This document shows positions 1 through 64,000 of a DNA stretch of 64,000 nucleotides, one piece after another; within the stretch, counting starts at the first letter, position 1; every line of letters starts with the position of its first letter. Made by a program: the position numbers and the translations under genes. The notes below the pieces were generated by a model. That model worked only from the letters and a program-made list of their open reading frames with translations. It had not been told where the DNA came from and did not search any database. The DNA comes from Leptospiraceae bacterium (lineage in GTDB: Bacteria; Spirochaetota; Leptospiria; Leptospirales; Leptospiraceae). The stretch covers positions 1-64,000 of the forward strand of contig JAGOHK010000001.1 of assembly GCA_017996175.1 (NCBI GenBank), given 5' to 3'.

Positions 1-53
1 CCCTCTAGAATCTTGATTTTTTCCGCGCCGTACGTTGCTTCTTGTTGACTCAT
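1..53 (-). CDS. gyrB: DNA gyrase (or topo IV) subunit B, N-terminal fragment
   Basis: Only the first 17 codons lie in the window; the gene continues past the left edge. The N-terminus MSQQEATYGAEKIKILEG ends in the YGAEKIKxLEG stretch that opens the ATPase domain of GyrB and ParE. A GAGGG ribosome site sits 7 bases before the ATG, which fixes the start. GyrB uses ATP to drive negative supercoiling with GyrA. ParE cannot be excluded from so short a piece. The gene is divergent from the next one. Confidence 0.6.
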   Translation of the reverse strand, partial: MSQQEATYGAEKIKILE

Positions 54-139
54 AAAATAACCCTCATATAACAATCCTATATTCTTTCCCTATAAGGCAA
101 CATCTTTTAACGATTTAGAATTTAACTCATCAGGCACAA

Positions 140-1258
140 ATGTGGAATAAACTTTTTTTAACCCTTCTTTTATTTGGAATTTCAAATGAAATTTTCACGG
201 ATAATTTGCGAGAAAAACCCATTGAAAATCGTAATCTCTATTTACCATTTTTACTTTTTTTAGAGCCTTATCCAACAACTCCTACTGTAATCGAGAAAGG
301 AAAATTCAGTGTAGACTCAGGAATGGCAATTTCAAATATGATTGATAATAATAACGCATTTGTAGATGGCACTTCAGGTTATTCCAAATACAAACCTATC
401 TATTGGAAAAATTATTCAGACTCTTTTTTTAATAGTAAAATAACGCCAAATACCTATTATCTGTCCGATTACATTAACTACGGAAGACTTGAGCAGCAGT
501 CTCATATTAAAGTCGATGCGGAGATAGAAAGATTTCATACTAAAATTAGTTACGGTTTATTTAAAAATATTGAAGTCGGTTTTGAAATAACCGCACTCTC
601 TTATAACACAGGAATTTTTGATAAACCTATTACTGGTTATCATCGTGCAGTAGGAATTCCATATCCACTCAGAGATATTTATCCTGATAATAAATTTGGT
701 TTTGAACTAACGGATAATACTAAGTATCTGATAAAAGGAAAACCGGGAACAGGATTGGGTGATTCCGTCTTAGATGTAAAATGGCAATTAAGAGCGCAAA
801 ATGGTATTTTGCCTGCACTTGCCTGGATTAACACTATAAAAATTCCAACAGGCAATATAAATCTTTCTATGGGAACAGGGAAACTAGACGTGGCGACAGG
901 GATTTCAACGAAGTGGAATTTTTATCAATTTTTTTCATTTCTAAATCTATTTGGTATTATCCCCTCTGATCCATTTAATTCCAGAGAAATACATATTAAA
1001 CCTTTTGGCGCTGCTTCTGCGACACTTGGTTATTCGTTTACCGAAGGATTTTCTGTAGTTGGTCAAATGGAAATTAAAGGAAGTCCTTATAGATCAGGAA
1101 TAAAATTACTCAACCAACCTGCTGTTATTCTTTCCTTTGGATTTAACTGGAAAATTTTTTCCGCCTGTGCATTACGGGTAAATTTTACCGAAGATCCCAT
1201 TACCCGCACCGTACCAGACGTTAGTGCACATACTAGTATTCTATGTATGAGTAACTAA
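140..1258 (+). CDS. DUF3187-like outer membrane/envelope protein
   Basis: A 372-residue protein with a signal peptide (hydrophobic residues about 4-20), then mostly beta-type sequence. The middle (about residues 120-185) has the pattern seen in DUF3187 proteins: acidic strand, RYG/SYGLF-type strand, a Gly-rich turn, then a 'YHRAVGIPYPLRDIYPDNKF' segment. Function unknown; a porin-like barrel is likely from the strand pattern but not shown. It converges on the next gene, which has the same motif order, and the two coding regions share 4 bases at their stops (CTAA). Confidence 0.65.
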   Translation: MWNKLFLTLLLFGISNEIFTDNLREKPIENRNLYLPFLLFLEPYPTTPTVIEKGKFSVDSGMAISNMIDNNNAFVDGTSGYSKYKPIYWKNYSDSFFNSKITPNTYYLSDYINYGRLEQQSHIKVDAEIERFHTKISYGLFKNIEVGFEITALSYNTGIFDKPITGYHRAVGIPYPLRDIYPDNKFGFELTDNTKYLIKGKPGTGLGDSVLDVKWQLRAQNGILPALAWINTIKIPTGNINLSMGTGKLDVATGISTKWNFYQFFSFLNLFGIIPSDPFNSREIHIKPFGAASATLGYSFTEGFSVVGQMEIKGSPYRSGIKLLNQPAVILSFGFNWKIFSACALRVNFTEDPITRTVPDVSAHTSILCMSN

Positions 1259-2421
1259 TTTAGATTAAACTTTTCTACTGAAATTAAAAAACCGATATCG
1301 GGTGTATTCGAATAGGTAAAAACATTTTCGAAGGTAGCGAACTGGAAATTATAGTCATTCCGTCTGCGGCTAATACCAAATCCTACTTGATGAGTAGGAA
1401 CAGATAATCTATCCCAACGTAAAATAGGAGACGCATAGTATACATATTCAAAGTGCAATTTCCAATTTTCATTTATATTATATACTAAGGAAGGGCGAAA
1501 CGTCCATTGGTATCTATGCAAATCAAGATTCCTATATCTTTGCATTTCGAAACGAGAAAAAGAAACTCCAAATTTCCAATTCACGATTCCGTTAAACCAG
1601 TCTTTATGATAAACGGCAAACACGGAAATATCCGTTCCCGGAGTTCCAATCAATTCAACTGTCCTGACTGGAATTTTTACTTGAGAGCCCATTGTGATTT
1701 TATCAAATAAAAAATTTCCTTTTAACACAGTAGATTGAAAATAAAATTTTGGATTTGCAAAGGCTAATGCATCGTAATTCCCAATAGAGTCTTCTGTTTT
1801 ATACTCATTCAAATAGGGATAGTATTTATTGATAATGAGTTTACGAATCTCATCTTGTTGACTTGGAAATTCTACTGGCGGGTCATTCGACATTCTTGGA
1901 TACGCGCGCAGATCATAATTTCTCATAATGTATGCGGATAATAAGTCTTTGTCTAATAGCGGGTAATAGGGCGCAAGTGGTTCATAACTAACATTAAATT
2001 GGTTTCGAGGATACTGATCTCTCTGCCCCTGGGTAATACCGATTGTTCGATGAAACCGTTCAATCGATTCATCTAAAAACCCACCACCACGAGCAGCAGC
2101 AGGAATACTGATTCCAAATTGAGACGAATCTGTTATCGCATATCGCAGAGAAACATCTACTTGTCCTTCTTCCCCATCAGTAACGAATCTATTCGATTGA
2201 ATAGACCAAACATTAATTAGCCTTGTATTTAACCTTCCAGAAAATTTTCCCTTCCCCGGGTTTACATTATCCTGTGGTAACATAGGTAAATGAATGATTT
2301 GAAATCCGACTCCGTACGGATAATCCATATACGCAAAAAGAGAATTTGACAAAAGAATTAGAATTAGAGAAAAATAATAATTAATAGAGTGATTTACTTT
2401 TTTTGTAACGGATTCATACAT
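1255..2421 (-). CDS. DUF3187 family protein
   Basis: A 388-residue exported protein; a hydrophobic signal segment spans about residues 13-30. The DUF3187 signature is clear: 'DGEEGQVDVSLRYAI', then GGGFLDESIERFHRTIG and QGQRDQYPRNQF (about residues 80-145). Family members are predicted outer-membrane proteins of unknown function. It converges on a second protein of the same general design and overlaps it by 4 bases. The only methionine start is at the far N-terminus. A weak AGGTGA lies further upstream than usual. Confidence 0.75.
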   Translation of the reverse strand: MYESVTKKVNHSINYYFSLILILLSNSLFAYMDYPYGVGFQIIHLPMLPQDNVNPGKGKFSGRLNTRLINVWSIQSNRFVTDGEEGQVDVSLRYAITDSSQFGISIPAAARGGGFLDESIERFHRTIGITQGQRDQYPRNQFNVSYEPLAPYYPLLDKDLLSAYIMRNYDLRAYPRMSNDPPVEFPSQQDEIRKLIINKYYPYLNEYKTEDSIGNYDALAFANPKFYFQSTVLKGNFLFDKITMGSQVKIPVRTVELIGTPGTDISVFAVYHKDWFNGIVNWKFGVSFSRFEMQRYRNLDLHRYQWTFRPSLVYNINENWKLHFEYVYYASPILRWDRLSVPTHQVGFGISRRRNDYNFQFATFENVFTYSNTPDIGFLISVEKFNLN

Positions 2422-2468
2422 GGACTTAAAAATAATTCACCTAGAATAAGAATGTAAAGTAATTTTCT

Positions 2469-3545
2469 ATGATACAAACCTCCAAAATTAAATCCATTGA
2501 TAAGATATTGTCAGAGTTATCTCCTTCTACTCATATACTAATTGATGTTAGAAGTGAATCCGAATTTGCCGAAGACCATATCCCAGGAGCATTTAACTTA
2601 CCAGTTCTAAATGATATGGAAAGAGCGGAAGTAGGAACGGAATACAAGCGTAATCCATTTACCGCAAGACAACTCGGAGCAAAACGAATCGCGGGTAACT
2701 TACAGAATAATTTAAAGAGAGTAGAAGAGCTTATTTTTCAATTCAACAAAACTAGTCAGACGGAACATAAGCCATTTTGTCATTTCATTGTTTATTGTTG
2801 GAGAGGTGGGATGCGCTCTAGATCCCTATTTGCTGTAATGGATATGATTGGATATAAAACTTCTCTTGTTGACGGAGGTTACCAAGCGTATCGCAGGCAT
2901 GTAAATCAATACTTTAAAAGTGAATCGTTACCGGAAACAATTTCTATCTACGGACCGAGCGGAAGCGGAAAATCAGAGTTAATCTCTAATTTGATCGGAA
3001 ATGGGTTTCCTGCATTACACTTAGAAAAATACGCGAATCATAAAGGTTCCCTCTTAGGTGGTGATTCAAGCGAACAACCTTCTCAAAAACTTTTCGAATC
3101 TTATTTGTTCCAAGCTTTACAAAAAAATGGTTCCTCGACTGCAATAGTGGAAGGAGAAAGCAAAAAAATAGGACGAGTGATGTTACCGGATAAATTTTAT
3201 TCTAGAATGTCTACTGGGAAAAAAATTTGGGTAGAACTTCCCTTGGAAATACGAGCAAAGAGACTTGCGGAAGAATATGATAAAACAGACGAATTTATTT
3301 CGCATAAATTACAATACCTAAGAAGATTCATGAGTCGGGAAATTTTTTCACAAATTGTACAGGCTATAGCGGATAAAGATCGTTATACTGCGTCTATTTT
3401 GCTCTTAAAAAACCACTATGATAGACATTACTTAAAAGGATCTCCCGAGAAAGATAGCGAAAGAAAATACGATGGAATTTTTAAGACAGACTCATTCGAA
3501 AATTTGAATAAAGATGTATTGGAGTATTTTAAATGCAAATCATAA
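2469..3545 (+). CDS. mnmH: tRNA 2-selenouridine synthase MnmH (SelU/YbbB)
   Basis: Replaces sulfur by selenium at C2 of wobble U34 in Lys, Glu and Gln tRNAs, using selenophosphate. Residues 1-145 are a rhodanese domain with the active Cys110 in YCWRGGMRSRS, the signature of this family. Residues 157-358 are a P-loop domain with Walker A GPSGSGKS at 162-169. Length (358) is typical. The start ATG has no strong ribosome site. Its last codons overlap the start of the histidine kinase gene by 13 bases, so the two are probably co-transcribed. Selenophosphate synthase (selD) is not in the window. Confidence 0.92.
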   Translation: MIQTSKIKSIDKILSELSPSTHILIDVRSESEFAEDHIPGAFNLPVLNDMERAEVGTEYKRNPFTARQLGAKRIAGNLQNNLKRVEELIFQFNKTSQTEHKPFCHFIVYCWRGGMRSRSLFAVMDMIGYKTSLVDGGYQAYRRHVNQYFKSESLPETISIYGPSGSGKSELISNLIGNGFPALHLEKYANHKGSLLGGDSSEQPSQKLFESYLFQALQKNGSSTAIVEGESKKIGRVMLPDKFYSRMSTGKKIWVELPLEIRAKRLAEEYDKTDEFISHKLQYLRRFMSREIFSQIVQAIADKDRYTASILLLKNHYDRHYLKGSPEKDSERKYDGIFKTDSFENLNKDVLEYFKCKS

Positions 3546-5917
3546 GGTTTATTTTTTCGATATTATCTATACTTTTAATCAATTGTAATTATCAAAGTCC
3601 TGTTCAAGTAGAAAAAGGATTTTTGGATTTACACAATGATTTAATATTTTCAAGGGGCGAACGCATAGTAACCCTAAGTGGAGAATGGGAATTTTATTGG
3701 AAACAATTTTTAGATCCGGTAAATTTCTCGGAAATGGAAACAACTAAAAATCCTGAAACAAATTATATGGGAATTCCATTTTCTTGGAATGGTGCTAGTA
3801 TAAACGGTGAAACTTTGGGTGCTGAAGGATATGCCACCTATCGTATGGTAGTTCGTTTACCACCGGATTCAACTAACCTCGCTTTAAAAGTTCAGGATAT
3901 GCGCTCTTCCTTTCGACTCTACGCCAATAAAGAACTAGTATTTTCCAATGGACAAGTTGGAACTACACGAGAAACTACTATCCCACAATTTCTTCCCGGA
4001 ATTGCATTCCTTCCTGCCACAACGGATACTATTGTTTTGACTCTACATGTTGCCAATTTTCATCATAGACTTGGCGGCGCAAAATTTGCTCTCGAACTGG
4101 GAGAACAAAGGCTAATTCAGAGTAGGCGTGACTATGCAAGTTATATAGAGGCTTTTTTTATTGGCTGTCTTTTTATTACTGGTTTTTATCATTTAATTTT
4201 GTTTACCATTCGAAAAAATTGTAATCCTCTTTTTTATTTTTCATGCCTTTGTTTTTTAATATTGATGTATTGTTCCGGAAGAGGAGAACAATTATTATTC
4301 CAAGTTTTTCCTGATTTTAATTGGGAACTTGGTCAAAAGATTCGTTTTCTTTCTTTCTATATATCAATTCCTCTATTCGCAGCATTTGTTCAAGGTTTAT
4401 TCCCTGAGGAAATAACAAAGCGCATTGTCAATATTATCTGGTCAGTATGTTCTATTTTCATTGTTATTGTCCTAATTTTTCCAACGATTATATTTTCTAA
4501 AACAGCTTTAACATACGAAGTAATTTCTGGATTAATTCTATCCTATCTAATCTTTGAAATTTATCTAGCAGCAAAAAATAAAAATTTGGGAGCAAAAACC
4601 CTATTAATCGCTATTAGTATAACATTACTATTTTTGCTAAATGACATTTTATATACAAATGAAGTGATTTCGACCCTTGATTTGGCTCCTTTTGGATTAT
4701 TTTTCTTGATTCTTTCTATGGCAACTATCCTTGCAAAACAATATGAAGAGTCTCTTAAAAAAGAAGAAATCTTAACTGGAGAATTACAAATCAGAAGTGA
4801 AGAGTTAGAAGAATTAAACCAGAGACTTTTGAGAAGTATAACAGAAAAGGAAAAGAAAGAACAAGAGTCTGTAATCATGGAAAAATTTTTATCCCTAGTA
4901 GCACACGATATTCGAGGTCCTCTATCGGGAATATCAATCTGTTCCCAATTACTCATAGAGGATGGATATACCTTCAATGAAAAAGAGTTAAACAACTGGC
5001 ACGGTAAAATACAATTAACCGCAAAAGAATTATTAGCCACAATAGATAAGCTTCTGGATATGAACCGTCTAAAACGCGGTAGAATTGTAGTGCAAGCAAG
5101 TAGAATTAATCTTAAAGACCTAATGTGCGAATCCATTGCATCGTTACTATTAGTCGCAGAAAAAAAGAAAATACAAATCGAAAATAATATTCCAGAAGAG
5201 ATGGTAGTAATAGGAGATTCTATATTACTCAGAGAAGTATTTCACAACCTTACAGTAAATGCAATTAAGTTCTCGCATGAAAAGGGTTCCGTTGTAATTA
5301 CAGGAATGATAGATGAAAATAAAATATCTGTTAAAGATAGTGGGATCGGTATCCTTCCACAATTCCTACCTAATCTATTCAAGTTAGATGTAAAAACATC
5401 AACGAAAGGCACCAAAGGAGAAAAAGGATCGGGTCTTGGTCTCTCCTTTTGTAAAGAAATTATAGATGCCCACCGAGGAAAAATTCAAGTCTACTCAACT
5501 ATCGGAATTGGAACAGAGTTTACTATAGAGTTGCCGCAATCAAAGAAAATTATTGCACTTTGTGAAAACCGGGACATAATAAGGCAAGATATTGCTGATT
5601 TTTTATGGAACGAAGGATGGCATGTTTTAGAATTTGAAGATGGACGTTATGCGCTAGATTCATTAAAAAACTTAAAACCGGATATTATACTTACAGATTT
5701 TGTAATGCCGGAAATAGACGGTCTGGAATTAACTCAGCAAATTAAAAGTGTAAGTGAATATCGTAATATTCCTATTATACTATTTTCTTCTGTTTTTACA
5801 GATAATCCCAAAAAAATAAGGGATATGGAAAATATAATGAAATTAGCCGATGTCGATTATTTCTTACCGAAGCCAATTGACAAAACAAAACTTAAACAAA
5901 TTTTGGAAAAATATTAA
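3533..5917 (+). CDS. Lipoprotein-type 7TM-DISM hybrid histidine kinase
   Basis: A 794-residue membrane sensor. The N-terminus is a lipoprotein signal (ILLINC, Cys18). Next comes an extracellular jelly-roll 7TMR-DISM domain (about 40-200, opening with LSGEWEFYWKQ), seven membrane helices (about 205-400), a coiled coil (about 405-445), HisKA with phospho-His near 458 in VAHDIRGPLSG, an HATPase domain (GSGLGLSFCKEI) and a C-terminal receiver with Asp near 722 in LTDFVMPEIDG and KP late in the domain. It should autophosphorylate and pass phosphate to its own receiver. The ligand is unknown. It starts inside the end of mnmH. No separate response regulator follows. Confidence 0.9.
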   Translation: MQIIRFIFSILSILLINCNYQSPVQVEKGFLDLHNDLIFSRGERIVTLSGEWEFYWKQFLDPVNFSEMETTKNPETNYMGIPFSWNGASINGETLGAEGYATYRMVVRLPPDSTNLALKVQDMRSSFRLYANKELVFSNGQVGTTRETTIPQFLPGIAFLPATTDTIVLTLHVANFHHRLGGAKFALELGEQRLIQSRRDYASYIEAFFIGCLFITGFYHLILFTIRKNCNPLFYFSCLCFLILMYCSGRGEQLLFQVFPDFNWELGQKIRFLSFYISIPLFAAFVQGLFPEEITKRIVNIIWSVCSIFIVIVLIFPTIIFSKTALTYEVISGLILSYLIFEIYLAAKNKNLGAKTLLIAISITLLFLLNDILYTNEVISTLDLAPFGLFFLILSMATILAKQYEESLKKEEILTGELQIRSEELEELNQRLLRSITEKEKKEQESVIMEKFLSLVAHDIRGPLSGISICSQLLIEDGYTFNEKELNNWHGKIQLTAKELLATIDKLLDMNRLKRGRIVVQASRINLKDLMCESIASLLLVAEKKKIQIENNIPEEMVVIGDSILLREVFHNLTVNAIKFSHEKGSVVITGMIDENKISVKDSGIGILPQFLPNLFKLDVKTSTKGTKGEKGSGLGLSFCKEIIDAHRGKIQVYSTIGIGTEFTIELPQSKKIIALCENRDIIRQDIADFLWNEGWHVLEFEDGRYALDSLKNLKPDIILTDFVMPEIDGLELTQQIKSVSEYRNIPIILFSSVFTDNPKKIRDMENIMKLADVDYFLPKPIDKTKLKQILEKY

Positions 5918-6103
5918 ATTCGTAGATATTCTAGTAACGACTTAATGTAAAATAGAGGATTAAAATAATAAAAAAATGATTTTTAGAATATTAGTAATCT
6001 GGTAAATAACTCACTCTGCATAAATGGATAAAAATGTGGAATTTTTAATTAAGTTAAGAATATTATAAAAAGCTAATAAATTCAATGTAAAAAGGATGTT
6101 TCA

Positions 6104-7315
6104 ATGAAATGGGGATTAACTCGTAAAAAAATAGAAAAAACAATACTCGAACCGTTCAAACCGGAAAATATAATACAAGCATTAAAAAATCCAGATGAAG
6201 TTCTTTTAAAAAGTCTACGGTCTCTAACAGAGATAACAGGAAGTATTACTGGAATTGATTTTAATTTTTATTCTAAATTGAAAAGTGAATCCAAAGGCAA
6301 ATCAGAATTTACCTTTATTGGAGAAAAAAAAGTTGAGGAAGTCAAACTTCAACTCTTTACTTACAACGAGGATGTTTGTAATGAAACCTGCGATAAAGCA
6401 GATTATGAACGAATTGATAAGAATCTCCTTAATAATAACTACTGGCTAAATTTGCACGGAATTCATGATGTGAATTTAATTGAAACGATTTGTAATACTC
6501 TTGGTATGGAAAGTCTTACTGTGAAACAAATCGTGGATACTACACAACGACCTAAGATGGAGGATTATGACGATTACATATTCTTTAGTATAAAATCTAT
6601 TTCGAAGAATGACTTTAATCAACTTTATATAGAGCAACTATCGTTCGTATTGGGTAAGAATTATTTAATATCTTTTCAGGAAGAAGTAGGTGATCATTTC
6701 AATTATATTCGTCAGCGAATGCGCGATAACTTAGGGCTCGTTCGTAAGAAAGAATGTGATTTTCTATTATTCCAATTGCTGGATGCAATTTTAGATAATT
6801 ATTTTGAAACACTTGAAACGATTAACCATGAAATTGCTTTTATTGAAAAACAAACTCTAACAAATCCAAAGCAGTCCACACTTTTACTCATTGAAAAAAA
6901 TAAAAAAGATGTTAGTAAAATCAAAAAATCCATTGCTCCCTTCAAAGAGGCATTGACAAATATCTTGCAGGATAGGACTCATTTTTTAAACAAAGGCAAC
7001 CGTAAGTATTTCAGAGACTTGTCAAATAGTTGTAGCAATGCAATCGAAGAGGCTAATTCTACGTATTCCGCATTAGAGAGTCTAACGAATATTTACTTCT
7101 CTTCTCTAAGCCAGAAGATGAACGAGACAATGAAAGTATTAACCACTGTCGCTACGATTTTTATTCCACTGACTTTCATTGCTGGTATATACGGGATGAA
7201 TTTTGAAAATATGCCCGAATTAAAATGGGAGTATGGGTACTTCGGTGTTTGGGGTATAATGTTATTAGTCTTATTCGGAATGATATACTACTTCAAAAAA
7301 AAGAAATGGTTATGA
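6104..7315 (+). CDS. corA: CorA family magnesium/divalent cation transporter
   Basis: A 403-residue inner-membrane channel. The large N-terminal cytoplasmic domain carries long helices (about 235-335). Two membrane helices sit at the C-terminus (about 345-365 and 380-398), with the selectivity motif YGMN between them, followed by an acidic loop (FENMPEL) as in CorA, and a basic tail KKKKWL. The N-terminal 90 residues are longer than in E. coli CorA. AAGGATG lies just before the ATG. No M-box or other leader structure was recognised upstream. The 150 bases downstream hold the arsenosugar promoter region. Confidence 0.92.
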   Translation: MKWGLTRKKIEKTILEPFKPENIIQALKNPDEVLLKSLRSLTEITGSITGIDFNFYSKLKSESKGKSEFTFIGEKKVEEVKLQLFTYNEDVCNETCDKADYERIDKNLLNNNYWLNLHGIHDVNLIETICNTLGMESLTVKQIVDTTQRPKMEDYDDYIFFSIKSISKNDFNQLYIEQLSFVLGKNYLISFQEEVGDHFNYIRQRMRDNLGLVRKKECDFLLFQLLDAILDNYFETLETINHEIAFIEKQTLTNPKQSTLLLIEKNKKDVSKIKKSIAPFKEALTNILQDRTHFLNKGNRKYFRDLSNSCSNAIEEANSTYSALESLTNIYFSSLSQKMNETMKVLTTVATIFIPLTFIAGIYGMNFENMPELKWEYGYFGVWGIMLLVLFGMIYYFKKKKWL

Positions 7316-7379
7316 AATAGCTTTTTTTAGCATTGAATTATGAAGTTTGAAAATGCATTTGGGTTTTGAAAAATTGCCC

Positions 7380-7396
7380 TTGACCTAAAAGGTCAA
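7380..7396. promoter_or_regulatory. Perfect palindrome upstream of the arsenosugar pair
   Basis: TTGACC-TAAAA-GGTCAA, a perfect 6+5+6 inverted repeat, 73 bases before the start of the peroxidase-like gene. A possible promoter follows: TTGAAG at 7402 with TAACTT 17 bases later. The palindrome could be a repressor or activator operator for the arsenic genes. This is inference; no regulator gene is adjacent. Confidence 0.4.
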
Positions 7397-7468
7397 TTCT
7401 GTTGAAGATTCTATTGTTATGCTGTAACTTTATGTAATTCATATATAATAGGAAATAAAGGATAAAAA

Positions 7469-7810
7469 ATGTCTCAAAAAGAAACGTATTACCACCCACC
7501 AGATTTAAAAAAATTCGGAAATATAAGTGAATTCCAACCAGAATTGGCTAAAAAATTTTTTGATTACTACGGAACCGTTTTTCAAGATGGAGCTTTAACT
7601 GCTCGCGAAAAATCGCTGATAGCCTTAGCGGTAGCTCATGCAGTTCAATGTCCGTATTGTATTGATGCTTATACAACTGAGAGTTTAGAAAAAGGTGCAT
7701 CCGAGGAGCAAATGATGGAAGCCGTTCACGTTACAGCAGCTATTCGAGGTGGAGCAAGCCTTGTACATAGTGTCCAGATGATGAATAAAGTAAAAGAGCT
7801 TGGGATGTAA
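7469..7810 (+). CDS. Arsenosugar-associated peroxidase-like (AhpD/CMD fold) protein
   Basis: A 113-residue AhpD/carboxymuconolactone decarboxylase-fold protein with the redox pair Cys61-Pro-Tyr-Cys64 and an upstream His57 (AHAVQCPYC). This type is found next to arsS as the 'arsenosugar biosynthesis-associated peroxidase-like protein'. Exact chemistry is not established; a thiol-redox role in handling arsenic intermediates is plausible. It is followed after 3 bases by arsS, so the two form an operon. The start is preceded by AAAGGAT. The sequence alone could not separate it from other CMD proteins; the neighbour gives the call. Confidence 0.85.
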   Translation: MSQKETYYHPPDLKKFGNISEFQPELAKKFFDYYGTVFQDGALTAREKSLIALAVAHAVQCPYCIDAYTTESLEKGASEEQMMEAVHVTAAIRGGASLVHSVQMMNKVKELGM

Positions 7811-7813
7811 TTC

Positions 7814-8854
7814 TTGAAGAGTCTATTCGCCCAAGGAAACATTCTTTCAGCTCCGCTAGAGCAGTTAAGAATTCTAGACCAGACTTCGGAGAAAAAATCT
7901 CTTTCTTCGTTTGATTCCGTGCTCGACAAATCGGGATTATTCCCTCTCAAAACGACTAAACTAGAAATTCTTCAAGTTAATTTAGGAAAAGTATGTAATC
8001 AGACTTGTAAACACTGTCATGTAGATGCAGGACCGGATAGAAAGGAGTCGATGAGTTTAGAGATAATCAATAGTTGCCTCCATGCATTAAAGTTTGGCAA
8101 TATCCCTACGCTCGATATTACTGGCGGTGCTCCTGAAATGAATCAGCATTTTCGATTTCTAGTAGAAGAAGCAATAAAAATCGGAGTCAAAGTAATGGTT
8201 CGATGTAATCTTACTATTTTACTTGCAGGAGAAAAATACAGAGACCTACCTGAATTCTATGCAAAGAATAAAGTAGAGGTAATTTCTAGTTTGCCTTATT
8301 TTCAGAAACGCAGGACTGATTCTCAAAGAGGGGAAGGGGTTTTTGAGAAGTCTATCGAAGCAATTAAGCGACTCAATGAGTTGGGATACGGAAAGGAGAA
8401 TACTGGTCTTATCCTCAATTTGGTTTACAACCCGGCAGGAGCATTTTTACCCGGAAGTCAGCAGGAGTTAGAAAGTCAATTTAAGAGAGAGTTAGAGAAA
8501 TTTGGATTGTATTTTAATTCTCTATTTACAATCACAAATATGCCGATTAGCCGCTTCTTAGATTATCTTTTGGAAACTGGCAATCTAGATGATTATTTAG
8601 AAAAATTAGTAGGCTCGTTTAATCCGCAAGCGGCTAATGCTGTTATGTGTAAGAATACTTTGAGTGTGGATTGGGAAGGTAGACTCTTTGATTGTGACTT
8701 TAACCAGATGCTTGATATGCAATTAGAAGGAGAAGTTAGAACGATTCAAGATTTTTCGAAAGAGCTTTTAGAAAATCGAAAAATCCAAACTGCTCCTCAT
8801 TGTTTCGGTTGTACCGCAGGAGCAGGTTCTAGTTGCGGTGGGGCTGTTCTTTGA
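7814..8854 (+). CDS. arsS: Arsenosugar biosynthesis radical SAM protein ArsS
   Basis: A 346-residue radical SAM enzyme. The cluster-binding motif is CNQTCKHC (Cys61, 65, 68). The C-terminal DUF3641 part has further cysteines (CKNTLSVDWEGRLFDCDF and HCFGCTAGAGSSCGG). ArsS makes 5'-deoxyadenosyl-type organoarsenicals on the path to arsenosugars, normally from methylated arsenite. The start is TTG: family members begin M-K-S-L-x-A-x-G-N, and the TTG gives exactly this. It follows its peroxidase-like partner by 3 bases. No arsM methyltransferase or arsenite pump is in the window, so the rest of the pathway must lie elsewhere or be absent. Confidence 0.9.
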   Translation: MKSLFAQGNILSAPLEQLRILDQTSEKKSLSSFDSVLDKSGLFPLKTTKLEILQVNLGKVCNQTCKHCHVDAGPDRKESMSLEIINSCLHALKFGNIPTLDITGGAPEMNQHFRFLVEEAIKIGVKVMVRCNLTILLAGEKYRDLPEFYAKNKVEVISSLPYFQKRRTDSQRGEGVFEKSIEAIKRLNELGYGKENTGLILNLVYNPAGAFLPGSQQELESQFKRELEKFGLYFNSLFTITNMPISRFLDYLLETGNLDDYLEKLVGSFNPQAANAVMCKNTLSVDWEGRLFDCDFNQMLDMQLEGEVRTIQDFSKELLENRKIQTAPHCFGCTAGAGSSCGGAVL

Positions 8855-8859
8855 TAAAT

Positions 8860-8917
8860 AATCGCGTAGAGACACACTTGCGCTGGCATACCAGCGCAAG
8901 CTTGTCTCTACGCGATT
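8860..8917. repeat. 27-bp near-perfect palindrome between convergent genes
   Basis: Arms 8860-8886 and 8891-8917 pair with only two adjacent mismatches around a 4-base loop (CATA). Each outer end reads AATCGCGTAGAGACA or its complement. It fills the gap between arsS and the VKOR gene, ending 3 bases before the latter's stop. It could stop transcription from both sides. Its length and GC content exceed a usual terminator, so it may be a dispersed palindromic element; compare 26386-26435. Confidence 0.85.
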
Positions 8918-8919
8918 GA

Positions 8920-10170
8920 TTATTTTTTTAATAAATGTTCCACAAGTGCCTTTAAGAAGTTCGGGTTAGGAGTTCCGGGATCAAGTGGTTTATTGTTTAC
9001 AAACAGAGAAGGTGTACTTTGAATATTTAAAAGTTCTCCTTCTTTCGTTTCTTGTAAAATAAAATTTTGGATTTCAGATGAGCCCATACAGGATTGGAGT
9101 TGTTGCATATTAGCCCCTGCTTTGTTAGCAATTTCTCTCACAGAAGCGACAGAGTGCCGAATCCCATTTTCATTGTCTGTATAAAGTCCTGTGTAGATTT
9201 CTTTAAATTTTCCTTGTTTGTTAGCGCATAATGCTGCACTAGCCGCAATACAGGAACTTGCTGATGGATCTTTTCTTTGGACCAGAGGATTACAAGTTCC
9301 ATCGAGTGGGAAGTTTTTATAATATACTTTGATTTGACCAGGGAAGTCTGCCAATAGTTGGCGGATAATATGACTTGCATGCATACAATGTCCACAGTTG
9401 AAGTCAGCATATTTTACGATTGTTACTTTTGCACCGGAAGTTCCTACCATCGGTGCTTGGGATAAATCTATCTTAGCCGCAGAACGTTTTTCGAATTCAT
9501 CAATTTTTGATTTTAAGAATGCTTTTTCCTTTTCAGGATCATCGATCATAGATGCTCTTTCATCTTTCGTTGAAAATCTACCAATTCCAATTCCACATGC
9601 GTAAAAGAATAATACTATGATTGTATAATTTAAAATATTGGTAGATATGTTCTTACTAGCGGTTAATTTTAATTGGCTCATGATTCCTTCCTCCCCGGAA
9701 TAAGATTTTGCTTGGATATAGGCAAGGGCAAATATACTCAAAGTTACAATATATGTCAGAGCGCATAATATACATACAGTACCAATTTGAGAAATAGAAA
9801 TAACTAAAAGAATAATGTCAATAAGAATCCCTAGAATGGAAACAAGAAGTAGTAAATTTACAAAACTCTTTTTATTGTCATCATCTGCTTTTAATATGGA
9901 ATAAAATAAAAAACCACAAAAACCGTAGAAAGTAAATCCTAAATGAGCTACGGGAACATCGCCTAATAGTGGTAATCCTCTAAAGCCAGACCATATACTT
10001 TTGGCGACTTTGCTGCATGAGTCACCATCTCCCGTTGTAGAGCACAAAGATTCTACAAATGCGCCAGCAGTTCCAAAAAATTCTTGAATCAGTGCAATAC
10101 AAAGGGAAAGTCCGATGATTACAATTCCAATTCCAATGTAGTTGTATTTATTTAGATTTTTAGTATTCAT
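8920..10170 (-). CDS. VKOR-DsbA fusion, disulfide bond-forming enzyme
   Basis: A 416-residue inner-membrane protein. Residues 1-155 are a VKOR domain with membrane helices, loop cysteines Cys43 and Cys52 and the quinone-side pair Cys133-I-L-Cys136. A further membrane helix spans about 180-197. Residues 235-416 are a DsbA-like thioredoxin domain with Cys259-G-H-Cys262. The VKOR half reoxidises the thioredoxin half and passes electrons to quinone, replacing DsbA plus DsbB for periplasmic disulfide formation. The fusion is a known arrangement, including in spirochaetes. The gene stands alone; a strong palindrome lies at its 3' end. Confidence 0.92.
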   Translation of the reverse strand: MNTKNLNKYNYIGIGIVIIGLSLCIALIQEFFGTAGAFVESLCSTTGDGDSCSKVAKSIWSGFRGLPLLGDVPVAHLGFTFYGFCGFLFYSILKADDDNKKSFVNLLLLVSILGILIDIILLVISISQIGTVCILCALTYIVTLSIFALAYIQAKSYSGEEGIMSQLKLTASKNISTNILNYTIIVLFFYACGIGIGRFSTKDERASMIDDPEKEKAFLKSKIDEFEKRSAAKIDLSQAPMVGTSGAKVTIVKYADFNCGHCMHASHIIRQLLADFPGQIKVYYKNFPLDGTCNPLVQRKDPSASSCIAASAALCANKQGKFKEIYTGLYTDNENGIRHSVASVREIANKAGANMQQLQSCMGSSEIQNFILQETKEGELLNIQSTPSLFVNNKPLDPGTPNPNFLKALVEHLLKK

Positions 10171-10254
10171 ACTTTTTTCTATTTCTCCTAAATAGTATTT
10201 CTGACTTTTCTAATTTCACTAACGTTCGATTAGAAATTCATATAATTCATTTTG

Positions 10255-10749
10255 TCATTTTACTGGTTTACCATTTGACCAAAGTCCTTTATGTACAATA
10301 CTCCCATCGCTCCTAGTATGTGCTCCTTCTCCATTCGGTTGGTCATCTTTAAAATAACCGTTATAAGTATCTCCAGTTGCGTTGGTTAATACGCCTTTGC
10401 CGTTCTGACGATTATTTTTCCATTCACCTGTGTATTTTCTGCCGTCAGGCCAGATTTGAATTCCATAGCCATCTCGTTCATCTTCCTTCCATTCCCCAAG
10501 GTAAGATTCTCCTTCATGTAAACCACCTATCCAATATTGAATCCCGTTCCCGTGACGTTTACCATCTAAAAAGTCCCCTTCATATTTTAGATCATGGGAA
10601 ACAAGTTTTCCTTTGCCATGTGGTTTTCCATTTGAAGTCATTCCTTTATAGGAAGCACCATTCGGTAAATTAATCTTTGCCGGTCGTTTACATCCTATTA
10701 ATAAAAAGGTTAGTAATAAGAATAGAGTCAGTAGTCTAAGGTGTAACAT
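10255..10749 (-). CDS. MORN-repeat lipoprotein
   Basis: A 164-residue lipoprotein (lipobox LIGC, Cys20) made of about five MORN repeats (Y-x-G-x-W/F-x-x-G-x-x-x-G-x-G), such as YEGDFLDGKRHGNG, YTGEWKNNRQNGKG and YNGYFKDDQPNGEG. Bacterial MORN proteins lie at the envelope; the role of this one is unknown. It starts 17 bases after hisA on the same strand, so it is probably read through from the histidine genes, though nothing suggests a part in histidine synthesis. Confidence 0.85.
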   Translation of the reverse strand: MLHLRLLTLFLLLTFLLIGCKRPAKINLPNGASYKGMTSNGKPHGKGKLVSHDLKYEGDFLDGKRHGNGIQYWIGGLHEGESYLGEWKEDERDGYGIQIWPDGRKYTGEWKNNRQNGKGVLTNATGDTYNGYFKDDQPNGEGAHTRSDGSIVHKGLWSNGKPVK

Positions 10750-10766
10750 AGAGTAACCTCTAAAAA

Positions 10767-11498
10767 TTATTTCTTTGTATTGTCTATTGCTTCTCTTAAA
10801 TCCAATTTTCCTTCATAAATCGCTTTACCAGTAATAATTCCATAAAGAGGACGTTTGGAATTTATACCAGATAACTCAATAATATCTTTCAGAGATGCGA
10901 TTCCCCCTGATGCAGTTAGTTGAAAATTAAAATTATCCAAAATATGCTTATAGGACTCTAAATTAGGACCGCTCAGAGTTCCGTCTTGCGAAATATCGGT
11001 GAAGATAATCTGTGTTATACCCTGCTTATCAAGTCGTGTTAGTAGGTCCTCGTATCGAACTTCTGTTTTTACTTCCCATCCACTTACACGAACGATACCG
11101 TCTAACGCATCTACTGAAATAATAATACGGTCTGTTCCGATAAAGGCTAATGCATCATCTACAAACTTAGGATCATTTACAGCAGATGTACCAAGGATGA
11201 ATTTATCAATTCCGAGAGACTCATAGTATTTTAGTTTCTCCATATCTCTAATCCCGCCACCTAGCTGAATTTTGACATTAGCCTCTTTTCTAATTCGGAC
11301 GATGCAGTCTTTATTTGTGGAATCTGCTCTTCTTGCACCATTCAAATCTACTATATGAATTAAATCTGCTCCGTTTCTGTTAAATCCCTGTACAAGCTCC
11401 CACGGTTTTGTACTATACACGGTCTTTTGTGAATAGTCCCCTTTCAAAAGCCTCACAGCTTCATTGTCTAAAATATCTATTGCTGGTATTATTATCAT
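10767..11498 (-). CDS. hisA: ProFAR isomerase HisA
   Basis: 1-(5-phosphoribosyl)-5-[(5-phosphoribosylamino)methylideneamino]imidazole-4-carboxamide isomerase, fourth step of histidine synthesis. The 243-residue TIM barrel shows the catalytic Asp8 (IIPAIDILDNEAVRL), the second Asp in IFTDISQDGTLSGPN, and the phosphate loops (QLGGGIRD, TASGGI). It follows hisH after 15 bases. hisF, the HisH partner, is not adjacent here although it often follows hisA. Confidence 0.95.
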   Translation of the reverse strand: MIIIPAIDILDNEAVRLLKGDYSQKTVYSTKPWELVQGFNRNGADLIHIVDLNGARRADSTNKDCIVRIRKEANVKIQLGGGIRDMEKLKYYESLGIDKFILGTSAVNDPKFVDDALAFIGTDRIIISVDALDGIVRVSGWEVKTEVRYEDLLTRLDKQGITQIIFTDISQDGTLSGPNLESYKHILDNFNFQLTASGGIASLKDIIELSGINSKRPLYGIITGKAIYEGKLDLREAIDNTKK

Positions 11499-11513
11499 AA
11501 ATTAAATAAACCC

Positions 11514-12149
11514 TTAATTTGGATTGGCAATCCGAATGAAATTTCTTAAAATTTTCAAACCTTCTTTGTCGGATTTTTCTGGGTGGAACTGAGTTCCAAA
11601 AATATTTTCTTTTTCTACTATAACTGGAAATTTTTCTTCCGCATAATTACAACTAGCCGTTATCGCAGATGGATCTGCATCTACCGGGCGATAAGAATGA
11701 ATAAAATACATATATTCCCCGTTTTGCACTTCTTCTAACAGCCTAGATTTTTTTTTGTTGTTAAAAATCATTTTGTTCCAACCCATGTGGGGAACTTTAT
11801 AACTTCTGAGTCGGAATTTTCGAACATGACCTTTTATTAGACCAAGTCCAGTCACTAATTTATCATTCACTGTAGATTCTTCCGAATCTTCAAATAAAAT
11901 TTGAAATCCAATGCAAATTCCAAAAAGTGGAATTTTTTTTTCGATTGCTCCGCGTATAGAATCAAGAAAGCCTAGCTCTCCTAAATTGAACATTGCTTTT
12001 TCGAATGCGCCGTCACCTGGAAGTATAATCCCGGTAGCAGTTTCTAAATCTCGCGGATCGGTTGTAAGTTTAAAATCATTTGTGTAGAGGCTAATTGCCT
12101 TTAGACAAGAATGGATATTTCCCATTCCAAAATCAATGACAGCAATCAT
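11514..12149 (-). CDS. hisH: Imidazole glycerol phosphate synthase, glutaminase subunit HisH
   Basis: Glutamine amidotransferase subunit that supplies ammonia to HisF. 211 residues with the oxyanion region ILPGDGAF, nucleophile Cys79 in FGICIGFQ, and the His-Glu pair in GTQFHPEKS near 187. The start overlaps the end of hisB by 4 bases (ATGA), so translation is probably coupled. Confidence 0.95.
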
Positions 12150-12730
12150 TCTAAAATTCCTTTTGTGGACGGAATCACTCCAACTGCATTTTCATCGAAT
12201 GCTATTGCTTGTCTAAGCGCTCGCCCTAAACCTTTAAAAATAGATTCATGAATATGATGGCGATTTTCCCCATAGTGAACAACTACATGTAAATTCATTT
12301 TGGCATTGAGAGCAAATTTCTGTAAAAATTCAAGAGAAAGCTCTGCATCGTAAATTCCAAATTTTCCTTCTATCTTGGGACCTGTGTATTTAAAATAAAA
12401 TCTACCACCTAAATCAACAGCAACCGTAGTTAGAACCTCGTCCATTGGAATGGTAAAATGCCCATAACGATTAATTCCGGCTTTGTCGCCTAATTGTTTA
12501 TGAAGAGTTGAGCCGAGTAAAATCGCAGTATCTTCAACGCTGTGATGGCAATCAATTCCAATGTCACCGCGTAGCCAGATATCCATGTCCATCTGCCCAT
12601 GTTTAGCTATATGGGAAAGCATGTGGTCAAAAAAAGGAATTTCCGTATCAAAGTGATAGTTTCCCTTACCACGAAGATTTAAAGATAGCTTGATATCGGT
12701 TTCGGAGGTTTTACGTGCTTCTTGTGACAT
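12146..12730 (-). CDS. hisB: Imidazoleglycerol-phosphate dehydratase HisB
   Basis: Dehydrates imidazole glycerol phosphate to imidazole acetol phosphate. The metal-binding motifs are all present: [24 protein letters not shown] and [13 protein letters not shown]. Monofunctional, about 194 residues, the usual length for the enzyme without the phosphatase domain. I chose the ATG giving [21 protein letters not shown] 39 bases upstream would add 13 unconserved residues and fall inside an inverted repeat. It is the first gene of hisB-hisH-hisA on this strand. Confidence 0.93.
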
Positions 12731-12736
12731 TGCACT

Positions 12737-12770
12737 ATTGACAATCTTTGTAAGATATTTTATTGTCAAT
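12737..12770 (-). promoter_or_regulatory. 9-bp inverted repeat in the hisB leader
   Basis: ATTGACAAT (12737-12745) and ATTGTCAAT (12762-12770) form a perfect 9+9 inverted repeat with a 16-base spacer, ending 7 bases before the hisB ATG. On the hisB strand the distal arm contains TTGACA, a -35 match. It may be an operator or a leader hairpin. No his-rich leader peptide or T-box was seen. Confidence 0.4.
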
Positions 12771-12799
12771 CATAGTACAATTTTTTTCTAACTGTCATA

Positions 12800-12857
12800 G
12801 AAAAAGCACTGCCCTAATTCTCGCGAGTATTGGATCTCTTGAGAAAAAAACAGTGCT
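12800..12857 (-). terminator. Probable terminator of the 12887-13480 gene
   Basis: AGCACTG (arm at 12851-12857 on the plus strand reads CAGTGCT) pairs with the arm at 12805-12811, with a second small hairpin in the loop. On the minus strand the stem is followed by five T. It lies just after the stop of the lipoprotein gene and before hisB. Confidence 0.5.
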
Positions 12858-12886
12858 CTTTGCTAATTCTAGAATAAATCTGGTAT

Positions 12887-13480
12887 TTATTTAGTGGCTT
12901 CAGTAAAGTTTAATTCATTTAAATAGAAGAGTGCATTTCTACTTAAATTCTTTACTATAACTTGGTCAGGTTTGTCTTCAGAATCTCCATTTTTTACTTT
13001 TAAAACGAACGGAATAATTCCAAATAGGCTCGTAGAACTTTGGTAAAATCTATCGTAGCTCTTTAGTTTTCCGTCGATGTAATAGTCAACCAACATGGAA
13101 ACCTTATTCTTATTAAAAGCGGGAACGATTGAAAAAGTCATAACTGAAACCCAGCCAGATGCGCCGAATAACCAATTGTTTTCAAAAACATCTTGTCTTT
13201 TAAGATGAATCTCAAGGTGATGCTTATCAGCTTTTTCTAGTTTATCTCCAGGATCAATAATATTCACTGCCTGAAAAAGTCCTGATTTATCAAAGTTTTC
13301 TTTGACAATTTGATTATAATTTTTCAGATCATTCTTATCTTCAATACCAGTAATTCGAAAGGAGATAGTTTCAATTTTAGTTTTCGGTTTAATTGCCCTG
13401 ATTCTAGGCAGTTCATCATTAACATAAGTGTAGCAGGAAATCATATTTGCCAAAATAGCAAAAAGTAATAGTTTTTTCAT
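12887..13480 (-). CDS. Putative lipoprotein of unknown function
   Basis: A 197-residue protein with a lipoprotein signal (ANMISC, Cys16), then mixed alpha/beta sequence. A hydrophobic Gly-rich stretch near 100-118 (WLFGASGWVSVMTFSIVPAF) could be a membrane or buried segment. No family recognised. It stands alone ahead of the histidine genes with its own terminator candidate. Confidence 0.7.
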   Translation of the reverse strand: MKKLLLFAILANMISCYTYVNDELPRIRAIKPKTKIETISFRITGIEDKNDLKNYNQIVKENFDKSGLFQAVNIIDPGDKLEKADKHHLEIHLKRQDVFENNWLFGASGWVSVMTFSIVPAFNKNKVSMLVDYYIDGKLKSYDRFYQSSTSLFGIIPFVLKVKNGDSEDKPDQVIVKNLSRNALFYLNELNFTEATK

Positions 13481-13627
13481 CCAATAACTCCAGAATAGAA
13501 TTCTAGCACAGGTTAAAATTACTGATTGAATTGTCTAGGAAATAATTAATACCCATTAGATTCTTTATTAGAATCGTTCAATTTTTAGTTGCGTTCTCAT
13601 CCTTTTTTGAGTAAACCTATTCCTTAG

Positions 13628-14548
13628 ATGCCGAATTCTCTATCCAATTCAGGTAAATTTCTTTCCTCGCCGGTCAGTTTTTTATTAATCGGGCTTTGGA
13701 TTACAAACGACCATATCGGGAAATGGCAATTTCATAACGAACTTACTGGAAAAGTAAGCGACATAACTGGACTTATTGTATTTCCGTTCCTTTTAACCAA
13801 CCTGACCTTTATTTTTACTAAATTTATTTTCGCCCAAAAAATTCGAGAAGAGATTGTTTTTGTGTTAATGAATCTAAGTATAGTAACTTTATTTTCTATT
13901 ATCAATTGGAATCAAGATTGGAATAATTGGGTGTATGCAAATTTCTTTGGAAATCAAAATGGGATTGCGGATAAGACCGATTTGCTTTGTATACCGTTCT
14001 GTATGATAACAAATTTTTATTTTTATAAAAAATATTCGAAGAAGAAGATTGCCATTTCTTCAAGGATAAATTTTTTACATTTAATTGCCATTATCCTTTC
14101 AACGTTGGCTTTCATAAATACATCTAGAATAGATAATTTTATAGATTCTGAGCGTAATCAGTATTTTCCGATCCTCATTGCCCGACCTACAAATCATGCA
14201 ACTTATAAAATAAAAGAAGAAGTCTCCTTTATTTGGTATACAGAAGGCAATTTCAAAGAATTTCAAATTTACATTTTTCCAGAAAATGAACGCCAGAATA
14301 AAATCACAATCCCTCTTCTTGTTTCTCAATTAGAAAGGTATTTAGATACACGAATTAATAAATACTATTATGTTCACACTGAAAAATTTTCTATCGAAGC
14401 GGGTAAATATAGATTAGCCATAACTGGTAACATTGACAGTGAATGGAAAAAAAAATCTCTCGATTTATATGAAATAATACAGGAAAATAAATGTTTTCTT
14501 TTAAAACTAAGCTGTACGGAATTTAGACGGATAGGTTTTGAAGAATGA
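13628..14548 (+). CDS. Multi-pass membrane protein of unknown function
   Basis: A 306-residue protein. The N-terminal half has about four to five membrane helices (roughly 14-30, 48-68, 78-98, 112-128, 148-165). The C-terminal 130 residues are soluble and beta-rich. The segment NDHIGKWQFHNELTGKVSDITGLIVFP resembles an NDH-x(n)-LTGKxSDxxGLxxxP motif I recall from uncharacterised membrane proteins in other phyla; quoted here as positions 27-54. It overlaps the next gene by 4 bases (ATGA), so the two are coupled. Confidence 0.7.
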   Translation: MPNSLSNSGKFLSSPVSFLLIGLWITNDHIGKWQFHNELTGKVSDITGLIVFPFLLTNLTFIFTKFIFAQKIREEIVFVLMNLSIVTLFSIINWNQDWNNWVYANFFGNQNGIADKTDLLCIPFCMITNFYFYKKYSKKKIAISSRINFLHLIAIILSTLAFINTSRIDNFIDSERNQYFPILIARPTNHATYKIKEEVSFIWYTEGNFKEFQIYIFPENERQNKITIPLLVSQLERYLDTRINKYYYVHTEKFSIEAGKYRLAITGNIDSEWKKKSLDLYEIIQENKCFLLKLSCTEFRRIGFEE

Positions 14549-15117
14549 AATTACATTCTTTGATTATCGTTATTTTCTTATTTAATTGTTCCACAATTCA
14601 CAAGAATTTTATCAAAGACAGAGGAAATGACTTAGGGGATATTGCTTCTATTTCCTATGGAGTAGGATTTGGTTTACAAATTAGTGTTAGCGCTATTTCT
14701 ACAGGTCTAGGAGTGAACGCGACTGCATTTGGGTTTAAACATTCCGATTTTTTTGGAACATTGACTCAGGATAAATGTGTTTCTGATTCCACAGGTACAT
14801 TTTTTTTCGGCTATGGGAATAGGAAAGGGTTTCATTCTGAAGAATTTGGCGTTTGTAAAGAATATCTAGATTATTATTTACTCAGAAATAAAGCCTATAA
14901 ATCAACCGACCCATTCAAAAAAAATCTTTACGGAAGAATTAAGATTAATGCCGCATTGATTATAGGGGCGACAGTCGAAATTAATTTCTATGAATTAGTT
15001 GATTTCGTCGCTGGATTCTTCGGCTACGATCCATTAGACGATGATTGGAATGGTTTTTACGAAAAAATCATCCAAGCCGAAAAAGCCAAACAGAATGTAA
15101 AGGCAAATTCGAACTAA
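14545..15117 (+). CDS. Putative lipoprotein, unknown function
   Basis: A 190-residue protein with a lipoprotein signal (IFLFNC, Cys15). The mature part is Gly- and aromatic-rich (SYGVGFGLQISVSAISTGLG) and contains two cysteines at about 78 and 103. No family recognised. The start overlaps the membrane protein gene (ATGA) and the next gene begins 6 bases after its stop, so it is the middle gene of a three-gene unit. Confidence 0.7.
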   Translation: MKLHSLIIVIFLFNCSTIHKNFIKDRGNDLGDIASISYGVGFGLQISVSAISTGLGVNATAFGFKHSDFFGTLTQDKCVSDSTGTFFFGYGNRKGFHSEEFGVCKEYLDYYLLRNKAYKSTDPFKKNLYGRIKINAALIIGATVEINFYELVDFVAGFFGYDPLDDDWNGFYEKIIQAEKAKQNVKANSN

Positions 15118-15123
15118 CGCAGA

Positions 15124-16617
15124 ATGAACTTACTTAATAACCATCATCCATTATTAATGTTTCTAGTCTTTTTAACTACAACTTCCCTTTTTTCGGAAAG
15201 TTATTCCAGTCATAGACTCGACGATAAAAATTATCTATTTGGTGGACGAAAAAATTTATACAACGAAGGAAGGATAGAATCTGTTTTACCGCAAAAATAT
15301 TTAACTTCGGAAAAACCAATCTATGAAACTGAATCGTTTTCAGATATTTCGATAAAACAATATTTATCGCCAAAATTCTATTCTCAAAAAGGAGGAGATA
15401 AAGAGGATTTGGCGAGAAGGTATGCAACCCAAGTAAGCTATTCACCCGAATTAGTTGGATTTAAAAAAGCGGGTAATACAAAGTATATGCTACTTATCTC
15501 TCCGATTCTTTCTTATCGGGAAGATTTTCAGTTGAAAAGAAATGTAATTAGACCCGCAGACGGTGAGTTCATTACCGCGTGGAAATTGGATGAAAATCAC
15601 TTTTCCTTGAACCTAGAGGGAGGAAGAGGATTCCAACGATTAGACGCTTATGGGGTGCTGTTTAGTGGGATAACGAATTATGCAGAAACAAATTTTTATT
15701 GGAAACCTCTAGATATAAAATTTAGTTTACTTGGACTTTCCTATAATTATTTGCAAGAAAATTTTACAATTCGAGCTAATAATACAAATAATAAACTATT
15801 CGGTGGAAGCCTGCTATTACAATCCATTCCCATGATCAATCGCTTACAAATTTTTAATTACCAAATCTTAGAGCCCGGACAAATTGCTGAAAAAGAATAC
15901 CTACAAGAAGACAGACCTTTTAAACCAAAAGGAAAATTTAGCTATAGAGGCTTCGAATTAAAAACAAAGGATTTTTTTGCAAAAATAAATTCTGAACTTG
16001 GAGTATTTTCAGTAACGGGTTATAGAGATTATGCGGAATATTCCTATCAAGCATATAATAATATCAACAAGACAAATGGATTTCTGTCCTATTTAGTTCT
16101 AAATTTTTTATTCGAGAAATTAGATTTTAGAACAGGTGGACTTTACGCGACTAAGGACAAATCAACTAGTCTGAACAGAGCGCATAATGGATATTCGTCT
16201 CTTCTATCGGATGTTCGAATTTTTGGTGGTAAATCTTCGTTTTTATTAATGGAAACCGTAAATCAAAAAAATGGAACTTTATTTAGAGAATTTGATTCAA
16301 CAAGAGAAAATAGATATGACACAAAAGGAATGGAACTTGTGAGTTTAGGCATCAGTTATAATATTTCACAAAACTTACAACTGAGTGGAATTTTGAATCA
16401 TGTTAGTTCAGGTATTGGTATCGGAAATGAAGGAATTCTCTCTGCGATTTATCATTTAACATCTTCCAATTGGGGTTCAGGTTTTCTATTAACTTCGATT
16501 TGCCTCGCACGCGTAAATCCTGTGACCCAGAAAAAAATTCTTTACGATGAATTTCGTGTTGACCCCGATATAAAAGAGTTTACTCGGTTTTATATTTCTG
16601 GTGGATTTTATTTTTAA
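15124..16617 (+). CDS. Putative outer-membrane beta-barrel protein
   Basis: A 497-residue exported protein with a signal peptide (about 8-25). From about residue 100 onward the sequence alternates hydrophobic and polar residues with many aromatic strand ends and finishes in GGFYF, a C-terminal Phe typical of outer-membrane barrels. No family recognised. It is the last gene of the unit with the membrane protein and lipoprotein, suggesting an envelope-spanning set. A palindrome follows. Confidence 0.65.
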   Translation: MNLLNNHHPLLMFLVFLTTTSLFSESYSSHRLDDKNYLFGGRKNLYNEGRIESVLPQKYLTSEKPIYETESFSDISIKQYLSPKFYSQKGGDKEDLARRYATQVSYSPELVGFKKAGNTKYMLLISPILSYREDFQLKRNVIRPADGEFITAWKLDENHFSLNLEGGRGFQRLDAYGVLFSGITNYAETNFYWKPLDIKFSLLGLSYNYLQENFTIRANNTNNKLFGGSLLLQSIPMINRLQIFNYQILEPGQIAEKEYLQEDRPFKPKGKFSYRGFELKTKDFFAKINSELGVFSVTGYRDYAEYSYQAYNNINKTNGFLSYLVLNFLFEKLDFRTGGLYATKDKSTSLNRAHNGYSSLLSDVRIFGGKSSFLLMETVNQKNGTLFREFDSTRENRYDTKGMELVSLGISYNISQNLQLSGILNHVSSGIGIGNEGILSAIYHLTSSNWGSGFLLTSICLARVNPVTQKKILYDEFRVDPDIKEFTRFYISGGFYF

Positions 16618-17045
16618 TCCTATTTGATGAGTCAACAATTAGCGTTCATTACCCAGAATTCCATACAATACTATTACTCAGATTTTTAAGCTTGCGAAAA
16701 CTCGCTTAGAAATCTGAGTAAGCCTACCGGCGGCTTATTGGGCTTACACCCCCAAACCCATTATTCGTTAATTTGAGAAGCCGTTTATGCTTAATATTCG
16801 TATAATCCATTTCAATTCTCATTAGAAATCTGATTACTAATTATTCTCTCATCCACATTTCACGCTCTTAGGTTTTAAACATTTTTACTTTTGGGTAATA
16901 GGATTATTATTTTGGATAATGTATTTCGCTATAGTCGCAGACCATTTTTCAGAAAAGCAATCATATTAACCTTAAAAAGATTTTCGTTTTTTATTTGTAT
17001 TCTAAAGTTTTAAAGTTAGGCTGGTAAATAAATGTTATACTTCCA
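16618..17045. other. 428-bp gene-free stretch
   Basis: Holds the palindrome at 16674-16721 and, right after it, a short GC-rich piece with TAAGCC/GGCTTA half-sites (to about 16760). The rest is AT-rich and contains no credible coding region. A promoter for the following kinase is expected near 16960-17030 but no convincing -35/-10 pair was seen. Confidence 0.5.
16674..16721. repeat. 18-bp palindrome after the barrel-protein operon
   Basis: Arms 16674-16691 and 16704-16721 (outer part TTACTCAGATTT / AAATCTGAGTAA) pair with one mismatch around a 12-base loop. No T run follows, so it is not a standard terminator. It is probably a dispersed palindromic element that may still slow transcription. 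Confidence 0.75.
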
Positions 17046-18791
17046 ATGAAAAAAATACTGATTCAGAAAATAAGTGAATTGTTATCCCTAGGAATTAGAG
17101 AGGGACAATCTACATTTGAAACTAGACAAATCAAAACTATGAATCGTATCTCTTTTTATTTAGGCTGTATTAACCTTTTTTTGCTTGTTTTTAATATTAT
17201 CGCACAACGTTATGTGCCTCTTTTTTTGAACCTTGCGATTCTTTTATTTATTTCTACTCCGATTTTCCTGCTCAATTTTAAATTCAAATACAAAGTTGCC
17301 CAAGTATATTCTTTTTTTGCATCGAATTCACTTATACTAGCGTATGCCTATTATGGAATCTCCATTAATCGCATTGTCAATTTTGAAGTATTGATTATAG
17401 GCTGTGGTTTTTTTGGAGCTTTTATTTTTGATTCTCTTTGGGGATTCGCTGCTTTATTTTACAGTATAATTTCTTTTTTTCTAATCGGTGCAATGAAAGT
17501 ATATGTTGGTAATATACAACCGGATTCGATTTTTATTGGGAACATTATTAACTCTATTTCAACAACTTTATTTTTATTCATCATGGTCGTTGTTTACAAA
17601 CGAGATTTTAAAAAATCGGAATTGGCACTTTCTAAATCAGAGGATCGTCTTCAACTAGTTTTAAAAGGATCCAATAATGGTTGGTGGGATTGGGATCTTG
17701 TCAGAGAGACTATTTACTATTCACCTCTCTGGTGGAATACCATTGGTTACGAATATAATGAATTAGCCCCTAAGGTCGCATTCTGGTGGGCAATTTTGCA
17801 TCCTGATGATCAGGAGCATGTAAATGAACTGTATAATCGTGCAATGACAACAGACTTAAGTAGTTATGAAGTAGAATTTCGTTTAATGCATAAAGCCGGT
17901 TATTATGTACCAATTCTCTCGAAAGGTTTTATTTCTAGAGATAAAGAGGGAAAAGCAATTCGTATTTCAGGGAGTAATATTGATTTAACCGAACAAAAGG
18001 CAACAGAAGCTAAACTCCAATCGTTGGTAAAAAATATTACCGAGCAAAATGAAATCCTATCCAAACAAAAATTCGAAATCCAAATACAATCAGAAAAACT
18101 TTTAGAATTAAACCAAGTAAAAGATAAATTATTTTCTACCATCGCACATGATATTAGAGGTCCCTTTACCTCTCTTATTTTAACACTTAATTCTTTAAAA
18201 GATGAAATGTTAACGGAAGAAGATTTGAAAGAAATGTTACCCGATATAACCAAAAATGCGAATAATATTTTAGGGTTAATTGATAGCCTATTTGATTGGG
18301 CGAGAACTCAGTTAGATGGAGAAAGGGTTCACCCAATTACTTTCAACAGTAAAAAATTAATAGACGATGAAATTAGTTTATTGGAATTCCGAGCAAAGGA
18401 AAAGGGAATTACGCTACAGAGTGAGGTACATGAAAATGTATTCGCGTATGCTGACAAAAATATGATCGAGCTAATTATAAGAAATTTAATTTCCAATGCT
18501 TTAAAATTCTGCAGCCAAGGCGACAAAATAATAGTATCCTCTATTCAAAAAAAGAATCTTATAGAAATTTCAGTTGCTGATAGCGGAAAAGGAATTGCGA
18601 GAGAGCACTTGGAGAAAATCTTTACAGGTAGCATGATATCCACGCTTGGTACATCAGGAGAAAAAGGAACAGGACTCGGACTGATCCTAAGTAAAGAGTT
18701 TGTTAAAAAAAATGGTGGTACAATCAGCGTGGAGAGCCAAGAAGGAAAAGGCAGTCGTTTTTATTTTACCATTCCAATTGCAAAAAACTAG
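17046..18791 (+). CDS. PAS-domain sensor histidine kinase
   Basis: A 581-residue inner-membrane kinase. About six membrane helices span residues 33-185. A PAS_3-type PAS domain follows (about 195-320: NNGWWDWDL, WWNTIGY, ILHPDDQEHV), then a coiled coil, HisKA with phospho-His near 367 (FSTIAHDIRGPFTSL) and HATPase (NLISNALKFC, DSGKGI, GTGLGLILSKEF). It likely reads an intracellular or membrane-borne signal through the PAS domain. No receiver or response regulator is adjacent. Its stop codon shares CTAG with that of the convergent gene. Confidence 0.9.
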   Translation: MKKILIQKISELLSLGIREGQSTFETRQIKTMNRISFYLGCINLFLLVFNIIAQRYVPLFLNLAILLFISTPIFLLNFKFKYKVAQVYSFFASNSLILAYAYYGISINRIVNFEVLIIGCGFFGAFIFDSLWGFAALFYSIISFFLIGAMKVYVGNIQPDSIFIGNIINSISTTLFLFIMVVVYKRDFKKSELALSKSEDRLQLVLKGSNNGWWDWDLVRETIYYSPLWWNTIGYEYNELAPKVAFWWAILHPDDQEHVNELYNRAMTTDLSSYEVEFRLMHKAGYYVPILSKGFISRDKEGKAIRISGSNIDLTEQKATEAKLQSLVKNITEQNEILSKQKFEIQIQSEKLLELNQVKDKLFSTIAHDIRGPFTSLILTLNSLKDEMLTEEDLKEMLPDITKNANNILGLIDSLFDWARTQLDGERVHPITFNSKKLIDDEISLLEFRAKEKGITLQSEVHENVFAYADKNMIELIIRNLISNALKFCSQGDKIIVSSIQKKNLIEISVADSGKGIAREHLEKIFTGSMISTLGTSGEKGTGLGLILSKEFVKKNGGTISVESQEGKGSRFYFTIPIAKN

Positions 18792-19972
18792 TTGATGTTC
18801 TTCGTAATTAACTGTGTCGCATAAGATGCCATTAGCCCAATACCTTCTGGTTGATCGCAACTATAGATTCTAACACCCATGCTAGTTCCTGTGATTTCAC
18901 CTTTGGGTTTTTTGACGTTTTTGACACCTGCGTAAAATAGATAATGCTTTTTGTTAATCGGTATAGAAAAAGCAACTTTGCAACCGGCTTCCAAGAAAGA
19001 ATAGTCTTTGATAGTTGAAAGAAATAAACCTAACCCACGACCATCCTGACTAATATCAATTGCATCTTCTTTAGGTGAAAACATTTTCCATTCTTTCACA
19101 TAAGACAATTCTAGTTCAAATGTAAAATCTTCGCAACGAGAAGCGATGAAATTTACTAACTGACCGATACCAAGCGGTGATTCAATATCACTTTGTAAAT
19201 ATTCATTCCCAAGGTTAGGAAGACTACTTAATAGTTCAACGTACCCTAATAATGCATTACCCGCTCCAAAGAAGGGAACGATTAATACCGATTTGACGTT
19301 ATCAAGTAAATGGTTTTGAACAATTGCATCAATATTTTGTGGTTTAAATTTTGTAACTGGATTAAAAAATGCACGTTCAGTATAGAATTGCTTTTTATAG
19401 GCATCTCTTAAAAAATAGGAATTTTTTGTATCAGCCAAAGCGTTTAACAAAGGAGTATCCGCAGCATAATAAAATCCAACTCGAACCTTGGTAATAAAAT
19501 ACCCAAACTGGTTCAAAGAAGTTTCCAACATCACTTGAAATTTTTGAATAGTCTGCGTAATCATAGAAGTTTTTCCATAGAGAGATAAAACAGAAGTTAA
19601 ATCTAGTTGCGGAGAATAATGTAAGTTTAATAGTTTTATATTTTTAATAGTGGCACGTGCGGCAGATCTCTCTAGAGGTTCAATAATTACTTCGATAACA
19701 TTGTACAAATCATTTCGGTACGGATTTTCTTGTTTAATTCGAATTTCGATTTTATTTTCTTTCATGATGGAAACGAGTAAATCAGGTTTACCCATTTCTT
19801 CTCCATCAATTGGTTCTAGAATTATATTTACAGAGTTGTTTAAGTCCTTTTCAGATGTTACTTTTGTAATAACGTATCTTTTGTCTTCATGAATAGAATT
19901 AACAGGCTTACTGATGATTTTACTTAAGATAGTAGATAATGTCTTTTGCTCTTTTAAAATATATTTCTTCAT
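18788..19972 (-). CDS. DUF1577-like protein with PilZ-like C-terminus
   Basis: A 394-residue soluble protein without a signal. It resembles the DUF1577 family that I recall as confined to Leptospira-type spirochaetes. Residues 290-390 contain FSPKEDAIDISQDGRGLGLFLS and a later conserved G, like a PilZ domain (DxSxxG), which would suggest cyclic-di-GMP binding; the usual RxxxR at the domain start was not seen clearly. Residues 135-280 could be GAF-like. The role is inferred only. It ends in a 4-base overlap with the opposite histidine kinase gene. Confidence 0.6.
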   Translation of the reverse strand: MKKYILKEQKTLSTILSKIISKPVNSIHEDKRYVITKVTSEKDLNNSVNIILEPIDGEEMGKPDLLVSIMKENKIEIRIKQENPYRNDLYNVIEVIIEPLERSAARATIKNIKLLNLHYSPQLDLTSVLSLYGKTSMITQTIQKFQVMLETSLNQFGYFITKVRVGFYYAADTPLLNALADTKNSYFLRDAYKKQFYTERAFFNPVTKFKPQNIDAIVQNHLLDNVKSVLIVPFFGAGNALLGYVELLSSLPNLGNEYLQSDIESPLGIGQLVNFIASRCEDFTFELELSYVKEWKMFSPKEDAIDISQDGRGLGLFLSTIKDYSFLEAGCKVAFSIPINKKHYLFYAGVKNVKKPKGEITGTSMGVRIYSCDQPEGIGLMASYATQLITKNIN

Positions 19973-20021
19973 AATCTAAAAAACTCCTTTAACCCTTAAA
20001 TCCTGAGGTGCAGGTTCGCAT

Positions 20022-20204
20022 TCAAAGCGACTCGAGAGGACAAATTCCTAATAGAACAGTCCGAATTCCTAAAATATTAGAAATCTCTAATAGATTCTTC
20101 TTGTACGAAAGAAGTGTAGGAGATTTTATTTTAATCATAAAAAACGCAAGCTTTTTTTCGATTTTCGGAAAGATTAATTTAGGTAGGGTAAACATTCGAA
20201 TCAT
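20022..20204 (-). CDS. Small basic protein, possible third gene of the SUFU operon
   Basis: A 60-codon frame whose ATG overlaps the stop of the SUFU gene (ATGA). That overlap suggests coupled translation. The product is Lys- and hydrophobic-rich with no recognised family and no clear signal. The frame may be a chance one; the overlap is the only support. Confidence 0.3.
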   Translation of the reverse strand: MIRMFTLPKLIFPKIEKKLAFFMIKIKSPTLLSYKKNLLEISNILGIRTVLLGICPLESL

Positions 20205-21343
20205 AATAAACCCTCTCTCTCTGCATTGTGAACCCAGCCAATTCCTTTTTCGGCGATTAAGTTCATTAATGCTTTCGATCCCTCTGATCGCATAAAATAT
20301 GCTTCTTCATCCGTAATTGGTTGAATGAATAGAAAGTGAACAGGTTGATTGGACTCAGTTAAGAAACCATTTAAATCAGGAGCACCTTCTAATTTTATAT
20401 CGGGATGATCTACTTGCGAAAGCTCTTTTAACAGAATGGCAGAAGTAAAATTCAAATACAAAGCATCAGGATCTCTTCGGTTCATAGAAATCGTATGACC
20501 AACTCCGAGCCACTTAGTCATATTCCAAGGAAATTTTACAAGCTCACCTAAAAAATGAGGGACCCATGTTTCCGATTTATCTCCAGGCAAAGATCGAACA
20601 GCAATCACAATTTCAATGCGCGCATAATTCAAATAATCCTTATGGAACAAATCTACAGTAGGCATATTCTGTCCACTTAGTCCAATGGTAGAATAAATGA
20701 TAACTCCAGGAAAATCATTTGTTTCAAATTTTGCAATGCCGATATATGGGAATTTGCCGCCATCAGCAGACCAATACTTAGTATGCGCTCCTAAACGACT
20801 TTCTAAAAACTCTATTCTTGAGGATTGAATTTTTTTCCATGAATCTTTCTCAGCACGAAATTCCCAAAATTTACGGGACTTCTCGACAATTTCTGCAATC
20901 ACACCATGATTAGAATCTCCAAGTGGATGAGCAGTAATTGTCTCAGCACGGGCAAATTTAGAGTAACCCGCAAGTCCTTTTATCCCAGACCAAGAAGGTA
21001 GAAATGCGTGAAGTTCTTCTTTGATAAAAACTGCAACTGCATCTCCTTCTTCTGTCCAAATAAAATGAACATCTTCTGGTTTAATCTCTGATATATCTGC
21101 GTTAGCCGATACTTCATTCGCGAGTAAAATCGGAGCAAGCCCATTTGTAAAATCTGCTTGGTCACGGCTTTCGGGAGCCGGAACTCGGTTTCGAACCCAA
21201 AGAGCACGAATTTTCCATTCTGGATTTTGCTCAGACTGCAAGTAAAGATACACAGTGCGAGAATCGTCTTCTAAATAGGCAGTCAATGACCCGTAAGGAT
21301 TTGCCTCTTGGTAGATAATTTTATAAGAAACTGTTTCTATCAA
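20201..21343 (-). CDS. SUFU (suppressor of fused) domain protein
   Basis: A 380-residue soluble protein. The C-terminal half (about 195-378) has the bacterial SUFU pattern: 'VIIYSTIGLSG', then 'RIEIVIAVRSL', 'KFPWNMTKWLGVGHTISM' and the closing 'FIQPITDEEAYFMRSEGSKAL'. In bacteria SUFU proteins are often immunity proteins of polymorphic toxin systems; others stand alone with unknown roles. The N-terminal half (1-140) resembles no family I can name. It follows a small gene by 2 bases. No toxin is visible nearby. Confidence 0.75.
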   Translation of the reverse strand: MIETVSYKIIYQEANPYGSLTAYLEDDSRTVYLYLQSEQNPEWKIRALWVRNRVPAPESRDQADFTNGLAPILLANEVSANADISEIKPEDVHFIWTEEGDAVAVFIKEELHAFLPSWSGIKGLAGYSKFARAETITAHPLGDSNHGVIAEIVEKSRKFWEFRAEKDSWKKIQSSRIEFLESRLGAHTKYWSADGGKFPYIGIAKFETNDFPGVIIYSTIGLSGQNMPTVDLFHKDYLNYARIEIVIAVRSLPGDKSETWVPHFLGELVKFPWNMTKWLGVGHTISMNRRDPDALYLNFTSAILLKELSQVDHPDIKLEGAPDLNGFLTESNQPVHFLFIQPITDEEAYFMRSEGSKALMNLIAEKGIGWVHNAEREGLL

Positions 21344-21345
21344 GA

Positions 21346-21588
21346 TTATTTATGAATTTCGGACTTTTTGAATTCTGCCAGTAATTTGTAGATATTTTCT
21401 TCCATTTTTTCTTCGAGCAAAATTTCAGGAAAATAAGCCGAGGCATTCAGTAATCCAGTTAAGGAACTCTGACCCCATTTTTTATAATTGCGAATAGATT
21501 CTAAGACATTTTCAGGAACGTCTTTTTTCTCTTTCTTGGATTTGATAAAAGTATCAATTGCAGCTTCAGGCGATAATAAGTATTTCAA
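21346..21588 (-). CDS. Small protein upstream of the SUFU gene
   Basis: An 80-residue charged, mostly helical protein of unknown family. I chose the TTG start (giving L/M-K-Y-L-L-S-P-E-A) because GGGGAGGAG lies 3 to 5 bases before it. A longer frame from a TTG 30 bases upstream would put that ribosome site inside the gene. Its stop is 2 bases before the SUFU start, so the two are one unit. A link to the SUFU protein's function is likely but unknown. Confidence 0.65.
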   Translation of the reverse strand: MKYLLSPEAAIDTFIKSKKEKKDVPENVLESIRNYKKWGQSSLTGLLNASAYFPEILLEEKMEENIYKLLAEFKKSEIHK

Positions 21589-21803
21589 AGGCTCCTCCCC
21601 ACAAAAAGTATAAATCAAAAAATAAAGTCAAACTTTGTTCGATTTCCGTAAGACCATAGTCCGTTATTTAGAATTTGCGTATACTACAATATCGTTTTAA
21701 TTTTTCAAATACTTTTTCTTTTAAAAGGGATTTTTTAAAATGAGAGATAGAAGCGAGTATTTTTGCGTTGACACAAATATACAAGCATGTTTTTTTGCAT
21801 ACT

Positions 21804-22925
21804 ATGGATATTTCCCATAAAAGTTATCTCCACGATCAAATCCTGAAAGACCTCCAGAAAAAGATGGTTTTTATCGCAGGAGCAAGGCAAACTGGTAAGA
21901 CATCTCTCGCTCTACTCATCGCGACCAAAAAAAATTATCTCAACTGGGACATTGATGCAGACAGAGAAAAAATACTCAAACGACAATGGCCTAGTGGTGG
22001 AAAAATTCTTGCGTTAGACGAAATTCATAAATACAAAAGTTGGCGTAATCTATTAAAAGGATTGTACGATGACTGGAAAAATGAGAAACCTATTCTTGTA
22101 ACAGGAAGTGCAAAACTAGACTACTATCGTCGAGGTGGGGATTCTTTACAGGGAAGATACCATCTACTTAGAATGCATCCACTAACTGTTACCGAATTAA
22201 AAATTTCCAAAGAAAATGAATGGAAAAGTCTTTTACTACTCGGTGGATTTCCTGAACCTTTTTTTTCTCAATCTGAAACAGAGACAAAACGCTGGCGAAG
22301 AGAATATAGAGCAAGATTAATCAAAGAAGAAATTTCCAGTTTAGAAAATATTCAGGACTATGGAAACATGGAACTTCTAGCTCTGCGGCTACCTGAATTA
22401 GTCGCAAGTCCTCTATCGATTAATGCACTCAGAGAAGATATGCAAACCAGTCATCGAACAGTTGCTCACTATCTGGATATTTTAGAACGGCTTTATTTTA
22501 TTTTTCGAATTTCTCCTTTCGGTGCTCCCAAAATTCGGGCTGTGAAAAAAGAACAAAAACATTATCATCTAGATTGGGGGCTAATCGAAGATTCCGCCAA
22601 ACGATTTGAAAACTTAGTTGCCTGCCATCTTTTAAAATGGGTCAACTGGGAAGAAGACGTAAATGGAGAAGATATGGAACTTCGTTATTTCCGAGACATT
22701 GACGGACGCGAAGTAGATTTTGTAGTTCTCAAAAATCGAATCCCAATTCTTTGCGTTGAATGCAAATGGGATGATCGCGATATTGATCCTTCTCTCAATT
22801 ACTTCAAAAAGAAATTTCCAGACATAGAAGCCTGGCAAATTTCCGCCGTCGGCAAAAAAGACTACGAAGCGACTAATGGCATACGTGTTTCACCCGCTAA
22901 AACTTTTTTGCAGAGATTTATTTAA
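21804..22925 (+). CDS. DUF4143 family ATPase (AAA_14)
   Basis: A 373-residue P-loop protein. Walker A is GARQTGKTS near residue 27; Walker B is ILALDEIHKY near 75; the sensor-like VTGSAKL follows. The DUF4143 C-terminal part includes a short winged-helix-like stretch (ASPLSINALREDMQTSHRTVAHYL) and a nuclease-like end: DGREVDFVVL and CVECKW, the D-x(n)-E-x-K pattern of restriction-type folds. Function of the family is unclear; it is widespread and mobile. The ATG start gives MDISHKSYLHDQ, right at the family's usual start. A TTG 36 bases upstream is possible. Confidence 0.85.
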   Translation: MDISHKSYLHDQILKDLQKKMVFIAGARQTGKTSLALLIATKKNYLNWDIDADREKILKRQWPSGGKILALDEIHKYKSWRNLLKGLYDDWKNEKPILVTGSAKLDYYRRGGDSLQGRYHLLRMHPLTVTELKISKENEWKSLLLLGGFPEPFFSQSETETKRWRREYRARLIKEEISSLENIQDYGNMELLALRLPELVASPLSINALREDMQTSHRTVAHYLDILERLYFIFRISPFGAPKIRAVKKEQKHYHLDWGLIEDSAKRFENLVACHLLKWVNWEEDVNGEDMELRYFRDIDGREVDFVVLKNRIPILCVECKWDDRDIDPSLNYFKKKFPDIEAWQISAVGKKDYEATNGIRVSPAKTFLQRFI

Positions 22926-22956
22926 AAAGATTTTGTTAGGATGTGGAGAAAATTTT

Positions 22957-23217
22957 ATGTCTAAGAAAAATGTTTTAACAATCAGAATTCCAGAAGATTT
23001 AAAAGATAGATTAGAAAGAACAGCATCGTCTCAAGGAGTTTCTCTAAATCAGTTTGCTTTGTATGCATTTACAAGAGGATTAAACTATGTTGAAACAGCA
23101 AATTTTTTTAAATCGAAAATAGCTGGAAAGAGCAAAGAATCGCTAGAAAAGAATTTTGATAAAGTGATGAAGAAAATTAAATCCAAAAAGAATTCGCCTG
23201 TTTGGGATAAACTTTAA
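22957..23217 (+). CDS. Ribbon-helix-helix HicB-type antitoxin, orphan
   Basis: An 86-residue protein. Residues 1-45 form the ribbon-helix-helix DNA-binding fold (VLTIRIPEDLKDRLERTA, then GVSLNQFALYAFTRG). The rest is the helical, Lys-rich tail common to the HicB-like antitoxin class. The start ATG is chosen because GGAG lies 9 bases upstream. An earlier in-frame start would extend it into the ATPase gene with no conserved residues. No HicA-like toxin lies beside it. Confidence 0.75.
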   Translation: MSKKNVLTIRIPEDLKDRLERTASSQGVSLNQFALYAFTRGLNYVETANFFKSKIAGKSKESLEKNFDKVMKKIKSKKNSPVWDKL

Positions 23218-23244
23218 GTTTGAAGAATTAGGAGAATTTACTCC

Positions 23245-23343
23245 ATGACAATAATTGTAAGAGCTAAAACCCAACTCGTTCACCGATTTATCGACCGTAA
23301 CCGCTTGGATATGGTATTATCTGAGTCCATTTTTAAATTCTAA
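23245..23343 (+). CDS. 32-residue ORF with strong ribosome site, possible toxin remnant
   Basis: A short frame starting 27 bases after the RHH gene, with AGGAG 9 bases before its ATG. The product begins MTIIVRAKTQLVHRF and stops inside the tail of the convergent SH3 gene. The position is that of a toxin after its antitoxin, so it may be the stump of a lost toxin. The sequence matches no family I know. Confidence 0.35.
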   Translation: MTIIVRAKTQLVHRFIDRNRLDMVLSESIFKF

Positions 23344-24288
23344 TTTTTCCTCAGACACCTGTTTATATGTTCCCCTCATCAGTGTTTCGGGTAACGGTGC
23401 ATACAGAACTTTTTTATTAAAATTAAATTCAACTAAAAAATTCTCTTCGGTATAATCATAATGATCCAAATAATGAACTTTATACTTTCCGTTACTTATT
23501 AATTCTGCATTGAATAGAATCCCGTTAGTTTCAATATATTTTCTCCCGTATCCGAACCTATTCGATAAAGCATCGACAGTAAAATATACTCTTTCTTTCC
23601 ACTCTTCACCAGCATCCCCGTTTATATATTGTTTTGTTGAATAACAAGCGTAAGTGTCTTTATGCACTATTAATTTTTTTAACGGACAAATCTTGTGAAA
23701 ATTTTTTTTAAATGATTCTACATTGGAAATATTCAATAATTCTTCTGGAACTGTATCGCTCAAAGGAACAAAGCCTACTAAATCATCTTGTTTTACTTTT
23801 ATCCAAGTCCCTGAGTTATTCATATAATAGGGCTTTAATAAAGTAAGAGTTTCAAGATAATTCAATTTTTTCAAAGCCTCATCACACTGATATTTTGTCG
23901 AAGGTTTTTTGCAGAGTGGTATACCTCTTTTATTAATCACAATGAAATTTCCTTTATATTTTAATTCTTCCTGATAAAAAGAAAAATTAAATTTTTTATT
24001 TGAACTTAGAATATAACCAGTCTTATCCTCAAAATTAATTTTTATCCATGCTTTGTTTTCTGGTCTTGACTCTCCCAAAAATATTTCTCCTTCTTCCATG
24101 CTAAAAATTGGTCTTTTATTTGGTTTCTCGTAAACGGAAATATCTTCTGCCGCTATGTACTTTTCAAGTTTACTTGTTTCTGGATTATCTGACGGTGCAG
24201 AATTTTTCTCAGTAACATTGCAATAAATCGTAAATAACCAAAGTAATAAAATTGAACCCGCCTTTTTCTGCTTGCGTGTTAAGATCAT
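23317..24288 (-). CDS. SH3-like domain lipoprotein
   Basis: A 323-residue protein with a lipoprotein signal (LFTIYC, Cys23). Two bacterial SH3-like units are visible at about 45-95 (ISVYEKPNKRPIFSMEEGE... WIKINFEDKTGYIL) and 115-180 (GIPLCKKPSTKYQCDEAL... WIKVKQDDLVGFVPL). The C-terminal 120 residues are of unknown type. Such domains often bind peptidoglycan or protein ligands at the envelope. It stands alone between toxin-antitoxin remnants. Confidence 0.7.
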   Translation of the reverse strand: MILTRKQKKAGSILLLWLFTIYCNVTEKNSAPSDNPETSKLEKYIAAEDISVYEKPNKRPIFSMEEGEIFLGESRPENKAWIKINFEDKTGYILSSNKKFNFSFYQEELKYKGNFIVINKRGIPLCKKPSTKYQCDEALKKLNYLETLTLLKPYYMNNSGTWIKVKQDDLVGFVPLSDTVPEELLNISNVESFKKNFHKICPLKKLIVHKDTYACYSTKQYINGDAGEEWKERVYFTVDALSNRFGYGRKYIETNGILFNAELISNGKYKVHYLDHYDYTEENFLVEFNFNKKVLYAPLPETLMRGTYKQVSEEKLEFKNGLR

Positions 24289-24316
24289 ATAGTCAATCTA
24301 GAAATTCATTTTTTGA

Positions 24317-24406
24317 AATTCAACCAGAAAATTTTTATTGACAATGCTTTGTTTCAATTTCGAAAATGGCAGTGCGCATAATGTTGAAATCGTCGACTAT
24401 CACTAA
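24317..24406 (+). pseudogene. higB: higB toxin remnant (C-terminal end)
   Basis: After an in-frame stop, this frame reads ...LCFNFENGSAHNVEIVDYH and then stops. This is the conserved HigB ending (C-F-x-F/W-x-x-G-x-A-x-x-V-E-I-V-D-Y-H). Nothing upstream encodes the rest of the RelE-fold toxin. It sits directly before the truncated higA, in the normal higB-higA order, so this is a decayed locus. Confidence 0.65.
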
Positions 24407-24420
24407 GAAGGAATTTACTT

Positions 24421-24633
24421 ATGGCTCAAAAAAAATTCTTAAACGTATATCCAGGTGAAATTCTTTTAGAAGAGTTTTTGAAACCAATGGATATTACTGC
24501 TTATCGATTAGCGAAAGAGACAGGAATACCAGAATCTAAAATTTCAGATATTATTAAGGGCAAACGAAACATTACCTCTAGTATTTCTATGTCGAACAAA
24601 AAAATCAAAAAAAAGATTCCAAGTATGGCGTAA
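24421..24633 (+). pseudogene. higA: higA antitoxin, truncated
   Basis: A 70-residue frame that starts as a normal HigA (HTH_XRE): PGEILLEEFLKPMDITAYRL then IPESKISDIIKGKRNIT, covering the helix-turn-helix. After KRNIT the sequence turns into a Ser/Lys-rich tail (SSISMSNKKIKKKIPSMA) that lacks the usual TALRLxxxFG dimer part of about 30 residues. The ribosome site AAGGA is intact, so a short DNA-binding fragment may still be made. Confidence 0.7.
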
Positions 24634-25437
24634 TTATTTCCCTAACTTCACACCGTCCAATTCCACATCTGCACTTTCCCATTTGTAGGGGCGTGAATAC
24701 GCATATTTAGCATTATTCACTAGACTCGTTCCAGAGAACTTAGATTCAGTCATAGACTTCCCTTTGACTGTGAATAATTTTGATTTTGCGTGAATTGATA
24801 GAACTTGCTCTGACTTAGACCACGCCAGTTCAAATTCTGTCGGAGAATCTTGCCAATCCGAAAGAGGAAAACTAGATTGAATAGAATTCCCGTTTAAATC
24901 AATAATATGCAATTTGAAATTATGATAGAATCCATTTTCATTTAACTCTGCATTTACTATGGCGATTAAAGATGCGTCAGCCGAAAGAGCAATGGCGAGT
25001 GGGATTTTAATTTCTAATTTTCCTTTGAGAATATCAATTGTTTTTTTATTAACTTGGTTATAAACCGAAACAGTTCTGTTCAGAGTTCCAAACTCGTTTG
25101 AATCTAATCCATTTATAAAAGCAAAAACTCCAGAGTCTTCATTGTAAAAAAGAGATTCAGGTAGAATCCAAAGATTTAGTCTTTCTAAATCAGCAATTTT
25201 CTTTAACTTTAAATCAGGTTGTATTTCTGCTAACGTTACTTGAGTGGTGTAATCTTTTTTCTTAGTAGTTCCATCAAGTGGGTTCCAAGATTTTTTTTCT
25301 TGGTAGTAAATTCGTATATAAGCTAATTTTTTTCCAGTTTCGGAAAAGCTTATCGAAGGATACAATTTTGCTTCTCTCCAAAAAATACTGGAGCAGGAAG
25401 ATAAGAACATTAGAAGAAGACTTACAGTTATTTTCAT
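24634..25437 (-). CDS. Putative lipoprotein with beta-propeller-like repeats
   Basis: A 267-residue protein with a lipoprotein signal (MFLSSC, Cys15). The mature part has TolB/WD-like strand patterns (KLAYIRIYYQEK, GVFAFINGL, ASLIAIVNAE, FELAWSKSEQVLSIH), suggesting an incomplete or small propeller. No family recognised. Its stop adjoins that of the truncated higA with no gap. Confidence 0.65.
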   Translation of the reverse strand: MKITVSLLLMFLSSCSSIFWREAKLYPSISFSETGKKLAYIRIYYQEKKSWNPLDGTTKKKDYTTQVTLAEIQPDLKLKKIADLERLNLWILPESLFYNEDSGVFAFINGLDSNEFGTLNRTVSVYNQVNKKTIDILKGKLEIKIPLAIALSADASLIAIVNAELNENGFYHNFKLHIIDLNGNSIQSSFPLSDWQDSPTEFELAWSKSEQVLSIHAKSKLFTVKGKSMTESKFSGTSLVNNAKYAYSRPYKWESADVELDGVKLGK

Positions 25438-25618
25438 ATTTTTTCCTTTTGGGCGAAGTCTGTAATTCCCGAAATCTTTATCTGAAACCCAGATTGACTA
25501 CGAGCAAACTCTTTCTATTGATTCTTAATAAGAAATGTATTCAAGCGAATTTTACAATTGACAGTAAAAATAGAAAAAAGTACGCTTCCCAAAATTAAAC
25601 GAGAAAAAGAGGGTGAGA

Positions 25619-26380
25619 ATGATTAAATGGAAGTTGATGCTAACAAGTGTTCCTTATATGTTGGGAGTCATTGCTATCAATTATGTAATTAGTAATATAC
25701 TTGGATTTGAAGGGATCATTGAATTCGCAGATGTAGGACTTGTTTTGACTGGAGGAATTTTCCTCGTTGGTTTTATGCTTGCAGGTACAATGTCGGATTT
25801 CAAAGAAAGTGAAAAACTTCCAGCCGAACTCGCTTGTACGCTCGAAGCCATCGAGGAGACAATCGCGACAGTCGGAATTAGCAAACAAACTCTGGATGTA
25901 AAAAAAATGCGAGCCTCTTTGTTTGAAATCACGACTGATATTTCCAATTGGTTTTATAAAAAAATTTCTTACGACCAAATGTTTGCCTCTCTTACCAAGT
26001 TGCAGACTTCGATTTTTCAAATGGAAGAAGCGGGAGCCACAAGTTACGCGACTAGAATGCTCGGAGAACTAAACACACTTCGAAAAATAATTACTCGTAT
26101 AGGTGTAATTTCCAGAACTGACTTTCTTGCTACCGGTTACGCTTTGCTTGAATCGTTAATCTTTTGTATTATTGTATTACTTTTGATTTCTAAATTCAAA
26201 ACGGTTTTAGCCGAATACATACTTATCGCATTTGTAACTTTGATTTATGTCTATATGTATCGTTTAATCCAAGACATCGACGACCCATTTGAATATTCCG
26301 AATCTGGTGAGCCCGGTGCTGCCGAAGTTCCTCTTTTTCCATTTGAAGAATACAAAGAGAGGGCGAAGAGTCGTTTGTAA
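25619..26380 (+). CDS. Membrane protein, possibly DUF4239/bestrophin-like
   Basis: A 253-residue protein with two membrane helices near the N-terminus (about 8-28 and 38-58) and two near the C-terminus (about 180-200 and 205-223), with about 110 residues of soluble helical sequence between. This layout recalls bestrophin-like DUF4239 channels, but no signature residues were confirmed. The ATG was chosen over a GTG 6 bases upstream because GAGG lies 6 bases before the ATG. It starts a same-strand series that runs to 31465, with a palindrome between it and the next gene. Confidence 0.6.
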   Translation: MIKWKLMLTSVPYMLGVIAINYVISNILGFEGIIEFADVGLVLTGGIFLVGFMLAGTMSDFKESEKLPAELACTLEAIEETIATVGISKQTLDVKKMRASLFEITTDISNWFYKKISYDQMFASLTKLQTSIFQMEEAGATSYATRMLGELNTLRKIITRIGVISRTDFLATGYALLESLIFCIIVLLLISKFKTVLAEYILIAFVTLIYVYMYRLIQDIDDPFEYSESGEPGAAEVPLFPFEEYKERAKSRL

Positions 26381-26385
26381 ATCTC

Positions 26386-26435
26386 GTAGGGGTTGAATAT
26401 ATTCAATGCATAGGTTGAATATATTCAACCCCTAC
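26386..26435. repeat. Perfect 21-bp palindrome with nested palindromes
   Basis: Arms 26386-26406 and 26415-26435 are exact reverse complements around the loop TGCATAGG. Each arm starts GTAGGGG and contains TTGAATATATTCAA, itself a perfect palindrome. A short T-rich stretch (CTTTTAG) follows, so it may also act as a terminator. The ends resemble those of the element at 8860-8917. Confidence 0.85.
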
Positions 26436-26506
26436 TTTTAGAAAATCATTGCCAATGTATTTGTTTTAAAAAAAACTATCCCTAGACAATCAGAAAAGAG
26501 GCATAC

Positions 26507-27709
26507 ATGGAGAAATCCCTAACGTACGATAAATCAATTAATTTCGTAAGAAGTAATTCCCACACTCCTTATTGGTACGAATCTGTAAAAAACTTCGATA
26601 ACGGTGAATACAAAACTTCGTTCTTCAATTTGTTGCGTTATGTGAATAGCACGATTGTAATTCCTGATGAATCCAAAGAAGTGGTAGAACTAAATTTGCC
26701 GCACGGGTCAATCATTGTAAATATCAAAGTTGATTCTAAAGGTTATGAAATTACTGCTCCTTTTCTAAAAGTTCCAGAAGGGGCTAATGGACTCGGAATG
26801 ATGAGACAAATTTCCGAATTGAATTTTTCTTACTTAGTCCTTGGACAGATTGTTCTCAAAGGAAATGAATTTTATTTAGAGTATCGAGACGCTTTAGAAA
26901 ATTGTGAGCCTTATAAAATTTATTCCATACTCGAAGAAATTTGTTTTTGTGCGGATTACTACGATGATGTGTTCATTGATAAATTTAAAACCGAGTCCGT
27001 AAAAAAGCCAGACCTTGAAGTATTTACTCCCGAAGAAAAAGAAATTGCTTATAAAAAATTCAACGAGATTATCAAGGAAGGAATTTCGTTTATAGATTAT
27101 TTTGAATCAAAACGTTTTTACGGACTTGCTTGTGATACTTTAGAAACTACTTTTTTAAAAATTGACTATGTAATTGCACCACAAGGAATTCTCGGCGCCA
27201 AAATGAGCGAGTATAAAAGTTTGCTCTATGCGAATGACGCATTACAAACAGTAGTCGCAAATACAAAAGCCAAACTCCAAGAACTTTTAACTTACGACAA
27301 ACAGAAATTTGACTCATCTTTATTTCATCCCAAGTTTTTGATTCCCATAAAAAAAAGAGGAGAACTTCCATATATCCAAGAATTTATGCGCAAAACTCAC
27401 GAAACAATGACAGCTTCTTTTGGGAATAAATCTTATATGGATGTTACAATCAGTGGACTTTTTCTCATCTATGATTTATTTTATAAAAATGCAATTCCAA
27501 ATGAAGTAACCGCTCATCTAGAAGTTGCTTTGGAGAAGGCGGGTGGGCAAGATTGGAAAACAAGTGCAGAGGTTTTATACAATTCAATTAGTAAAATCAT
27601 GAGCCTAAATCCAGAAGATGAAACTGCCACAGAAAAGCTAACAGGCGATAGCTCCCTAGGAAGTATGAAGTCCATCTTTGGGAAAATTACTGGTCTATTC
27701 AAAAAATAA
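26507..27709 (+). CDS. YbjN/T3SS-chaperone-like domain protein
   Basis: A 400-residue soluble protein. Residues 25-160 look like the YbjN/CesT chaperone-like fold: 'VELNLPHGSIIVNIKV', then 'YEITAPFLKVPEG', 'LNFSYLVLGQIVLKGNEFYLEYRDAL' and 'ILEEICFCADYYDDVFIDKF'. Residues 180-370 are all-helical and unknown. The last 20 residues (MKSIFGKITGLFKK) are amphipathic and could touch a membrane. It is followed after 15 bases by a protease that ends in a similar YbjN-like domain, so the two probably work together. No signal peptide. Confidence 0.6.
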   Translation: MEKSLTYDKSINFVRSNSHTPYWYESVKNFDNGEYKTSFFNLLRYVNSTIVIPDESKEVVELNLPHGSIIVNIKVDSKGYEITAPFLKVPEGANGLGMMRQISELNFSYLVLGQIVLKGNEFYLEYRDALENCEPYKIYSILEEICFCADYYDDVFIDKFKTESVKKPDLEVFTPEEKEIAYKKFNEIIKEGISFIDYFESKRFYGLACDTLETTFLKIDYVIAPQGILGAKMSEYKSLLYANDALQTVVANTKAKLQELLTYDKQKFDSSLFHPKFLIPIKKRGELPYIQEFMRKTHETMTASFGNKSYMDVTISGLFLIYDLFYKNAIPNEVTAHLEVALEKAGGQDWKTSAEVLYNSISKIMSLNPEDETATEKLTGDSSLGSMKSIFGKITGLFKK

Positions 27710-27724
27710 TTTGGAGAATTAATT

Positions 27725-28807
27725 ATGAGCGATATAGAAAAAATTACACCTGCCATTTTTAAAATCAATACAGCCAGTGGAAGTGGAACTGGGTTTTATG
27801 TTCAAGATTACGATTTAGTAATTACAAACTACCATGTAGTAAGTGGGTTTAAGAAAGTTGCTCTAGAAATGCAGGATAAAAATACTCTCGCTGCGGACGT
27901 AATGGTGATTAACCCCTTAATTGATATAGCTTTATTAAAACCAGAAAAAACTTTAAGCGGACTACCGGGAGTTAGTTTCCAAAAACAAGATTCTATCAAA
28001 AACCGAGACAAAGTTTCCGTTTTAGGATTTCCGTTTGGGATGCCATTTACTATTACAGAGGGAATTATTTCCTCCGCCAAACAGCTATTAAACGGTCAAA
28101 CCTATATCCAAACAGATGCAGCAGTCAACCCAGGTAATAGCGGCGGACCTGTTGTGAATATGAATGGGGAGATCATTGGAGTTACAACAAGTAAATTCAC
28201 ACAAGCGGATAATATGGGATTTGCCCTACCAATAGATCATGTGATCGAAGAACTCGAGGCATACAAACTCAACCCAAATATTGCCTACGCTGTAAAATGT
28301 CCTTCTTGTAATTTTTCCTTGCATGAACCAATGGAAAATTGTGCAAATTGCGGAGCTGTATTAAAAAAGGAATTATTCAACGAACAACCTAAAACAGAAA
28401 TGGCAGTTTTTGTAGAGGAAGTTTTTAATGAGTTAAAAATTGATCCTGTGATTGCAAGACGTGGAGTTGATTTCTGGGAATTTCATCGCGGCAGTGCGCT
28501 TATTCGTTATTTTGTGTATCGAAATAGTTTTCTATTTGCAACTAGCCCTCTTGCCAAATTACCTAAAACAAATTTACAAGAAGTATATAAATATGTTCTG
28601 AGTAATCCAGTTGCTCCTTTTTACCTTGGTATAAGTCAGGGGCTAATCTATATTTCCTACCGTGCTCATTTGGCAGATTTAAAATCATCTAAACGTTCTA
28701 TCATCCAAAAAAATCTAGCTGAATTAGCAATCAAAGCAGATGAGTTAGATAATTTTCTAATCGAAAAGTATGGTTGTGAGTGGCATGAGGATTCGAAGAA
28801 GGAATAA
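27725..28807 (+). CDS. Trypsin-like serine protease with zinc ribbon and YbjN-like domain
   Basis: A 360-residue protein. Residues 5-185 are a trypsin-like (S1C/HtrA-type) protease with an intact triad: His37 (TNYHVV), Asp67 (LIDIALL) and Ser139 (PGNSGGP). No PDZ domain follows. Instead residues 192-209 form a zinc ribbon (CPSC and CANC), and residues 220-355 resemble the YbjN/chaperone-like fold (NLQEVYKYVLSN, LIYISYRAHLADL). No signal peptide or membrane helix is visible, so it should be cytoplasmic, unlike DegP/HtrA. It lies between the 400-residue YbjN-like gene and an ankyrin gene in one apparent operon. Confidence 0.8.
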   Translation: MSDIEKITPAIFKINTASGSGTGFYVQDYDLVITNYHVVSGFKKVALEMQDKNTLAADVMVINPLIDIALLKPEKTLSGLPGVSFQKQDSIKNRDKVSVLGFPFGMPFTITEGIISSAKQLLNGQTYIQTDAAVNPGNSGGPVVNMNGEIIGVTTSKFTQADNMGFALPIDHVIEELEAYKLNPNIAYAVKCPSCNFSLHEPMENCANCGAVLKKELFNEQPKTEMAVFVEEVFNELKIDPVIARRGVDFWEFHRGSALIRYFVYRNSFLFATSPLAKLPKTNLQEVYKYVLSNPVAPFYLGISQGLIYISYRAHLADLKSSKRSIIQKNLAELAIKADELDNFLIEKYGCEWHEDSKKE

Positions 28808-28816
28808 TTTGTAATT

Positions 28817-29188
28817 ATGAATTGGCTAAAATCATTTTTCCCCTCGAATCGTGAATCGAAAATTTATCCATCCGATTTACACTATGCTTGCGGAGAAGAC
28901 GGAAGTATTGAACAATTAAAAAAACTTCTAGAATCAAAACCAAACTTAGAGGTAAAAGATGCGCAAGGAAAAACCGCACTGCATTGGGCAATTGATTATG
29001 GGAGACTCGATTGTTTTGAACTCCTATTACAAAGCGGTGCGAATCCAAACGCTCAGGACGAAGATGGAGTTACTTGTCTCAACATATCTCTATCGTCTAA
29101 CGGTCTTTCTGAATTTTCAGATGCCCTCAAACGATTCAACGTAGACCCGACCATTAAAGATAAACACGGTAAACTTTATTTGATGTAA
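28817..29188 (+). CDS. Ankyrin-repeat protein
   Basis: A 123-residue protein with about three ankyrin repeats (residues 20-115): 'DLHYACGEDGSIEQLKKLLE', 'KTALHWAIDYGRLDCFELLL' and 'VTCLNISLSSNGLSEFSDAL'. Ankyrin proteins bind other proteins; no enzymatic part is present. It starts 9 bases after the protease stop and ends 4 bases before the next gene, so it probably belongs to the protease unit. Confidence 0.8.
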   Translation: MNWLKSFFPSNRESKIYPSDLHYACGEDGSIEQLKKLLESKPNLEVKDAQGKTALHWAIDYGRLDCFELLLQSGANPNAQDEDGVTCLNISLSSNGLSEFSDALKRFNVDPTIKDKHGKLYLM

Positions 29189-29192
29189 TTCT

Positions 29193-30254
29193 ATGGAAAA
29201 AAAGTTCCTATTTGCCGCTGTTAATTTATTGCTGGTATTTTTTTTCGAGTCCTGCTTTACTACTTCGGTATATACTCTGGATTATAATGGGCGGAGGAAA
29301 CAAGCTGCTAATAATTCGTATATGAATTCAAGTATTCGTGAGATACAGGCTATTTGGCGCACGAAAGAATTTGTCATTATCCGCTCTACTTTTGGTGTTT
29401 ATTCTGTATCAAATTTTAAAGATAATGAAAAAATCTTTGAAGAAATTTGTGTTCCTTTAGAATTGATTCAGACCTACAGACAAATTAACTTTACACAAAA
29501 TAAAAAACTCTGTAATGTCTCGAATGAGGAAAAAATTCCTGTTGACTTTATGGAAATAACTGAGTTAAAAAATGCATTATGGTTTCAAGAGTTGAATTTA
29601 GCGGTTTATCTTGAAAACCCATTTAGTTCCAATGATAGCCCTTTTTCACCAGTGAATCTTTTTTTTTCAAATGTAGATTTTGCCAAAAGTAAAATAAAGC
29701 TAAAACAATTTCTTAAAAATGAAAAGATAACATCTGTTTACCGCACAACTGATAAAAATGTTCAGTATATCTGGATTGTATTTGATTCCAATAAAGCGCT
29801 ACAATTTTATAAAAGTTACGAAGGTTATAAGATTGTTCAACATGATAGTAAACTACAGTGGACTGATTTAGAAATTTTAAATCGAATTCCTGAAAATGAA
29901 AAAATACAACTTCGCTTTCAGGAAATTCCTTCTTTAGAAAATAAATTTTATCTAGGATTTATTTCGGAAGAATTTTATTCTTGGACCATTCGAAAATCTA
30001 GTCGCGTTTTTGAATTGAAACTAAATAATGTAAAAATACAAAAAGGTTTGATTTTAACCGCAAACCCTACCACAGTAAAAAAAGAAAGTGGGTTTAGCTG
30101 GACTTTCTATCCAATTTTATATCCAGTTTCTATTGGACTAGATATTGCGACTTCTCCATTGCAGTTTTTGTCGATAATGATTTTAGGGTTTTATGAACAT
30201 CTATGGCTGGGGAATTGTATTTTAAAAGTCAGTTGTAAAACCCCATTAGGGTAA
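29193..30254 (+). CDS. Putative lipoprotein, unknown function
   Basis: A 353-residue protein with a signal segment (about 5-20) and a possible lipobox FFESC (Cys21, a loose match of the leptospiral kind). A hydrophobic stretch near the C-terminus (about 305-335, PILYPVSIGLDIATSPLQFL) is like the end of short lipoproteins with a 'P-x-DxxxxP' segment. No family recognised. It begins 4 bases after the ankyrin gene. Confidence 0.6.
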   Translation: MEKKFLFAAVNLLLVFFFESCFTTSVYTLDYNGRRKQAANNSYMNSSIREIQAIWRTKEFVIIRSTFGVYSVSNFKDNEKIFEEICVPLELIQTYRQINFTQNKKLCNVSNEEKIPVDFMEITELKNALWFQELNLAVYLENPFSSNDSPFSPVNLFFSNVDFAKSKIKLKQFLKNEKITSVYRTTDKNVQYIWIVFDSNKALQFYKSYEGYKIVQHDSKLQWTDLEILNRIPENEKIQLRFQEIPSLENKFYLGFISEEFYSWTIRKSSRVFELKLNNVKIQKGLILTANPTTVKKESGFSWTFYPILYPVSIGLDIATSPLQFLSIMILGFYEHLWLGNCILKVSCKTPLG

Positions 30255-30280
30255 ATTAGTATTATCCCAAGGAATAAAAT

Positions 30281-31465
30281 ATGAATCTGTTAAAACTTAG
30301 TTTTCTGATTTCACTTATGACGTTTTCTCTTTCGGCACAATCCTCAGACTCCGAAAAAATTTACCAGTCAATACTAAAAGCAACTTTTACACAAGATAAA
30401 ATTGAAGTTGCAAAACCATTACTAAAAAAGAACGAATGTAAAGAAGGGATTTACACATATAAATTACTGAAAGATTCAAACTATTGGAATCAAGAAGCTG
30501 GAATTTTTCTAGCGGGTGAATGCAGAAACCCCAAACTAGATAAAGCAATTTGCGAACTTTTTATAGAAGATCATATGATCAGAAGTCCTGTTAGGGAACT
30601 AGTTAAGAAAGAACCAAGTAGATTTTCTAAAATACTCATTTCCCTTTATAAGACTGAAATGTGGGAGCCAACTAAAAAAGAATTGTTTCAACTTTATGAA
30701 TTTTCACAGGATGAGGATACTACTAATTTTCTGCAAGGTTTGATAAAGAACCCAAAGTCAAAAGATAGAGTTATTGCATTTGAAACTCTGTTGAAACATA
30801 AAAGAGCGACTAATGACTATTTTGTGCGCTCTTTCTTGAAAGATAAAGAACTCAGAAAATATTCCTTACAATGGCTAGCAGAATCGGGAAAGGAAACAGA
30901 TTTAGGAGTATTCCAAGAAATTTTAGCTAATCCCAAATCCGATTTAGAAGAGCTTGCTTCTGCTTGTATCGCTACAAAAAAATGGGGCGATACAAAAGAA
31001 AAAAAATCTACCTATCTTAGATTTTTAAGAGAGGATACTCAAAGTTTGCTCCCAGTTGTATTTTCAATATTTAGCGGAATTATAGACGAAGAAATTTTTA
31101 AAGAAATAAGTAGACTGAGTAGAGCAGGAAAAAACCAGCCGATTCGAACAGAAGCGGTTCTTCAATTGAAAAATTATTCAGGATCAAAAAAATATCCCTA
31201 CATAATTTTATTTTTACAAGAAGAATACCAATCCCAAACACAACATCAGTCAGGTGACACTCTCGCAAATCTGTTCACCCTTGGAATTTATGGAGCATTT
31301 AAAGGTTTGCAAGAAACATATACACGCGATAAATTCTATGAAGTGCAATCTGGTTTAATTCAATTTCTACAAAAAGAAACGGGCGAAAATTTCAAAACCC
31401 CTACCGAATGGAAAGTATGGGCTAATCAAAAGAAACTTCTTCCTATTACGATTACTTATGAATAA
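30281..31465 (+). CDS. HEAT-like repeat protein (intact paralogue)
   Basis: A 394-residue exported protein with a signal peptide (about 1-19) and helical HEAT-like repeats. It is a paralogue of the split gene at 40447-41657: both share F-x-K-x-L-x-DK-x-LR-x-x-SL, then GK-x-x-D-x-x-x-FQ-x-I, a SRAGKNQ/SKKGQSQ segment, a Gly-rich 'LG-x-x-x-x-x-KGL' segment, and an ending LQKETGENF...W-x-x-WA. Likely periplasmic; role unknown. Confidence 0.7.
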   Translation: MNLLKLSFLISLMTFSLSAQSSDSEKIYQSILKATFTQDKIEVAKPLLKKNECKEGIYTYKLLKDSNYWNQEAGIFLAGECRNPKLDKAICELFIEDHMIRSPVRELVKKEPSRFSKILISLYKTEMWEPTKKELFQLYEFSQDEDTTNFLQGLIKNPKSKDRVIAFETLLKHKRATNDYFVRSFLKDKELRKYSLQWLAESGKETDLGVFQEILANPKSDLEELASACIATKKWGDTKEKKSTYLRFLREDTQSLLPVVFSIFSGIIDEEIFKEISRLSRAGKNQPIRTEAVLQLKNYSGSKKYPYIILFLQEEYQSQTQHQSGDTLANLFTLGIYGAFKGLQETYTRDKFYEVQSGLIQFLQKETGENFKTPTEWKVWANQKKLLPITITYE

Positions 31466-31599
31466 AAGTTGAAATGAAAATAACCCGAGAGGCTGTCTGT
31501 ATAAAGGCAAAGAAAATTTTTCATTCGAATGGCGAATAAATGATATGCAAATAAACTGACTGGTGTAGAAATACAAAAAAATTAAGAGAGAATAACAAT

Positions 31600-32484
31600 A
31601 TGGAAGAAACAGTTTCAAAACCTTTCCCTAAACGTATCTATATAATTGCTTTTATAGTAGCATCTTTTGTATGTGCGTATACTGGTGCACTTTACTTTTA
31701 CCAAAGTGACCGAACACAACGTTCTGCAGATCTGTCTTTTGGTGATGACCAATCAGTGGATCGAATGGATGTAGCGGTGAACTTGTTAGGAGTAGATCCA
31801 ATCAAAGGAGAAATTAGCTTACGTTTTTCCGCAAATCCTGAAGGCAAATACGGAAAAGACGGTAGATTAACCCAAGAATTAAAATTCTATACGAGCATCG
31901 AAAGCGGAAAGTCAGAGGTAATCCTTGAAAAAAATCGTATGCCAGAAGCAGTGAATGGTACGATTTCTCTTTACGGCGGTATAATTAGTGACTATCCTTT
32001 TGATTCGCATAACGCAGATATTTATGTATTTTTCACAAATCCAAAAGATGAGACTGAATCAATTCCAATGAATCTTCATTTTTATGGGGCAATTTCTGGC
32101 TTTAATGTTGATGTTGATTATATCCCAAAATCAGAGTTTGAATCCGGTGACGATTATATGGGACTACGGGTTCATATCGCTCGTTCTGGAATCATCAAAT
32201 CTTTCACCGTTTTTTTGATGATCGCTATGTGGCTAATTGGTTTGGCAGTTTTTACGATAGCCATGATCGTTGTATTCCAGCCAAGACCCATTGAATTTGG
32301 TATGTTCACTTTAATTGCTGGGATGTTATTTGCGTTACCCGCTGTTCGAAATCTCCAGCCAGGGGTTCCGGCACTTGGCAGTTTGACTGATTTTCTTTCT
32401 TTCTTTTGGGCAGAGTCTTTGGTTGCTTTTTCAATGCCAATTTTATTTTTCTTTTGGTTAACTCGTTATAAAAAGCCAGAATAG
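31600..32484 (+). CDS. DUF4436 family membrane protein
   Basis: A 294-residue protein. One membrane helix lies at the N-terminus (about 13-30), followed by a periplasmic beta-rich domain (about 45-200) and three C-terminal helices (about 205-230, 238-255, 265-285). The segment 'LPAVRNLQPGVPALGSLTDF' between helices matches the DUF4436 signature (P-x-x-R-N-x-x-PG-x-P). Function of the family is unknown. GAGAG lies before the start. Confidence 0.75.
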   Translation: MEETVSKPFPKRIYIIAFIVASFVCAYTGALYFYQSDRTQRSADLSFGDDQSVDRMDVAVNLLGVDPIKGEISLRFSANPEGKYGKDGRLTQELKFYTSIESGKSEVILEKNRMPEAVNGTISLYGGIISDYPFDSHNADIYVFFTNPKDETESIPMNLHFYGAISGFNVDVDYIPKSEFESGDDYMGLRVHIARSGIIKSFTVFLMIAMWLIGLAVFTIAMIVVFQPRPIEFGMFTLIAGMLFALPAVRNLQPGVPALGSLTDFLSFFWAESLVAFSMPILFFFWLTRYKKPE

Positions 32485-32546
32485 AAAGGAAATATGTAAT
32501 TATTAGGCAACTTTTTTCAAAGATTTCCTATCAAAAATTATTTGTG

Positions 32547-33623
32547 TTAGTTAATCTCTATTCCTAAGATAAGTTTGTCATCAGTAGCGGATAAATTTTC
32601 AGAGTAATTATTTGTTTCTTGGATAATTAAGTCAATAGATTCTTCTAAACTAATTTGTTTATCACAAACGTTTGTGATAATTTGTGATAAACCTGTTAGA
32701 CCTAATAATTTATCATCCCGGTTATAAATTTCGAGTAAACCATCCGTTATTAAATAAAGTCTATCACCGGGAAATAAATTGACACATAGTTCATTGTAAG
32801 TTAGGTTTCCTAAAATTCCAAGAGGTGTTCCCTCAATTTCATACATACTAGTTTTTTTATTATTAAAAGAATATACAAATGGATAAGGATGTCCGCCTCG
32901 AGAGAAATTAAAGGTCGCAAATTTGTCTTGAAAGTTTAAGTATCCATATAATGCAGTTAAGTAGTAATCTTCCGGCAAATAGTAATTTACCTCCTTGTTT
33001 AAATTTTCCATGTAGGCTTTGGGGTTTGTTCCATAGAGTTTACAATTTTTATTTGATAGCACTTTTACAAGAGAAGTAATTAGTGCTGCCGAAATTCCAT
33101 GTCCCACAACGTCTCCTACTAAAATGCTGACTCCTCCTTCTTTTAGTTTGACCAGAGAAAGCATATCTCCGCCGACAGGGTTTAATGGTAAATACTTAAA
33201 ACTAAATTTGCATTCTTTTACGACTGGAATTTCTGGAAGGGAAAATTCTTGAATTAATTGAGCGGATTTTAGATCTTCAGAATAAACTGAAATCATATCT
33301 TTTAGTTTATCTTCGATGACTACACGTCTTTCATTTTCAAGTTTTAACCTTATATTTGTTTTGTGTAACTCTATGTTGGTTTTTTCTGCAATCTCTTGTT
33401 TGAATCCAGCAATTCGTGCGAACAAGCCCAAGAAAAAAGGAGCGCTATCAATTACCCAGAGAAGTGGATTTGACATTTGCGATAATAGAATTGTATCAAA
33501 TGAAACTGATTTGTATCGAAGCCAAGTTTCTATGATAGTTGATAGAACGGGAAACAATAATCCAAATAAAGCTCCATACAATGTAAATCGATTCTTAGTA
33601 GACTTCCAGTTGAATCTTGACAT
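32547..33623 (-). CDS. Membrane-anchored PP2C (SpoIIE/RsbU-type) phosphatase
   Basis: A 358-residue protein. Two short hydrophobic segments (about 13-30 and 50-68) anchor it, then a coiled coil (about 78-115) and a SpoIIE-type PP2C domain (about 125-358) with metal-binding motifs NPVGGDML, VGDVVGHGISAALIT, and the closing DDKLILGIE. Such phosphatases usually dephosphorylate anti-sigma antagonists in a partner-switching pathway. No antagonist or anti-sigma kinase is adjacent. One of three PP2C genes within 11 kb. Confidence 0.88.
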   Translation of the reverse strand: MSRFNWKSTKNRFTLYGALFGLLFPVLSTIIETWLRYKSVSFDTILLSQMSNPLLWVIDSAPFFLGLFARIAGFKQEIAEKTNIELHKTNIRLKLENERRVVIEDKLKDMISVYSEDLKSAQLIQEFSLPEIPVVKECKFSFKYLPLNPVGGDMLSLVKLKEGGVSILVGDVVGHGISAALITSLVKVLSNKNCKLYGTNPKAYMENLNKEVNYYLPEDYYLTALYGYLNFQDKFATFNFSRGGHPYPFVYSFNNKKTSMYEIEGTPLGILGNLTYNELCVNLFPGDRLYLITDGLLEIYNRDDKLLGLTGLSQIITNVCDKQISLEESIDLIIQETNNYSENLSATDDKLILGIEIN

Positions 33624-33841
33624 ATTATCCGCACTGAAAAAATAAATTCGCTAGAATGACATGGACTCGTCTCATTTGTCCATTACCATTCTAATCCTTT
33701 TAAGTTTCAACTTTTTTCTAGTCTTGGTTGACTAATTTATAACTTACTAATTTGTTTCTCTACCAAAATTATTGCATGAACTTTCATTTCTATGGTCTAT
33801 TAGAAATAGATATATCCACTAACGTTAGTTAAACTGTTAAA

Positions 33842-33874
33842 GAGCGGCTAGTTTGGTATAGTCATTAGCCGCTC
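33842..33874 (-). terminator. Terminator candidate after the TerB-like gene
   Basis: GAGCGGCTA (33842-33850) and TAGCCGCTC (33866-33874) form a perfect 9-bp GC-rich stem. On the minus strand it is followed by TTTAACAGTTT. It lies about 50 bases downstream of the stop of the 33922-34290 gene. The surrounding gap (33624-33921) holds nothing else I can name except a palindromic ACTAACGTTAGT at 33818-33829. Confidence 0.6.
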
Positions 33875-33921
33875 AGAGAATAGTAGAGCTAACCTTTTAA
33901 AAGCTATCTTCTATAAAAAAA

Positions 33922-34290
33922 TTAAACCTTCCAAGCAGATTTAAGTCCCTGAAAGAATTTTTTTTCCTTAGCAGAAACCCCATCTGCGCCAGCGAGATCC
34001 TCCATAAGTTCTAAGATTCCAGATCGAACTTCTTTCTTGTGTTCTGAAAAAAAATCAATCGCACCTTTTATACTTTCTAAATAACTATCTGTATTTTCGG
34101 ATATTTCTTCGGCAATATAGTTTAGTAAGTCAATTGCTTCGTATTCGCTTTCTGCACCTTCTAGGAAACCACCTAGGGCTTGTTCAACCGCTGCAGCTTC
34201 TTCTTGAGATAAATTCCCATCTTCCGCTACTGCTTGTACAAATAATACCGCAGCATAGTATTCCATTGAATTTGTGTCTATTTCTGACAT
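33922..34290 (-). CDS. TerB-like acidic helical protein
   Basis: A 122-residue, strongly acidic all-helical protein. The pattern 'AAVLFVQAVAEDGNLSQEEAA' followed by a second 'LAGADGVSAKEKKFFQGL' resembles the two Asp-containing helical turns of TerB-like domains, which bind metal ions at the membrane. Function unproven. It stands alone, with a terminator candidate downstream. Confidence 0.6.
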   Translation of the reverse strand: MSEIDTNSMEYYAAVLFVQAVAEDGNLSQEEAAAVEQALGGFLEGAESEYEAIDLLNYIAEEISENTDSYLESIKGAIDFFSEHKKEVRSGILELMEDLAGADGVSAKEKKFFQGLKSAWKV

Positions 34291-34573
34291 ATATTAGTAA
34301 AACTCCTTTTATCTCTTACAAGAGATTTATAGAAGTTATACAAGTCCTTATTATTGTAAATCTTTTTCCTCTAAACTATCTAGTAAACAGATCCAAAAAA
34401 AATCTATAGTGGCATTAATAGTATAGAGCTTTGTTTTTTAAGTTTGCATTCAAACCACACCTTCACAATCTCCTGTTTTTACACTATCGACTTTCTTTAA
34501 ATTAGATTAGAAACTTTGGTGATTAAAACAAAATGAAATAGCAATTTTAAATTCAAAATGAAATTTGGTACCA

Positions 34574-36016
34574 ATGAAGAATAAATTATTAGAAACAATT
34601 GTAAAAGATAGAAGTTTAAAAAATGAAAAGTCAGTTGCAATCAATCGACTTATCGTAATTCTACTCGCCTGCTCGCAGGATTTGATTTCTTACTTTGAAA
34701 TTTATTCCCTTACACAAGTGAAACCTACTGCGATCACTTTAATTGCTGATTTTAGTTTTATAACATTTTCGGCTGGAGTATTATTTTTTCTTTTTAAAAA
34801 TTATTACAATAACTTAGTTAAATACATTATCATCAGTTTTGATTATTTAATTATAACTCTTATTTTACTGTATGATCCTACTATTCCAAAAGAGGGGCAA
34901 ATCTTTGTTTGGTCTGGATTCACTGCTAGTTTATTTTTATTCTATTTGAATTTGCTTCGATATTCTAAAGCAGGGACTATATATTCTGCGACTCTTTCCC
35001 TTATTTTGTTTAGTGTAATTTCTTTTTCCTCACCAATGAGCGATATAGATATTATCCCAATGTATTTAGCTTCCGTAATTATGCTTTATATCGGTTACTC
35101 TTTAACAGTATCTAATTTAGCAATGATGGAAGAGGCTAATACCAAATTGATGATGGAAAGATACTTATCTCCTCAATTAGTAAATGAATTGTACAAGACA
35201 AACACTAGCATTGAACCTGGTGGAAAAATCCAAAAGGTTACAATTTTATTTTCCGATATTCGCTCCTTTACGACCATTTCTGAAAAATTACCTCCGAATG
35301 AAGTGGTTCGGTTTTTAAATGAATATTTGTCTTTGATGACGGATAAAATTTTTTTAAACAATGGGACTATAGATAAATTTATCGGAGATGCAATCATGAC
35401 TATTTTTGGAGCTCCTATTCAAAGTCAGGATGACTCACTGCGCGCTATTCTTACTGCATTTCAAATGCAAGAAGCGTTGGCTGAACTAAACACAAAGAAG
35501 AATTTAACGTCCAGTCCGTTAGAGATGGGAATAGGAATTCATACAGGAGATGTGCTTGCCGGAAACATCGGCTCCAATAAAAGATTGGACTATACCGTAA
35601 TCGGGGATAATGTTAACCTCTCTTCTAGAATTGAGAGTCTAACAAAGTATTATCCCTGTAAAATTCTAATATCAGAAAATACCTATTTAGAAATTCAAGA
35701 AGTTGCCTTGGAAAATAATTTTATTACGAGAGAAGTGGATACAGTTTTAGTAAAAGGAAAAAGTAAACAAATTAAACTGTATGAAGTTACTCCTTTTAAA
35801 AATTCTACTGAGAAAGAAATAATTTTAAATTTAAAATTAGAATTTGAAAAAGCACTCAGTCTTTATAAAAATAAAAAATTTAAAGATGCGTTAGGCGCAT
35901 TTGAAAAAATAAAATCGGATAAACTAGCTTCTTTTTATATTTCTCGTTGTGAAGAATTTATAAAAACCGCACCCGGACTTGATTGGAATGGCGTTTATAA
36001 ATTTGAAGTGAAATGA
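34574..36016 (+). CDS. Class III adenylate/guanylate cyclase, membrane-bound
   Basis: A 480-residue protein. About five to six membrane helices span residues 20-180. The catalytic domain runs from about 220 to 400: first metal Asp in VTILFSDIRSFTTISEKLPP, then FIGDAIMTIFGAP (second Asp), the IGIHTGDVLAGNIGS turn and DYTVIGDNVNLSSRIE. The C-terminal 80 residues are TPR-like helices. It should make cAMP; the KxxD specificity residues fit adenylate cyclase. I chose the ATG at 34574 over a TTG 9 bases upstream. A 283-base gap precedes it. Confidence 0.88.
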   Translation: MKNKLLETIVKDRSLKNEKSVAINRLIVILLACSQDLISYFEIYSLTQVKPTAITLIADFSFITFSAGVLFFLFKNYYNNLVKYIIISFDYLIITLILLYDPTIPKEGQIFVWSGFTASLFLFYLNLLRYSKAGTIYSATLSLILFSVISFSSPMSDIDIIPMYLASVIMLYIGYSLTVSNLAMMEEANTKLMMERYLSPQLVNELYKTNTSIEPGGKIQKVTILFSDIRSFTTISEKLPPNEVVRFLNEYLSLMTDKIFLNNGTIDKFIGDAIMTIFGAPIQSQDDSLRAILTAFQMQEALAELNTKKNLTSSPLEMGIGIHTGDVLAGNIGSNKRLDYTVIGDNVNLSSRIESLTKYYPCKILISENTYLEIQEVALENNFITREVDTVLVKGKSKQIKLYEVTPFKNSTEKEIILNLKLEFEKALSLYKNKKFKDALGAFEKIKSDKLASFYISRCEEFIKTAPGLDWNGVYKFEVK

Positions 36017-36025
36017 TTTTGCAAT

Positions 36026-37360
36026 TCACTCAAGTGGTAAAACAGTCAGGGTTGCGATATTTACCGTGCAAGTCCCAGAGAGCAACCTATTAAATCTAAT
36101 TTCAACAGGAATAGTCTCTCCACCAGGAAGATTTTCAATGGTAGTCATACTTGTCCTAGTTGCATTACCGCCGTTTGATTGTATTTGAGGAACTTTTACA
36201 ATCTCTGACCCATTGATAAATAATCTAAATTCACAGCCATTCCCGGTACCATCTCCATTCGCACTATTTCCAGTAAAAGAAATCAGATATCTCTTTGAGC
36301 TACCATTTGTGATCGGGATGTTCATGACTGGAGTAACTGTTCCGACAGATTCAGAAATCGACCCAGAAAAGACTGACTTTCCGTAGGTATTCGCCGTTGG
36401 AACTTTAAAAGCTAAAAGGTTTAGCGTATTATCGTAAGTTGCCTTTGTTGTAATCGTATTAGCATTACCTTGAGAAAAGGCAGATATTGTAGTTGCGACT
36501 CCAGCGCTTACAGGCGTATAAGAAAATAAATTTGCAGGCATAGATCCATCATCCATAAAAAAATAATCTTCTGTCGTTGTCGGATTTAGTCTAAGGACTG
36601 TACCCGCACCACCAATTCCACCCAGATTTAATCCCTGCCAAAGTAAAATGTTATTCGTTGGTGTGTAAGTAGCCGCCATATTAGCTCCATTCACAATTGG
36701 TATGTAAGCTCCAGACGACGGAAGATTTGTTGTACCAACAGGCAAATTAAAATCTGCTCGACCTTCATAATTTAAAGCACTTTGTAAGCTTGTAGCAGTC
36801 AGAATATTCTGATAATTTGTAGAATCAATAACAGGTGCAATGCCATTTGTAGAACAGAATTTCAACTCCATTGTGTGATTTCCAAGTGTCATTGAAGGAA
36901 CCACGAAAGAGGTATTCATAACGGAATACTGCCCCCAACATCGATTATAGCTAGATGTTTGTCGTTTTACTCCATCTATATAAAGACTCAATTCTCCGGC
37001 GCGCAGCATATCGCATATTCCCGCAAGAAATTGAAAGTTTGAATTCACAGTAAACAAAACATCATCACCGCTATTTGTATAAAAAGTATAAGGACCAATG
37101 CCTGTAGATTGATCGGCTACTCCGCATAATCCACTTGTCCAAACTGGATTTGCGCCTGAGTAGGAAAAACGATAACTATTTAATGTTCTTGTAGAAGATA
37201 GAAGCAATACTAGAGTCTGCATTAAACTCTTAGGATTATTCATATCGAAAGGAGAGCGAACGGCTTGTAGACAATTTCCAAAAGAGGATAGGAATAAAAG
37301 TAAAACGAATAATTTCGATATTGTAGAAAATAAAGGTTGGAAGCTGGATTTACTTTTCAT
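36026..37360 (-). CDS. Putative surface lipoprotein
   Basis: A 444-residue protein with a lipoprotein signal (LSSFGNC, Cys30), rich in Thr, Ser, Asn and Gly, with beta-sandwich-like segments (about 60-180 and 300-440) and paired cysteines (about 78, 114, 141, 168 and 385, 436). The composition differs from the Lys/Ile-rich genes around it. No family recognised. Likely exposed at the cell surface. It converges on the cyclase gene. Confidence 0.65.
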   Translation of the reverse strand: MKSKSSFQPLFSTISKLFVLLLFLSSFGNCLQAVRSPFDMNNPKSLMQTLVLLLSSTRTLNSYRFSYSGANPVWTSGLCGVADQSTGIGPYTFYTNSGDDVLFTVNSNFQFLAGICDMLRAGELSLYIDGVKRQTSSYNRCWGQYSVMNTSFVVPSMTLGNHTMELKFCSTNGIAPVIDSTNYQNILTATSLQSALNYEGRADFNLPVGTTNLPSSGAYIPIVNGANMAATYTPTNNILLWQGLNLGGIGGAGTVLRLNPTTTEDYFFMDDGSMPANLFSYTPVSAGVATTISAFSQGNANTITTKATYDNTLNLLAFKVPTANTYGKSVFSGSISESVGTVTPVMNIPITNGSSKRYLISFTGNSANGDGTGNGCEFRLFINGSEIVKVPQIQSNGGNATRTSMTTIENLPGGETIPVEIRFNRLLSGTCTVNIATLTVLPLE

Positions 37361-37500
37361 TGTATGCTTCCCTCTTCTAGAGTTAGATTTACTTTTTGAC
37401 TAAACTTGGTGGGTAGGAATCTCGCCCGTAATTACACCTTCAAGTATATAATTTATTTCTTTATTTTCTTTGTAAACCACAATATTACGAATCTCAGTTC

Positions 37501-39588
37501 TTACATTTTTTTTTCTCGATAACCAATTCTTAACAGAGACAAGTCATCTGTAAGATCGCCAATGGAGTGGAGAATATTTACAAGTTCATTTAAATCACCT
37601 TTAGCTTCTACAACATTTTTCAAAAACAAAGTTTCGTCTTCGTTCATGATTTTATTTTCTCCTAACCTGAGGTCATCGCGTCCATCCGAACCAACGAAGA
37701 TTACATCTCCAGGTAATAGTTGATATCTAAACAGCACAAACTTAGTATTTACCCCTGTGCCTAGTTTTCGAATATGAATTTCTTTATCAATAAAATCAGC
37801 CGCCCCATCTCTATACAAAACTACGAATGGATGTTCGGCGTTAAAGTAAAATAATTCTCCGGTTGATTCAGAAATCAAACCGATTACTCCGGATACTAAC
37901 ATAGAGCCCCCAAAGGTTCTAAATGTTTTTTCTAGTTCGACGAAGGTAGCCTTTAACCATTTTTCGGGGCTAATACTCGTTAGTATCTTATCGTTCCGAG
38001 CGGATTTACTCATGATATTATTGATAACGGTTCCTGCGACTATCGCTCCTCCTGCTCCTTGCATAGATTTTCCCATTGCATCGCCATTGAAAAACATAAC
38101 GTGACGATTTTCCATTTTTTCAAATCGTAGATTTCCAGTGATACAAATATCTCCTCCGAGTTCTCCATCCTTTGTTCGGAAGTGAAATTTTTTCTTTTGC
38201 GCTACATAGATTTGCGTACTAACGAGTTGCGACTTATTCAGATTAATCCCTAAGGGTCGAGTGATTAGAGAAGTTAAATAATAGTCTCCATCTTGTTGCG
38301 TTTTTAATTCGTTTACTTTGTCCAAACTTTCGTGTAAAGCCTTGGTCCTTTCTTCTACTTTTTTTTCTAGATTTTCATTTAACTCTTCTGTGTAATTATG
38401 AAGTTCCACGAATTTATTTGCCAATATAAACATTAGCATCATGATAAGAGTGAAGAACGCGTATTTGGCGAAACTAAGACCAGTATTAAAAAAGAGAGAA
38501 TCTAAAATGTCAAAGGCAGAAGCAGATAAGGCAACTAAAAAAGAAATTAAAACTAATGTCGCATTTGGAATTTTCTTTCTTACAGCTTGAATTAGCCTGT
38601 AAATCATTAACGGAAAAGCATAGAGCAAAGTTATAATTTGCCAGAACTGCAATATATATTCCGCAAAGTGCATCGGCACGAAGAGTGTAGGAAATATCAG
38701 TGCAATGGAAAAAATTCGAAATCCCTTTCCCTGTATCGTAGCTTTTTGAAAAAAAAGTTCTTCTAAAAATAATACGACAGCCGCCACCATCGGGTAAAGT
38801 ACGATAAGTTCTACTCTTTGGATTATTTCCGAATCCCATTTGTTTTCGAAAATTAAATTTGTTCTACAATAAATATAGATTCCAATGGATAATGATAAGT
38901 ATCCGAAATGAAAATTATTTCTATCTTTTCTTCTTTTCAAGAACAGAAAAAGATGATACAAACCAAACACAATATAAATCCCAGATAATACTACGGTAAT
39001 AAAATCTCGATTGATATAATAAATATCATTATAATCTCCGAATAGGTAATCTTTTGTAAAATATAGACCCGTATGATCAAATTTTGGATTCCCGGAAATT
39101 TTAATTGTTAATTGATTTTCTTTTTCTTTTATAAATTCTCTTTCAACTCTATAGGTAGCACCTCTAACCGTCCTATGAAAAGTAATTTTCTCATTTTCAA
39201 TTTTACCTTCTGAAGCGATTAGATGTCCGTTAAAATAAATTTCAAACACTTCCCCTATTTCACTAAATCCAATTCCAAAATTTGTTTCCGTGGAATGCAT
39301 GGCGGGAGGCAAATCAAAAAAAGTCGTTAGAGTATAAGTATGTAATTTTTCATCCGTTGAATAATATTTGTTTACCCTAATGGGAAATTTCCGAACTTCT
39401 TTCCATGTAGCGTCATTTTGCGGATTTAACTCCAAGTATTCTTTTTGAAAATCATCTTTTATCCACCAAATACGAGGCTGACACTCTTTAATGTCGCATT
39501 TCTCGGAAATACTGATGACAGTTTCGTCTTTGGAGAAGAGAGAAAATATCGGGGAAAATAATAACAGGAGTAGAATCAGCTTTTTCAT
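37501..39588 (-). CDS. 7TM-DISM receptor with PP2C (SpoIIE-type) output
   Basis: A 695-residue protein: signal peptide, extracellular DISM-like jelly-roll domain (about 45-190), seven membrane helices (about 195-400), coiled coil (about 405-440) and a SpoIIE-type PP2C domain (about 455-695). The PP2C motifs are ELGGDICITG, FFNGDAMGKSMQGAGGA and a final DDLSLLRI. The GDAMGKSMQG form is unlike the usual GDVxGHG and marks a divergent subfamily. The ATG at 39588 gives MKKLILLLLLFS; a TTG 12 bases upstream is less likely. Confidence 0.85.
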   Translation of the reverse strand: MKKLILLLLLFSPIFSLFSKDETVISISEKCDIKECQPRIWWIKDDFQKEYLELNPQNDATWKEVRKFPIRVNKYYSTDEKLHTYTLTTFFDLPPAMHSTETNFGIGFSEIGEVFEIYFNGHLIASEGKIENEKITFHRTVRGATYRVEREFIKEKENQLTIKISGNPKFDHTGLYFTKDYLFGDYNDIYYINRDFITVVLSGIYIVFGLYHLFLFLKRRKDRNNFHFGYLSLSIGIYIYCRTNLIFENKWDSEIIQRVELIVLYPMVAAVVLFLEELFFQKATIQGKGFRIFSIALIFPTLFVPMHFAEYILQFWQIITLLYAFPLMIYRLIQAVRKKIPNATLVLISFLVALSASAFDILDSLFFNTGLSFAKYAFFTLIMMLMFILANKFVELHNYTEELNENLEKKVEERTKALHESLDKVNELKTQQDGDYYLTSLITRPLGINLNKSQLVSTQIYVAQKKKFHFRTKDGELGGDICITGNLRFEKMENRHVMFFNGDAMGKSMQGAGGAIVAGTVINNIMSKSARNDKILTSISPEKWLKATFVELEKTFRTFGGSMLVSGVIGLISESTGELFYFNAEHPFVVLYRDGAADFIDKEIHIRKLGTGVNTKFVLFRYQLLPGDVIFVGSDGRDDLRLGENKIMNEDETLFLKNVVEAKGDLNELVNILHSIGDLTDDLSLLRIGYREKKM

Positions 39589-39921
39589 GTATAAATACAA
39601 ATTAATATCTCACTACTTTTCTTTGCGATTAAAAAATTATCAGTTTTATTCTAGCCGAGTTAGTTGGATATTAGAGATTTTGAGACTTATGGATATTAGC
39701 CATTTAAAACAGTTCTCATAATCTTTTCTTCTTTGAGACTTACGAGACTTAAACGATTTTAAATATATTGGAGAAATAGGCTAGGGCGATGTGAAATCAT
39801 ACAATTCAGCTAGGTTGTGAATAGGTATCCATACAAATAGAAATTAATTTGCTTGCCAGATAAAACCCATTTTTTACTGTGCAATATAATAGAAAAATAT
39901 CTACTATATCAAACAGAGAAG
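39589..39921. other. Gap upstream of the DUF4395-like gene
   Basis: AT-rich. A GAGACTTA motif occurs three times between about 39680 and 39755, but no protein, RNA or clear promoter could be made out. Confidence 0.3.
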
Positions 39922-40404
39922 ATGATGATAAAAATTGGAAATTTCCCGGAAATAGTAAACGAAAATGCAGCGCGTATTGTGGCTTTTTTTGTAGTCCTAC
40001 TTAGTGTCACAGCAATTTATACAGAATCTTTTTTTATAACTATAATTTTATTGTACGGATTTACCGCAAGAGTTCTTTATGGTCCAAAGTTTGAACCTTT
40101 TGCTAGACTTGCTTTACATATAATTATTCCTCTTCTGAAAATTAAAAATATACCAACACCCGGTCCACCAAAACGTTTTGCTCAGTGTATTGGATTTATA
40201 TTCAGTCTAACAGCCATTATCCTTCTATATGCTGAGTATCGAACAGCATATATCATTACTCTTTCTATCCTTTCTTTTTTTGCATTTCTAGAATCATTTC
40301 TTGGATTTTGTGCAGGCTGTTATATCTTTGGATATTTAATGAAATGGGGAATTGTTCCAGACGATGTATGCGAGCGGTGTAGTAATATTAGCTACCATAT
40401 TTAA
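39922..40404 (+). CDS. DUF4395 family membrane protein
   Basis: About 160 residues with four membrane helices. The DUF4395 pattern is visible: an N-terminal 'NENAARIVAFFVVLLSV', then 'LYGPKFEPFARLALHIIIP', 'PPKRFAQCIGFIFSL', and a C-terminal 'FLGFCAGCYIFGYLMKWG'. The family is of unknown function; the CAGC pair suggests redox or metal chemistry. I chose the ATG pair at 39922/39925, preceded by AGAGAAG; the frame is open upstream without conserved residues. Confidence 0.8.
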   Translation: MMIKIGNFPEIVNENAARIVAFFVVLLSVTAIYTESFFITIILLYGFTARVLYGPKFEPFARLALHIIIPLLKIKNIPTPGPPKRFAQCIGFIFSLTAIILLYAEYRTAYIITLSILSFFAFLESFLGFCAGCYIFGYLMKWGIVPDDVCERCSNISYHI

Positions 40405-40446
40405 TGAGAGATGAAATTTATTTGCCCTATTTTCGTTATTGATTCA

Positions 40447-40722
40447 TTAATATTTTTCGTCTTGCAGAATTCCACTTTTTAATAACTCTTCTACAAGCAA
40501 GATTGAAATTTCTAAATGGGATTTACTTTCATTTAGCCCGTAAAATTCTTTCGGATCTGAATACCCAAGTGATCGAATCGCACTATCCATTGCTAGTTTT
40601 CTTTTTTCAGGATAACCAGAAAACAGATACTGAATTAGGTTTACGCCATTTATTGAATAACCGTTGTAAATCGCCCAATCTAACCATTTAGAGTAAGAAG
40701 TTCCGTAGTCTACACCAGTCAT
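40447..40722 (-). CDS. Detached C-terminal piece of the HEAT-like protein
   Basis: A 91-residue frame whose ATG overlaps the stop of the upstream HEAT gene (ATGA) inside a run of seven A. Its start MTGVDYGTSYSKWLDWA lines up with TGENFKTPTEWKVWAN at the C-terminus of the intact paralogue at 30281-31465. So it looks like the tail of the upstream protein, separated by a one-base shift, not an independent gene. The final 60 residues extend beyond the paralogue and are of unknown type. Confidence 0.6.
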   Translation of the reverse strand: MTGVDYGTSYSKWLDWAIYNGYSINGVNLIQYLFSGYPEKRKLAMDSAIRSLGYSDPKEFYGLNESKSHLEISILLVEELLKSGILQDEKY

Positions 40723-41657
40723 TTTTTTAGCGTTTCACCGATTTTTATTTTTCTATTATCAAATTCGGCTTTAGTTTGTAAAAGTGGCAAACCTTTCGAA
40801 AGTGCCGTTGTCCCTAAACTCATAAGTCCGGTTAACACGTCTAAGCCCGTTAATTTTTCGTAAAGAAATTCTTCCGACAGAGCTGGAATTAAGTAGGGTA
40901 TAATTTGATTTGTATCGTAAACTGTGAGCGCATAACTGGCATTACTCCTAGTAATTTGTGATTGTCCTTTCTTACTGACACGACAAAGTTCTTCGCGTAT
41001 TTCATCAGACTTTACATTTTCAAAAATAATTATGGATGGCGCAATTACGATTTCATTTGTTTTTTGTAATACAAATAAGTAAATTTCCTTTTTGGCAACC
41101 TCAGTTCCCCAAAGCATTGCAGCTTTAACTGCAAGTATCCGTTCTTCATTCGGAGCATTTGCGTTGAATATAATTTTCTGAAAGATTTCATAATCTTCTT
41201 TTTTTCCACGGTCAACCACGTAAGTCAGAGAATGCAAACGAAGTTGTTTATCCTCTAATTGGCTTTTGATAAAATTAGAATCCACTTTATAGTCTTGAAT
41301 GTATTTTTTAAACCCGAAAGTTCTGTCCTCGGAAGATTTATTTGTAACAATATCTTTTAGAAATTTTTCACCGGATTGATTCTTAGAGTAACTGATTAAA
41401 TCAATTAGCATTTCCCTGTCTTCTTTATCCAAGCCCTTGTTGTAAAGTTTGATAATAATATCTACATACTTCTGAATATCCTTCTTAATTTCCACTATCG
41501 TTTTTTCTCGAAGGGTGGGATCTTTTAATGTCTTCCAGAGCGCAGATTCCGTGATACTTTTGTCAAAAATTCCAGAAAACATACTTTCCGAAAAAATAGG
41601 ATTGGAAAAGAAAATAATAAAGAGTGGTAAAATGTAAGTTTTTATATTAAATCTCAT
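40719..41657 (-). CDS. HEAT-like repeat protein, split at an A7 run
   Basis: A 312-residue exported protein with a signal peptide (about 1-23) and helical HEAT-like repeats. It is a paralogue of the 30281-31465 protein (shared DK-x-LR-x-x-SL, GK-x-x-D-x-x-x-FQ-x-I, Gly-rich segment with KGL). It ends GETLKK followed by TGA just after CT-A7 (40722-40728 as T7 on the plus strand). One extra A would continue LKKMTGVDY, matching LQKETGENF of the paralogue. The break may be real decay, a slippage site or a sequencing error. Confidence 0.7.
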   Translation of the reverse strand: MRFNIKTYILPLFIIFFSNPIFSESMFSGIFDKSITESALWKTLKDPTLREKTIVEIKKDIQKYVDIIIKLYNKGLDKEDREMLIDLISYSKNQSGEKFLKDIVTNKSSEDRTFGFKKYIQDYKVDSNFIKSQLEDKQLRLHSLTYVVDRGKKEDYEIFQKIIFNANAPNEERILAVKAAMLWGTEVAKKEIYLFVLQKTNEIVIAPSIIIFENVKSDEIREELCRVSKKGQSQITRSNASYALTVYDTNQIIPYLIPALSEEFLYEKLTGLDVLTGLMSLGTTALSKGLPLLQTKAEFDNRKIKIGETLKK

Positions 41658-41785
41658 TGTGATTCATAGTTTCTTAAAAACCTTTTTAACGCAAATTAAA
41701 TAGATTTTATTTTTCTTGACCATTTATGCTAATTTAATTATGGTTTATCATCTTTGAAATGACAGTGGAAGTGGTTCGAACTTAA

Positions 41786-43858
41786 ATGAAGTCAATCTTT
41801 TTCATCATTTTATATTTCCTTAGCGCGTACGGAATATTCTCGCAGAATCTAGAGTTGGGTGCGAATAAAAATGCGTTAGACCTATCAGGTTCATGGAAAT
41901 TTAATTCTACCGACCTTTCCAATTTTGCAAACCCAGACATTAACGATTCGGATTGGCAAACCATTTCCATACCAGGACTCTGGAGAAGACAAAATTTCTC
42001 GGATGTAAAAACCGGTTGGTATAGAAATAATATTTATGTCCATGAAAACTGGAAAGGGGAAAATATTTCTATTCTATCTCCCTCATTCACTGATGCTCAC
42101 GAATTTTATTTTAATGGAGTAAAGATAGGTGGGGAAGGGGAAATTGATGTTAGCGGTAAATGCTTAGTAAACAATAGCAAGTCAAATATTTATTTTATTC
42201 CAGAATCTATTATACGAATTAACGCATACAATACAATTGCCGTTAGAGTATGTAATTATGCAGGTTTTGCCGGTGCATTCGGTGATATGATAATTGGAGA
42301 TAATCATAAGATAAAAGAAAAATTTTATAGGACAATGGTATGGAATGTTTCTATTGGATTCATTTTTTTATTTGTATCATTGTATCATCTTATTTTATTT
42401 TCAGGATCTAAAAAAGATTTAAGTTATTTATATTTTTCGATAGCTTGTGTTTTTGCTTCTTCTCTTACTCTCGGTTACTTTCGATTTACCTATTGGATTT
42501 TTGATTCCTACCTTTTGCATTTTTATTTTTTTAATTCTGGTTTCGGAATGGTGGCATTATTTTTGGTTTTGTTCACGTATACATTTTTCGAATACAAAGT
42601 CCCAACCTTAATCTCAATTATGAATTACTTCGTATTTTTTGTATTTTGTATTTTTTTAATTTCCCCTCTGTATGAAACAGTCTTTCAATACTATGTGCAG
42701 ATCGGTCAGCCATTTTTGATACTTTCCGGAATTCCCTATTCAATTTCTCTCTGTCATATTATTTATAGGGCAAATAAAGATAAAAAAAAAGGTGCAAAAA
42801 TCATCGGAGTTGGATTAGGTTTTCTTTTATTAGCCTTTATCCCCAGTGTACTTATCTATTTTAATTTAGTTAGATTTATTAATTTATTACCTGAATCTTT
42901 TCTTGCTTTTATTTTATGCATTGCAATTGCTTTATCCGCCAAATTTTATAGCGTTAATGAACAGCTTCTTTCCATGGAAAAAAAACATTCAGAAGATCTC
43001 GAAAGAAAAATTCGTAATAGAACAAGAGACTTAGAGGAAGCTAAAAAAACTGCCGAAATCGAAACCGGAATTGCTTGGATTGCGCAGCGAGAATCACAAG
43101 AAGAAAAAGAAAAAACAGAAAAGTTACTGAAAGAAATACAAAAAGATATGTTGACTGCGCAGAAAATTCAACAAAATATTCTTCCGCATAATTTAGAAAA
43201 AATTCAAAAACTAAAAATTGCTACTTTATACAAACCGGTTTCCAGTGTTGGAGGTGATTTCTATGATGTACAGGAAATTAAACCAGGGCTAGTGCGAGCC
43301 TTCATTGCGGATGCGACAGGGCATGGAGTGCAAGCTGCTCTTATCACGATGGCAATTAAAAGTGAATATGAAGTTGTGAAAGATTTATTCGATTCGCCTT
43401 CTCCAATTCTAAAATTTTTGAATGAAAATTTTTATAATAAGTACAGATCACTCAATATTTATTTCACAGCATTCCTTATTGATATAGATACGATTCACAA
43501 TAGAATCAAATTTGCATCTGCTGGGCACAATCCTCAGTTTTTAGTTACAGATAAGGGAGTCGATATATTAAGTCAAAGGGGAAATATAATCGGAATGATT
43601 CCTGACGCTGAGTATGAAGAAGTAGAAAAAGAATTTAATTCCGGCAGATTATACTTATTTACCGATGGGATCGAAGAAGAATTTAATCCCGAACAAGAAC
43701 AATTCGGCGAAGAAAGAGTTATTAAAATTCTTGAACAAACGAAAAATGAACCAATCAAAAAATCAATAGATATTTTATATTCTGAAATGATTCAATTTAT
43801 TGGAAGTGCTAGAATTCGAGATGATATTACTGTAGTTGGTATAGAATATAATATTTAA
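41786..43858 (+). CDS. 7TM-DISM receptor with PP2C (RsbU-type) output
   Basis: A 690-residue protein: signal peptide (about 1-19), an extracellular galactose-binding/DISM domain (about 30-180, LSGSWKFNSTDLSNF, ISIPGLWRRQNF, WYRNNIYV), seven membrane helices (about 190-385), a coiled coil (about 395-455) and a PP2C domain (about 460-690) with SSVGGDFYDVQEI, IADATGHGVQAALITM and RDDITVVGIE. It probably acts on an anti-sigma antagonist in response to an outside ligand, perhaps a carbohydrate. It is divergent from the HEAT genes. It converges on kdpE. Confidence 0.88.
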   Translation: MKSIFFIILYFLSAYGIFSQNLELGANKNALDLSGSWKFNSTDLSNFANPDINDSDWQTISIPGLWRRQNFSDVKTGWYRNNIYVHENWKGENISILSPSFTDAHEFYFNGVKIGGEGEIDVSGKCLVNNSKSNIYFIPESIIRINAYNTIAVRVCNYAGFAGAFGDMIIGDNHKIKEKFYRTMVWNVSIGFIFLFVSLYHLILFSGSKKDLSYLYFSIACVFASSLTLGYFRFTYWIFDSYLLHFYFFNSGFGMVALFLVLFTYTFFEYKVPTLISIMNYFVFFVFCIFLISPLYETVFQYYVQIGQPFLILSGIPYSISLCHIIYRANKDKKKGAKIIGVGLGFLLLAFIPSVLIYFNLVRFINLLPESFLAFILCIAIALSAKFYSVNEQLLSMEKKHSEDLERKIRNRTRDLEEAKKTAEIETGIAWIAQRESQEEKEKTEKLLKEIQKDMLTAQKIQQNILPHNLEKIQKLKIATLYKPVSSVGGDFYDVQEIKPGLVRAFIADATGHGVQAALITMAIKSEYEVVKDLFDSPSPILKFLNENFYNKYRSLNIYFTAFLIDIDTIHNRIKFASAGHNPQFLVTDKGVDILSQRGNIIGMIPDAEYEEVEKEFNSGRLYLFTDGIEEEFNPEQEQFGEERVIKILEQTKNEPIKKSIDILYSEMIQFIGSARIRDDITVVGIEYNI

Positions 43859-43893
43859 TCAAACAAGATTTTTTGTGTCGGCGACAATTTATT

Positions 43894-44580
43894 TCATTCT
43901 AAAATCAGCCGATACCCTATACCGGGCTCAGTTATAATCAACTGTGGATTAGCTGAATCAAGTTCGATCTTTTTTCGTAATTGTGCAATATACACACGAA
44001 GATAGTTTGTCTCTCCTTCAAAGTTCGGTCCCCATACTTCGCGCATAATCTGAGTTTGCGTAATTACTTTTCCTGCATGAAGAATCAGGTACCGTAAGAT
44101 AGAATATTCAGTCGGCGTAAGTTTTACTTCTACATCATTAAATAAAACAATTCTTTTTCCAAGATCTACTTTTAAGTGGCTGCTTGTAAAAACTGCTTCG
44201 CGCGAAATCGGTGTTAGGTGACGAAACATAACTCTAATTCTTGCAAGAAGTTCTCCTACACTAAATGGTTTTGTGAGATAATCATCAGCGCCGGCATCCA
44301 GAAGCTGAATCTTATCTTTCTCTGAATCTTTTACAGAAAGGATTAAAACAGGTGTTTTATTCCAAGTTCTTAGTTCTTTTAAAATTTCTATCCCTTCCAT
44401 GTCAGGAAGACTTAAATCAAGGATGATAATGTCGGGTCTTACCATTGCAACTTGGACTAATCCATCTTTGCCTGTACTAGCCTCTTCTACTTTGTATCCA
44501 TGCGACTCGAGACTAATACGAAGTAACCTTCGTATTTGGACTTCATCGTCTATGACAAGTATAATGGCACCTTCTTTCAT
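43894..44580 (-). CDS. kdpE: Response regulator KdpE
   Basis: A 228-residue OmpR-type regulator. Receiver domain with phospho-Asp in IIILDLSLPDMEG (about residue 54) and Lys near 104 (YLTKPF); C-terminal winged-helix DNA-binding domain (about 130-226: LTPTEYSILRYL, EVWGPNFEGETNYLRVYIAQLRKKIE). It is phosphorylated by KdpD and turns on the kdp structural genes. Its start overlaps the end of kdpD by 4 bases. Last gene of the kdp unit. Confidence 0.95.
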   Translation of the reverse strand: MKEGAIILVIDDEVQIRRLLRISLESHGYKVEEASTGKDGLVQVAMVRPDIIILDLSLPDMEGIEILKELRTWNKTPVLILSVKDSEKDKIQLLDAGADDYLTKPFSVGELLARIRVMFRHLTPISREAVFTSSHLKVDLGKRIVLFNDVEVKLTPTEYSILRYLILHAGKVITQTQIMREVWGPNFEGETNYLRVYIAQLRKKIELDSANPQLIITEPGIGYRLILE

Positions 44581-47252
44581 TTCTCTAATTCTTCATCCAT
44601 CGGATATGGGAATGTTATTACTGGCAACCGAATAATAAATCTTGCACCACCTTCTGGAATATTTTCAGCTAAAATTTTTCCGCCATGAATTTCTACAAGT
44701 CCCTTACAGATAGAAAGTCCTAATCCTATCCCTGACTTATTATACTTTCCCTGGTAGAATTTATCAAAAATTCTTTCCGTGTCAATACCGACAAATCCCG
44801 GTCCATTGTCTTCAATCATAATAGTTAAATCTGTTCTAGGAATGGTAACACGAATTGTAATTTTAGTGTTGCTCGGTGTGTGAATGATTGCATTGTAGAG
44901 CAAATTTGAAATTACCTGCTCCATTAAAACAAAGTCTATTCGAACGAGTGGAAGTGAGTCAGAAATTTCTAAATTAATTTCTTTTCCTCTTAATTCATTT
45001 TCTAATCTTTTTAGAACAACGGAAATCAAATCTTGAATATCATACCACTCCATGTTCAATTTTATCATCCCAGATTCTAAACGACTCATATCTAGAAGAT
45101 TATCTACAAGGCGATTTAATTTTTCGTATGCAGTGTGAATTTCATTTAAAAGAGAACGATTTATTTCTTCAGAAGTTTTACCGTCTAACAACAAGTTGAC
45201 GGAACCACGAATAGCAGTTAAAGGAGTTCTAAATTCATGAGAGACGGAATTCAAAAGTATTTTATAAAGCCTTTCCGATTCCTCTAACATTAAAGCTCTC
45301 TGTTTCGTTTTGCCTAAATATATTCTCTCAATCGCTATTGCAATCTGACTCGTAAACGTTTGTAACAATGCTTCTTTGTCAAGGGTTAACTTCTCATTAT
45401 CCTTAATGACAAGTCCAATCACGCCAATTGCGCTGCCTGCGGTTAAGAGGGGAATATAGTATCCCTCTGAAAGAGGAAGTGTGTCTGTAAATCTTCCAGC
45501 AGGTTTTTTATTTTTAAAAGCCCAGAGGGCTACAGCTTTTTCTTTTTCGGATAAAAGTAAATTGCTATCTTCATGCACTTCATTCGCTAGGTTTTCTTTT
45601 TCATCTTTTAGGAGAATACAACACTTAGCCTCTAAGGACTCATCAATAAAGTTGACCGTTGCCTTTACAATATCTTTCATACTGTGAGATCTAGCAAGAA
45701 GCTGAGAAAAATTATAAAGCGAAACAATTCTTCCTTCTCGCAAACGTATCGCTGATTCTTTTGTGCGCAAACGGTTTGTTAGGCTACCCAAAATCGCAGC
45801 TATGAAAAAATACACAATGAACATCATCCCATCTTCTAGTTTTTCAATGTAAAAAGTGAACCTAGGAGGAATGAACAAAAAATTCCATAAACAAGCACTG
45901 AGTCCGGCAGAAATTAAAACCGGTCCTCTGCCAATGAACAATGCAAGAGCGGTAACTGCAAATAATAGAATTAAGGCAACTGTCCAATAGCCGGTAAAAG
46001 AAACTAAAAACAAACACCCGATCGTTATCAAGGAAATAACTCCGGTACCAAGCAGGTATTGATTCGTATCCGATGAGAAATTTAAAAATGCTGAGAGGTT
46101 AAAAAAATGCTTCGACTCTAATTTTTCTGGAACAATATTGATATTTATATTTTCCGATTTACGAATGAGTTCACTTGTGATTGATTTATTTAAAAAAAAT
46201 CTTTGAAAAAAGTTTTCTTTTGTTTTCCCAATTATGATTTGAGTAATTTTATTCTGATGGGCTAATTTTAATATGCCGTCAACTACATTCGATTCTTCGA
46301 TGGTGACAATCTCTGCACCCAACTCACGGGCAAGGGAAATATCTTTAGAAATTTGTAACCTTTCTTTTTCCTGAAGCTTTCTTCCAGTATCTACATACGC
46401 AACTATCCAAGGACTTTGGATATTAAAGGAAATCCTCTTTGCCCACCTAATTAAATTTTCAGAATTAGCATTAGCCCCTATTGCCACAAGGATTCGTTCG
46501 GATAATTTGTATTTGTCCCCACTGTTCAGTAACTTCAATTCTCTATCTACTAATTTGCTAGTAAAACTGAGAGACATTTCACGAAGCGCAGTAAGATTCG
46601 TTTTTTGAAAAAAAGATTTTAGTGCAGTTTCTACTTTATCTTTTGCATAGATTTTCCCTTCCGTTAACCTTTTCAAAAGGTCATCAGGAACTAGGTCAAT
46701 TAACTCTACTTCGTTTGCAATTTCTAAAATAGAGTCGGGTATCCGCTCCCAAATTTTTATATTGGTAATTGCCTCTACAATATCAGCCCTGCTTTCTAAA
46801 TGTTGAATGTTTAGAGTGGTATATACGTCTATGCCGTTATCTAAAATTTCGATTACATCCTGATAACGTTTCGGATGACGCATCCCTGGTGTATTAGTAT
46901 GAGCAAGTTCGTCTACTAAAACTAGCTTTGGTTTTCTAAGGAGAATAGCATCTATATCCATTTCTTCCACAGAAACATTTTTATAAGAAATAGGTTTTCT
47001 TGGGATAGTAGGAAGTCCCTGCACTAGAGACTTCGTATAATTACGATTATGCGTTTCAACATAACCAATTACAATATCAACACCTTCCGAATAAAGGCGT
47101 TGCCCATTCTTTAACATTTCGCATGTTTTGCCTACACCAGCTGCCATTCCAAAGAAAATTTTGAGTTTGCCTCTATTCTCTTTTATTTCCTCTTTTTGAA
47201 TATCGGCAAGTAACTGATCAGGATCTTTTTTTTCAGAGTCTTCTTCAATCAT
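44577..47252 (-). CDS. kdpD: Sensor histidine kinase KdpD
   Basis: An 891-residue sensor of potassium limitation/osmotic stress. Residues 28-235 are the KdpD N-terminal domain with Walker A FGMAAGVGKT (34-43); residues about 250-375 are a USP-like domain; four membrane helices (about 395-490) form the DUF4118 part; a GAF domain spans about 510-650; HisKA has SVSHEFRTPLTAIRG (about 668) and HATPase ends GIGLGLSICKGLVEIHGG. All full-length parts are present. Start and stop overlap the neighbours by 4 bases. Confidence 0.96.
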   Translation of the reverse strand: MIEEDSEKKDPDQLLADIQKEEIKENRGKLKIFFGMAAGVGKTCEMLKNGQRLYSEGVDIVIGYVETHNRNYTKSLVQGLPTIPRKPISYKNVSVEEMDIDAILLRKPKLVLVDELAHTNTPGMRHPKRYQDVIEILDNGIDVYTTLNIQHLESRADIVEAITNIKIWERIPDSILEIANEVELIDLVPDDLLKRLTEGKIYAKDKVETALKSFFQKTNLTALREMSLSFTSKLVDRELKLLNSGDKYKLSERILVAIGANANSENLIRWAKRISFNIQSPWIVAYVDTGRKLQEKERLQISKDISLARELGAEIVTIEESNVVDGILKLAHQNKITQIIIGKTKENFFQRFFLNKSITSELIRKSENININIVPEKLESKHFFNLSAFLNFSSDTNQYLLGTGVISLITIGCLFLVSFTGYWTVALILLFAVTALALFIGRGPVLISAGLSACLWNFLFIPPRFTFYIEKLEDGMMFIVYFFIAAILGSLTNRLRTKESAIRLREGRIVSLYNFSQLLARSHSMKDIVKATVNFIDESLEAKCCILLKDEKENLANEVHEDSNLLLSEKEKAVALWAFKNKKPAGRFTDTLPLSEGYYIPLLTAGSAIGVIGLVIKDNEKLTLDKEALLQTFTSQIAIAIERIYLGKTKQRALMLEESERLYKILLNSVSHEFRTPLTAIRGSVNLLLDGKTSEEINRSLLNEIHTAYEKLNRLVDNLLDMSRLESGMIKLNMEWYDIQDLISVVLKRLENELRGKEINLEISDSLPLVRIDFVLMEQVISNLLYNAIIHTPSNTKITIRVTIPRTDLTIMIEDNGPGFVGIDTERIFDKFYQGKYNKSGIGLGLSICKGLVEIHGGKILAENIPEGGARFIIRLPVITFPYPMDEELEK

Positions 47253-47806
47253 CTAATTGCATCTAAAGCTAGATTTAGGAGTAAAACGTTTACTCTTTCT
47301 TCTCCTAGAATTCTATAATCTCTATGCTCAATTTTTTGTTCTACTAGTTTTTCTAGATTAATTATTTGCTCGGATGAAAAATTCCTAACCTTTGCAATTC
47401 TTGGTATTTGGAATTTTGCTGATTCTGGACTAATATGTGGGTCAAGTCCACTCCCTGAGGCAAACAACAGATCTTGTGGATAATTATTATTTTCCACAGG
47501 ATTAAATTCTTTTAGTTTTTCTTTTCTTTCTTTGATTGTATTTCGTAAATCCTTATTGGTCATACTCTGGTTAGATGCACCTGATGGATAAGCATTATAT
47601 GCCCCCGCAGATGGACGACTATGAAAATACTTTTCTGATTTAAACTCTTGTCCTAAAAGTGATGACCCAACTAACTTACCATCCAAATAAACTAGTGACC
47701 CTCTGGATTTATCTTTGAAAAATAAACTCGCTACCGCTGTAACCAAAAGAGGGTAAAGGACTCCAGTAAAAATTGTGAGTGTTATAAATAATCGTATCGT
47801 TTTCAT
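47249..47806 (-). CDS. kdpC: Potassium-transporting ATPase subunit KdpC
   Basis: A 185-residue subunit with one N-terminal membrane helix (about 7-27) and a periplasmic domain bearing family motifs FHSRPSAGAYNAYPSGASN, DLLFASGSGLDPHISPESA and VNVLLLNLALD. It stabilises the complex and assists nucleotide binding in KdpB. It overlaps kdpD by 4 bases and follows kdpB after 10. Confidence 0.97.
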   Translation of the reverse strand: MKTIRLFITLTIFTGVLYPLLVTAVASLFFKDKSRGSLVYLDGKLVGSSLLGQEFKSEKYFHSRPSAGAYNAYPSGASNQSMTNKDLRNTIKERKEKLKEFNPVENNNYPQDLLFASGSGLDPHISPESAKFQIPRIAKVRNFSSEQIINLEKLVEQKIEHRDYRILGEERVNVLLLNLALDAIR

Positions 47807-47816
47807 AAAATTCTCC

Positions 47817-49904
47817 TTAGACTAAATGTAAAAAAACAATTAGAATATCAATCAGCTTAATTCCTAAAAAGGGAACCAAGAGTCCACCGAGTCCATATAA
47901 AGTTAAATTTCGAAGCAAAATAGCATTAGCCCCTATTGGTTTATACTCTACACCTCGTAGTGCAAGCGGAATCAAAGCGATAATAATCAAAGCGTTAAAT
48001 ATGATTGCACTGAGTATCGCACTTTCTGGTGAATGTAACTTCATAATATTAAAGACGGATAGCGGACCCGGTTTTCCATCTACTGCATATAATGTAGCGA
48101 ATAACGCTGGTAGTATAGCAAAATATTTTGCAATATCATTTGCAATGCTAAATGTGGTAAGAGAACCTCTAGTCATCAGAAGTTGTTTTCCGATTTCTAC
48201 AATTTCAATTAGTTTGGTAGGATTGCTGTCAAGATCAATCATGTTACCCGCTTCTCTTGCTGTCTGAGTTCCAGTATTCATTGCGACTCCTACATCTGCC
48301 TGAGCTAAAGCTGGTGCGTCGTTTGTTCCGTCTCCAATCATTGCGATGAGTCTACCACCTGATTGTTCATCACGAATTCTTTTTAACTTTGTTTCCGGTG
48401 TCGCCCCTGCAATAAAGTCATCTACACCAGCTTCGGCGGCAATTGCAGCTGCTGTGAGAGGATTATCACCAGTAATCATCACTGTTTTAATTCCCATCGT
48501 TCTAAGTTGCGCAAACCTTTCCTTAATTCCACCTTTCACAATATCTTTTAATTGAATTACACCCACAACCTCTGCCCCGACTGCAACTACGAGTGGCGTG
48601 CTGCCTTCTCTAGCAATTAGGTTTACTATATCCTCCACTTCAGATGGGAATTCCCCACCCATCCCGATCACATAATTTTGAATAGCCTCACTTGCTCCTT
48701 TTCTAATTTGGACTTCTGATTTCCCGTCAAGGGAAGGAAAGTCCACTCCACTCATTTTTGTTTTGGCTGTAAAGGGTATAAATTTACCACCCAATTCCGT
48801 GAGACTTCTTTCTCTTAGCCCGTATTTTTCTTTTACTAAAACAATAATCGATCTACCCTCAGGTGTTTCATCAGAAAAAGAAGCAAGTTGTGCGGCAGAG
48901 GCTAATTTTTCTTCCGACATGCCGGGTGCTGGGATTAAGTTTGTTGCCATTCGATTACCGAGAGTTATCGTCCCTGTTTTATCTAGTAAAAGCACGTCTA
49001 TATCACCAGCGGCTTCGATAGATCTTCCGCTCTTTGCGATTACATTTCTTCGCATAAGTCTATCCATCCCGCTAATTCCAATTGCACTTAGAAGTCCTCC
49101 TATCGTAGTAGGAATTAAGCAGATTAATAAAGCAATTAACACTGGAACGGTTAATATTGAGTTGGCACTACCTCCTGATTCTTTATAACTATAAATTGTA
49201 AATGGATAAAGACTCATGACTGCAAAGAGGAAAACAAGCGTTAGACTCGAAAGTAAAATGGTTAAAGCTATTTCATTTGGAGTTTTCTGACGAGACGCAC
49301 CTTCCACGAGAGCAATCATTTTATCAATAAAGGTTTTTCCTGGCTCGGAAGTAATTTCTATGATGATCCGATCACTTAAAACTTTTGTTCCACCGGTGAC
49401 TGCACTTCTATCACCACCACTTTCTCGAATTACAGGAGCTGACTCGCCTGTAATCGCTGATTCATCTACACTAGCAATACCTTCGACAACTTCTCCGTCT
49501 CCCGGAATTACATCACCTGTTTCACAAACTACCTTATCTCCTTTCTTTAAATCGGCGGATAATACTGATTTTTCCTTTCCATCTACCCAAAGCCTTGCAG
49601 TTGTTTGGGATCTTGTTTTGCGGAGGCTGTCTGCTCTTGCTTTACCTCTCCCCTCTGCCAGTGCCTCTGCGAAATTGGCAAATAAAATTGTCACCCAGAG
49701 CCAGAAAGTTATCTGTAGCGTAAAACTAGAATTAGCCCCTATAAATAATTCCTTTAGTATGATTAACGTTGATAGAATTGCGCCTATGAAAACAACAAAC
49801 ATTACCGGGTTTCTTAGCTGCTCTTTGATAGTAAGTTTTTTGAAGGAAGCAATGCATGCTTCTTGGAATATTTTCTTATCAAATGATTGGAATTTCTTAC
49901 TCAT
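47817..49904 (-). CDS. kdpB: Potassium-transporting P-type ATPase subunit KdpB
   Basis: A 695-residue P-type ATPase, the energy-coupling subunit. The phosphorylated Asp (near 306) lies in [16 protein letters not shown]. The actuator TGES sequence is [19 protein letters not shown] and [18 protein letters not shown] complete the haloacid-dehalogenase core. Length and motifs are standard. It follows kdpA after 9 bases. Confidence 0.98.
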
Positions 49905-49913
49905 GAGTATCTC

Positions 49914-51605
49914 CTAAAATAAATGCCCCGCGGTTAATAAAAAATGCTCTAGTATCGGTCCCAAAAGAAGGGCTGGGAAGAAAGTTAAAGCGCCAACGAT
50001 TAGAATAATCGAAATTAACAAAACCATAAATAGTAAACTATCTGTTTGGAATGTACCGGAAGAGACAGGTGTTTGTTTTTTAACAGAAATACTACCAGCG
50101 ATTGCAAGAATTGGAATGATCACTCCAAACCTACCGGCTAACATACAGAATCCTAATGTTAGGTTGTAGTAGTTCGTATTTGCGTTTAATCCTGCGAATG
50201 CGCTACCGTTGTTTCCAGAGGCAGAAGAAAATGCATATAGAATTTCCGTTAAGCCATGCGGACCTAAATTATTTCGAGAATTTAATCCCGCTTCCAGTAA
50301 AACTGAAATCCCAGAGAAAAATAAAATGCAGATAGAGGGAAGCAATACTCCAAGCATGGCGAACTTAATTTCCCTTGCTTCTATCTTTTTTCCTAGATAT
50401 TCAGGGGTTCTTCCAACCATCAAGCCCGCAATAAATACAGTTAGGATTACAAATAAAATCATCCCGTAAAGTCCAGCTCCAACTCCACCAAAAATAATTT
50501 CTCCCATCATGATATTTAGTATCATAACAAGACCGGCTAACGGTGAGAAGCTATCATGCATTGCGTTCACTGAACCGTTTGATGCAGAGGTGGTTGCAGT
50601 TCCCCAGAGGATACTATTTGTTATCCCAAATCGCAATTCTTTCCCTTCTAAAGATGCACCTACTTCGGGAATAGGAGTGTAATTGAATTCCGAAAAAAGA
50701 GCAATTCCCAAACCTGATAAAAATAAGATACTCATTACCCCAAAAATAACAAAACCTTGTTTCAAATTTCCAGTCATTTTCCCGTAAGTAAAGGTTAAAG
50801 CAGAAGGAATTAAAAGTATGGATAACATTTGCAGTAAGTTACTAAAGGGAGTCGGGTTCTCGAAGGGGTGAGCACTATTAACCCCAAAAAAACCTCCCCC
50901 ATTTGTTCCAAGTTGCTTGATTGCTATTTGGGAGGCAGCAGGTCCTTGGGGGACAACTTGTATATTCCCTTCTAGGGTTATGGCTTGGATATAATTCGAA
51001 AAACTTTGAACCACCCCTTCATTCAAAAGCAAAATGGATAAGATGATTGATAGAGGCAGCAATGCATATACAATCGATCTAGTTAAATCGACTCCAAAAT
51101 TTCCAATTTCTCCATTCGATCTATGACTGAATGCTCGTGTAATTGCAATGAGAACAGCCATACCTGTTGAAGCGCTTAGAAAATTCTGAACATTCAGTCC
51201 TAACATCTGCGACGCATAACTCATAGTATTCTCACCTGAATAAGCCTGCCAATTCGTATTGGTCATAAAACTAATAGTCGTATTCAACGCGAGAGGTAAA
51301 CCTAGATTATCCAGATTTTCCGGATTCAACGGAAGGTATTTTTGAAAGAGTAAAAGTAAAAGTACAATTGTAAAACCAATACCGTTAAATAACAAAAGAT
51401 CTTTTGTATACTTTATCCATCCCGCTTGCTTATTTTTATCAATTCCAGAAATTCGATAGATACCATTTTCTAATGGTTCTAGAATTTTACTGAAAATAGT
51501 TTTTTTGCCTTCATACACTTTTGCCAGGTAAAAGCCTAAAACAGGAGAGAGGATAATTAACAAAAACAAATAAATAAAAATTTGTAGTGTATCATAAACT
51601 GTCAT
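49914..51605 (-). CDS. kdpA: Potassium-binding channel subunit KdpA
   Basis: A 563-residue, ten-helix channel-like subunit that selects K+. The four pore-loop motifs are recognisable: TNTNWQAYSGE, QLGTNGGGFFGVNSAHPFENP, TTSASNGSVNAMHD and SSASGNNGSAFAGL. The start is set by AGGAG a few bases before the ATG and follows kdpF after 10 bases. Confidence 0.97.
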   Translation of the reverse strand: MTVYDTLQIFIYLFLLIILSPVLGFYLAKVYEGKKTIFSKILEPLENGIYRISGIDKNKQAGWIKYTKDLLLFNGIGFTIVLLLLLFQKYLPLNPENLDNLGLPLALNTTISFMTNTNWQAYSGENTMSYASQMLGLNVQNFLSASTGMAVLIAITRAFSHRSNGEIGNFGVDLTRSIVYALLPLSIILSILLLNEGVVQSFSNYIQAITLEGNIQVVPQGPAASQIAIKQLGTNGGGFFGVNSAHPFENPTPFSNLLQMLSILLIPSALTFTYGKMTGNLKQGFVIFGVMSILFLSGLGIALFSEFNYTPIPEVGASLEGKELRFGITNSILWGTATTSASNGSVNAMHDSFSPLAGLVMILNIMMGEIIFGGVGAGLYGMILFVILTVFIAGLMVGRTPEYLGKKIEAREIKFAMLGVLLPSICILFFSGISVLLEAGLNSRNNLGPHGLTEILYAFSSASGNNGSAFAGLNANTNYYNLTLGFCMLAGRFGVIIPILAIAGSISVKKQTPVSSGTFQTDSLLFMVLLISIILIVGALTFFPALLLGPILEHFLLTAGHLF

Positions 51606-51615
51606 TGGGTCTCCT

Positions 51616-51711
51616 TTAGAATTTTTCCGGTCTTATAATTGTATAAACCAAGTATCCGGACAAAACTAGGGCAATCGCCGCCGCGCCTAAAATTTCTATA
51701 CTGAATGCCAT
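51616..51711 (-). CDS. kdpF: Small membrane subunit KdpF
   Basis: A 31-residue single-helix protein that begins MAFSIEILGAAAIALVLSGY and ends in Y-x-x-x-RPEKF, the hallmark of KdpF. It stabilises the KdpABC complex. AGAGAGG lies 9 bases before the ATG. It opens the operon kdpF-A-B-C-D-E. Such genes are easily missed because of length. Confidence 0.9.
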   Translation of the reverse strand: MAFSIEILGAAAIALVLSGYLVYTIIRPEKF

Positions 51712-51753
51712 AAGTATTTACCTCTCTTCTTTTTCTAAAAGTGCATTCGGTAC

Positions 51754-51810
51754 ATACCAAACACTATTTCTTTAAAATCTATATGGCTAATTATTTTTAG
51801 TGTTTGGTAT
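51754..51810. promoter_or_regulatory. 13-bp perfect inverted repeat upstream of kdpF
   Basis: ATACCAAACACTA (51754-51766) and TAGTGTTTGGTAT (51798-51810) are exact complements with a 31-base spacer, ending 43 bases upstream of kdpF. No T run follows on either strand, so it is more like a paired regulator-binding site (KdpE is the obvious candidate) than a terminator. The spacer is AT-rich and could hold the -10 region. Inference. Confidence 0.5.
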
Positions 51811-51952
51811 ATATTCATATTCACACCTTTTCTAAAGTGTAGCAGAATTTTTAGTTATTGCTATAGCAGGTGTGTTAAGACTGAGTTTTAAAAAGTAAAT
51901 TTACAGCAAATATTTAAGGGAAAGATATTAAGATTTTGTTAAGATGAAGAAA

Positions 51953-53890
51953 TTAGGAATTCACCTTACGATATTTAGTAAAAGATTGAATTAAAAACCG
52001 AGAAGGATTTATTTTCTCCAATAACTCTGAATGAATTGTTAGAGGTCCGCCAGTTATCATAGATGAAATAACGTTAGCCGCTAGATATGAGTTTAATATT
52101 CCCCTTGAACCATGTGCAGTCGAAACAAAAAGACCAGGTTCATATTGACCATCTCGATAATCCTTGTAGATATTTGACTTCCACAAATCGCTGTATTCGT
52201 TTTGAAAAGCCTGTAGATTAGGAACAGCCCCAACGATTGGTAAATGATCTTTACTCATTGCCCTAAAAGAAACCCTTCCTTCTAAATTAAGTCCATCTTC
52301 TGGATTGATTTCTGGGAATATATTTTTAAGCTTTTGAAGCAAATAAATATTATGCTCTTTCTTTAGTATTTCAGAAGGATCAGTCGGATCAAATGTGGCA
52401 CCTACTATGTGAAATCCATTCACATCAGGAATGATATATCCATCTTCGTGTAAAATTACATTCTTTAGCTGGGTAGAAAATTTTTTACTTGGAAAGTATA
52501 GAATTTGTCCTCTTACTTTTTTAACATCGAGTAATACTTCTACAAAATTTTGTGTTTCAAAAGAATTTGCGAAAATTACTATTTCCGATTCCAATACTTT
52601 GTTGTTTGACAGTAAAATTTTCCAGCAGGAATTTTCCCATTTTAAACTAGTGAGAGTAGTAGATAAAATTTGTTTTATATTTGGCTCTGAAAGTTTTATA
52701 TACGCTTGTGATAAAAGAACCGGACTCACCCAACCTGCTTTCGGAAAAAAGATTCCTTGGTATCCATTTAGAATGTCGTTATTTTTTTCTAGAAAAAATG
52801 CGTCATTTGACTCGAGTTTTGAGTTAGTAAATGCCTTTTGTAATTTATTAAACTCTTCCGAAGAACTAGTAACCTGAAATACCCCCGCATTACGAAAAAT
52901 CTCTGGAAATCTTTTTGAGTATTTATCCAAGAATTGAGTAAACTCCTTGTATGCCGCAATATTCCACTCACCTAAATCAGAAGTATCTCCTGTTAAAAGC
53001 GGTGCAAACATACCAGCAGGATTTCCTGAAGCACCTGATGAAATTTCACTCTCTCTTTCAACTAACGTTATAGAAAATCCCTTTTGCGATAAAGCAAAGA
53101 CTAGAGAAGTTCCTGCAAGCCCTGCTCCAATAACGACTGCTCGTTTGCTTTTAAAGTTATTCTTAGGAATACGAAACCAAGGTTTATCGGAAATCGTCTG
53201 GCGGATAATAGGTAGTTTTCCCTTTAACATATACTTTTTATTTCCAAAGCCAGGGAATTTCTCAACTAAGAAACCTACTTCTGTTAGCCCCTCTCTTACA
53301 AATCCTGCTGTTGTGTAAGTAGAAAAGCTTGCTCCTTTCTTAGAATTCTTTTTCATAAAAGAAAAATTTTCTTTCGACCACATCTCAGGATTTTTTGCTG
53401 GAGAAAATCCATCAAGGTACCAAACGTCAATTTTGGCATGAAAAGAATTTATTATTTCAGCTACATCAGCAACTATTAAAACTAGTTCTAATTTTCCATC
53501 TGCTGCGCTAAATTGATTGTAACCGGCAGAAATGGTTTTATAAAAGGAAAGAAATTCATTGGCAAATCCGTGTAAGCCCGCTTCTTTATCTAAAACTTCT
53601 TTAATTAACTCAAAGGGAAGTGGATATTTTTCGATGGAGAAAAACTGAACTTGGGCTATTGGTTTTAAGTCTTGGACTTTTTTCCAAGTTAAAAACAAAT
53701 TGAGTCCCGCGCCAAATCCAAATTCAAAGATTGTAAGAATTTTTTGCCTAGAAAAACGTTCGCTTAGATTATTTCCTTGAAAAAATACGTATTCTTTTTC
53801 TAAAAGCCCCCCTTGAGCAGACCAATAGATATCATGAAATAGATTGGAATAAAGTGTATTTGAATCGTACCAAGAAAAAGCAGATTCGAT
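51953..53890 (-). CDS. mnmC: tRNA mnm5U biosynthesis bifunctional protein MnmC
   Basis: Makes the last two steps of mnm5U at wobble U34. About 645 residues: N-terminal SAM methyltransferase (about 1-240: FHDIYWSAQGGL, EFGFGAGLN, WYLDGFSPAKNPEMW) and C-terminal FAD oxidase (about 250-645: AVVIGAGLAGTSLVFAL, GNPAGMFAPLL, STAHGSRG). No ATG, GTG or TTG lies in frame before 53698, yet codons upstream encode the conserved N-terminus back to 53890. I set the start at ATC (53890), inside the zapA stop region, with GGAG 10 bases before. A CTA at 53893 is another option. Translation coupled to zapA is likely. Confidence 0.85.
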   Translation of the reverse strand: MESAFSWYDSNTLYSNLFHDIYWSAQGGLLEKEYVFFQGNNLSERFSRQKILTIFEFGFGAGLNLFLTWKKVQDLKPIAQVQFFSIEKYPLPFELIKEVLDKEAGLHGFANEFLSFYKTISAGYNQFSAADGKLELVLIVADVAEIINSFHAKIDVWYLDGFSPAKNPEMWSKENFSFMKKNSKKGASFSTYTTAGFVREGLTEVGFLVEKFPGFGNKKYMLKGKLPIIRQTISDKPWFRIPKNNFKSKRAVVIGAGLAGTSLVFALSQKGFSITLVERESEISSGASGNPAGMFAPLLTGDTSDLGEWNIAAYKEFTQFLDKYSKRFPEIFRNAGVFQVTSSSEEFNKLQKAFTNSKLESNDAFFLEKNNDILNGYQGIFFPKAGWVSPVLLSQAYIKLSEPNIKQILSTTLTSLKWENSCWKILLSNNKVLESEIVIFANSFETQNFVEVLLDVKKVRGQILYFPSKKFSTQLKNVILHEDGYIIPDVNGFHIVGATFDPTDPSEILKKEHNIYLLQKLKNIFPEINPEDGLNLEGRVSFRAMSKDHLPIVGAVPNLQAFQNEYSDLWKSNIYKDYRDGQYEPGLFVSTAHGSRGILNSYLAANVISSMITGGPLTIHSELLEKINPSRFLIQSFTKYRKVNS

Positions 53891-54198
53891 TAGTAGATAT
53901 CTCCGATTAGCCCCTCATCGAGCATAGAGATCAATTTTTTAGTTTTCATTTCATAAAGACGAGAAACTTCATCATCACTATTTAGTTCTTTGTATTGAAA
54001 AAATTCATCCGCAATATTTAAAGCAGTAAGGATAGCTAGTTTTTGAACACTCGCACCCGGTAGAGAATGGGACAGTTCTCCCATTTTGTTGTCAATGTAT
54101 TTGGCTAGTTTTTGAATGTACTCTGGATCAGTTTCTCCAGAGATTGCATAGGTGGATCCGAAAATACTTACTTCAGTACGTGTAATCGGATGACTCAT
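53890..54198 (-). CDS. zapA: Cell division protein ZapA
   Basis: A 102-residue protein that bundles FtsZ filaments at the division ring. The N-terminal domain has VSIFGSTYAISGETDPEYIQKLAKYIDN-type sequence (residues 10-38) followed by ALNIADEFFQYKEL in the long helix. It follows the coiled-coil gene by 5 bases and its stop overlaps the proposed mnmC start. Confidence 0.9.
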   Translation of the reverse strand: MSHPITRTEVSIFGSTYAISGETDPEYIQKLAKYIDNKMGELSHSLPGASVQKLAILTALNIADEFFQYKELNSDDEVSRLYEMKTKKLISMLDEGLIGDIY

Positions 54199-54203
54199 AA
54201 AAT

Positions 54204-54902
54204 TTATTTCACTTCTTCCTCTATAATCAGAAAGTCGTCGTCGTCATCTGAATCAAACACATTGATTGAATCATCGTCTGTTTCATCAATGATAATATCA
54301 TCCGAGTCATCAATTAGAGGAGTATCATTTGCAGGTTCTGGAGTTTTTACAGGAACTTCTAATTTTACTTCTGCAACAGGTTCTTCTTTAACTGGAGTAG
54401 GAGGGGTCGACTCTGTAATATCATCCTCATCGTCGTCGAGTAGTATGATTTCATCGTTATCCTCTTCAAATTCAGAAGGATCGGAATCCTCTACTCTAGT
54501 AACTGGCGGAGTAACTGCTGGCTCTTCTTTTGGAGTTGAACTAGCAGATTGCACTACATGGGAAGCAGAAGAGGAAGAGGTCGAAGTTGAGGATTTTGAA
54601 TCTATATTCTTGTAAGAAGATAGATTATCCAAACGATTCATCATGTCATGAATCTTATTGTCTAGTTTCTTTTCCTTCGACTTGTATTCGTCTAATTCTT
54701 TTAGGGATTGTGCTAGCTGTTCACGAAGAGAAGCGATTTCTCGCTCTTTTTCTTCCATGGCTAGCTTCATCTGATCATTTTCAGCTCGAAGAGTCTCGTT
54801 ATCAGACTCTAATCTATTGTTTTCAGCTCTTAAGTCAGAAATGAGCTCAAGTGCTTTCATTATTTTTGTTTCTAGTTCTTCGATTGTTTCGAGTGAAATC
54901 AT
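54204..54902 (-). CDS. ZapB-like coiled-coil protein with acidic tail
   Basis: A 232-residue protein. Residues 1-95 form a heptad-patterned coiled coil (LETIEELETKIMKALELISD, LRAENNRLESDNETLRAEN) like ZapB. Residues 100-232 are a disordered Ser/Thr, Pro and then Asp/Glu-rich tail (DDDEDDI, DSDDDDDFLIIEEEVK). The tail is unusual for ZapB. Its place before zapA supports a cell-division role. The family assignment rests on the coiled coil only. The low-complexity codons give false open frames on the other strand. Confidence 0.65.
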   Translation of the reverse strand: MISLETIEELETKIMKALELISDLRAENNRLESDNETLRAENDQMKLAMEEKEREIASLREQLAQSLKELDEYKSKEKKLDNKIHDMMNRLDNLSSYKNIDSKSSTSTSSSSASHVVQSASSTPKEEPAVTPPVTRVEDSDPSEFEEDNDEIILLDDDEDDITESTPPTPVKEEPVAEVKLEVPVKTPEPANDTPLIDDSDDIIIDETDDDSINVFDSDDDDDFLIIEEEVK

Positions 54903-54974
54903 ACGGAATCTCCTAAAATAGTTTCGGTCATATCATACTAAAAAGAAAGACTTGCAACCAGAAAAAAAATAAAA

Positions 54975-55328
54975 TTAAGCAGCAAGCTTTGTTTTTTCTA
55001 CAATCGCCGCAAAAACTTCTTTATCGTTGTAAGCAATATCAGCTAAAGTCTTTCTGTTCATGTCAATTCCCAATTTCTTCAGAGAACTCATGAATTTAGA
55101 ATAAGAAACGCCGTTTTCGCGGGCAGCTGCATTAATTCTAGTAATCCATAAAGAACGAAAATCTCTCTTCTTAGCTCTTCTATCTCTGTACGCCCACTGA
55201 CCAGCTTTCATTACTGCACTTTTTGCAGTTCTATAAAGTTTGGATCTACCAGCACGAAATCCTTTCGCAGCTTTTAATACTTTTACTCTTCGGTTTTTGT
55301 GAATTGTTCCGTTTTTAACTCTAGCCAT
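54975..55328 (-). CDS. rplT: Ribosomal protein bL20
   Basis: A 117-residue 23S rRNA-binding protein: [20 protein letters not shown], then [20 protein letters not shown]. Standard length. Part of infC-rpmI-rplT, where L20 often represses the unit by binding the leader. Its start overlaps the rpmI stop by 1 base. Confidence 0.98.
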
Positions 55329-55531
55329 TATTTTCCTCCATAAGGTAACAACTTAATTACTCTGCCCATATCGGACTCATGCATTACAGTCGTTCCACCT
55401 AGGTTACGTTTTCTTTTAGGAGATTTTCCCGAAAGTTTATGCCTAGCATAGCTGCTAGCTCTTTTGATTTTTCCATTTTTTGTAAATTTGAACCGCTTTG
55501 CAGCAGATCTATTTGTTTTCATCTTTGGCAT
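55328..55531 (-). CDS. rpmI: Ribosomal protein bL35
   Basis: A 67-residue basic protein: [20 protein letters not shown] and [14 protein letters not shown] are characteristic. Lies between infC and rplT as in most bacteria. Confidence 0.98.
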
Positions 55532-55555
55532 TTGATTATCCTAACTAAAATATTC

Positions 55556-56092
55556 CTATGATTTTGGGTTAATTAAAACCACTATTTGTTTACCGTCATG
55601 AATAGGTGATTTTTCCGGAGTTCCGTGTTCTTTTAAATCTTCTATCATCTTTACGATAACATTCATACCTAATTCAGCATGAGCTAATTCACGTCCTTTA
55701 AAACGAAGCGTAACCTTGACTTTATCACCTTTTGTTAAGAATTCAAGGGCTTGTCTCTTCTTGATTTCGTAGTCATGAATACCAATACGAGGTCTTAATT
55801 TTACTTCTTTGATGGTGATTACATGCTGCTTTTTCTTAGCTTCTCTACTCTTTTTTAAAAGCTCAAAACGAAACTTACCATAGTCAATAATCTTAACAAC
55901 AGGAACATCTTGACCGACAGAAACTTCTACGAGATCTAAATTTTCCTCAGCAGCTTTTTTTAGGGCACTTTCAAGAGTAACTACTTCCGATCCTGTATCA
56001 CTAACTAGTCTAACATTGGGACCTGAAATCTGTTCGTTGATTCTAGGAGCATTGATTTTATCGTTCGTTCTAATATTTGGCTTTTTATGCAT
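55556..56092 (-). CDS. infC: Translation initiation factor IF-3
   Basis: A 178-residue factor that checks start-codon pairing on the 30S subunit. N-domain with [11 protein letters not shown] (about 8-18), linker [21 protein letters not shown]-domain [20 protein letters not shown] and [13 protein letters not shown]. The start here is ATG (after GGAGAATGA); many infC genes use AUU/AUC for self-control, so control here may differ. Confidence 0.97.
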
Positions 56093-56678
56093 TCATTCTC
56101 CGGACTAGTTTAACATCATTTTAAGGTAAGGAACAAATTCAAGAAATTTTTTGTCTTGTACTATATTTTGCAGAGAAAACAAAGGAGAAAACTCCTAAAA
56201 GAAGAAAAGCCAGCATTTTATTGGTTAATCCTGTGCCTGAATTAGAATGATTTAATCCAAGCGGATAATACATTTAGGATAAAGCCCGATCTAGAAAAGA
56301 AAATATCTAAGACTATTCCAAAAAAAACGTTGGTTGTCATACGATAGAGTTGGTGTGTATTTGTAGAAACTTTTAAAATCTCCCTACCCCGATACGTTAG
56401 CGATTGTAGTGGAAATGCTTCTTAGCATTGGAGCATTATGTTGCCCACCCATAGAGAGCAACATTGAGTTTGAGCGCGGCGGTGGTTCGACTCCGCTCGC
56501 TAGAGCTACCAACCGCGACCTTGTCCGGTCACTGAGCGGAGTCGAAGTGCCGCAACGCCCAGAAATCCCAAAACAAACGCCGTAAATTAGACAACCTGTA
56601 CTAAAAAAGGCTTTTCTCGAAGACGCCTTTCAAGATTAAGTTCAATTAAAGTCAAAATATTATATTTAAGAGGCGTTT
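56093..56678. other. 586-bp gap between infC and etfB
   Basis: Left third is AT-rich and should hold the infC promoter. From about 56380 to 56585 lies a GC-rich patch unlike its surroundings, with several small hairpins (AATGCT/AGCATT at about 56413, ATGTTGC/GCAACAT at 56438-56464) and the palindrome at 56486-56546. No coding region. The final 90 bases carry the etfB leader with AGAGG before the ATG. Confidence 0.5.
56486..56546. repeat. GC-rich palindromic element
   Basis: TTCGACTCCGCTC (56486-56498) and GAGCGGAGTCGAA (56534-56546) pair perfectly over 13 bp; GCGG and CCGC just outside add more pairing. The inner sequence contains a second small hairpin (GACC/GGTC). Its GC content stands out. 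It looks like an acquired or dispersed palindromic element, not a gene. Confidence 0.75.
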
Positions 56679-57444
<766 letters not shown>

Positions 57445-57450
57445 CCAGAT

Positions 57451-58410
57451 ATGTCAAATGTATTCGTAGTTGGTGAAATCAAAGACGGTGAATTAAAAAA
57501 AATCTCTAGAGAGTTAACTTCCGCAGCGCGCAAAATCGCGGATACCCTCGGAGGACAAGTAGAAGTATTATTAATCGGTGCCGGTGCAGAAAAATTTGCT
57601 GGCGACCTCGGTGCTGTTGGGGCTGACAAGGTGTTAACCGCAAACGTCGGTGACTTCAACGCAGAAGCTTACGCAAACGTAATCGCTGAAACTGTAAAAG
57701 CAAAAAAACCTACTGTAGTTCTAATGCCACATACTGGTTATGGAAAAGACTACTCTCCAAGAGTAGCTGTTAAAATCGGTGCTGGAATCGTAGCTGACGT
57801 TGTTGGTCTTTCGGTTGACGGTGGAAAAGTAGTAGCTAAAAAACCAATCTATTCTGGTAAAGCTTACGCAAACATCAAAGTAACCACTGACATCCAAGCG
57901 TTCACAGTTCGTCCAAACTCGCAAGAGCTTGGAACTAAATCTGCTGCTGGTGCAGTAGAAGCTGTAAGCGCTGGAGCAGGTGACGTGAAAGTAAAAATCA
58001 CTGGAACTGAATTATCCGGCGGAAGCAAAATTCAACTCACTGAAGCTTCTATCATCGTATCCGGTGGTCGTGGTATGAAAGGTCCTGAGAACTTCCCAAT
58101 GTTGCAATCTCTAGCTGACTTGTTAGGTGCTGCTCTCGGTGCGTCACGCGCTGCCGTTGACTCTGGTTGGATTTCTCATAGCCACCAAGTTGGTCAAACA
58201 GGTAAAACTGTATCGCCTAATTGCTATATTGCGTGCGGTATTTCTGGATCTATTCAGCACATGGCTGGTATGGGTTCTTCTAAATACATCGTCGCAGTCA
58301 ACAAAGACCCAGAAGCTCCTATCTTCAAAGTAGCGACTTACGGTGTAGTTGCTGACTTGTTTGAAGTTGTACCCGCATTAACCGCTGAGTTTAAGAAAGT
58401 TTTAGGTTAA
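57451..58410 (+). CDS. etfA: Electron transfer flavoprotein alpha subunit
   Basis: A 319-residue FAD-binding subunit. The C-terminal FAD motif is intact: SGGRGMKGPENFPMLQSLAD, ALGASRAAVDSGW, QVGQTGKTVSPNCYIACGIS and IQHMAGMGSSKYIVAVNKDP. It passes electrons onward to ETF-quinone oxidoreductase. The codon pattern is more GC-rich than in the unknown genes, as expected for a highly expressed gene. Confidence 0.97.
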   Translation: MSNVFVVGEIKDGELKKISRELTSAARKIADTLGGQVEVLLIGAGAEKFAGDLGAVGADKVLTANVGDFNAEAYANVIAETVKAKKPTVVLMPHTGYGKDYSPRVAVKIGAGIVADVVGLSVDGGKVVAKKPIYSGKAYANIKVTTDIQAFTVRPNSQELGTKSAAGAVEAVSAGAGDVKVKITGTELSGGSKIQLTEASIIVSGGRGMKGPENFPMLQSLADLLGAALGASRAAVDSGWISHSHQVGQTGKTVSPNCYIACGISGSIQHMAGMGSSKYIVAVNKDPEAPIFKVATYGVVADLFEVVPALTAEFKKVLG

Positions 58411-58423
58411 GCGTAAACCACTA

Positions 58424-58516
58424 GACCTCTCCCCGGCTTCCAGCCCGCCCCTCTCCTAAAGGAAAGGGGCTTCGTTATAGAAAATATCTCAGGAAACAGA
58501 AAGTCAGGGAGAGGTC
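58424..58516. repeat. Nested palindromic element after etfA
   Basis: Outer arms GACCTCTCCC (58424-58433) and GGGAGAGGTC (58507-58516) match perfectly. Within them GCCCCTCTCC (58447-58456) and GGAAAGGGGC (58461-58470) pair with one mismatch around TAAA. The inner hairpin may stop etfA transcription. The nested, GC-rich design and the CCCCTCTCCTAAAGG core recall dispersed elements I have seen in other bacterial genomes. Confidence 0.75.
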
Positions 58517-58548
58517 GTAAATCTAACTTAAAGCCTTAGAATGACAAA

Positions 58549-58893
58549 ATGAAATTTTTTATTCTACTTACTCTTGTATTTGTAAATTGCTTTCCACATA
58601 GTCTCTTCATTGAAAATTCTAGAGCAAAAGAAAAGACATTACGGAATCCATGTCCAAATCTCGGAAGAGTGCAGGATAAAAAAATAGTTGATGATGCGAG
58701 CTTTAATGACTATACCTACATTGAATTATCTAATCACGAAATTATTTATATAGAAAGAAAGTATGTTGATTCGGTTGATAAAATAGATAATACAAAAACT
58801 CTTTCACAATATTTGGAATATTACAGACAAATATGTAAAATCGAAAAACCACCTTTTTACGAGGATATTTCAATTATAAAAAACAAACTTTGA
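58549..58893 (+). CDS. Small putative lipoprotein
   Basis: A 114-residue protein with a signal segment and possible lipobox LVFVNC (Cys14). The rest is charged with two further cysteines (about 35 and 96). No family recognised. Stands alone. Confidence 0.55.
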   Translation: MKFFILLTLVFVNCFPHSLFIENSRAKEKTLRNPCPNLGRVQDKKIVDDASFNDYTYIELSNHEIIYIERKYVDSVDKIDNTKTLSQYLEYYRQICKIEKPPFYEDISIIKNKL

Positions 58894-59098
58894 TTTGTGT
58901 AATCTGTTATAAGATTGTCGAGAAGACAGATAATGATACAAGTTTCTTCTAGAATCTTTATTGTATTTATTACAACAAGTCGGATATCACTAGAATTTAT
59001 TTTCAGCAACGCGATCGGTTACAACTTTTTCCAATAAAATTCTAATCAACTACATAAAATTAATTTACATTACAGATTAATAGTATTTTTATGCATGA

Positions 59099-59305
59099 AT
59101 GTCCTTTCTAAAAAAACTGTATGTAACCTATGTTAAGACTAATCCTGAAACAGGGACAAAATACAGTGGATTATCCGGAGGAGCGGATGATGGAACTTAT
59201 TCTCCAGAAGAATTGAGTCGAGAAATTTATATGGAAGCGGCTAAAAAATTATTCGGAATTCTATCCATATTTTTCTTGCTATTTACTCTTTATCATTTAC
59301 TCTAA
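59099..59305 (+). CDS. Small membrane protein
   Basis: A 68-residue protein: a polar N-terminal half (VKTNPETGTKYSGLSGG...) and one C-terminal membrane helix (about 49-67). Resembles a tail-anchored protein. No family recognised. The ATG follows a run of T and lacks a clear ribosome site, and the 205 bases upstream show nothing. Confidence 0.5.
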   Translation: MSFLKKLYVTYVKTNPETGTKYSGLSGGADDGTYSPEELSREIYMEAAKKLFGILSIFFLLFTLYHLL

Positions 59306-59408
59306 GCCTGTGGAAGCCGTGAAAAGACAAAAAAGAACAGTGGGAGCGATCGTAAAGATACCTTTACAAAAAGGGTATCATACTTAGGGTAGAATTCTTA
59401 AATCAGGA

Positions 59409-59810
59409 ATGGCTTTCTATGATTTAAAAAGTAAGAAAGAGGATGAACTACAATTTATTGTTTCTCACCCAATCTTGTTTGTTACTGGCGTTAGTCATTC
59501 TGCTGTTACAAAAGGACTTTGGCGTAAAGTGGGTGTTCTTCCCTTAGAAGAAAATTTGATGAAATTTTTCCCTCAATACATCCAAGACCCTATTAATCAA
59601 AATCATTTCAGAATTCTTCTTGGTAATGGAATTGAAAAAGAAGCGACACTCGAAGAATGTATTGGCTTAGAACGATTTGCCTCTTGGACAGCGAATGGAA
59701 TCGAAAAAAGACTCAATGATTATTTCTTCGGAACAAATAGTTTTGGTGAAAAAACGATTCCTTTTCCAGAAAGAACAAATATTCTTTTTACAAAACAAAA
59801 AACAGCTTAA
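59409..59810 (+). CDS. Conserved-looking hypothetical protein
   Basis: A 133-residue soluble protein. The sequence is well-formed (FIVSHPILFVTGVSHSAVTK, RFASWTANGIEKRLNDYFFG) but I do not recognise it. No signal or membrane segment. It converges on the TPR-like gene with a 6-base gap. Confidence 0.55.
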   Translation: MAFYDLKSKKEDELQFIVSHPILFVTGVSHSAVTKGLWRKVGVLPLEENLMKFFPQYIQDPINQNHFRILLGNGIEKEATLEECIGLERFASWTANGIEKRLNDYFFGTNSFGEKTIPFPERTNILFTKQKTA

Positions 59811-59816
59811 AATCAA

Positions 59817-60278
59817 CTAACGCAAACTCTCATTTTCCACAAGTAATACTTTTAGTTTTTCTTCCCTTAAAATCAAACTAGTATAATCCGTAATAAACTG
59901 ATTCGCATCAAAATAAGTCGATGACTCTAAATTGATTTTCATAAATCCTTCTACTAGTTCTGAAAGTTTTGATTTAATAACTTCTAGTGTTTCACTAAAT
60001 TGTTTGTCAGCTTCTTTCGATTGGTCAAGAACGTTAAAATAAAACCAACCTAATTCCATTTTAGCTTCAATATTATTGGAATCCAATTCTATTACTTTCT
60101 TAAATGAATATTCTGCTTCGTTTAAATCAAATTTTAGATTTTCGGAAAGTTGAATACAAATTCCTTTTAATAGAAAAATTTCTGAGGTTCTAAAATTTTC
60201 TGGTATTTGTTCGATTAATTCTAGAGCTTCATCGAAGTTTTTTATTCGCATACTTTCTTTAATTTGTAGAATAATCAT
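59817..60278 (-). CDS. TPR-like protein
   Basis: A 153-residue all-helical protein with TPR-type spacing (MRIKNFDEALELIEQIPENF, EAEYSFKKVIELDSNNIEAK, MELGWFYFNVLDQSKEADKQ). It probably binds other proteins. AAAAGGAGC precedes the start. A coding remnant lies directly upstream on the same strand. Confidence 0.65.
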   Translation of the reverse strand: MIILQIKESMRIKNFDEALELIEQIPENFRTSEIFLLKGICIQLSENLKFDLNEAEYSFKKVIELDSNNIEAKMELGWFYFNVLDQSKEADKQFSETLEVIKSKLSELVEGFMKINLESSTYFDANQFITDYTSLILREEKLKVLLVENESLR

Positions 60279-60291
60279 TCGAAGCTCCTTT

Positions 60292-60420
60292 TTAAAATTT
60301 TTCCTTTAGTCTCTTTTGCTGCTCGACTAGTTTCTTTAATTTTTTAGCCTTTTGTGAAATTTCACCATTGCCGCGAGAAAGTTCAATGATTTCTTCATTT
60401 AAAGACTTGTAAAATAAATT
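60292..60420 (-). pseudogene. Possible coding remnant upstream of the TPR gene
   Basis: A 42-codon open stretch with protein-like composition (SLNEEIIELSRGNGEISQKA, then KKLKKLVEQQKRLKEKF) that ends 13 bases before the TPR gene start. It has no ATG, GTG or TTG and is closed upstream by TAG; the frame before that TAG (SAYEEVVLE) also looks coding. It may be the C-terminus of a broken helical protein. Weak. Confidence 0.3.
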
Positions 60421-60451
60421 CTATTCCAAGACTACTTCTTCGTAGGCGCTT

Positions 60452-60565
60452 ATGAAAAAGAAATGTCCTAAATGCGGAAGCACTGAATTAAGAGAGAGCA
60501 AAGATACGCAATCCGGATTGGAAATACGGGAATCTTATTGTTATCGAAAAAGGGTTTGGGAATAA
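60452..60565 (+). CDS. Tiny zinc-ribbon-like ORF
   Basis: A 37-residue frame starting MKKKCPKCGSTELRES with one CPKC knuckle and a later single Cys, where a second CxxC would be needed. It could be a truncated zinc ribbon or a chance frame. A weak AGG lies 7 bases upstream. Confidence 0.35.
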   Translation: MKKKCPKCGSTELRESKDTQSGLEIRESYCYRKRVWE

Positions 60566-60594
60566 TAATGTTTATCCGTATGGAGAGAGCTAGT

Positions 60595-61350
60595 TTAAAA
60601 TCTAAACTCAAGCTTGATAGACATTTGATCTGTGTAAGCGGAAGCCCGAAGAGATAAATTATCTTTCGGGTGAAAGATTACTACATCGAACAAGTTAAGT
60701 AGATAAACTCCAGCAAGTACTCCTGCAGCAATTTCGGCACGATGAAGAGCTCTATCCATTTGCGCTTTCTGTGATTGCATTTCAATTCGAGCAAGATATT
60801 GAGCGTTTGAGTCTTGAAAAGCAAGGGCGAAAAAATAGTTATTGCTTCTAAAATCATAATCTCGATTTTCAGATTTGAATTCTTTGTATTGATGCGCAGC
60901 AAAACCAATTCCTCCTAAAAAAAATAAGAAATAGGCGGTTCCTGCAATTTGGCGGTTTTGGTACATTTGCCCCCAGCCCGGGAGAGCTGTGGATCGAAGA
61001 AATGCTTTACCTCTAGTAATGCTTTTTCGACCTCCGATTGGATCTGCGACAGGTGATCCAGGTGATACATTTACTAATTCCGGTCCCCCTGATTCTTTGA
61101 GTATTTGATTGATTTCGGCTTGGGTTAAATCTTTATACGAGACTTTTAAAATCTCTTTCTTTGAGAAAACTTCTTGCTCAGCGCCTTCTTTCTCTTCAAA
61201 AACTAGGGATAATTTGTCTTGACTGACAATTCGACCCTTCTTCACATTTCCATTTCGTAAAATGATAGTTTCCGAAAATAAAGTTTGGCAAAACAATAAA
61301 AAAACGGCAAAAAAGAGAGTTCTTTTAGAAAAAAAATAATTTCGAATCAT
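60595..61350 (-). CDS. DUF5683-like envelope protein
   Basis: A 251-residue exported protein (signal peptide about 1-26). Residues 27-85 have an SH3/LSM-like beta pattern (IILRNGNVKKGRIVSQDKLS). Residues 112-145 carry the DUF5683 hallmark ALPGWGQMYQNRQIAGTAYF. A membrane or strand pair follows (LLNLFDVVIFHP). Function unknown. The gene is divergent from the helicase. Confidence 0.7.
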   Translation of the reverse strand: MIRNYFFSKRTLFFAVFLLFCQTLFSETIILRNGNVKKGRIVSQDKLSLVFEEKEGAEQEVFSKKEILKVSYKDLTQAEINQILKESGGPELVNVSPGSPVADPIGGRKSITRGKAFLRSTALPGWGQMYQNRQIAGTAYFLFFLGGIGFAAHQYKEFKSENRDYDFRSNNYFFALAFQDSNAQYLARIEMQSQKAQMDRALHRAEIAAGVLAGVYLLNLFDVVIFHPKDNLSLRASAYTDQMSIKLEFRF

Positions 61351-61510
61351 AGCTCATCCATACCAAGATTTAGTCCGCTATTCTTACCAGTTAGTAGAAA
61401 TCTGTCAATGAATATTCAGACGCACTTTTTCTGATTTTATTCATAATTTGGTTCAAATCCATATTATTTTTATAGTTTTTTATCGGTAGTAATCTTTTAA
61501 TACAATATTG

Positions 61511-61539
61511 TTGACCAAAAATCCTTGACCTAGTATATG
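61511..61539 (+). promoter_or_regulatory. Promoter of the helicase gene
   Basis: TTGACC (61511-61516), 17-base spacer, TATATG (61534-61539), followed within about 22 bases by the ATG at 61562. Good sigma-70 match. A second TTGACC sits inside the spacer at 61525, so two near-identical -35 words occur 14 bases apart. Confidence 0.6.
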
Positions 61540-61561
61540 ATTAGCAAAATTCTATGTAGAT

Positions 61562-64000
61562 ATGGACAAAATCTCTCGACTTTCTTCTTTTTTACGCGAC
61601 CGCTATTTTGACAATGTGAAAGCACATAGAATTCTTTCTGCAGAAGAAGGAATTTATTCTGAGTTTCCAACTAGTCTTCATAAGTCATTACGAACTGTTT
61701 TAAATTCTAGCGGCATACAAAAGTTATACGGTCATCAGGTTTCCGCTTTTGATTCGATTTCTTCCGGAAAAGATACTCTCATGGTATCTAGAACCGCAAG
61801 TGGGAAGACACTTTCCTTTTTGCTTCCCATTCTAAACGACTACGTTACCGCAAAACAACCATTTACCACACTTCTACTCTATCCAACGAAAGCACTTTCA
61901 CGTGACCAGGAAGGGACTCTCGGAAAGCTCATGTTTGAAGTGGCTAAGGGCAAAAAAATGGGAACCTTCGACGGAGACACTCCCAAAGAAGAGCGAGAAA
62001 AACTAAAGGATAACGCAGATTTTATCATTACAAATCCTGATATGCTTCACTCAGGAATTTTACCAAATCACAACCGTAAGTGGAAAAATTTTCTTTCGCG
62101 TTTGAAATACATTGTAGTCGATGAAGTGCATACCTATCGAGGATCGTTTGGTTCTCATGTAGCAAATGTATTTAGCAGGCTAATTCGAATTTGTCGCTTC
62201 CATGGAGCTAATCCTATTTTTATTTGTTCTTCGGCTACTGTTGGTAATCCGGCTGAGCATGTGGAGGCGTTATTCCAAAGAAATTTTGCTATCATTGACA
62301 ATGACACATCGCCTCGACCTAAGAGAGATTTGTTTTTTCTAAATCCATCTCTATTTAAAAGTATCGGTGGCGAAATGTATCGGAAAAGCCCATCTTCGAT
62401 TTCAATTCCCTTGATTCGATTTGCAGCGGAGAATGATATCCGCACGATTTGCTTTTGTCGAGCGCGCCAAGAAGTAGAACGGCTGTATACCGCAGTTATA
62501 GATTCCGCTCCCCATCTTCGTTCTAAGGTTAAACCTTACAGAGGAGGACTTTTACCAAACGAACGTCGTCAAATCGAAGAAGACTTGTTTTCAGGAAAAA
62601 TCAATACCATTATTTCGACTAACGCATTAGAACTAGGAATTGATATTGGAGATTTGGATTTATGTATTCTTTCGGGACACCCTGGAACTCTTGCCAGTTT
62701 TTGGCAGCAGGCTGGGCGGGTTGGGAGAAAGGGAAAGGCAGCGTCTATCGCATTTATTGCCAAGGATTCTCCGATCGACCAGTATATGGTAAACCATCCC
62801 GAGTTTGTCACGAGCGCACCTGTTGAAGAAGCATGGCTATCATCGCATAATCCGTATATCATCCTACAACACTTGCCTTGTGCGGCGTACGAATATCCAT
62901 TGCAAATGGAAGAATCTCACTACGCAGGGGATACTTATGATTCTGCGGTAGATGTGCTTGTGAAAAATTTAACCTTAAAACCTTATCATGAATCTTTTCG
63001 TTACAATCTCCAGAATTATCCAGCAATGGGCGTAAACCTTCGCGGAATGACTGATTACAACGTAGATATTTACCACGATGGAAAAGTAATTGGAGAAATT
63101 GATCCAATTAGTGCGAGAGCTGCACTACATAAAGATGCGATTTACCAGCATCTAGGAAAGAGGTATATGTCTATTAACCTCGATTTGGAAAAAAAATTAT
63201 GTGAAGTTGATCTTGTCAATGTGGATTATTACACGGAAGCAGTTTGGGAAACTATGATCGGTATGACCGAGATTGACGAAACAAAAGAACTACAAGGTTC
63301 CCTTCTGAACTTTGGCGAAGTAAATGTAAACAAACAACCCAAACTCTACAAAAAAATCAAAGAGCGAAGTCACGAAAACATTGGCTATGGTCCGATTACT
63401 CTTCCTCCTTTTATTTATGACACAACCGGACTTTGCCTTTATCCGCCACCTGCTTGGTTGAAAGCTTTGGAAGCGGCTGACAAACGTTATACGGAAGCGG
63501 CACTCTATGGACTCAGTTATATTCTGAAACGTTCAGCGCCAAGTCTTTGTATGGCGGATGTAAGTGATATTCACACAGATGTTTCTCTTAGCGAGGTAAA
63601 CCGCAATGAGTGGAAATCCGCTCTTTACCTCTACGATGCTCATGAAGGCGGAGTTGGGTATGCGGAAAAAATTTATGACAAAATCACAGACGCACTCGAA
63701 CTTTGTCTAAGTATCATCGACGAATGTGAATGCGAAGCAGGTTGTCCTTCTTGTGTCACAGCTAACCCAACTGGACTAGAAAACCGCGACTTACAAGATC
63801 TGCTCCAAGAGTCCAATGCCTCGGTTGCTTGCACGAGAAGTTTAATTCAATCTCTACTTACGGGTAATGTAGAGTTACCGCAAATAATTCTACATAGCCA
63901 TCCATCTCCGAAAAAAGTAGAACAAGTTGTACCTGATCCAGAGAAAGTAAAGTTAGAAAATCGGCTTCATCGTGCATCGTCTATTTTACAAAAGAAGAGA
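61562..64000 (+). CDS. DEAD-box/DUF1998 helicase, MrfA/YprA-like (partial)
   Basis: 813 codons are open to the window edge; the gene continues. Superfamily 2 helicase motifs: Q-type YGHQVSAFDSI, Walker A SRTASGKT (about 75-84), DEVH (about 187), SSAT (about 222), TNALELGIDIG, and QQAGRVGRKGK. The C-terminal DUF1998 half has HEGGVGYAEKIYD and CECEAGCPSC, the four-cysteine cluster typical of MrfA. Such helicases unwind DNA 3' to 5' in repair of mitomycin-type lesions, with exonuclease MrfB. mrfB, if present, lies beyond the right edge. Confidence 0.88.
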   Translation, partial: MDKISRLSSFLRDRYFDNVKAHRILSAEEGIYSEFPTSLHKSLRTVLNSSGIQKLYGHQVSAFDSISSGKDTLMVSRTASGKTLSFLLPILNDYVTAKQPFTTLLLYPTKALSRDQEGTLGKLMFEVAKGKKMGTFDGDTPKEEREKLKDNADFIITNPDMLHSGILPNHNRKWKNFLSRLKYIVVDEVHTYRGSFGSHVANVFSRLIRICRFHGANPIFICSSATVGNPAEHVEALFQRNFAIIDNDTSPRPKRDLFFLNPSLFKSIGGEMYRKSPSSISIPLIRFAAENDIRTICFCRARQEVERLYTAVIDSAPHLRSKVKPYRGGLLPNERRQIEEDLFSGKINTIISTNALELGIDIGDLDLCILSGHPGTLASFWQQAGRVGRKGKAASIAFIAKDSPIDQYMVNHPEFVTSAPVEEAWLSSHNPYIILQHLPCAAYEYPLQMEESHYAGDTYDSAVDVLVKNLTLKPYHESFRYNLQNYPAMGVNLRGMTDYNVDIYHDGKVIGEIDPISARAALHKDAIYQHLGKRYMSINLDLEKKLCEVDLVNVDYYTEAVWETMIGMTEIDETKELQGSLLNFGEVNVNKQPKLYKKIKERSHENIGYGPITLPPFIYDTTGLCLYPPPAWLKALEAADKRYTEAALYGLSYILKRSAPSLCMADVSDIHTDVSLSEVNRNEWKSALYLYDAHEGGVGYAEKIYDKITDALELCLSIIDECECEAGCPSCVTANPTGLENRDLQDLLQESNASVACTRSLIQSLLTGNVELPQIILHSHPSPKKVEQVVPDPEKVKLENRLHRASSILQKKR

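Follow-up and report, generated by a model that had tools for sequence, protein, structure and literature searches.

A PDZ-less, putatively cytoplasmic HtrA-type protease and its upstream partner carry a common TY-Chap domain in Leptospiraceae and Bacteroidota

Introduction

Regulated proteolysis in the bacterial cytoplasm is attributed chiefly to ATP-driven machines, and the HtrA proteases are regarded as envelope enzymes with PDZ domains. We analysed a stretch of 64,000 nucleotides from a Leptospiraceae bacterium (positions 1 to 64,000 of contig JAGOHK010000001.1, assembly GCA_017996175.1; hereafter the window), which encodes an HtrA-type protease directly preceded by a second gene, whose product we call the partner. 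The protease has the fold, the catalytic triad and the GNSGG motif in common with the HtrA/Deg enzymes (DegP, DegQ, DegS, HtrA2), but it has no PDZ domain, signal or membrane segment, and carries instead a zinc ribbon, a TY-Chap domain and an apparently obligate partner.

The TY-Chap superfamily (PF22551, PF10722) takes in YbjN, AmyR, DR1245 and the T3SS chaperones, to which the domains in the window are related by topology, by a profile match to 2plg and by structural matches. Those proteins are small and stand alone, whereas here the domain is fused either to a ribbon and a protease or to a helical domain. The conserved gene dyads of the phage-shock systems (CesT/Tir-PspA) likewise include a TY-Chap-type domain, but the partner there is PspA and no protease is involved (PMC11237479). 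TY-Chap1-3 were defined in ADP-ribose-linked conflict systems (PMC9503650); these proteins belong to the same superfamily, but their gene context differs and the accessible part of that paper does not mention trypsin. The nuclease-protease pairs of Hachiman, AVAST and Lamassu (PMC12799240) consist of a trypsin-like protease and an upstream partner gene, as in the window, but their partner is a metallo-beta-lactamase-type nuclease rather than a TY-Chap protein with a helical domain, and the pair in the window is neither fused to a defence gene nor located inside an anti-phage system. We found no published description of the partner-protease pair in the open-access literature, seen in part, in line with the original prediction that no named system has this make-up; its novelty is accordingly provisional.

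The protease

The following features were assigned to the protease, all on the + strand.

27725..28807, +: protease gene, 360 aa; trypsin domain of HtrA type followed by zinc ribbon and TY-Chap domain; lacks signal peptide and PDZ
27746..28273, +: trypsin/HtrA domain, residues 8-183; Pfam Trypsin_2 4.5e-28, Foldseek matches to DegQ/DegP/DegS down to 1e-18
27833-27835 (His37), 27923-27925 (Asp67) and 28139-28141 (Ser139), +: catalytic triad codons, from the alignment
28298..28351, +: zinc ribbon, C192-x2-C195...C206-x2-C209, from Cys conservation
28397..28771, +: TY-Chap domain, residues 225-349, from predicted topology and a YbjN 2plg profile match

NCBI models also placed the protein in the HtrA/Deg group. 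In an alignment of 25 diverse homologues, His37, Asp67, Ser139, the oxyanion Gly137 and the four ribbon cysteines were invariant, and all four cysteines were kept in 97 of the 97 protease homologues that carry a TY-Chap domain. The N-terminus (MSDIEKITPAIF) contained no hydrophobic segment and no signal peptide, and the export signal or membrane anchor typical of the HtrA/Deg family was lacking. No PDZ match was found in the window protease or among the families listed for the 25 homologues. As a control, we inspected the three other HtrA paralogues of the same genome, all of which have a hydrophobic N-terminus and a PDZ domain. The AlphaFold2 model, made from a small alignment, had a pLDDT of 90, and a Foldseek search with the whole protease gave, among the matches listed, only HtrA-type proteins, all aligned to the protease domain. 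The triad, the ribbon and the lack of both signal peptide and PDZ had been noted from the DNA letters beforehand, and were borne out. These features support a cytoplasmic, PDZ-less HtrA-type enzyme that is predicted to cleave.

The partner and the domain common to both proteins

The partner gene precedes that of the protease.

26507..27709, +: partner gene, 400 aa; N-terminal TY-Chap domain, helical domain, disordered linker, aromatic tail
26564..26986, +: TY-Chap domain, residues 20-160; Foldseek, hhalign, and Pfam TY-Chap1 in homologues
27029..27601, +: helical domain, residues 175-365; matches no known relative
27653..27706, +: disordered C-terminal tail ending KSIFGKITGLFKK; pLDDT <50, motif statistics

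Neither Pfam, NCBIfam nor PADLOC assigned a family to the window partner, a PDB sequence search with the partner sequence alone as query gave no match, and a fold search against viral proteins retrieved nothing meaningful. Its AlphaFold2 model (small alignment) had a mean pLDDT of 83. When this model was compared with the PDB by Foldseek, residues 20-160 resembled SpcU, SycE, CesT, SycH, YbjN, 6vu7 and 2plg, with probabilities of up to 1.0 and weak E-values (best 0.09). Pfam TY-Chap1 was matched by 9 of 26 partner homologues (best 2e-6); the TY-Chap models are reached through homologues and profiles, and the two window proteins alone give no match.

Profile comparison linked the N-terminal domain of the partner to the C-terminal domain of the protease with an hhalign probability of 98% (P 2e-13), while four control pairings all stayed below 1%. 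The profile of this C-terminal domain of the protease also retrieved partner domains, and it matched the YbjN structure 2plg with an E-value of 2.7e-7. The order of predicted secondary structures in residues 225-349 of the protease is alpha-beta3-alpha-beta2-alpha, and the partner model has the same topology (AlphaFold2 model, Foldseek). This is the topology given for DR1245, YbjN and T3SS chaperones (PMC3575483). Both domains also contain an HGS...V motif and, in the last helix, an AD..DD.....F motif. The profile comparison, the topology and the structure and profile matches thus indicate that the YbjN-like fold originally called in the protease and its neighbour was right, and they answer the HHpred-type comparison with YbjN/CesT proposed at that time. 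The additional helical part of the neighbour was also confirmed.

Gene pairing and co-occurrence

Relatives of the protease turned up at eleven loci in genome contigs. The partner is directly upstream in 10 of them (Leptospiraceae, Alistipes, Aquimarina, Sphingobacteriales and other Bacteroidota), the remaining one (L017) being an ordinary HtrA-domain match. The partner was also found directly upstream, on the same strand, of 72 of the 97 protease homologues, which come from Bacteroidota and from the window's own phylum. The neighbourhood search suggested earlier for Leptospiraceae and Bacteroidota thus found the partner-protease order to be widely kept. The gap between the two genes is mostly -4 to +30 bp in linked copies. 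The remaining homologues lie apart from the partner or at contig ends. One Bernardetia megaplasmid carries the protease with no adjacent partner.

To count co-occurrence, we searched separately with a partner profile and a protease-domain profile. Among 396 Bacteroidota genomes, 14 had the partner, 14 the protease domain and 14 both, leaving out four weak partner matches and one stand-alone domain. In the 198 genomes related to that of the window, the corresponding numbers were 10, 10 and 10, the other matches being mostly small stand-alone YbjN-like proteins. Finally, 199 genomes of one Bacteroidota order yielded 69, 69 and 68, leaving out one weak stand-alone match. The hypergeometric values are extreme, for a statistic that ignores shared ancestry. 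Since many of the unlinked cases sit on different contigs, the association exceeds shared position. On these counts, the interpretation that the two genes form an obligate pair holds.

The homologues fall into two subfamilies with different sequences and a common architecture: subfamily I comprises the window and its own-phylum relatives together with Alistipes and others, and subfamily II takes in many members of one Bacteroidota order. Partner and protease distances correlated with r 0.91 over 24 pairs and 0.73 within subfamily I (P 0.0001). A domain-resolved mirror-tree gave a signal of 0.40 between the partner N-terminal and protease C-terminal domains over all pairs, which was not specific within either subfamily. 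In the protease tree most own-phylum members grouped together (eight rows, support 90), with one own-phylum locus (L056) outside the group; this grouping suggests largely vertical descent. Within one Bacteroidota order, about a third of the species sampled have the pair, which is also present in gut Alistipes.

Proposed mechanism

The retention of the pair across dozens of distantly related bacteria points to a two-protein intracellular machine. The reading that we prefer, and for which we regard the case as evenly balanced, is a chaperone-guided cytoplasmic protease, in which an obligate complex of the two proteins would hold a client between its TY-Chap domains for the HtrA domain to cut. 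We infer that the two TY-Chap domains pair physically, as a heterodimer or a higher assembly, and that together they would grip an extended client segment in the way T3SS chaperones grip effectors. The held client would then be presented to the tethered HtrA-type domain and cut in the cytoplasm without ATP. The TY-Chap domain would take the place of the PDZ domain and targeting elements found in ordinary HtrA proteases. Specificity or location, e.g. docking to the membrane, may come from two elements of the partner, namely the helical domain and the aromatic amphipathic tail with its flexible linker. If true, a conserved ATP-free cytoplasmic HtrA enzyme, using a secretion-chaperone fold for recognition and an obligate partner of that same fold, would represent a different solution.

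The aromatic tail

Partners of subfamily I end in a disordered linker followed by a short aromatic basic C-terminal motif (e.g. KKGFFSKLFG), of which the window partner terminus (KSIFGKITGLFKK) is a relaxed form. Subfamily II partners start with a similar motif (e.g. MGFFDDLFNR), and no partner carries it at both ends. The strict C-terminal motif was present in 18 of 37 subfamily I partners, against 1.9% of control ORF C-termini, and the N-terminal one in 23 of 43 subfamily II partners, against controls of 16% in the same 44-residue window and 9% in the first 18 residues; these counts describe the tail rather than test it, because the motif was chosen after the sequences had been seen. That the tail is a membrane dock or a tethered ligand is a guess in both cases.

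The flexible linker leading to a conserved tail also fits another explanation, namely that the partner is a regulated substrate, which becomes active once the protease has removed its tail or helical domain, as in the Hachiman and AVAST pairs of pro-nuclease and protease. The gene layout, in which the partner precedes a trypsin-like protease as it does in PMC12799240, is in keeping with this. We nevertheless consider this explanation unlikely, since the tail is at opposite ends in subfamilies I and II, since no metallo-beta-lactamase or nuclease signature was found in the partner by Pfam/NCBIfam-type family searches or by the fold search, and since the partner is kept beside pseudo-proteases and protease-less TY-Chap proteins, as described below.

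Pseudo-proteases and protease-less loci

The active site was intact in 72 of 73 linked copies, including that of the window, and was broken in nine homologues (L114, L115, L195, L200, L201, L203, L204, L207 and L209). Three of these have Gly in place of Ser139, five lack the oxyanion Gly, and one, a second copy, reads Leu-Asp-Thr. All nine keep every ribbon cysteine. Eight of them do not lie next to the partner, although their genomes still encode it. The losses trace to 2-3 origins, and the association between being unlinked and having lost catalysis (Fisher P 2e-5) is one of cases that are not independent, because almost all of them are in one clade. Furthermore, in three loci the partner is directly followed by a protein of 136-142 aa that consists of the TY-Chap domain alone and is too short to include a protease.

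L198:4458-4886, directly after the partner: protease-less TY-Chap gene
L208:4460-4888, directly after the partner: protease-less TY-Chap gene
L215:4430-4840, directly after the partner: protease-less TY-Chap gene

A full-length protease of this type is missing elsewhere in two of these three genomes, whereas the third also contains two complete pairs. Pseudo-proteases and protease-less loci show that proteolysis is not a universal requirement and that the TY-Chap pair can persist without the protease. They also argue against a partner that exists solely as a cleavage target or an inhibitor.

An assembly or holdase chaperone, in which the TY-Chap pair does the work, with the trypsin domain serving mostly as a structural element or as an optional clean-up device, would account for the nine broken active sites, eight of them with a partner elsewhere in the genome, and for the three loci in which a protease-less TY-Chap protein follows the partner. 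It would also agree with the pairing of other TY-Chap/CesT proteins with PspA in proposed assembly roles (PMC11237479). We find this explanation rather doubtful because the triad, the oxyanion Gly and the loops show strict conservation in the vast majority of homologues, the window protease included, and because the losses are limited to so few origins.

Because the protease is broken or absent in some lineages, the TY-Chap pair looks like the core of the system, and the protease like an attached effector. This leads to a modified form of the chaperone-guided protease, possible but held only tentatively, in which the core is a client-clasping cytoplasmic TY-Chap pair, the HtrA domain is an optional ATP-independent cutter, and the tail targets or gates. 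If true, this would add to cytoplasmic proteostasis a class of machine distinct from both AAA+ proteases and envelope HtrAs. Since some lineages lack catalysis or the protease and keep the pair, natural variants can separate the chaperone function from that of the protease.

Genomic context

Two other genes close to the pair had been proposed to belong with it.

25619..26380, +: membrane protein, 253 aa; weak bestrophin-like match (Pfam 1.9e-4, below cut-off), outside the conserved module
28817..29188, +: ankyrin-repeat protein, 123 aa; adjacent, outside the conserved module

The original prediction described three tightly spaced genes, and the open reading frames and gaps (15 bp between partner and protease, 9 bp between protease and ankyrin gene) agree with this. 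Tight spacing continues downstream, however, with genes at 29193-30254 (after 4 bp) and 30281-31465 (after a further 26 bp), and it therefore does not by itself define a three-gene unit. The products of 29193-31465 are a lipoprotein-like protein and a secreted protein that may contain repeats. A larger module, with the ankyrin protein as adaptor and the membrane protein as a further member, would be in keeping with the tight spacing in the window. We give it hardly any credence, since spacing of this kind runs on into further genes and neither extra gene accompanies the pair outside two close relatives. The ankyrin gene is downstream of the pair only in the window, L007 and L008, being absent from the same-genus G001/L048 and from every Bacteroidota locus, and the membrane protein accompanies the pair in the window and L007 alone. 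Neither proposal was upheld.

Around the pair lie mostly unrelated housekeeping genes, which vary by genome (e.g. MutS, Tex, DnaN, NfeD, glutamate synthase). The idea of a defence island was rejected after 107 neighbours had been examined and had shown no pattern, with only a few PADLOC matches among them. The patchy distribution of the pair and the known presence of trypsin-like proteases in several defence systems, seen here as generic PADLOC matches, could still suggest an anti-phage defence module. This is very unlikely in view of the neighbours, of the failure to find the partner in phage records, plasmid records or viral contigs, and of the presence of the pair in 4 of 4 genomes of the window's genus. 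No PspA was found as a neighbour of the pair among the families listed (one of the lists giving the commonest 25 of 112).

Some minor observations were made at individual loci. A candidate PspA-like coiled-coil gene (L115:7230-8164) adjoins an unlinked pseudo-protease, and in one Alistipes genome a REase-ARP-type PD-(D/E)XK nuclease (L014:7510-8394) lies upstream of the pair. In the window itself, an inverted repeat (TAGGGGTTGAATATATTCAA, 26387-26434) is located upstream of the partner gene; it has 12 copies in the genome (7 forward, 5 reverse), and is thus dispersed as well as terminator-like.

Follow-up and report, generated by a model that had tools for sequence, protein, structure and literature searches.

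The mnmC locus

The stretch of DNA analysed here (the window, 64,000 nucleotides) is part of a 172,665-base contig in a 5.4-Mb draft genome of 232 contigs (G000). Read in minus-strand order, a cluster of genes within it begins with infC (55556..56092), which matches the profile for initiation factor IF3 and has an ordinary ATG start at 56092. It continues with two genes that we take from their sequences to be rpmI (55328..55531) and rplT (54975..55328), a coiled-coil gene with an acidic tail (54204..54902), zapA (53890..54198), which encodes the cell division protein ZapA (Pfam PF05164), and finally mnmC. The three genes between infC and zapA come from the list of open reading frames. When read from the ATC codon discussed below, mnmC occupies 51953..53890, with 645 codons and a stop, and it encodes both a MnmC2 methyltransferase and a MnmC1 oxidoreductase domain, as judged from NCBIfam, Pfam, a structure model and Foldseek. 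The coiled-coil protein encoded directly upstream of zapA has a strongly acidic tail and is kept in one of the more distant relatives described below (G002); it is possibly a division partner of ZapA.

An earlier note on this DNA had claimed that mnmC has no ATG, GTG or TTG before 53698, and the claim was borne out, with all of the note's coordinates correct. An in-frame TGA (53915..53917) bounds the mnmC frame upstream; from 53914 the frame stays open as far as 51953, and it begins GGG GCT AAT CGG AGA TAT CTA CTA ATC GAA TCT GCT TTT. The first of the three canonical start codons is the TTG at 53696..53698, which is codon 65 and falls right after the motif EFGFGAGLN. In the stretch that separates the in-frame TGA from the conserved core of the protein, only one codon is a single base away from ATG, namely the ATC at 53888..53890. 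The end of zapA reads GGA GAT ATC TAC TAA, and base 53890 is common to the zapA stop (53890..53892) and the ATC, giving the junction TAATC. A GGAG that could serve as a Shine-Dalgarno site lies within zapA codons at 53901..53904, 10 nucleotides before the ATC; both the overlap and this spacing are exactly as the note had placed them. The same cluster contains a canonical counterpart of this junction, since the TAA of the rpmI-like gene overlaps the ATG of the rplT-like gene as TAATG behind a GGAGG (55325-55331, minus strand).

The N-terminus of MnmC

Several lines of evidence indicate that the codons between the ATC and the first canonical start encode real protein. For codons 2-64, dN/dS is 0.10, 0.23 and 0.16 in the three species pairs available (see below), and the rest of the gene gives about 0.15-0.17; judged from these ratios, codons 2-64 are under purifying selection. 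The full-length MnmC profile NF002480 aligns residues 5-638 with model positions 5-643 of 645 at a score of 512.8 bits (cut-off 540), so that residue 5 coincides with model position 5, and a start at the TTG would cost 83 bits. The separate domain profiles both score above their cut-offs, at 210.4 bits for the MnmC2 methyltransferase domain (NF033855, cut-off 136) and 310.3 bits for the MnmC1 oxidoreductase domain (TIGR03197, cut-off 174.2).

An AlphaFold2 model built with 13 sequences gives block means of pLDDT 81-92 for residues 1-64 and places strands at residues 5-9, 12-15, 20-24 and 51-57. The last of these leads into the SAM loop, and residues 1-64 would be lost from a protein begun at the TTG, which agrees with the expectation that the first canonical start would remove the SAM-binding loop. 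The best five solved matches found by Foldseek are MnmC structures of E. coli and Y. pestis, with E values of 7e-54 to 6e-51 and both domains covered. Selection, profile and model thus agree with the earlier proposal that the conserved N-terminus is encoded from 53890 down, and the protein is very likely produced with its N-terminus complete.

Conservation of the missing start

Among the genomes compared are the window genome and three others of the same genus (G001, G002 and G003), together with one genome from another family (G010). The group that carries this mnmC arrangement consists of uncultured relatives of Leptospira, and sequence comparison makes an AUC start the most likely reading for its mnmC. 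Identity to the MnmC of the window is 88% in G001, 63% in G003 and 37% in G002. The note had suggested that orthologues be inspected for the same missing start, and this check turned up both the missing start and the TAATC junction in two further species of the genus: in G001 and G003, as in the window, the GGAG is followed by ten bases and then by TAATC. The stop of zapA and the start of mnmC thus lie within a few nucleotides on one strand, with a 1-nucleotide overlap, in three species. In all three the frame offers no compatible ATG, GTG or TTG, and the start codon is kept in the relatives, with G002 ambiguous. Counted from the ATC, a canonical start is first reached after 64 codons in the window genome, 145 in G001 and 108 in G003.

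This situation is uncommon among MnmC proteins generally. A canonical start lies ahead of the conserved motif in 104 of the 109 distinct N-termini scored (80 of the loci in the survey being mostly gammaproteobacterial; seven further loci, in which the motif pattern did not fit, stand outside the 109). The five exceptions are all four members of the genus plus G010. Two of these are not counted as proof. In G002, two genes lie between zapA and mnmC, and the start region (L004, 1471-1479, plus strand) reads AGGA AATGA ATA ATC ATA, with an ATG present one frame off; this case is ambiguous, because there may be a base error or a shift here, and the start may be ATA or ATC. In G010 (locus L020), a CTG or an ATT near an AAGGA are rival candidates for the start. 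The mnmC of a genome from another genus of the same family (G005, locus L008) has an in-frame TAA within its match and may be broken there.

Conservation of the ATC as a codon says less, with 14 of 30 conserved isoleucine columns keeping one codon in all three species, and selection on the ATC as such is weakly shown by the sequences.

A second gene, truB, with a probable near-cognate start

A second gene of this kind, which like mnmC encodes a tRNA-modifying enzyme, lies on contig C41 of the window genome, where the gene order is infB-rbfA-truB-rpsO-pnp (the names other than truB being presumed from their sequences). The conserved N-terminus of TruB, NSGFYLVHKPAGITSS, follows an ATT that overlaps the stop codon of rbfA (ATTAA). 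Sequence comparison identified truB loci without a canonical start in G000 (L188 and L189; C41, 27681-28574, plus strand) and in the relatives (L193 and L194). In G000, G001 and G003, no ATG, GTG or TTG lies ahead of the conserved N-terminus, and the ATT overlapping the rbfA stop is kept, in G001 and G003 even though the upstream codons differ. The G001 gene is the most restrictive: its frame is closed by a TGA just two codons ahead of the protein (TGA AGA ATT), leaving only two in-frame codons available. With a TGA that close, there is no room for a canonical start, and frameshifting becomes very unlikely. Starts could be read in 30 of 47 truB matches (17 were left out), and the other 27 of these 30 loci, G002 included, have a canonical start available. 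From its sequence, truB appears to work like mnmC, with an AUU on the rbfA stop, and its case tips the balance toward non-AUG initiation at mnmC as well.

How unusual the two genes are

Among 303 gene-like open reading frames in 393 kb of the window genome, mnmC stands out furthest in the coding signal that precedes the first canonical start. An enlarged survey (900 open reading frames, 1.22 Mb of the same genome) places it among four that exceed 10 bits, the other three being a frameshifted ankyrin-repeat gene and two fragment-like frames. When the 393 kb were scanned for a near-cognate codon next to an upstream stop, mnmC and truB were the only two rows.

The junction scan was also run on 1,222,218 bases of G000 (1014 coding-like open reading frames; 13 rows) and 533,171 bases of G001 (473 open reading frames; 8 rows). 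Conservation, a purine-rich site and coding signal that precedes the first canonical start came together only in mnmC and truB. Among the remaining rows, an ATA on contig C13 has the site but lacks coding signal, two (C47:14559 and L312:1256) look like fragments, and an open reading frame of G001 (L255) looked by inspection like a frameshifted gene. A further row lies inside the ankyrin-repeat gene (L330, 7086-7565, plus strand), whose repeats run on across a change of frame; it is either a frameshifted gene or the product of a base error. A cross-species search of 61 open reading frames with a G001 match of at least 50% identity, looking for sequence that is conserved before the first canonical start, likewise returned mnmC and truB as its recognised genes, its other rows being antisense frames or short leaders as read by inspection. 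The mnmC of G001 (contig C69) is a row in this search and is absent from the enlarged junction scan, with an added codon-usage filter as the likely cause.

Signals at the zapA-mnmC junction

Conservation of the GGAG was dropped as evidence, because the Gly-Asp codons of zapA supply most of it and because GGAG is also found at the end of zapA in G002, where mnmC is not adjacent. Evidence for the GGAG alone as a ribosome site is weak, and its spacing from the ATC is long. In all three species the minimum free energy folds pair GGAGA with an upstream UCUCU or UUUCC. However, the fold energies at the junction were not beyond those of shuffled sequences (z -1.47, 0.11 and 0.54), and comparison of the three species revealed no compensatory change in the paired positions. 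A conserved hairpin was therefore rejected. No Rfam match was found in 53000-56500.

The last codons of zapA are more conserved at synonymous sites than the rest of the gene (9 of 11 versus 25 of 67, p 0.008; three cut-points were tried, with p from 0.008 to 0.018). This fits a signal in the region, but it also fits double coding of the last codons.

A model for mnmC initiation and its alternatives

The model that we favor, and regard as fairly probable in its entirety, is that mnmC is translated by weak initiation at the AUC, fed mainly by ribosomes that are ending zapA and probably curbed by IF3. Ribosomes finishing zapA would stop on the UAA, whose last A belongs to the AUC; some of these, possibly with the aid of the GGAG, would then load initiator tRNA on the AUC and enter mnmC, giving the full-length 645-residue protein at low yield. 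Free initiation would be poor, as AUC is a weak codon and is expected to be rejected by IF3, and the GGAG may sit in a small hairpin that is opened by translation of zapA. By analogy with known weak non-AUG starts, MnmC would thereby be kept at low yield. The parts of the model differ in strength. Initiation at the AUC (53890-53888) is highly likely from the sequence comparisons; it is the best-supported reading, since the junction is kept in three species and the competing TTG is not. That initiation depends mainly on translation of zapA is a good probability, made plausible by the 1-nucleotide overlap and the possible hairpin over the GGAG. Sensitivity of the start to IF3 has somewhat better than even chances. 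In this way IF3 could hold back a gene that shares its cluster, because mnmC lies downstream of infC and no terminator-like site was found between the two on their strand (in itself weak evidence).

The most serious challenge to the coupling part is that free 30S subunits use the AUC at the GGAG with no special dependence on zapA. The presence of the GGAG favors this, as does G002, whose mnmC seems to be non-canonical (ATA or ATC after AGGA) without any overlap; if that start is real, it also argues against coupling as a general rule. We nevertheless consider uncoupled initiation unlikely. The GGAG is at a long spacing and may be paired, and both clear cases, mnmC and truB, fall exactly on stop-start overlaps, although the scan that yielded them covered only sites near upstream stops. 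Ribosomes might instead shift frame by -1 toward the end of zapA, at GAG GGG CTA for instance, producing a ZapA-MnmC fusion and dispensing with an internal start altogether. The mnmC frame is indeed open for eight codons before the ATC, and GAG GGG is kept in the three species, whereas G002, with its mnmC elsewhere, has GAA GGT. But inspection by eye reveals only a GGGG as a candidate slip site (53911..53914, kept in the three species) and no suitably placed X XXY YYZ heptamer. There is likewise no Rfam element and no significant or covarying structure, and with only two in-frame codons before the conserved protein in the truB of G001, a shift explains the sister case poorly. We therefore judge a frameshift improbable.

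The two remaining explanations dispense with unusual decoding, and both are far less credible still. An assembly base error could hide an ATG, or mnmC could be decaying, and it is true that the genome is a draft of many contigs in which frameshifted genes occur. However, the same junction is present in two further, independent genomes, which rules out a simple sequencing error and contradicts the base error that the earlier note had named as refuting its proposal. The 645 open codons and a dN/dS of about 0.15 along the gene also speak against decay, and there is very little chance that either explanation holds. The least credible of all is that MnmC starts at the TTG (53698), the codon that a gene finder would choose. 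This codon has in its favor that it is the first canonical start, but G001 has TTT and G003 has TTC at this position. A start there would also delete residues 1-64, which are under selection, complete the MnmC profile and are modelled confidently as part of the fold; translation is thus very hard to place at 53698.

Returning to initiation at the AUC, a relaxed IF3 was considered as its cause and rejected, because IF3 of the other two species is 96-99% identical to that of the window. Compared with 27 other loci, the IF3 proteins of the three species are set apart by K83R alone, at a position that hardly varies elsewhere. The factor looks normal from its sequence, with no sign of a loss of fidelity. 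The autoregulation known for infC was also set aside, since infC has an ATG here.

A broader proposal is that AUH codons placed on an upstream stop define a class of genes in this clade that are translated by reinitiation only and gated by IF3, tying mnmC and truB to the initiation-factor operons. Just-terminated ribosomes may be able to use AUC or AUU where free 30S subunits cannot. If so, mnmC (downstream of infC, encoding IF3) and truB (downstream of infB, encoding IF2) would follow the output and activity of these operons. We regard this extension as doubtful.

Relation to known non-canonical starts

E. coli pcnB is reported to start with AUU, and Hecht et al. 2017 is said to be a study of all 64 start codons. 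Proteins limited by a weak non-AUG start are familiar from accounts of infC, pcnB, sigR, ccpN and cvfC1; what is new here is the genes, mnmC and truB, the conservation of their starts within a clade, and the position of these starts on stop-start overlaps. Among titles and abstract openings, no report of the mnmC start codon, or of non-canonical starts in Leptospira or in truB, was found.

The infC gene is described as starting with ATT in E. coli and ATC in Streptomyces (PMC5472188), and with AUA in S. aureus (PMC13009471). Like mnmC, it thus has a near-cognate AUH start that limits translation, and the Streptomyces gene uses the same AUC. The difference is that those infC starts are described as autoregulating IF3, whereas here infC begins with ATG and it is mnmC that carries the weak start, at a stop-start overlap. 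Closer in this respect are pcnB and the S. aureus genes ccpN (AUA) and cvfC1 (AUU), in which a non-canonical start is conserved outside infC; the starts of the latter two are reported as measured to be weaker than AUG (PMC13009471). The S. aureus cases are described as relying on an extended Shine-Dalgarno sequence, however, and mnmC has a GGAG at long spacing together with the zapA overlap.

Non-canonical starts are reported to be rejected by IF3 (PMC5472188). The Streptomyces sigR gene, with a GTC start repressed by IF3, resembles the proposal for mnmC as an instance of IF3 control of a non-infC gene through its start codon, and it provides a precedent for the misannotation of such genes (PMC5472188). 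It differs in that the codon is GTC rather than AUC, and its stop-start overlap, as described, is with the next gene, rsrA, and is a canonical ATGA. With regard to coupling, excess IF3 is reported to lower reinitiation, and to do so less when a Shine-Dalgarno site is present (PMC2268962). A -1 nucleotide overlap is described as one of the two commonest spacings of neighboring genes, with trpE-trpD as a coupled example (PMC12548453). The zapA-mnmC pair is like trpE-trpD in that stop and start share one base, but the mnmC start is ATC and not NTG.

Switches to AUH starts appear to be very rare. Of 61,358 ancestral AUG starts that were reconstructed in one study, a single one is reported to have become AUU, and the text does not mention AUC (PMC5622118). 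Against this background, a conserved AUC on an overlap, accompanied by an AUU case in these species, provides a natural setting in which to ask whether reinitiating ribosomes are less selective about the start codon than free ones. Such starts also matter for annotation, in that a gene finder limited to ATG, GTG and TTG would begin mnmC 64, 145 and 108 codons late in the three species and cut the SAM loop of a methyltransferase.
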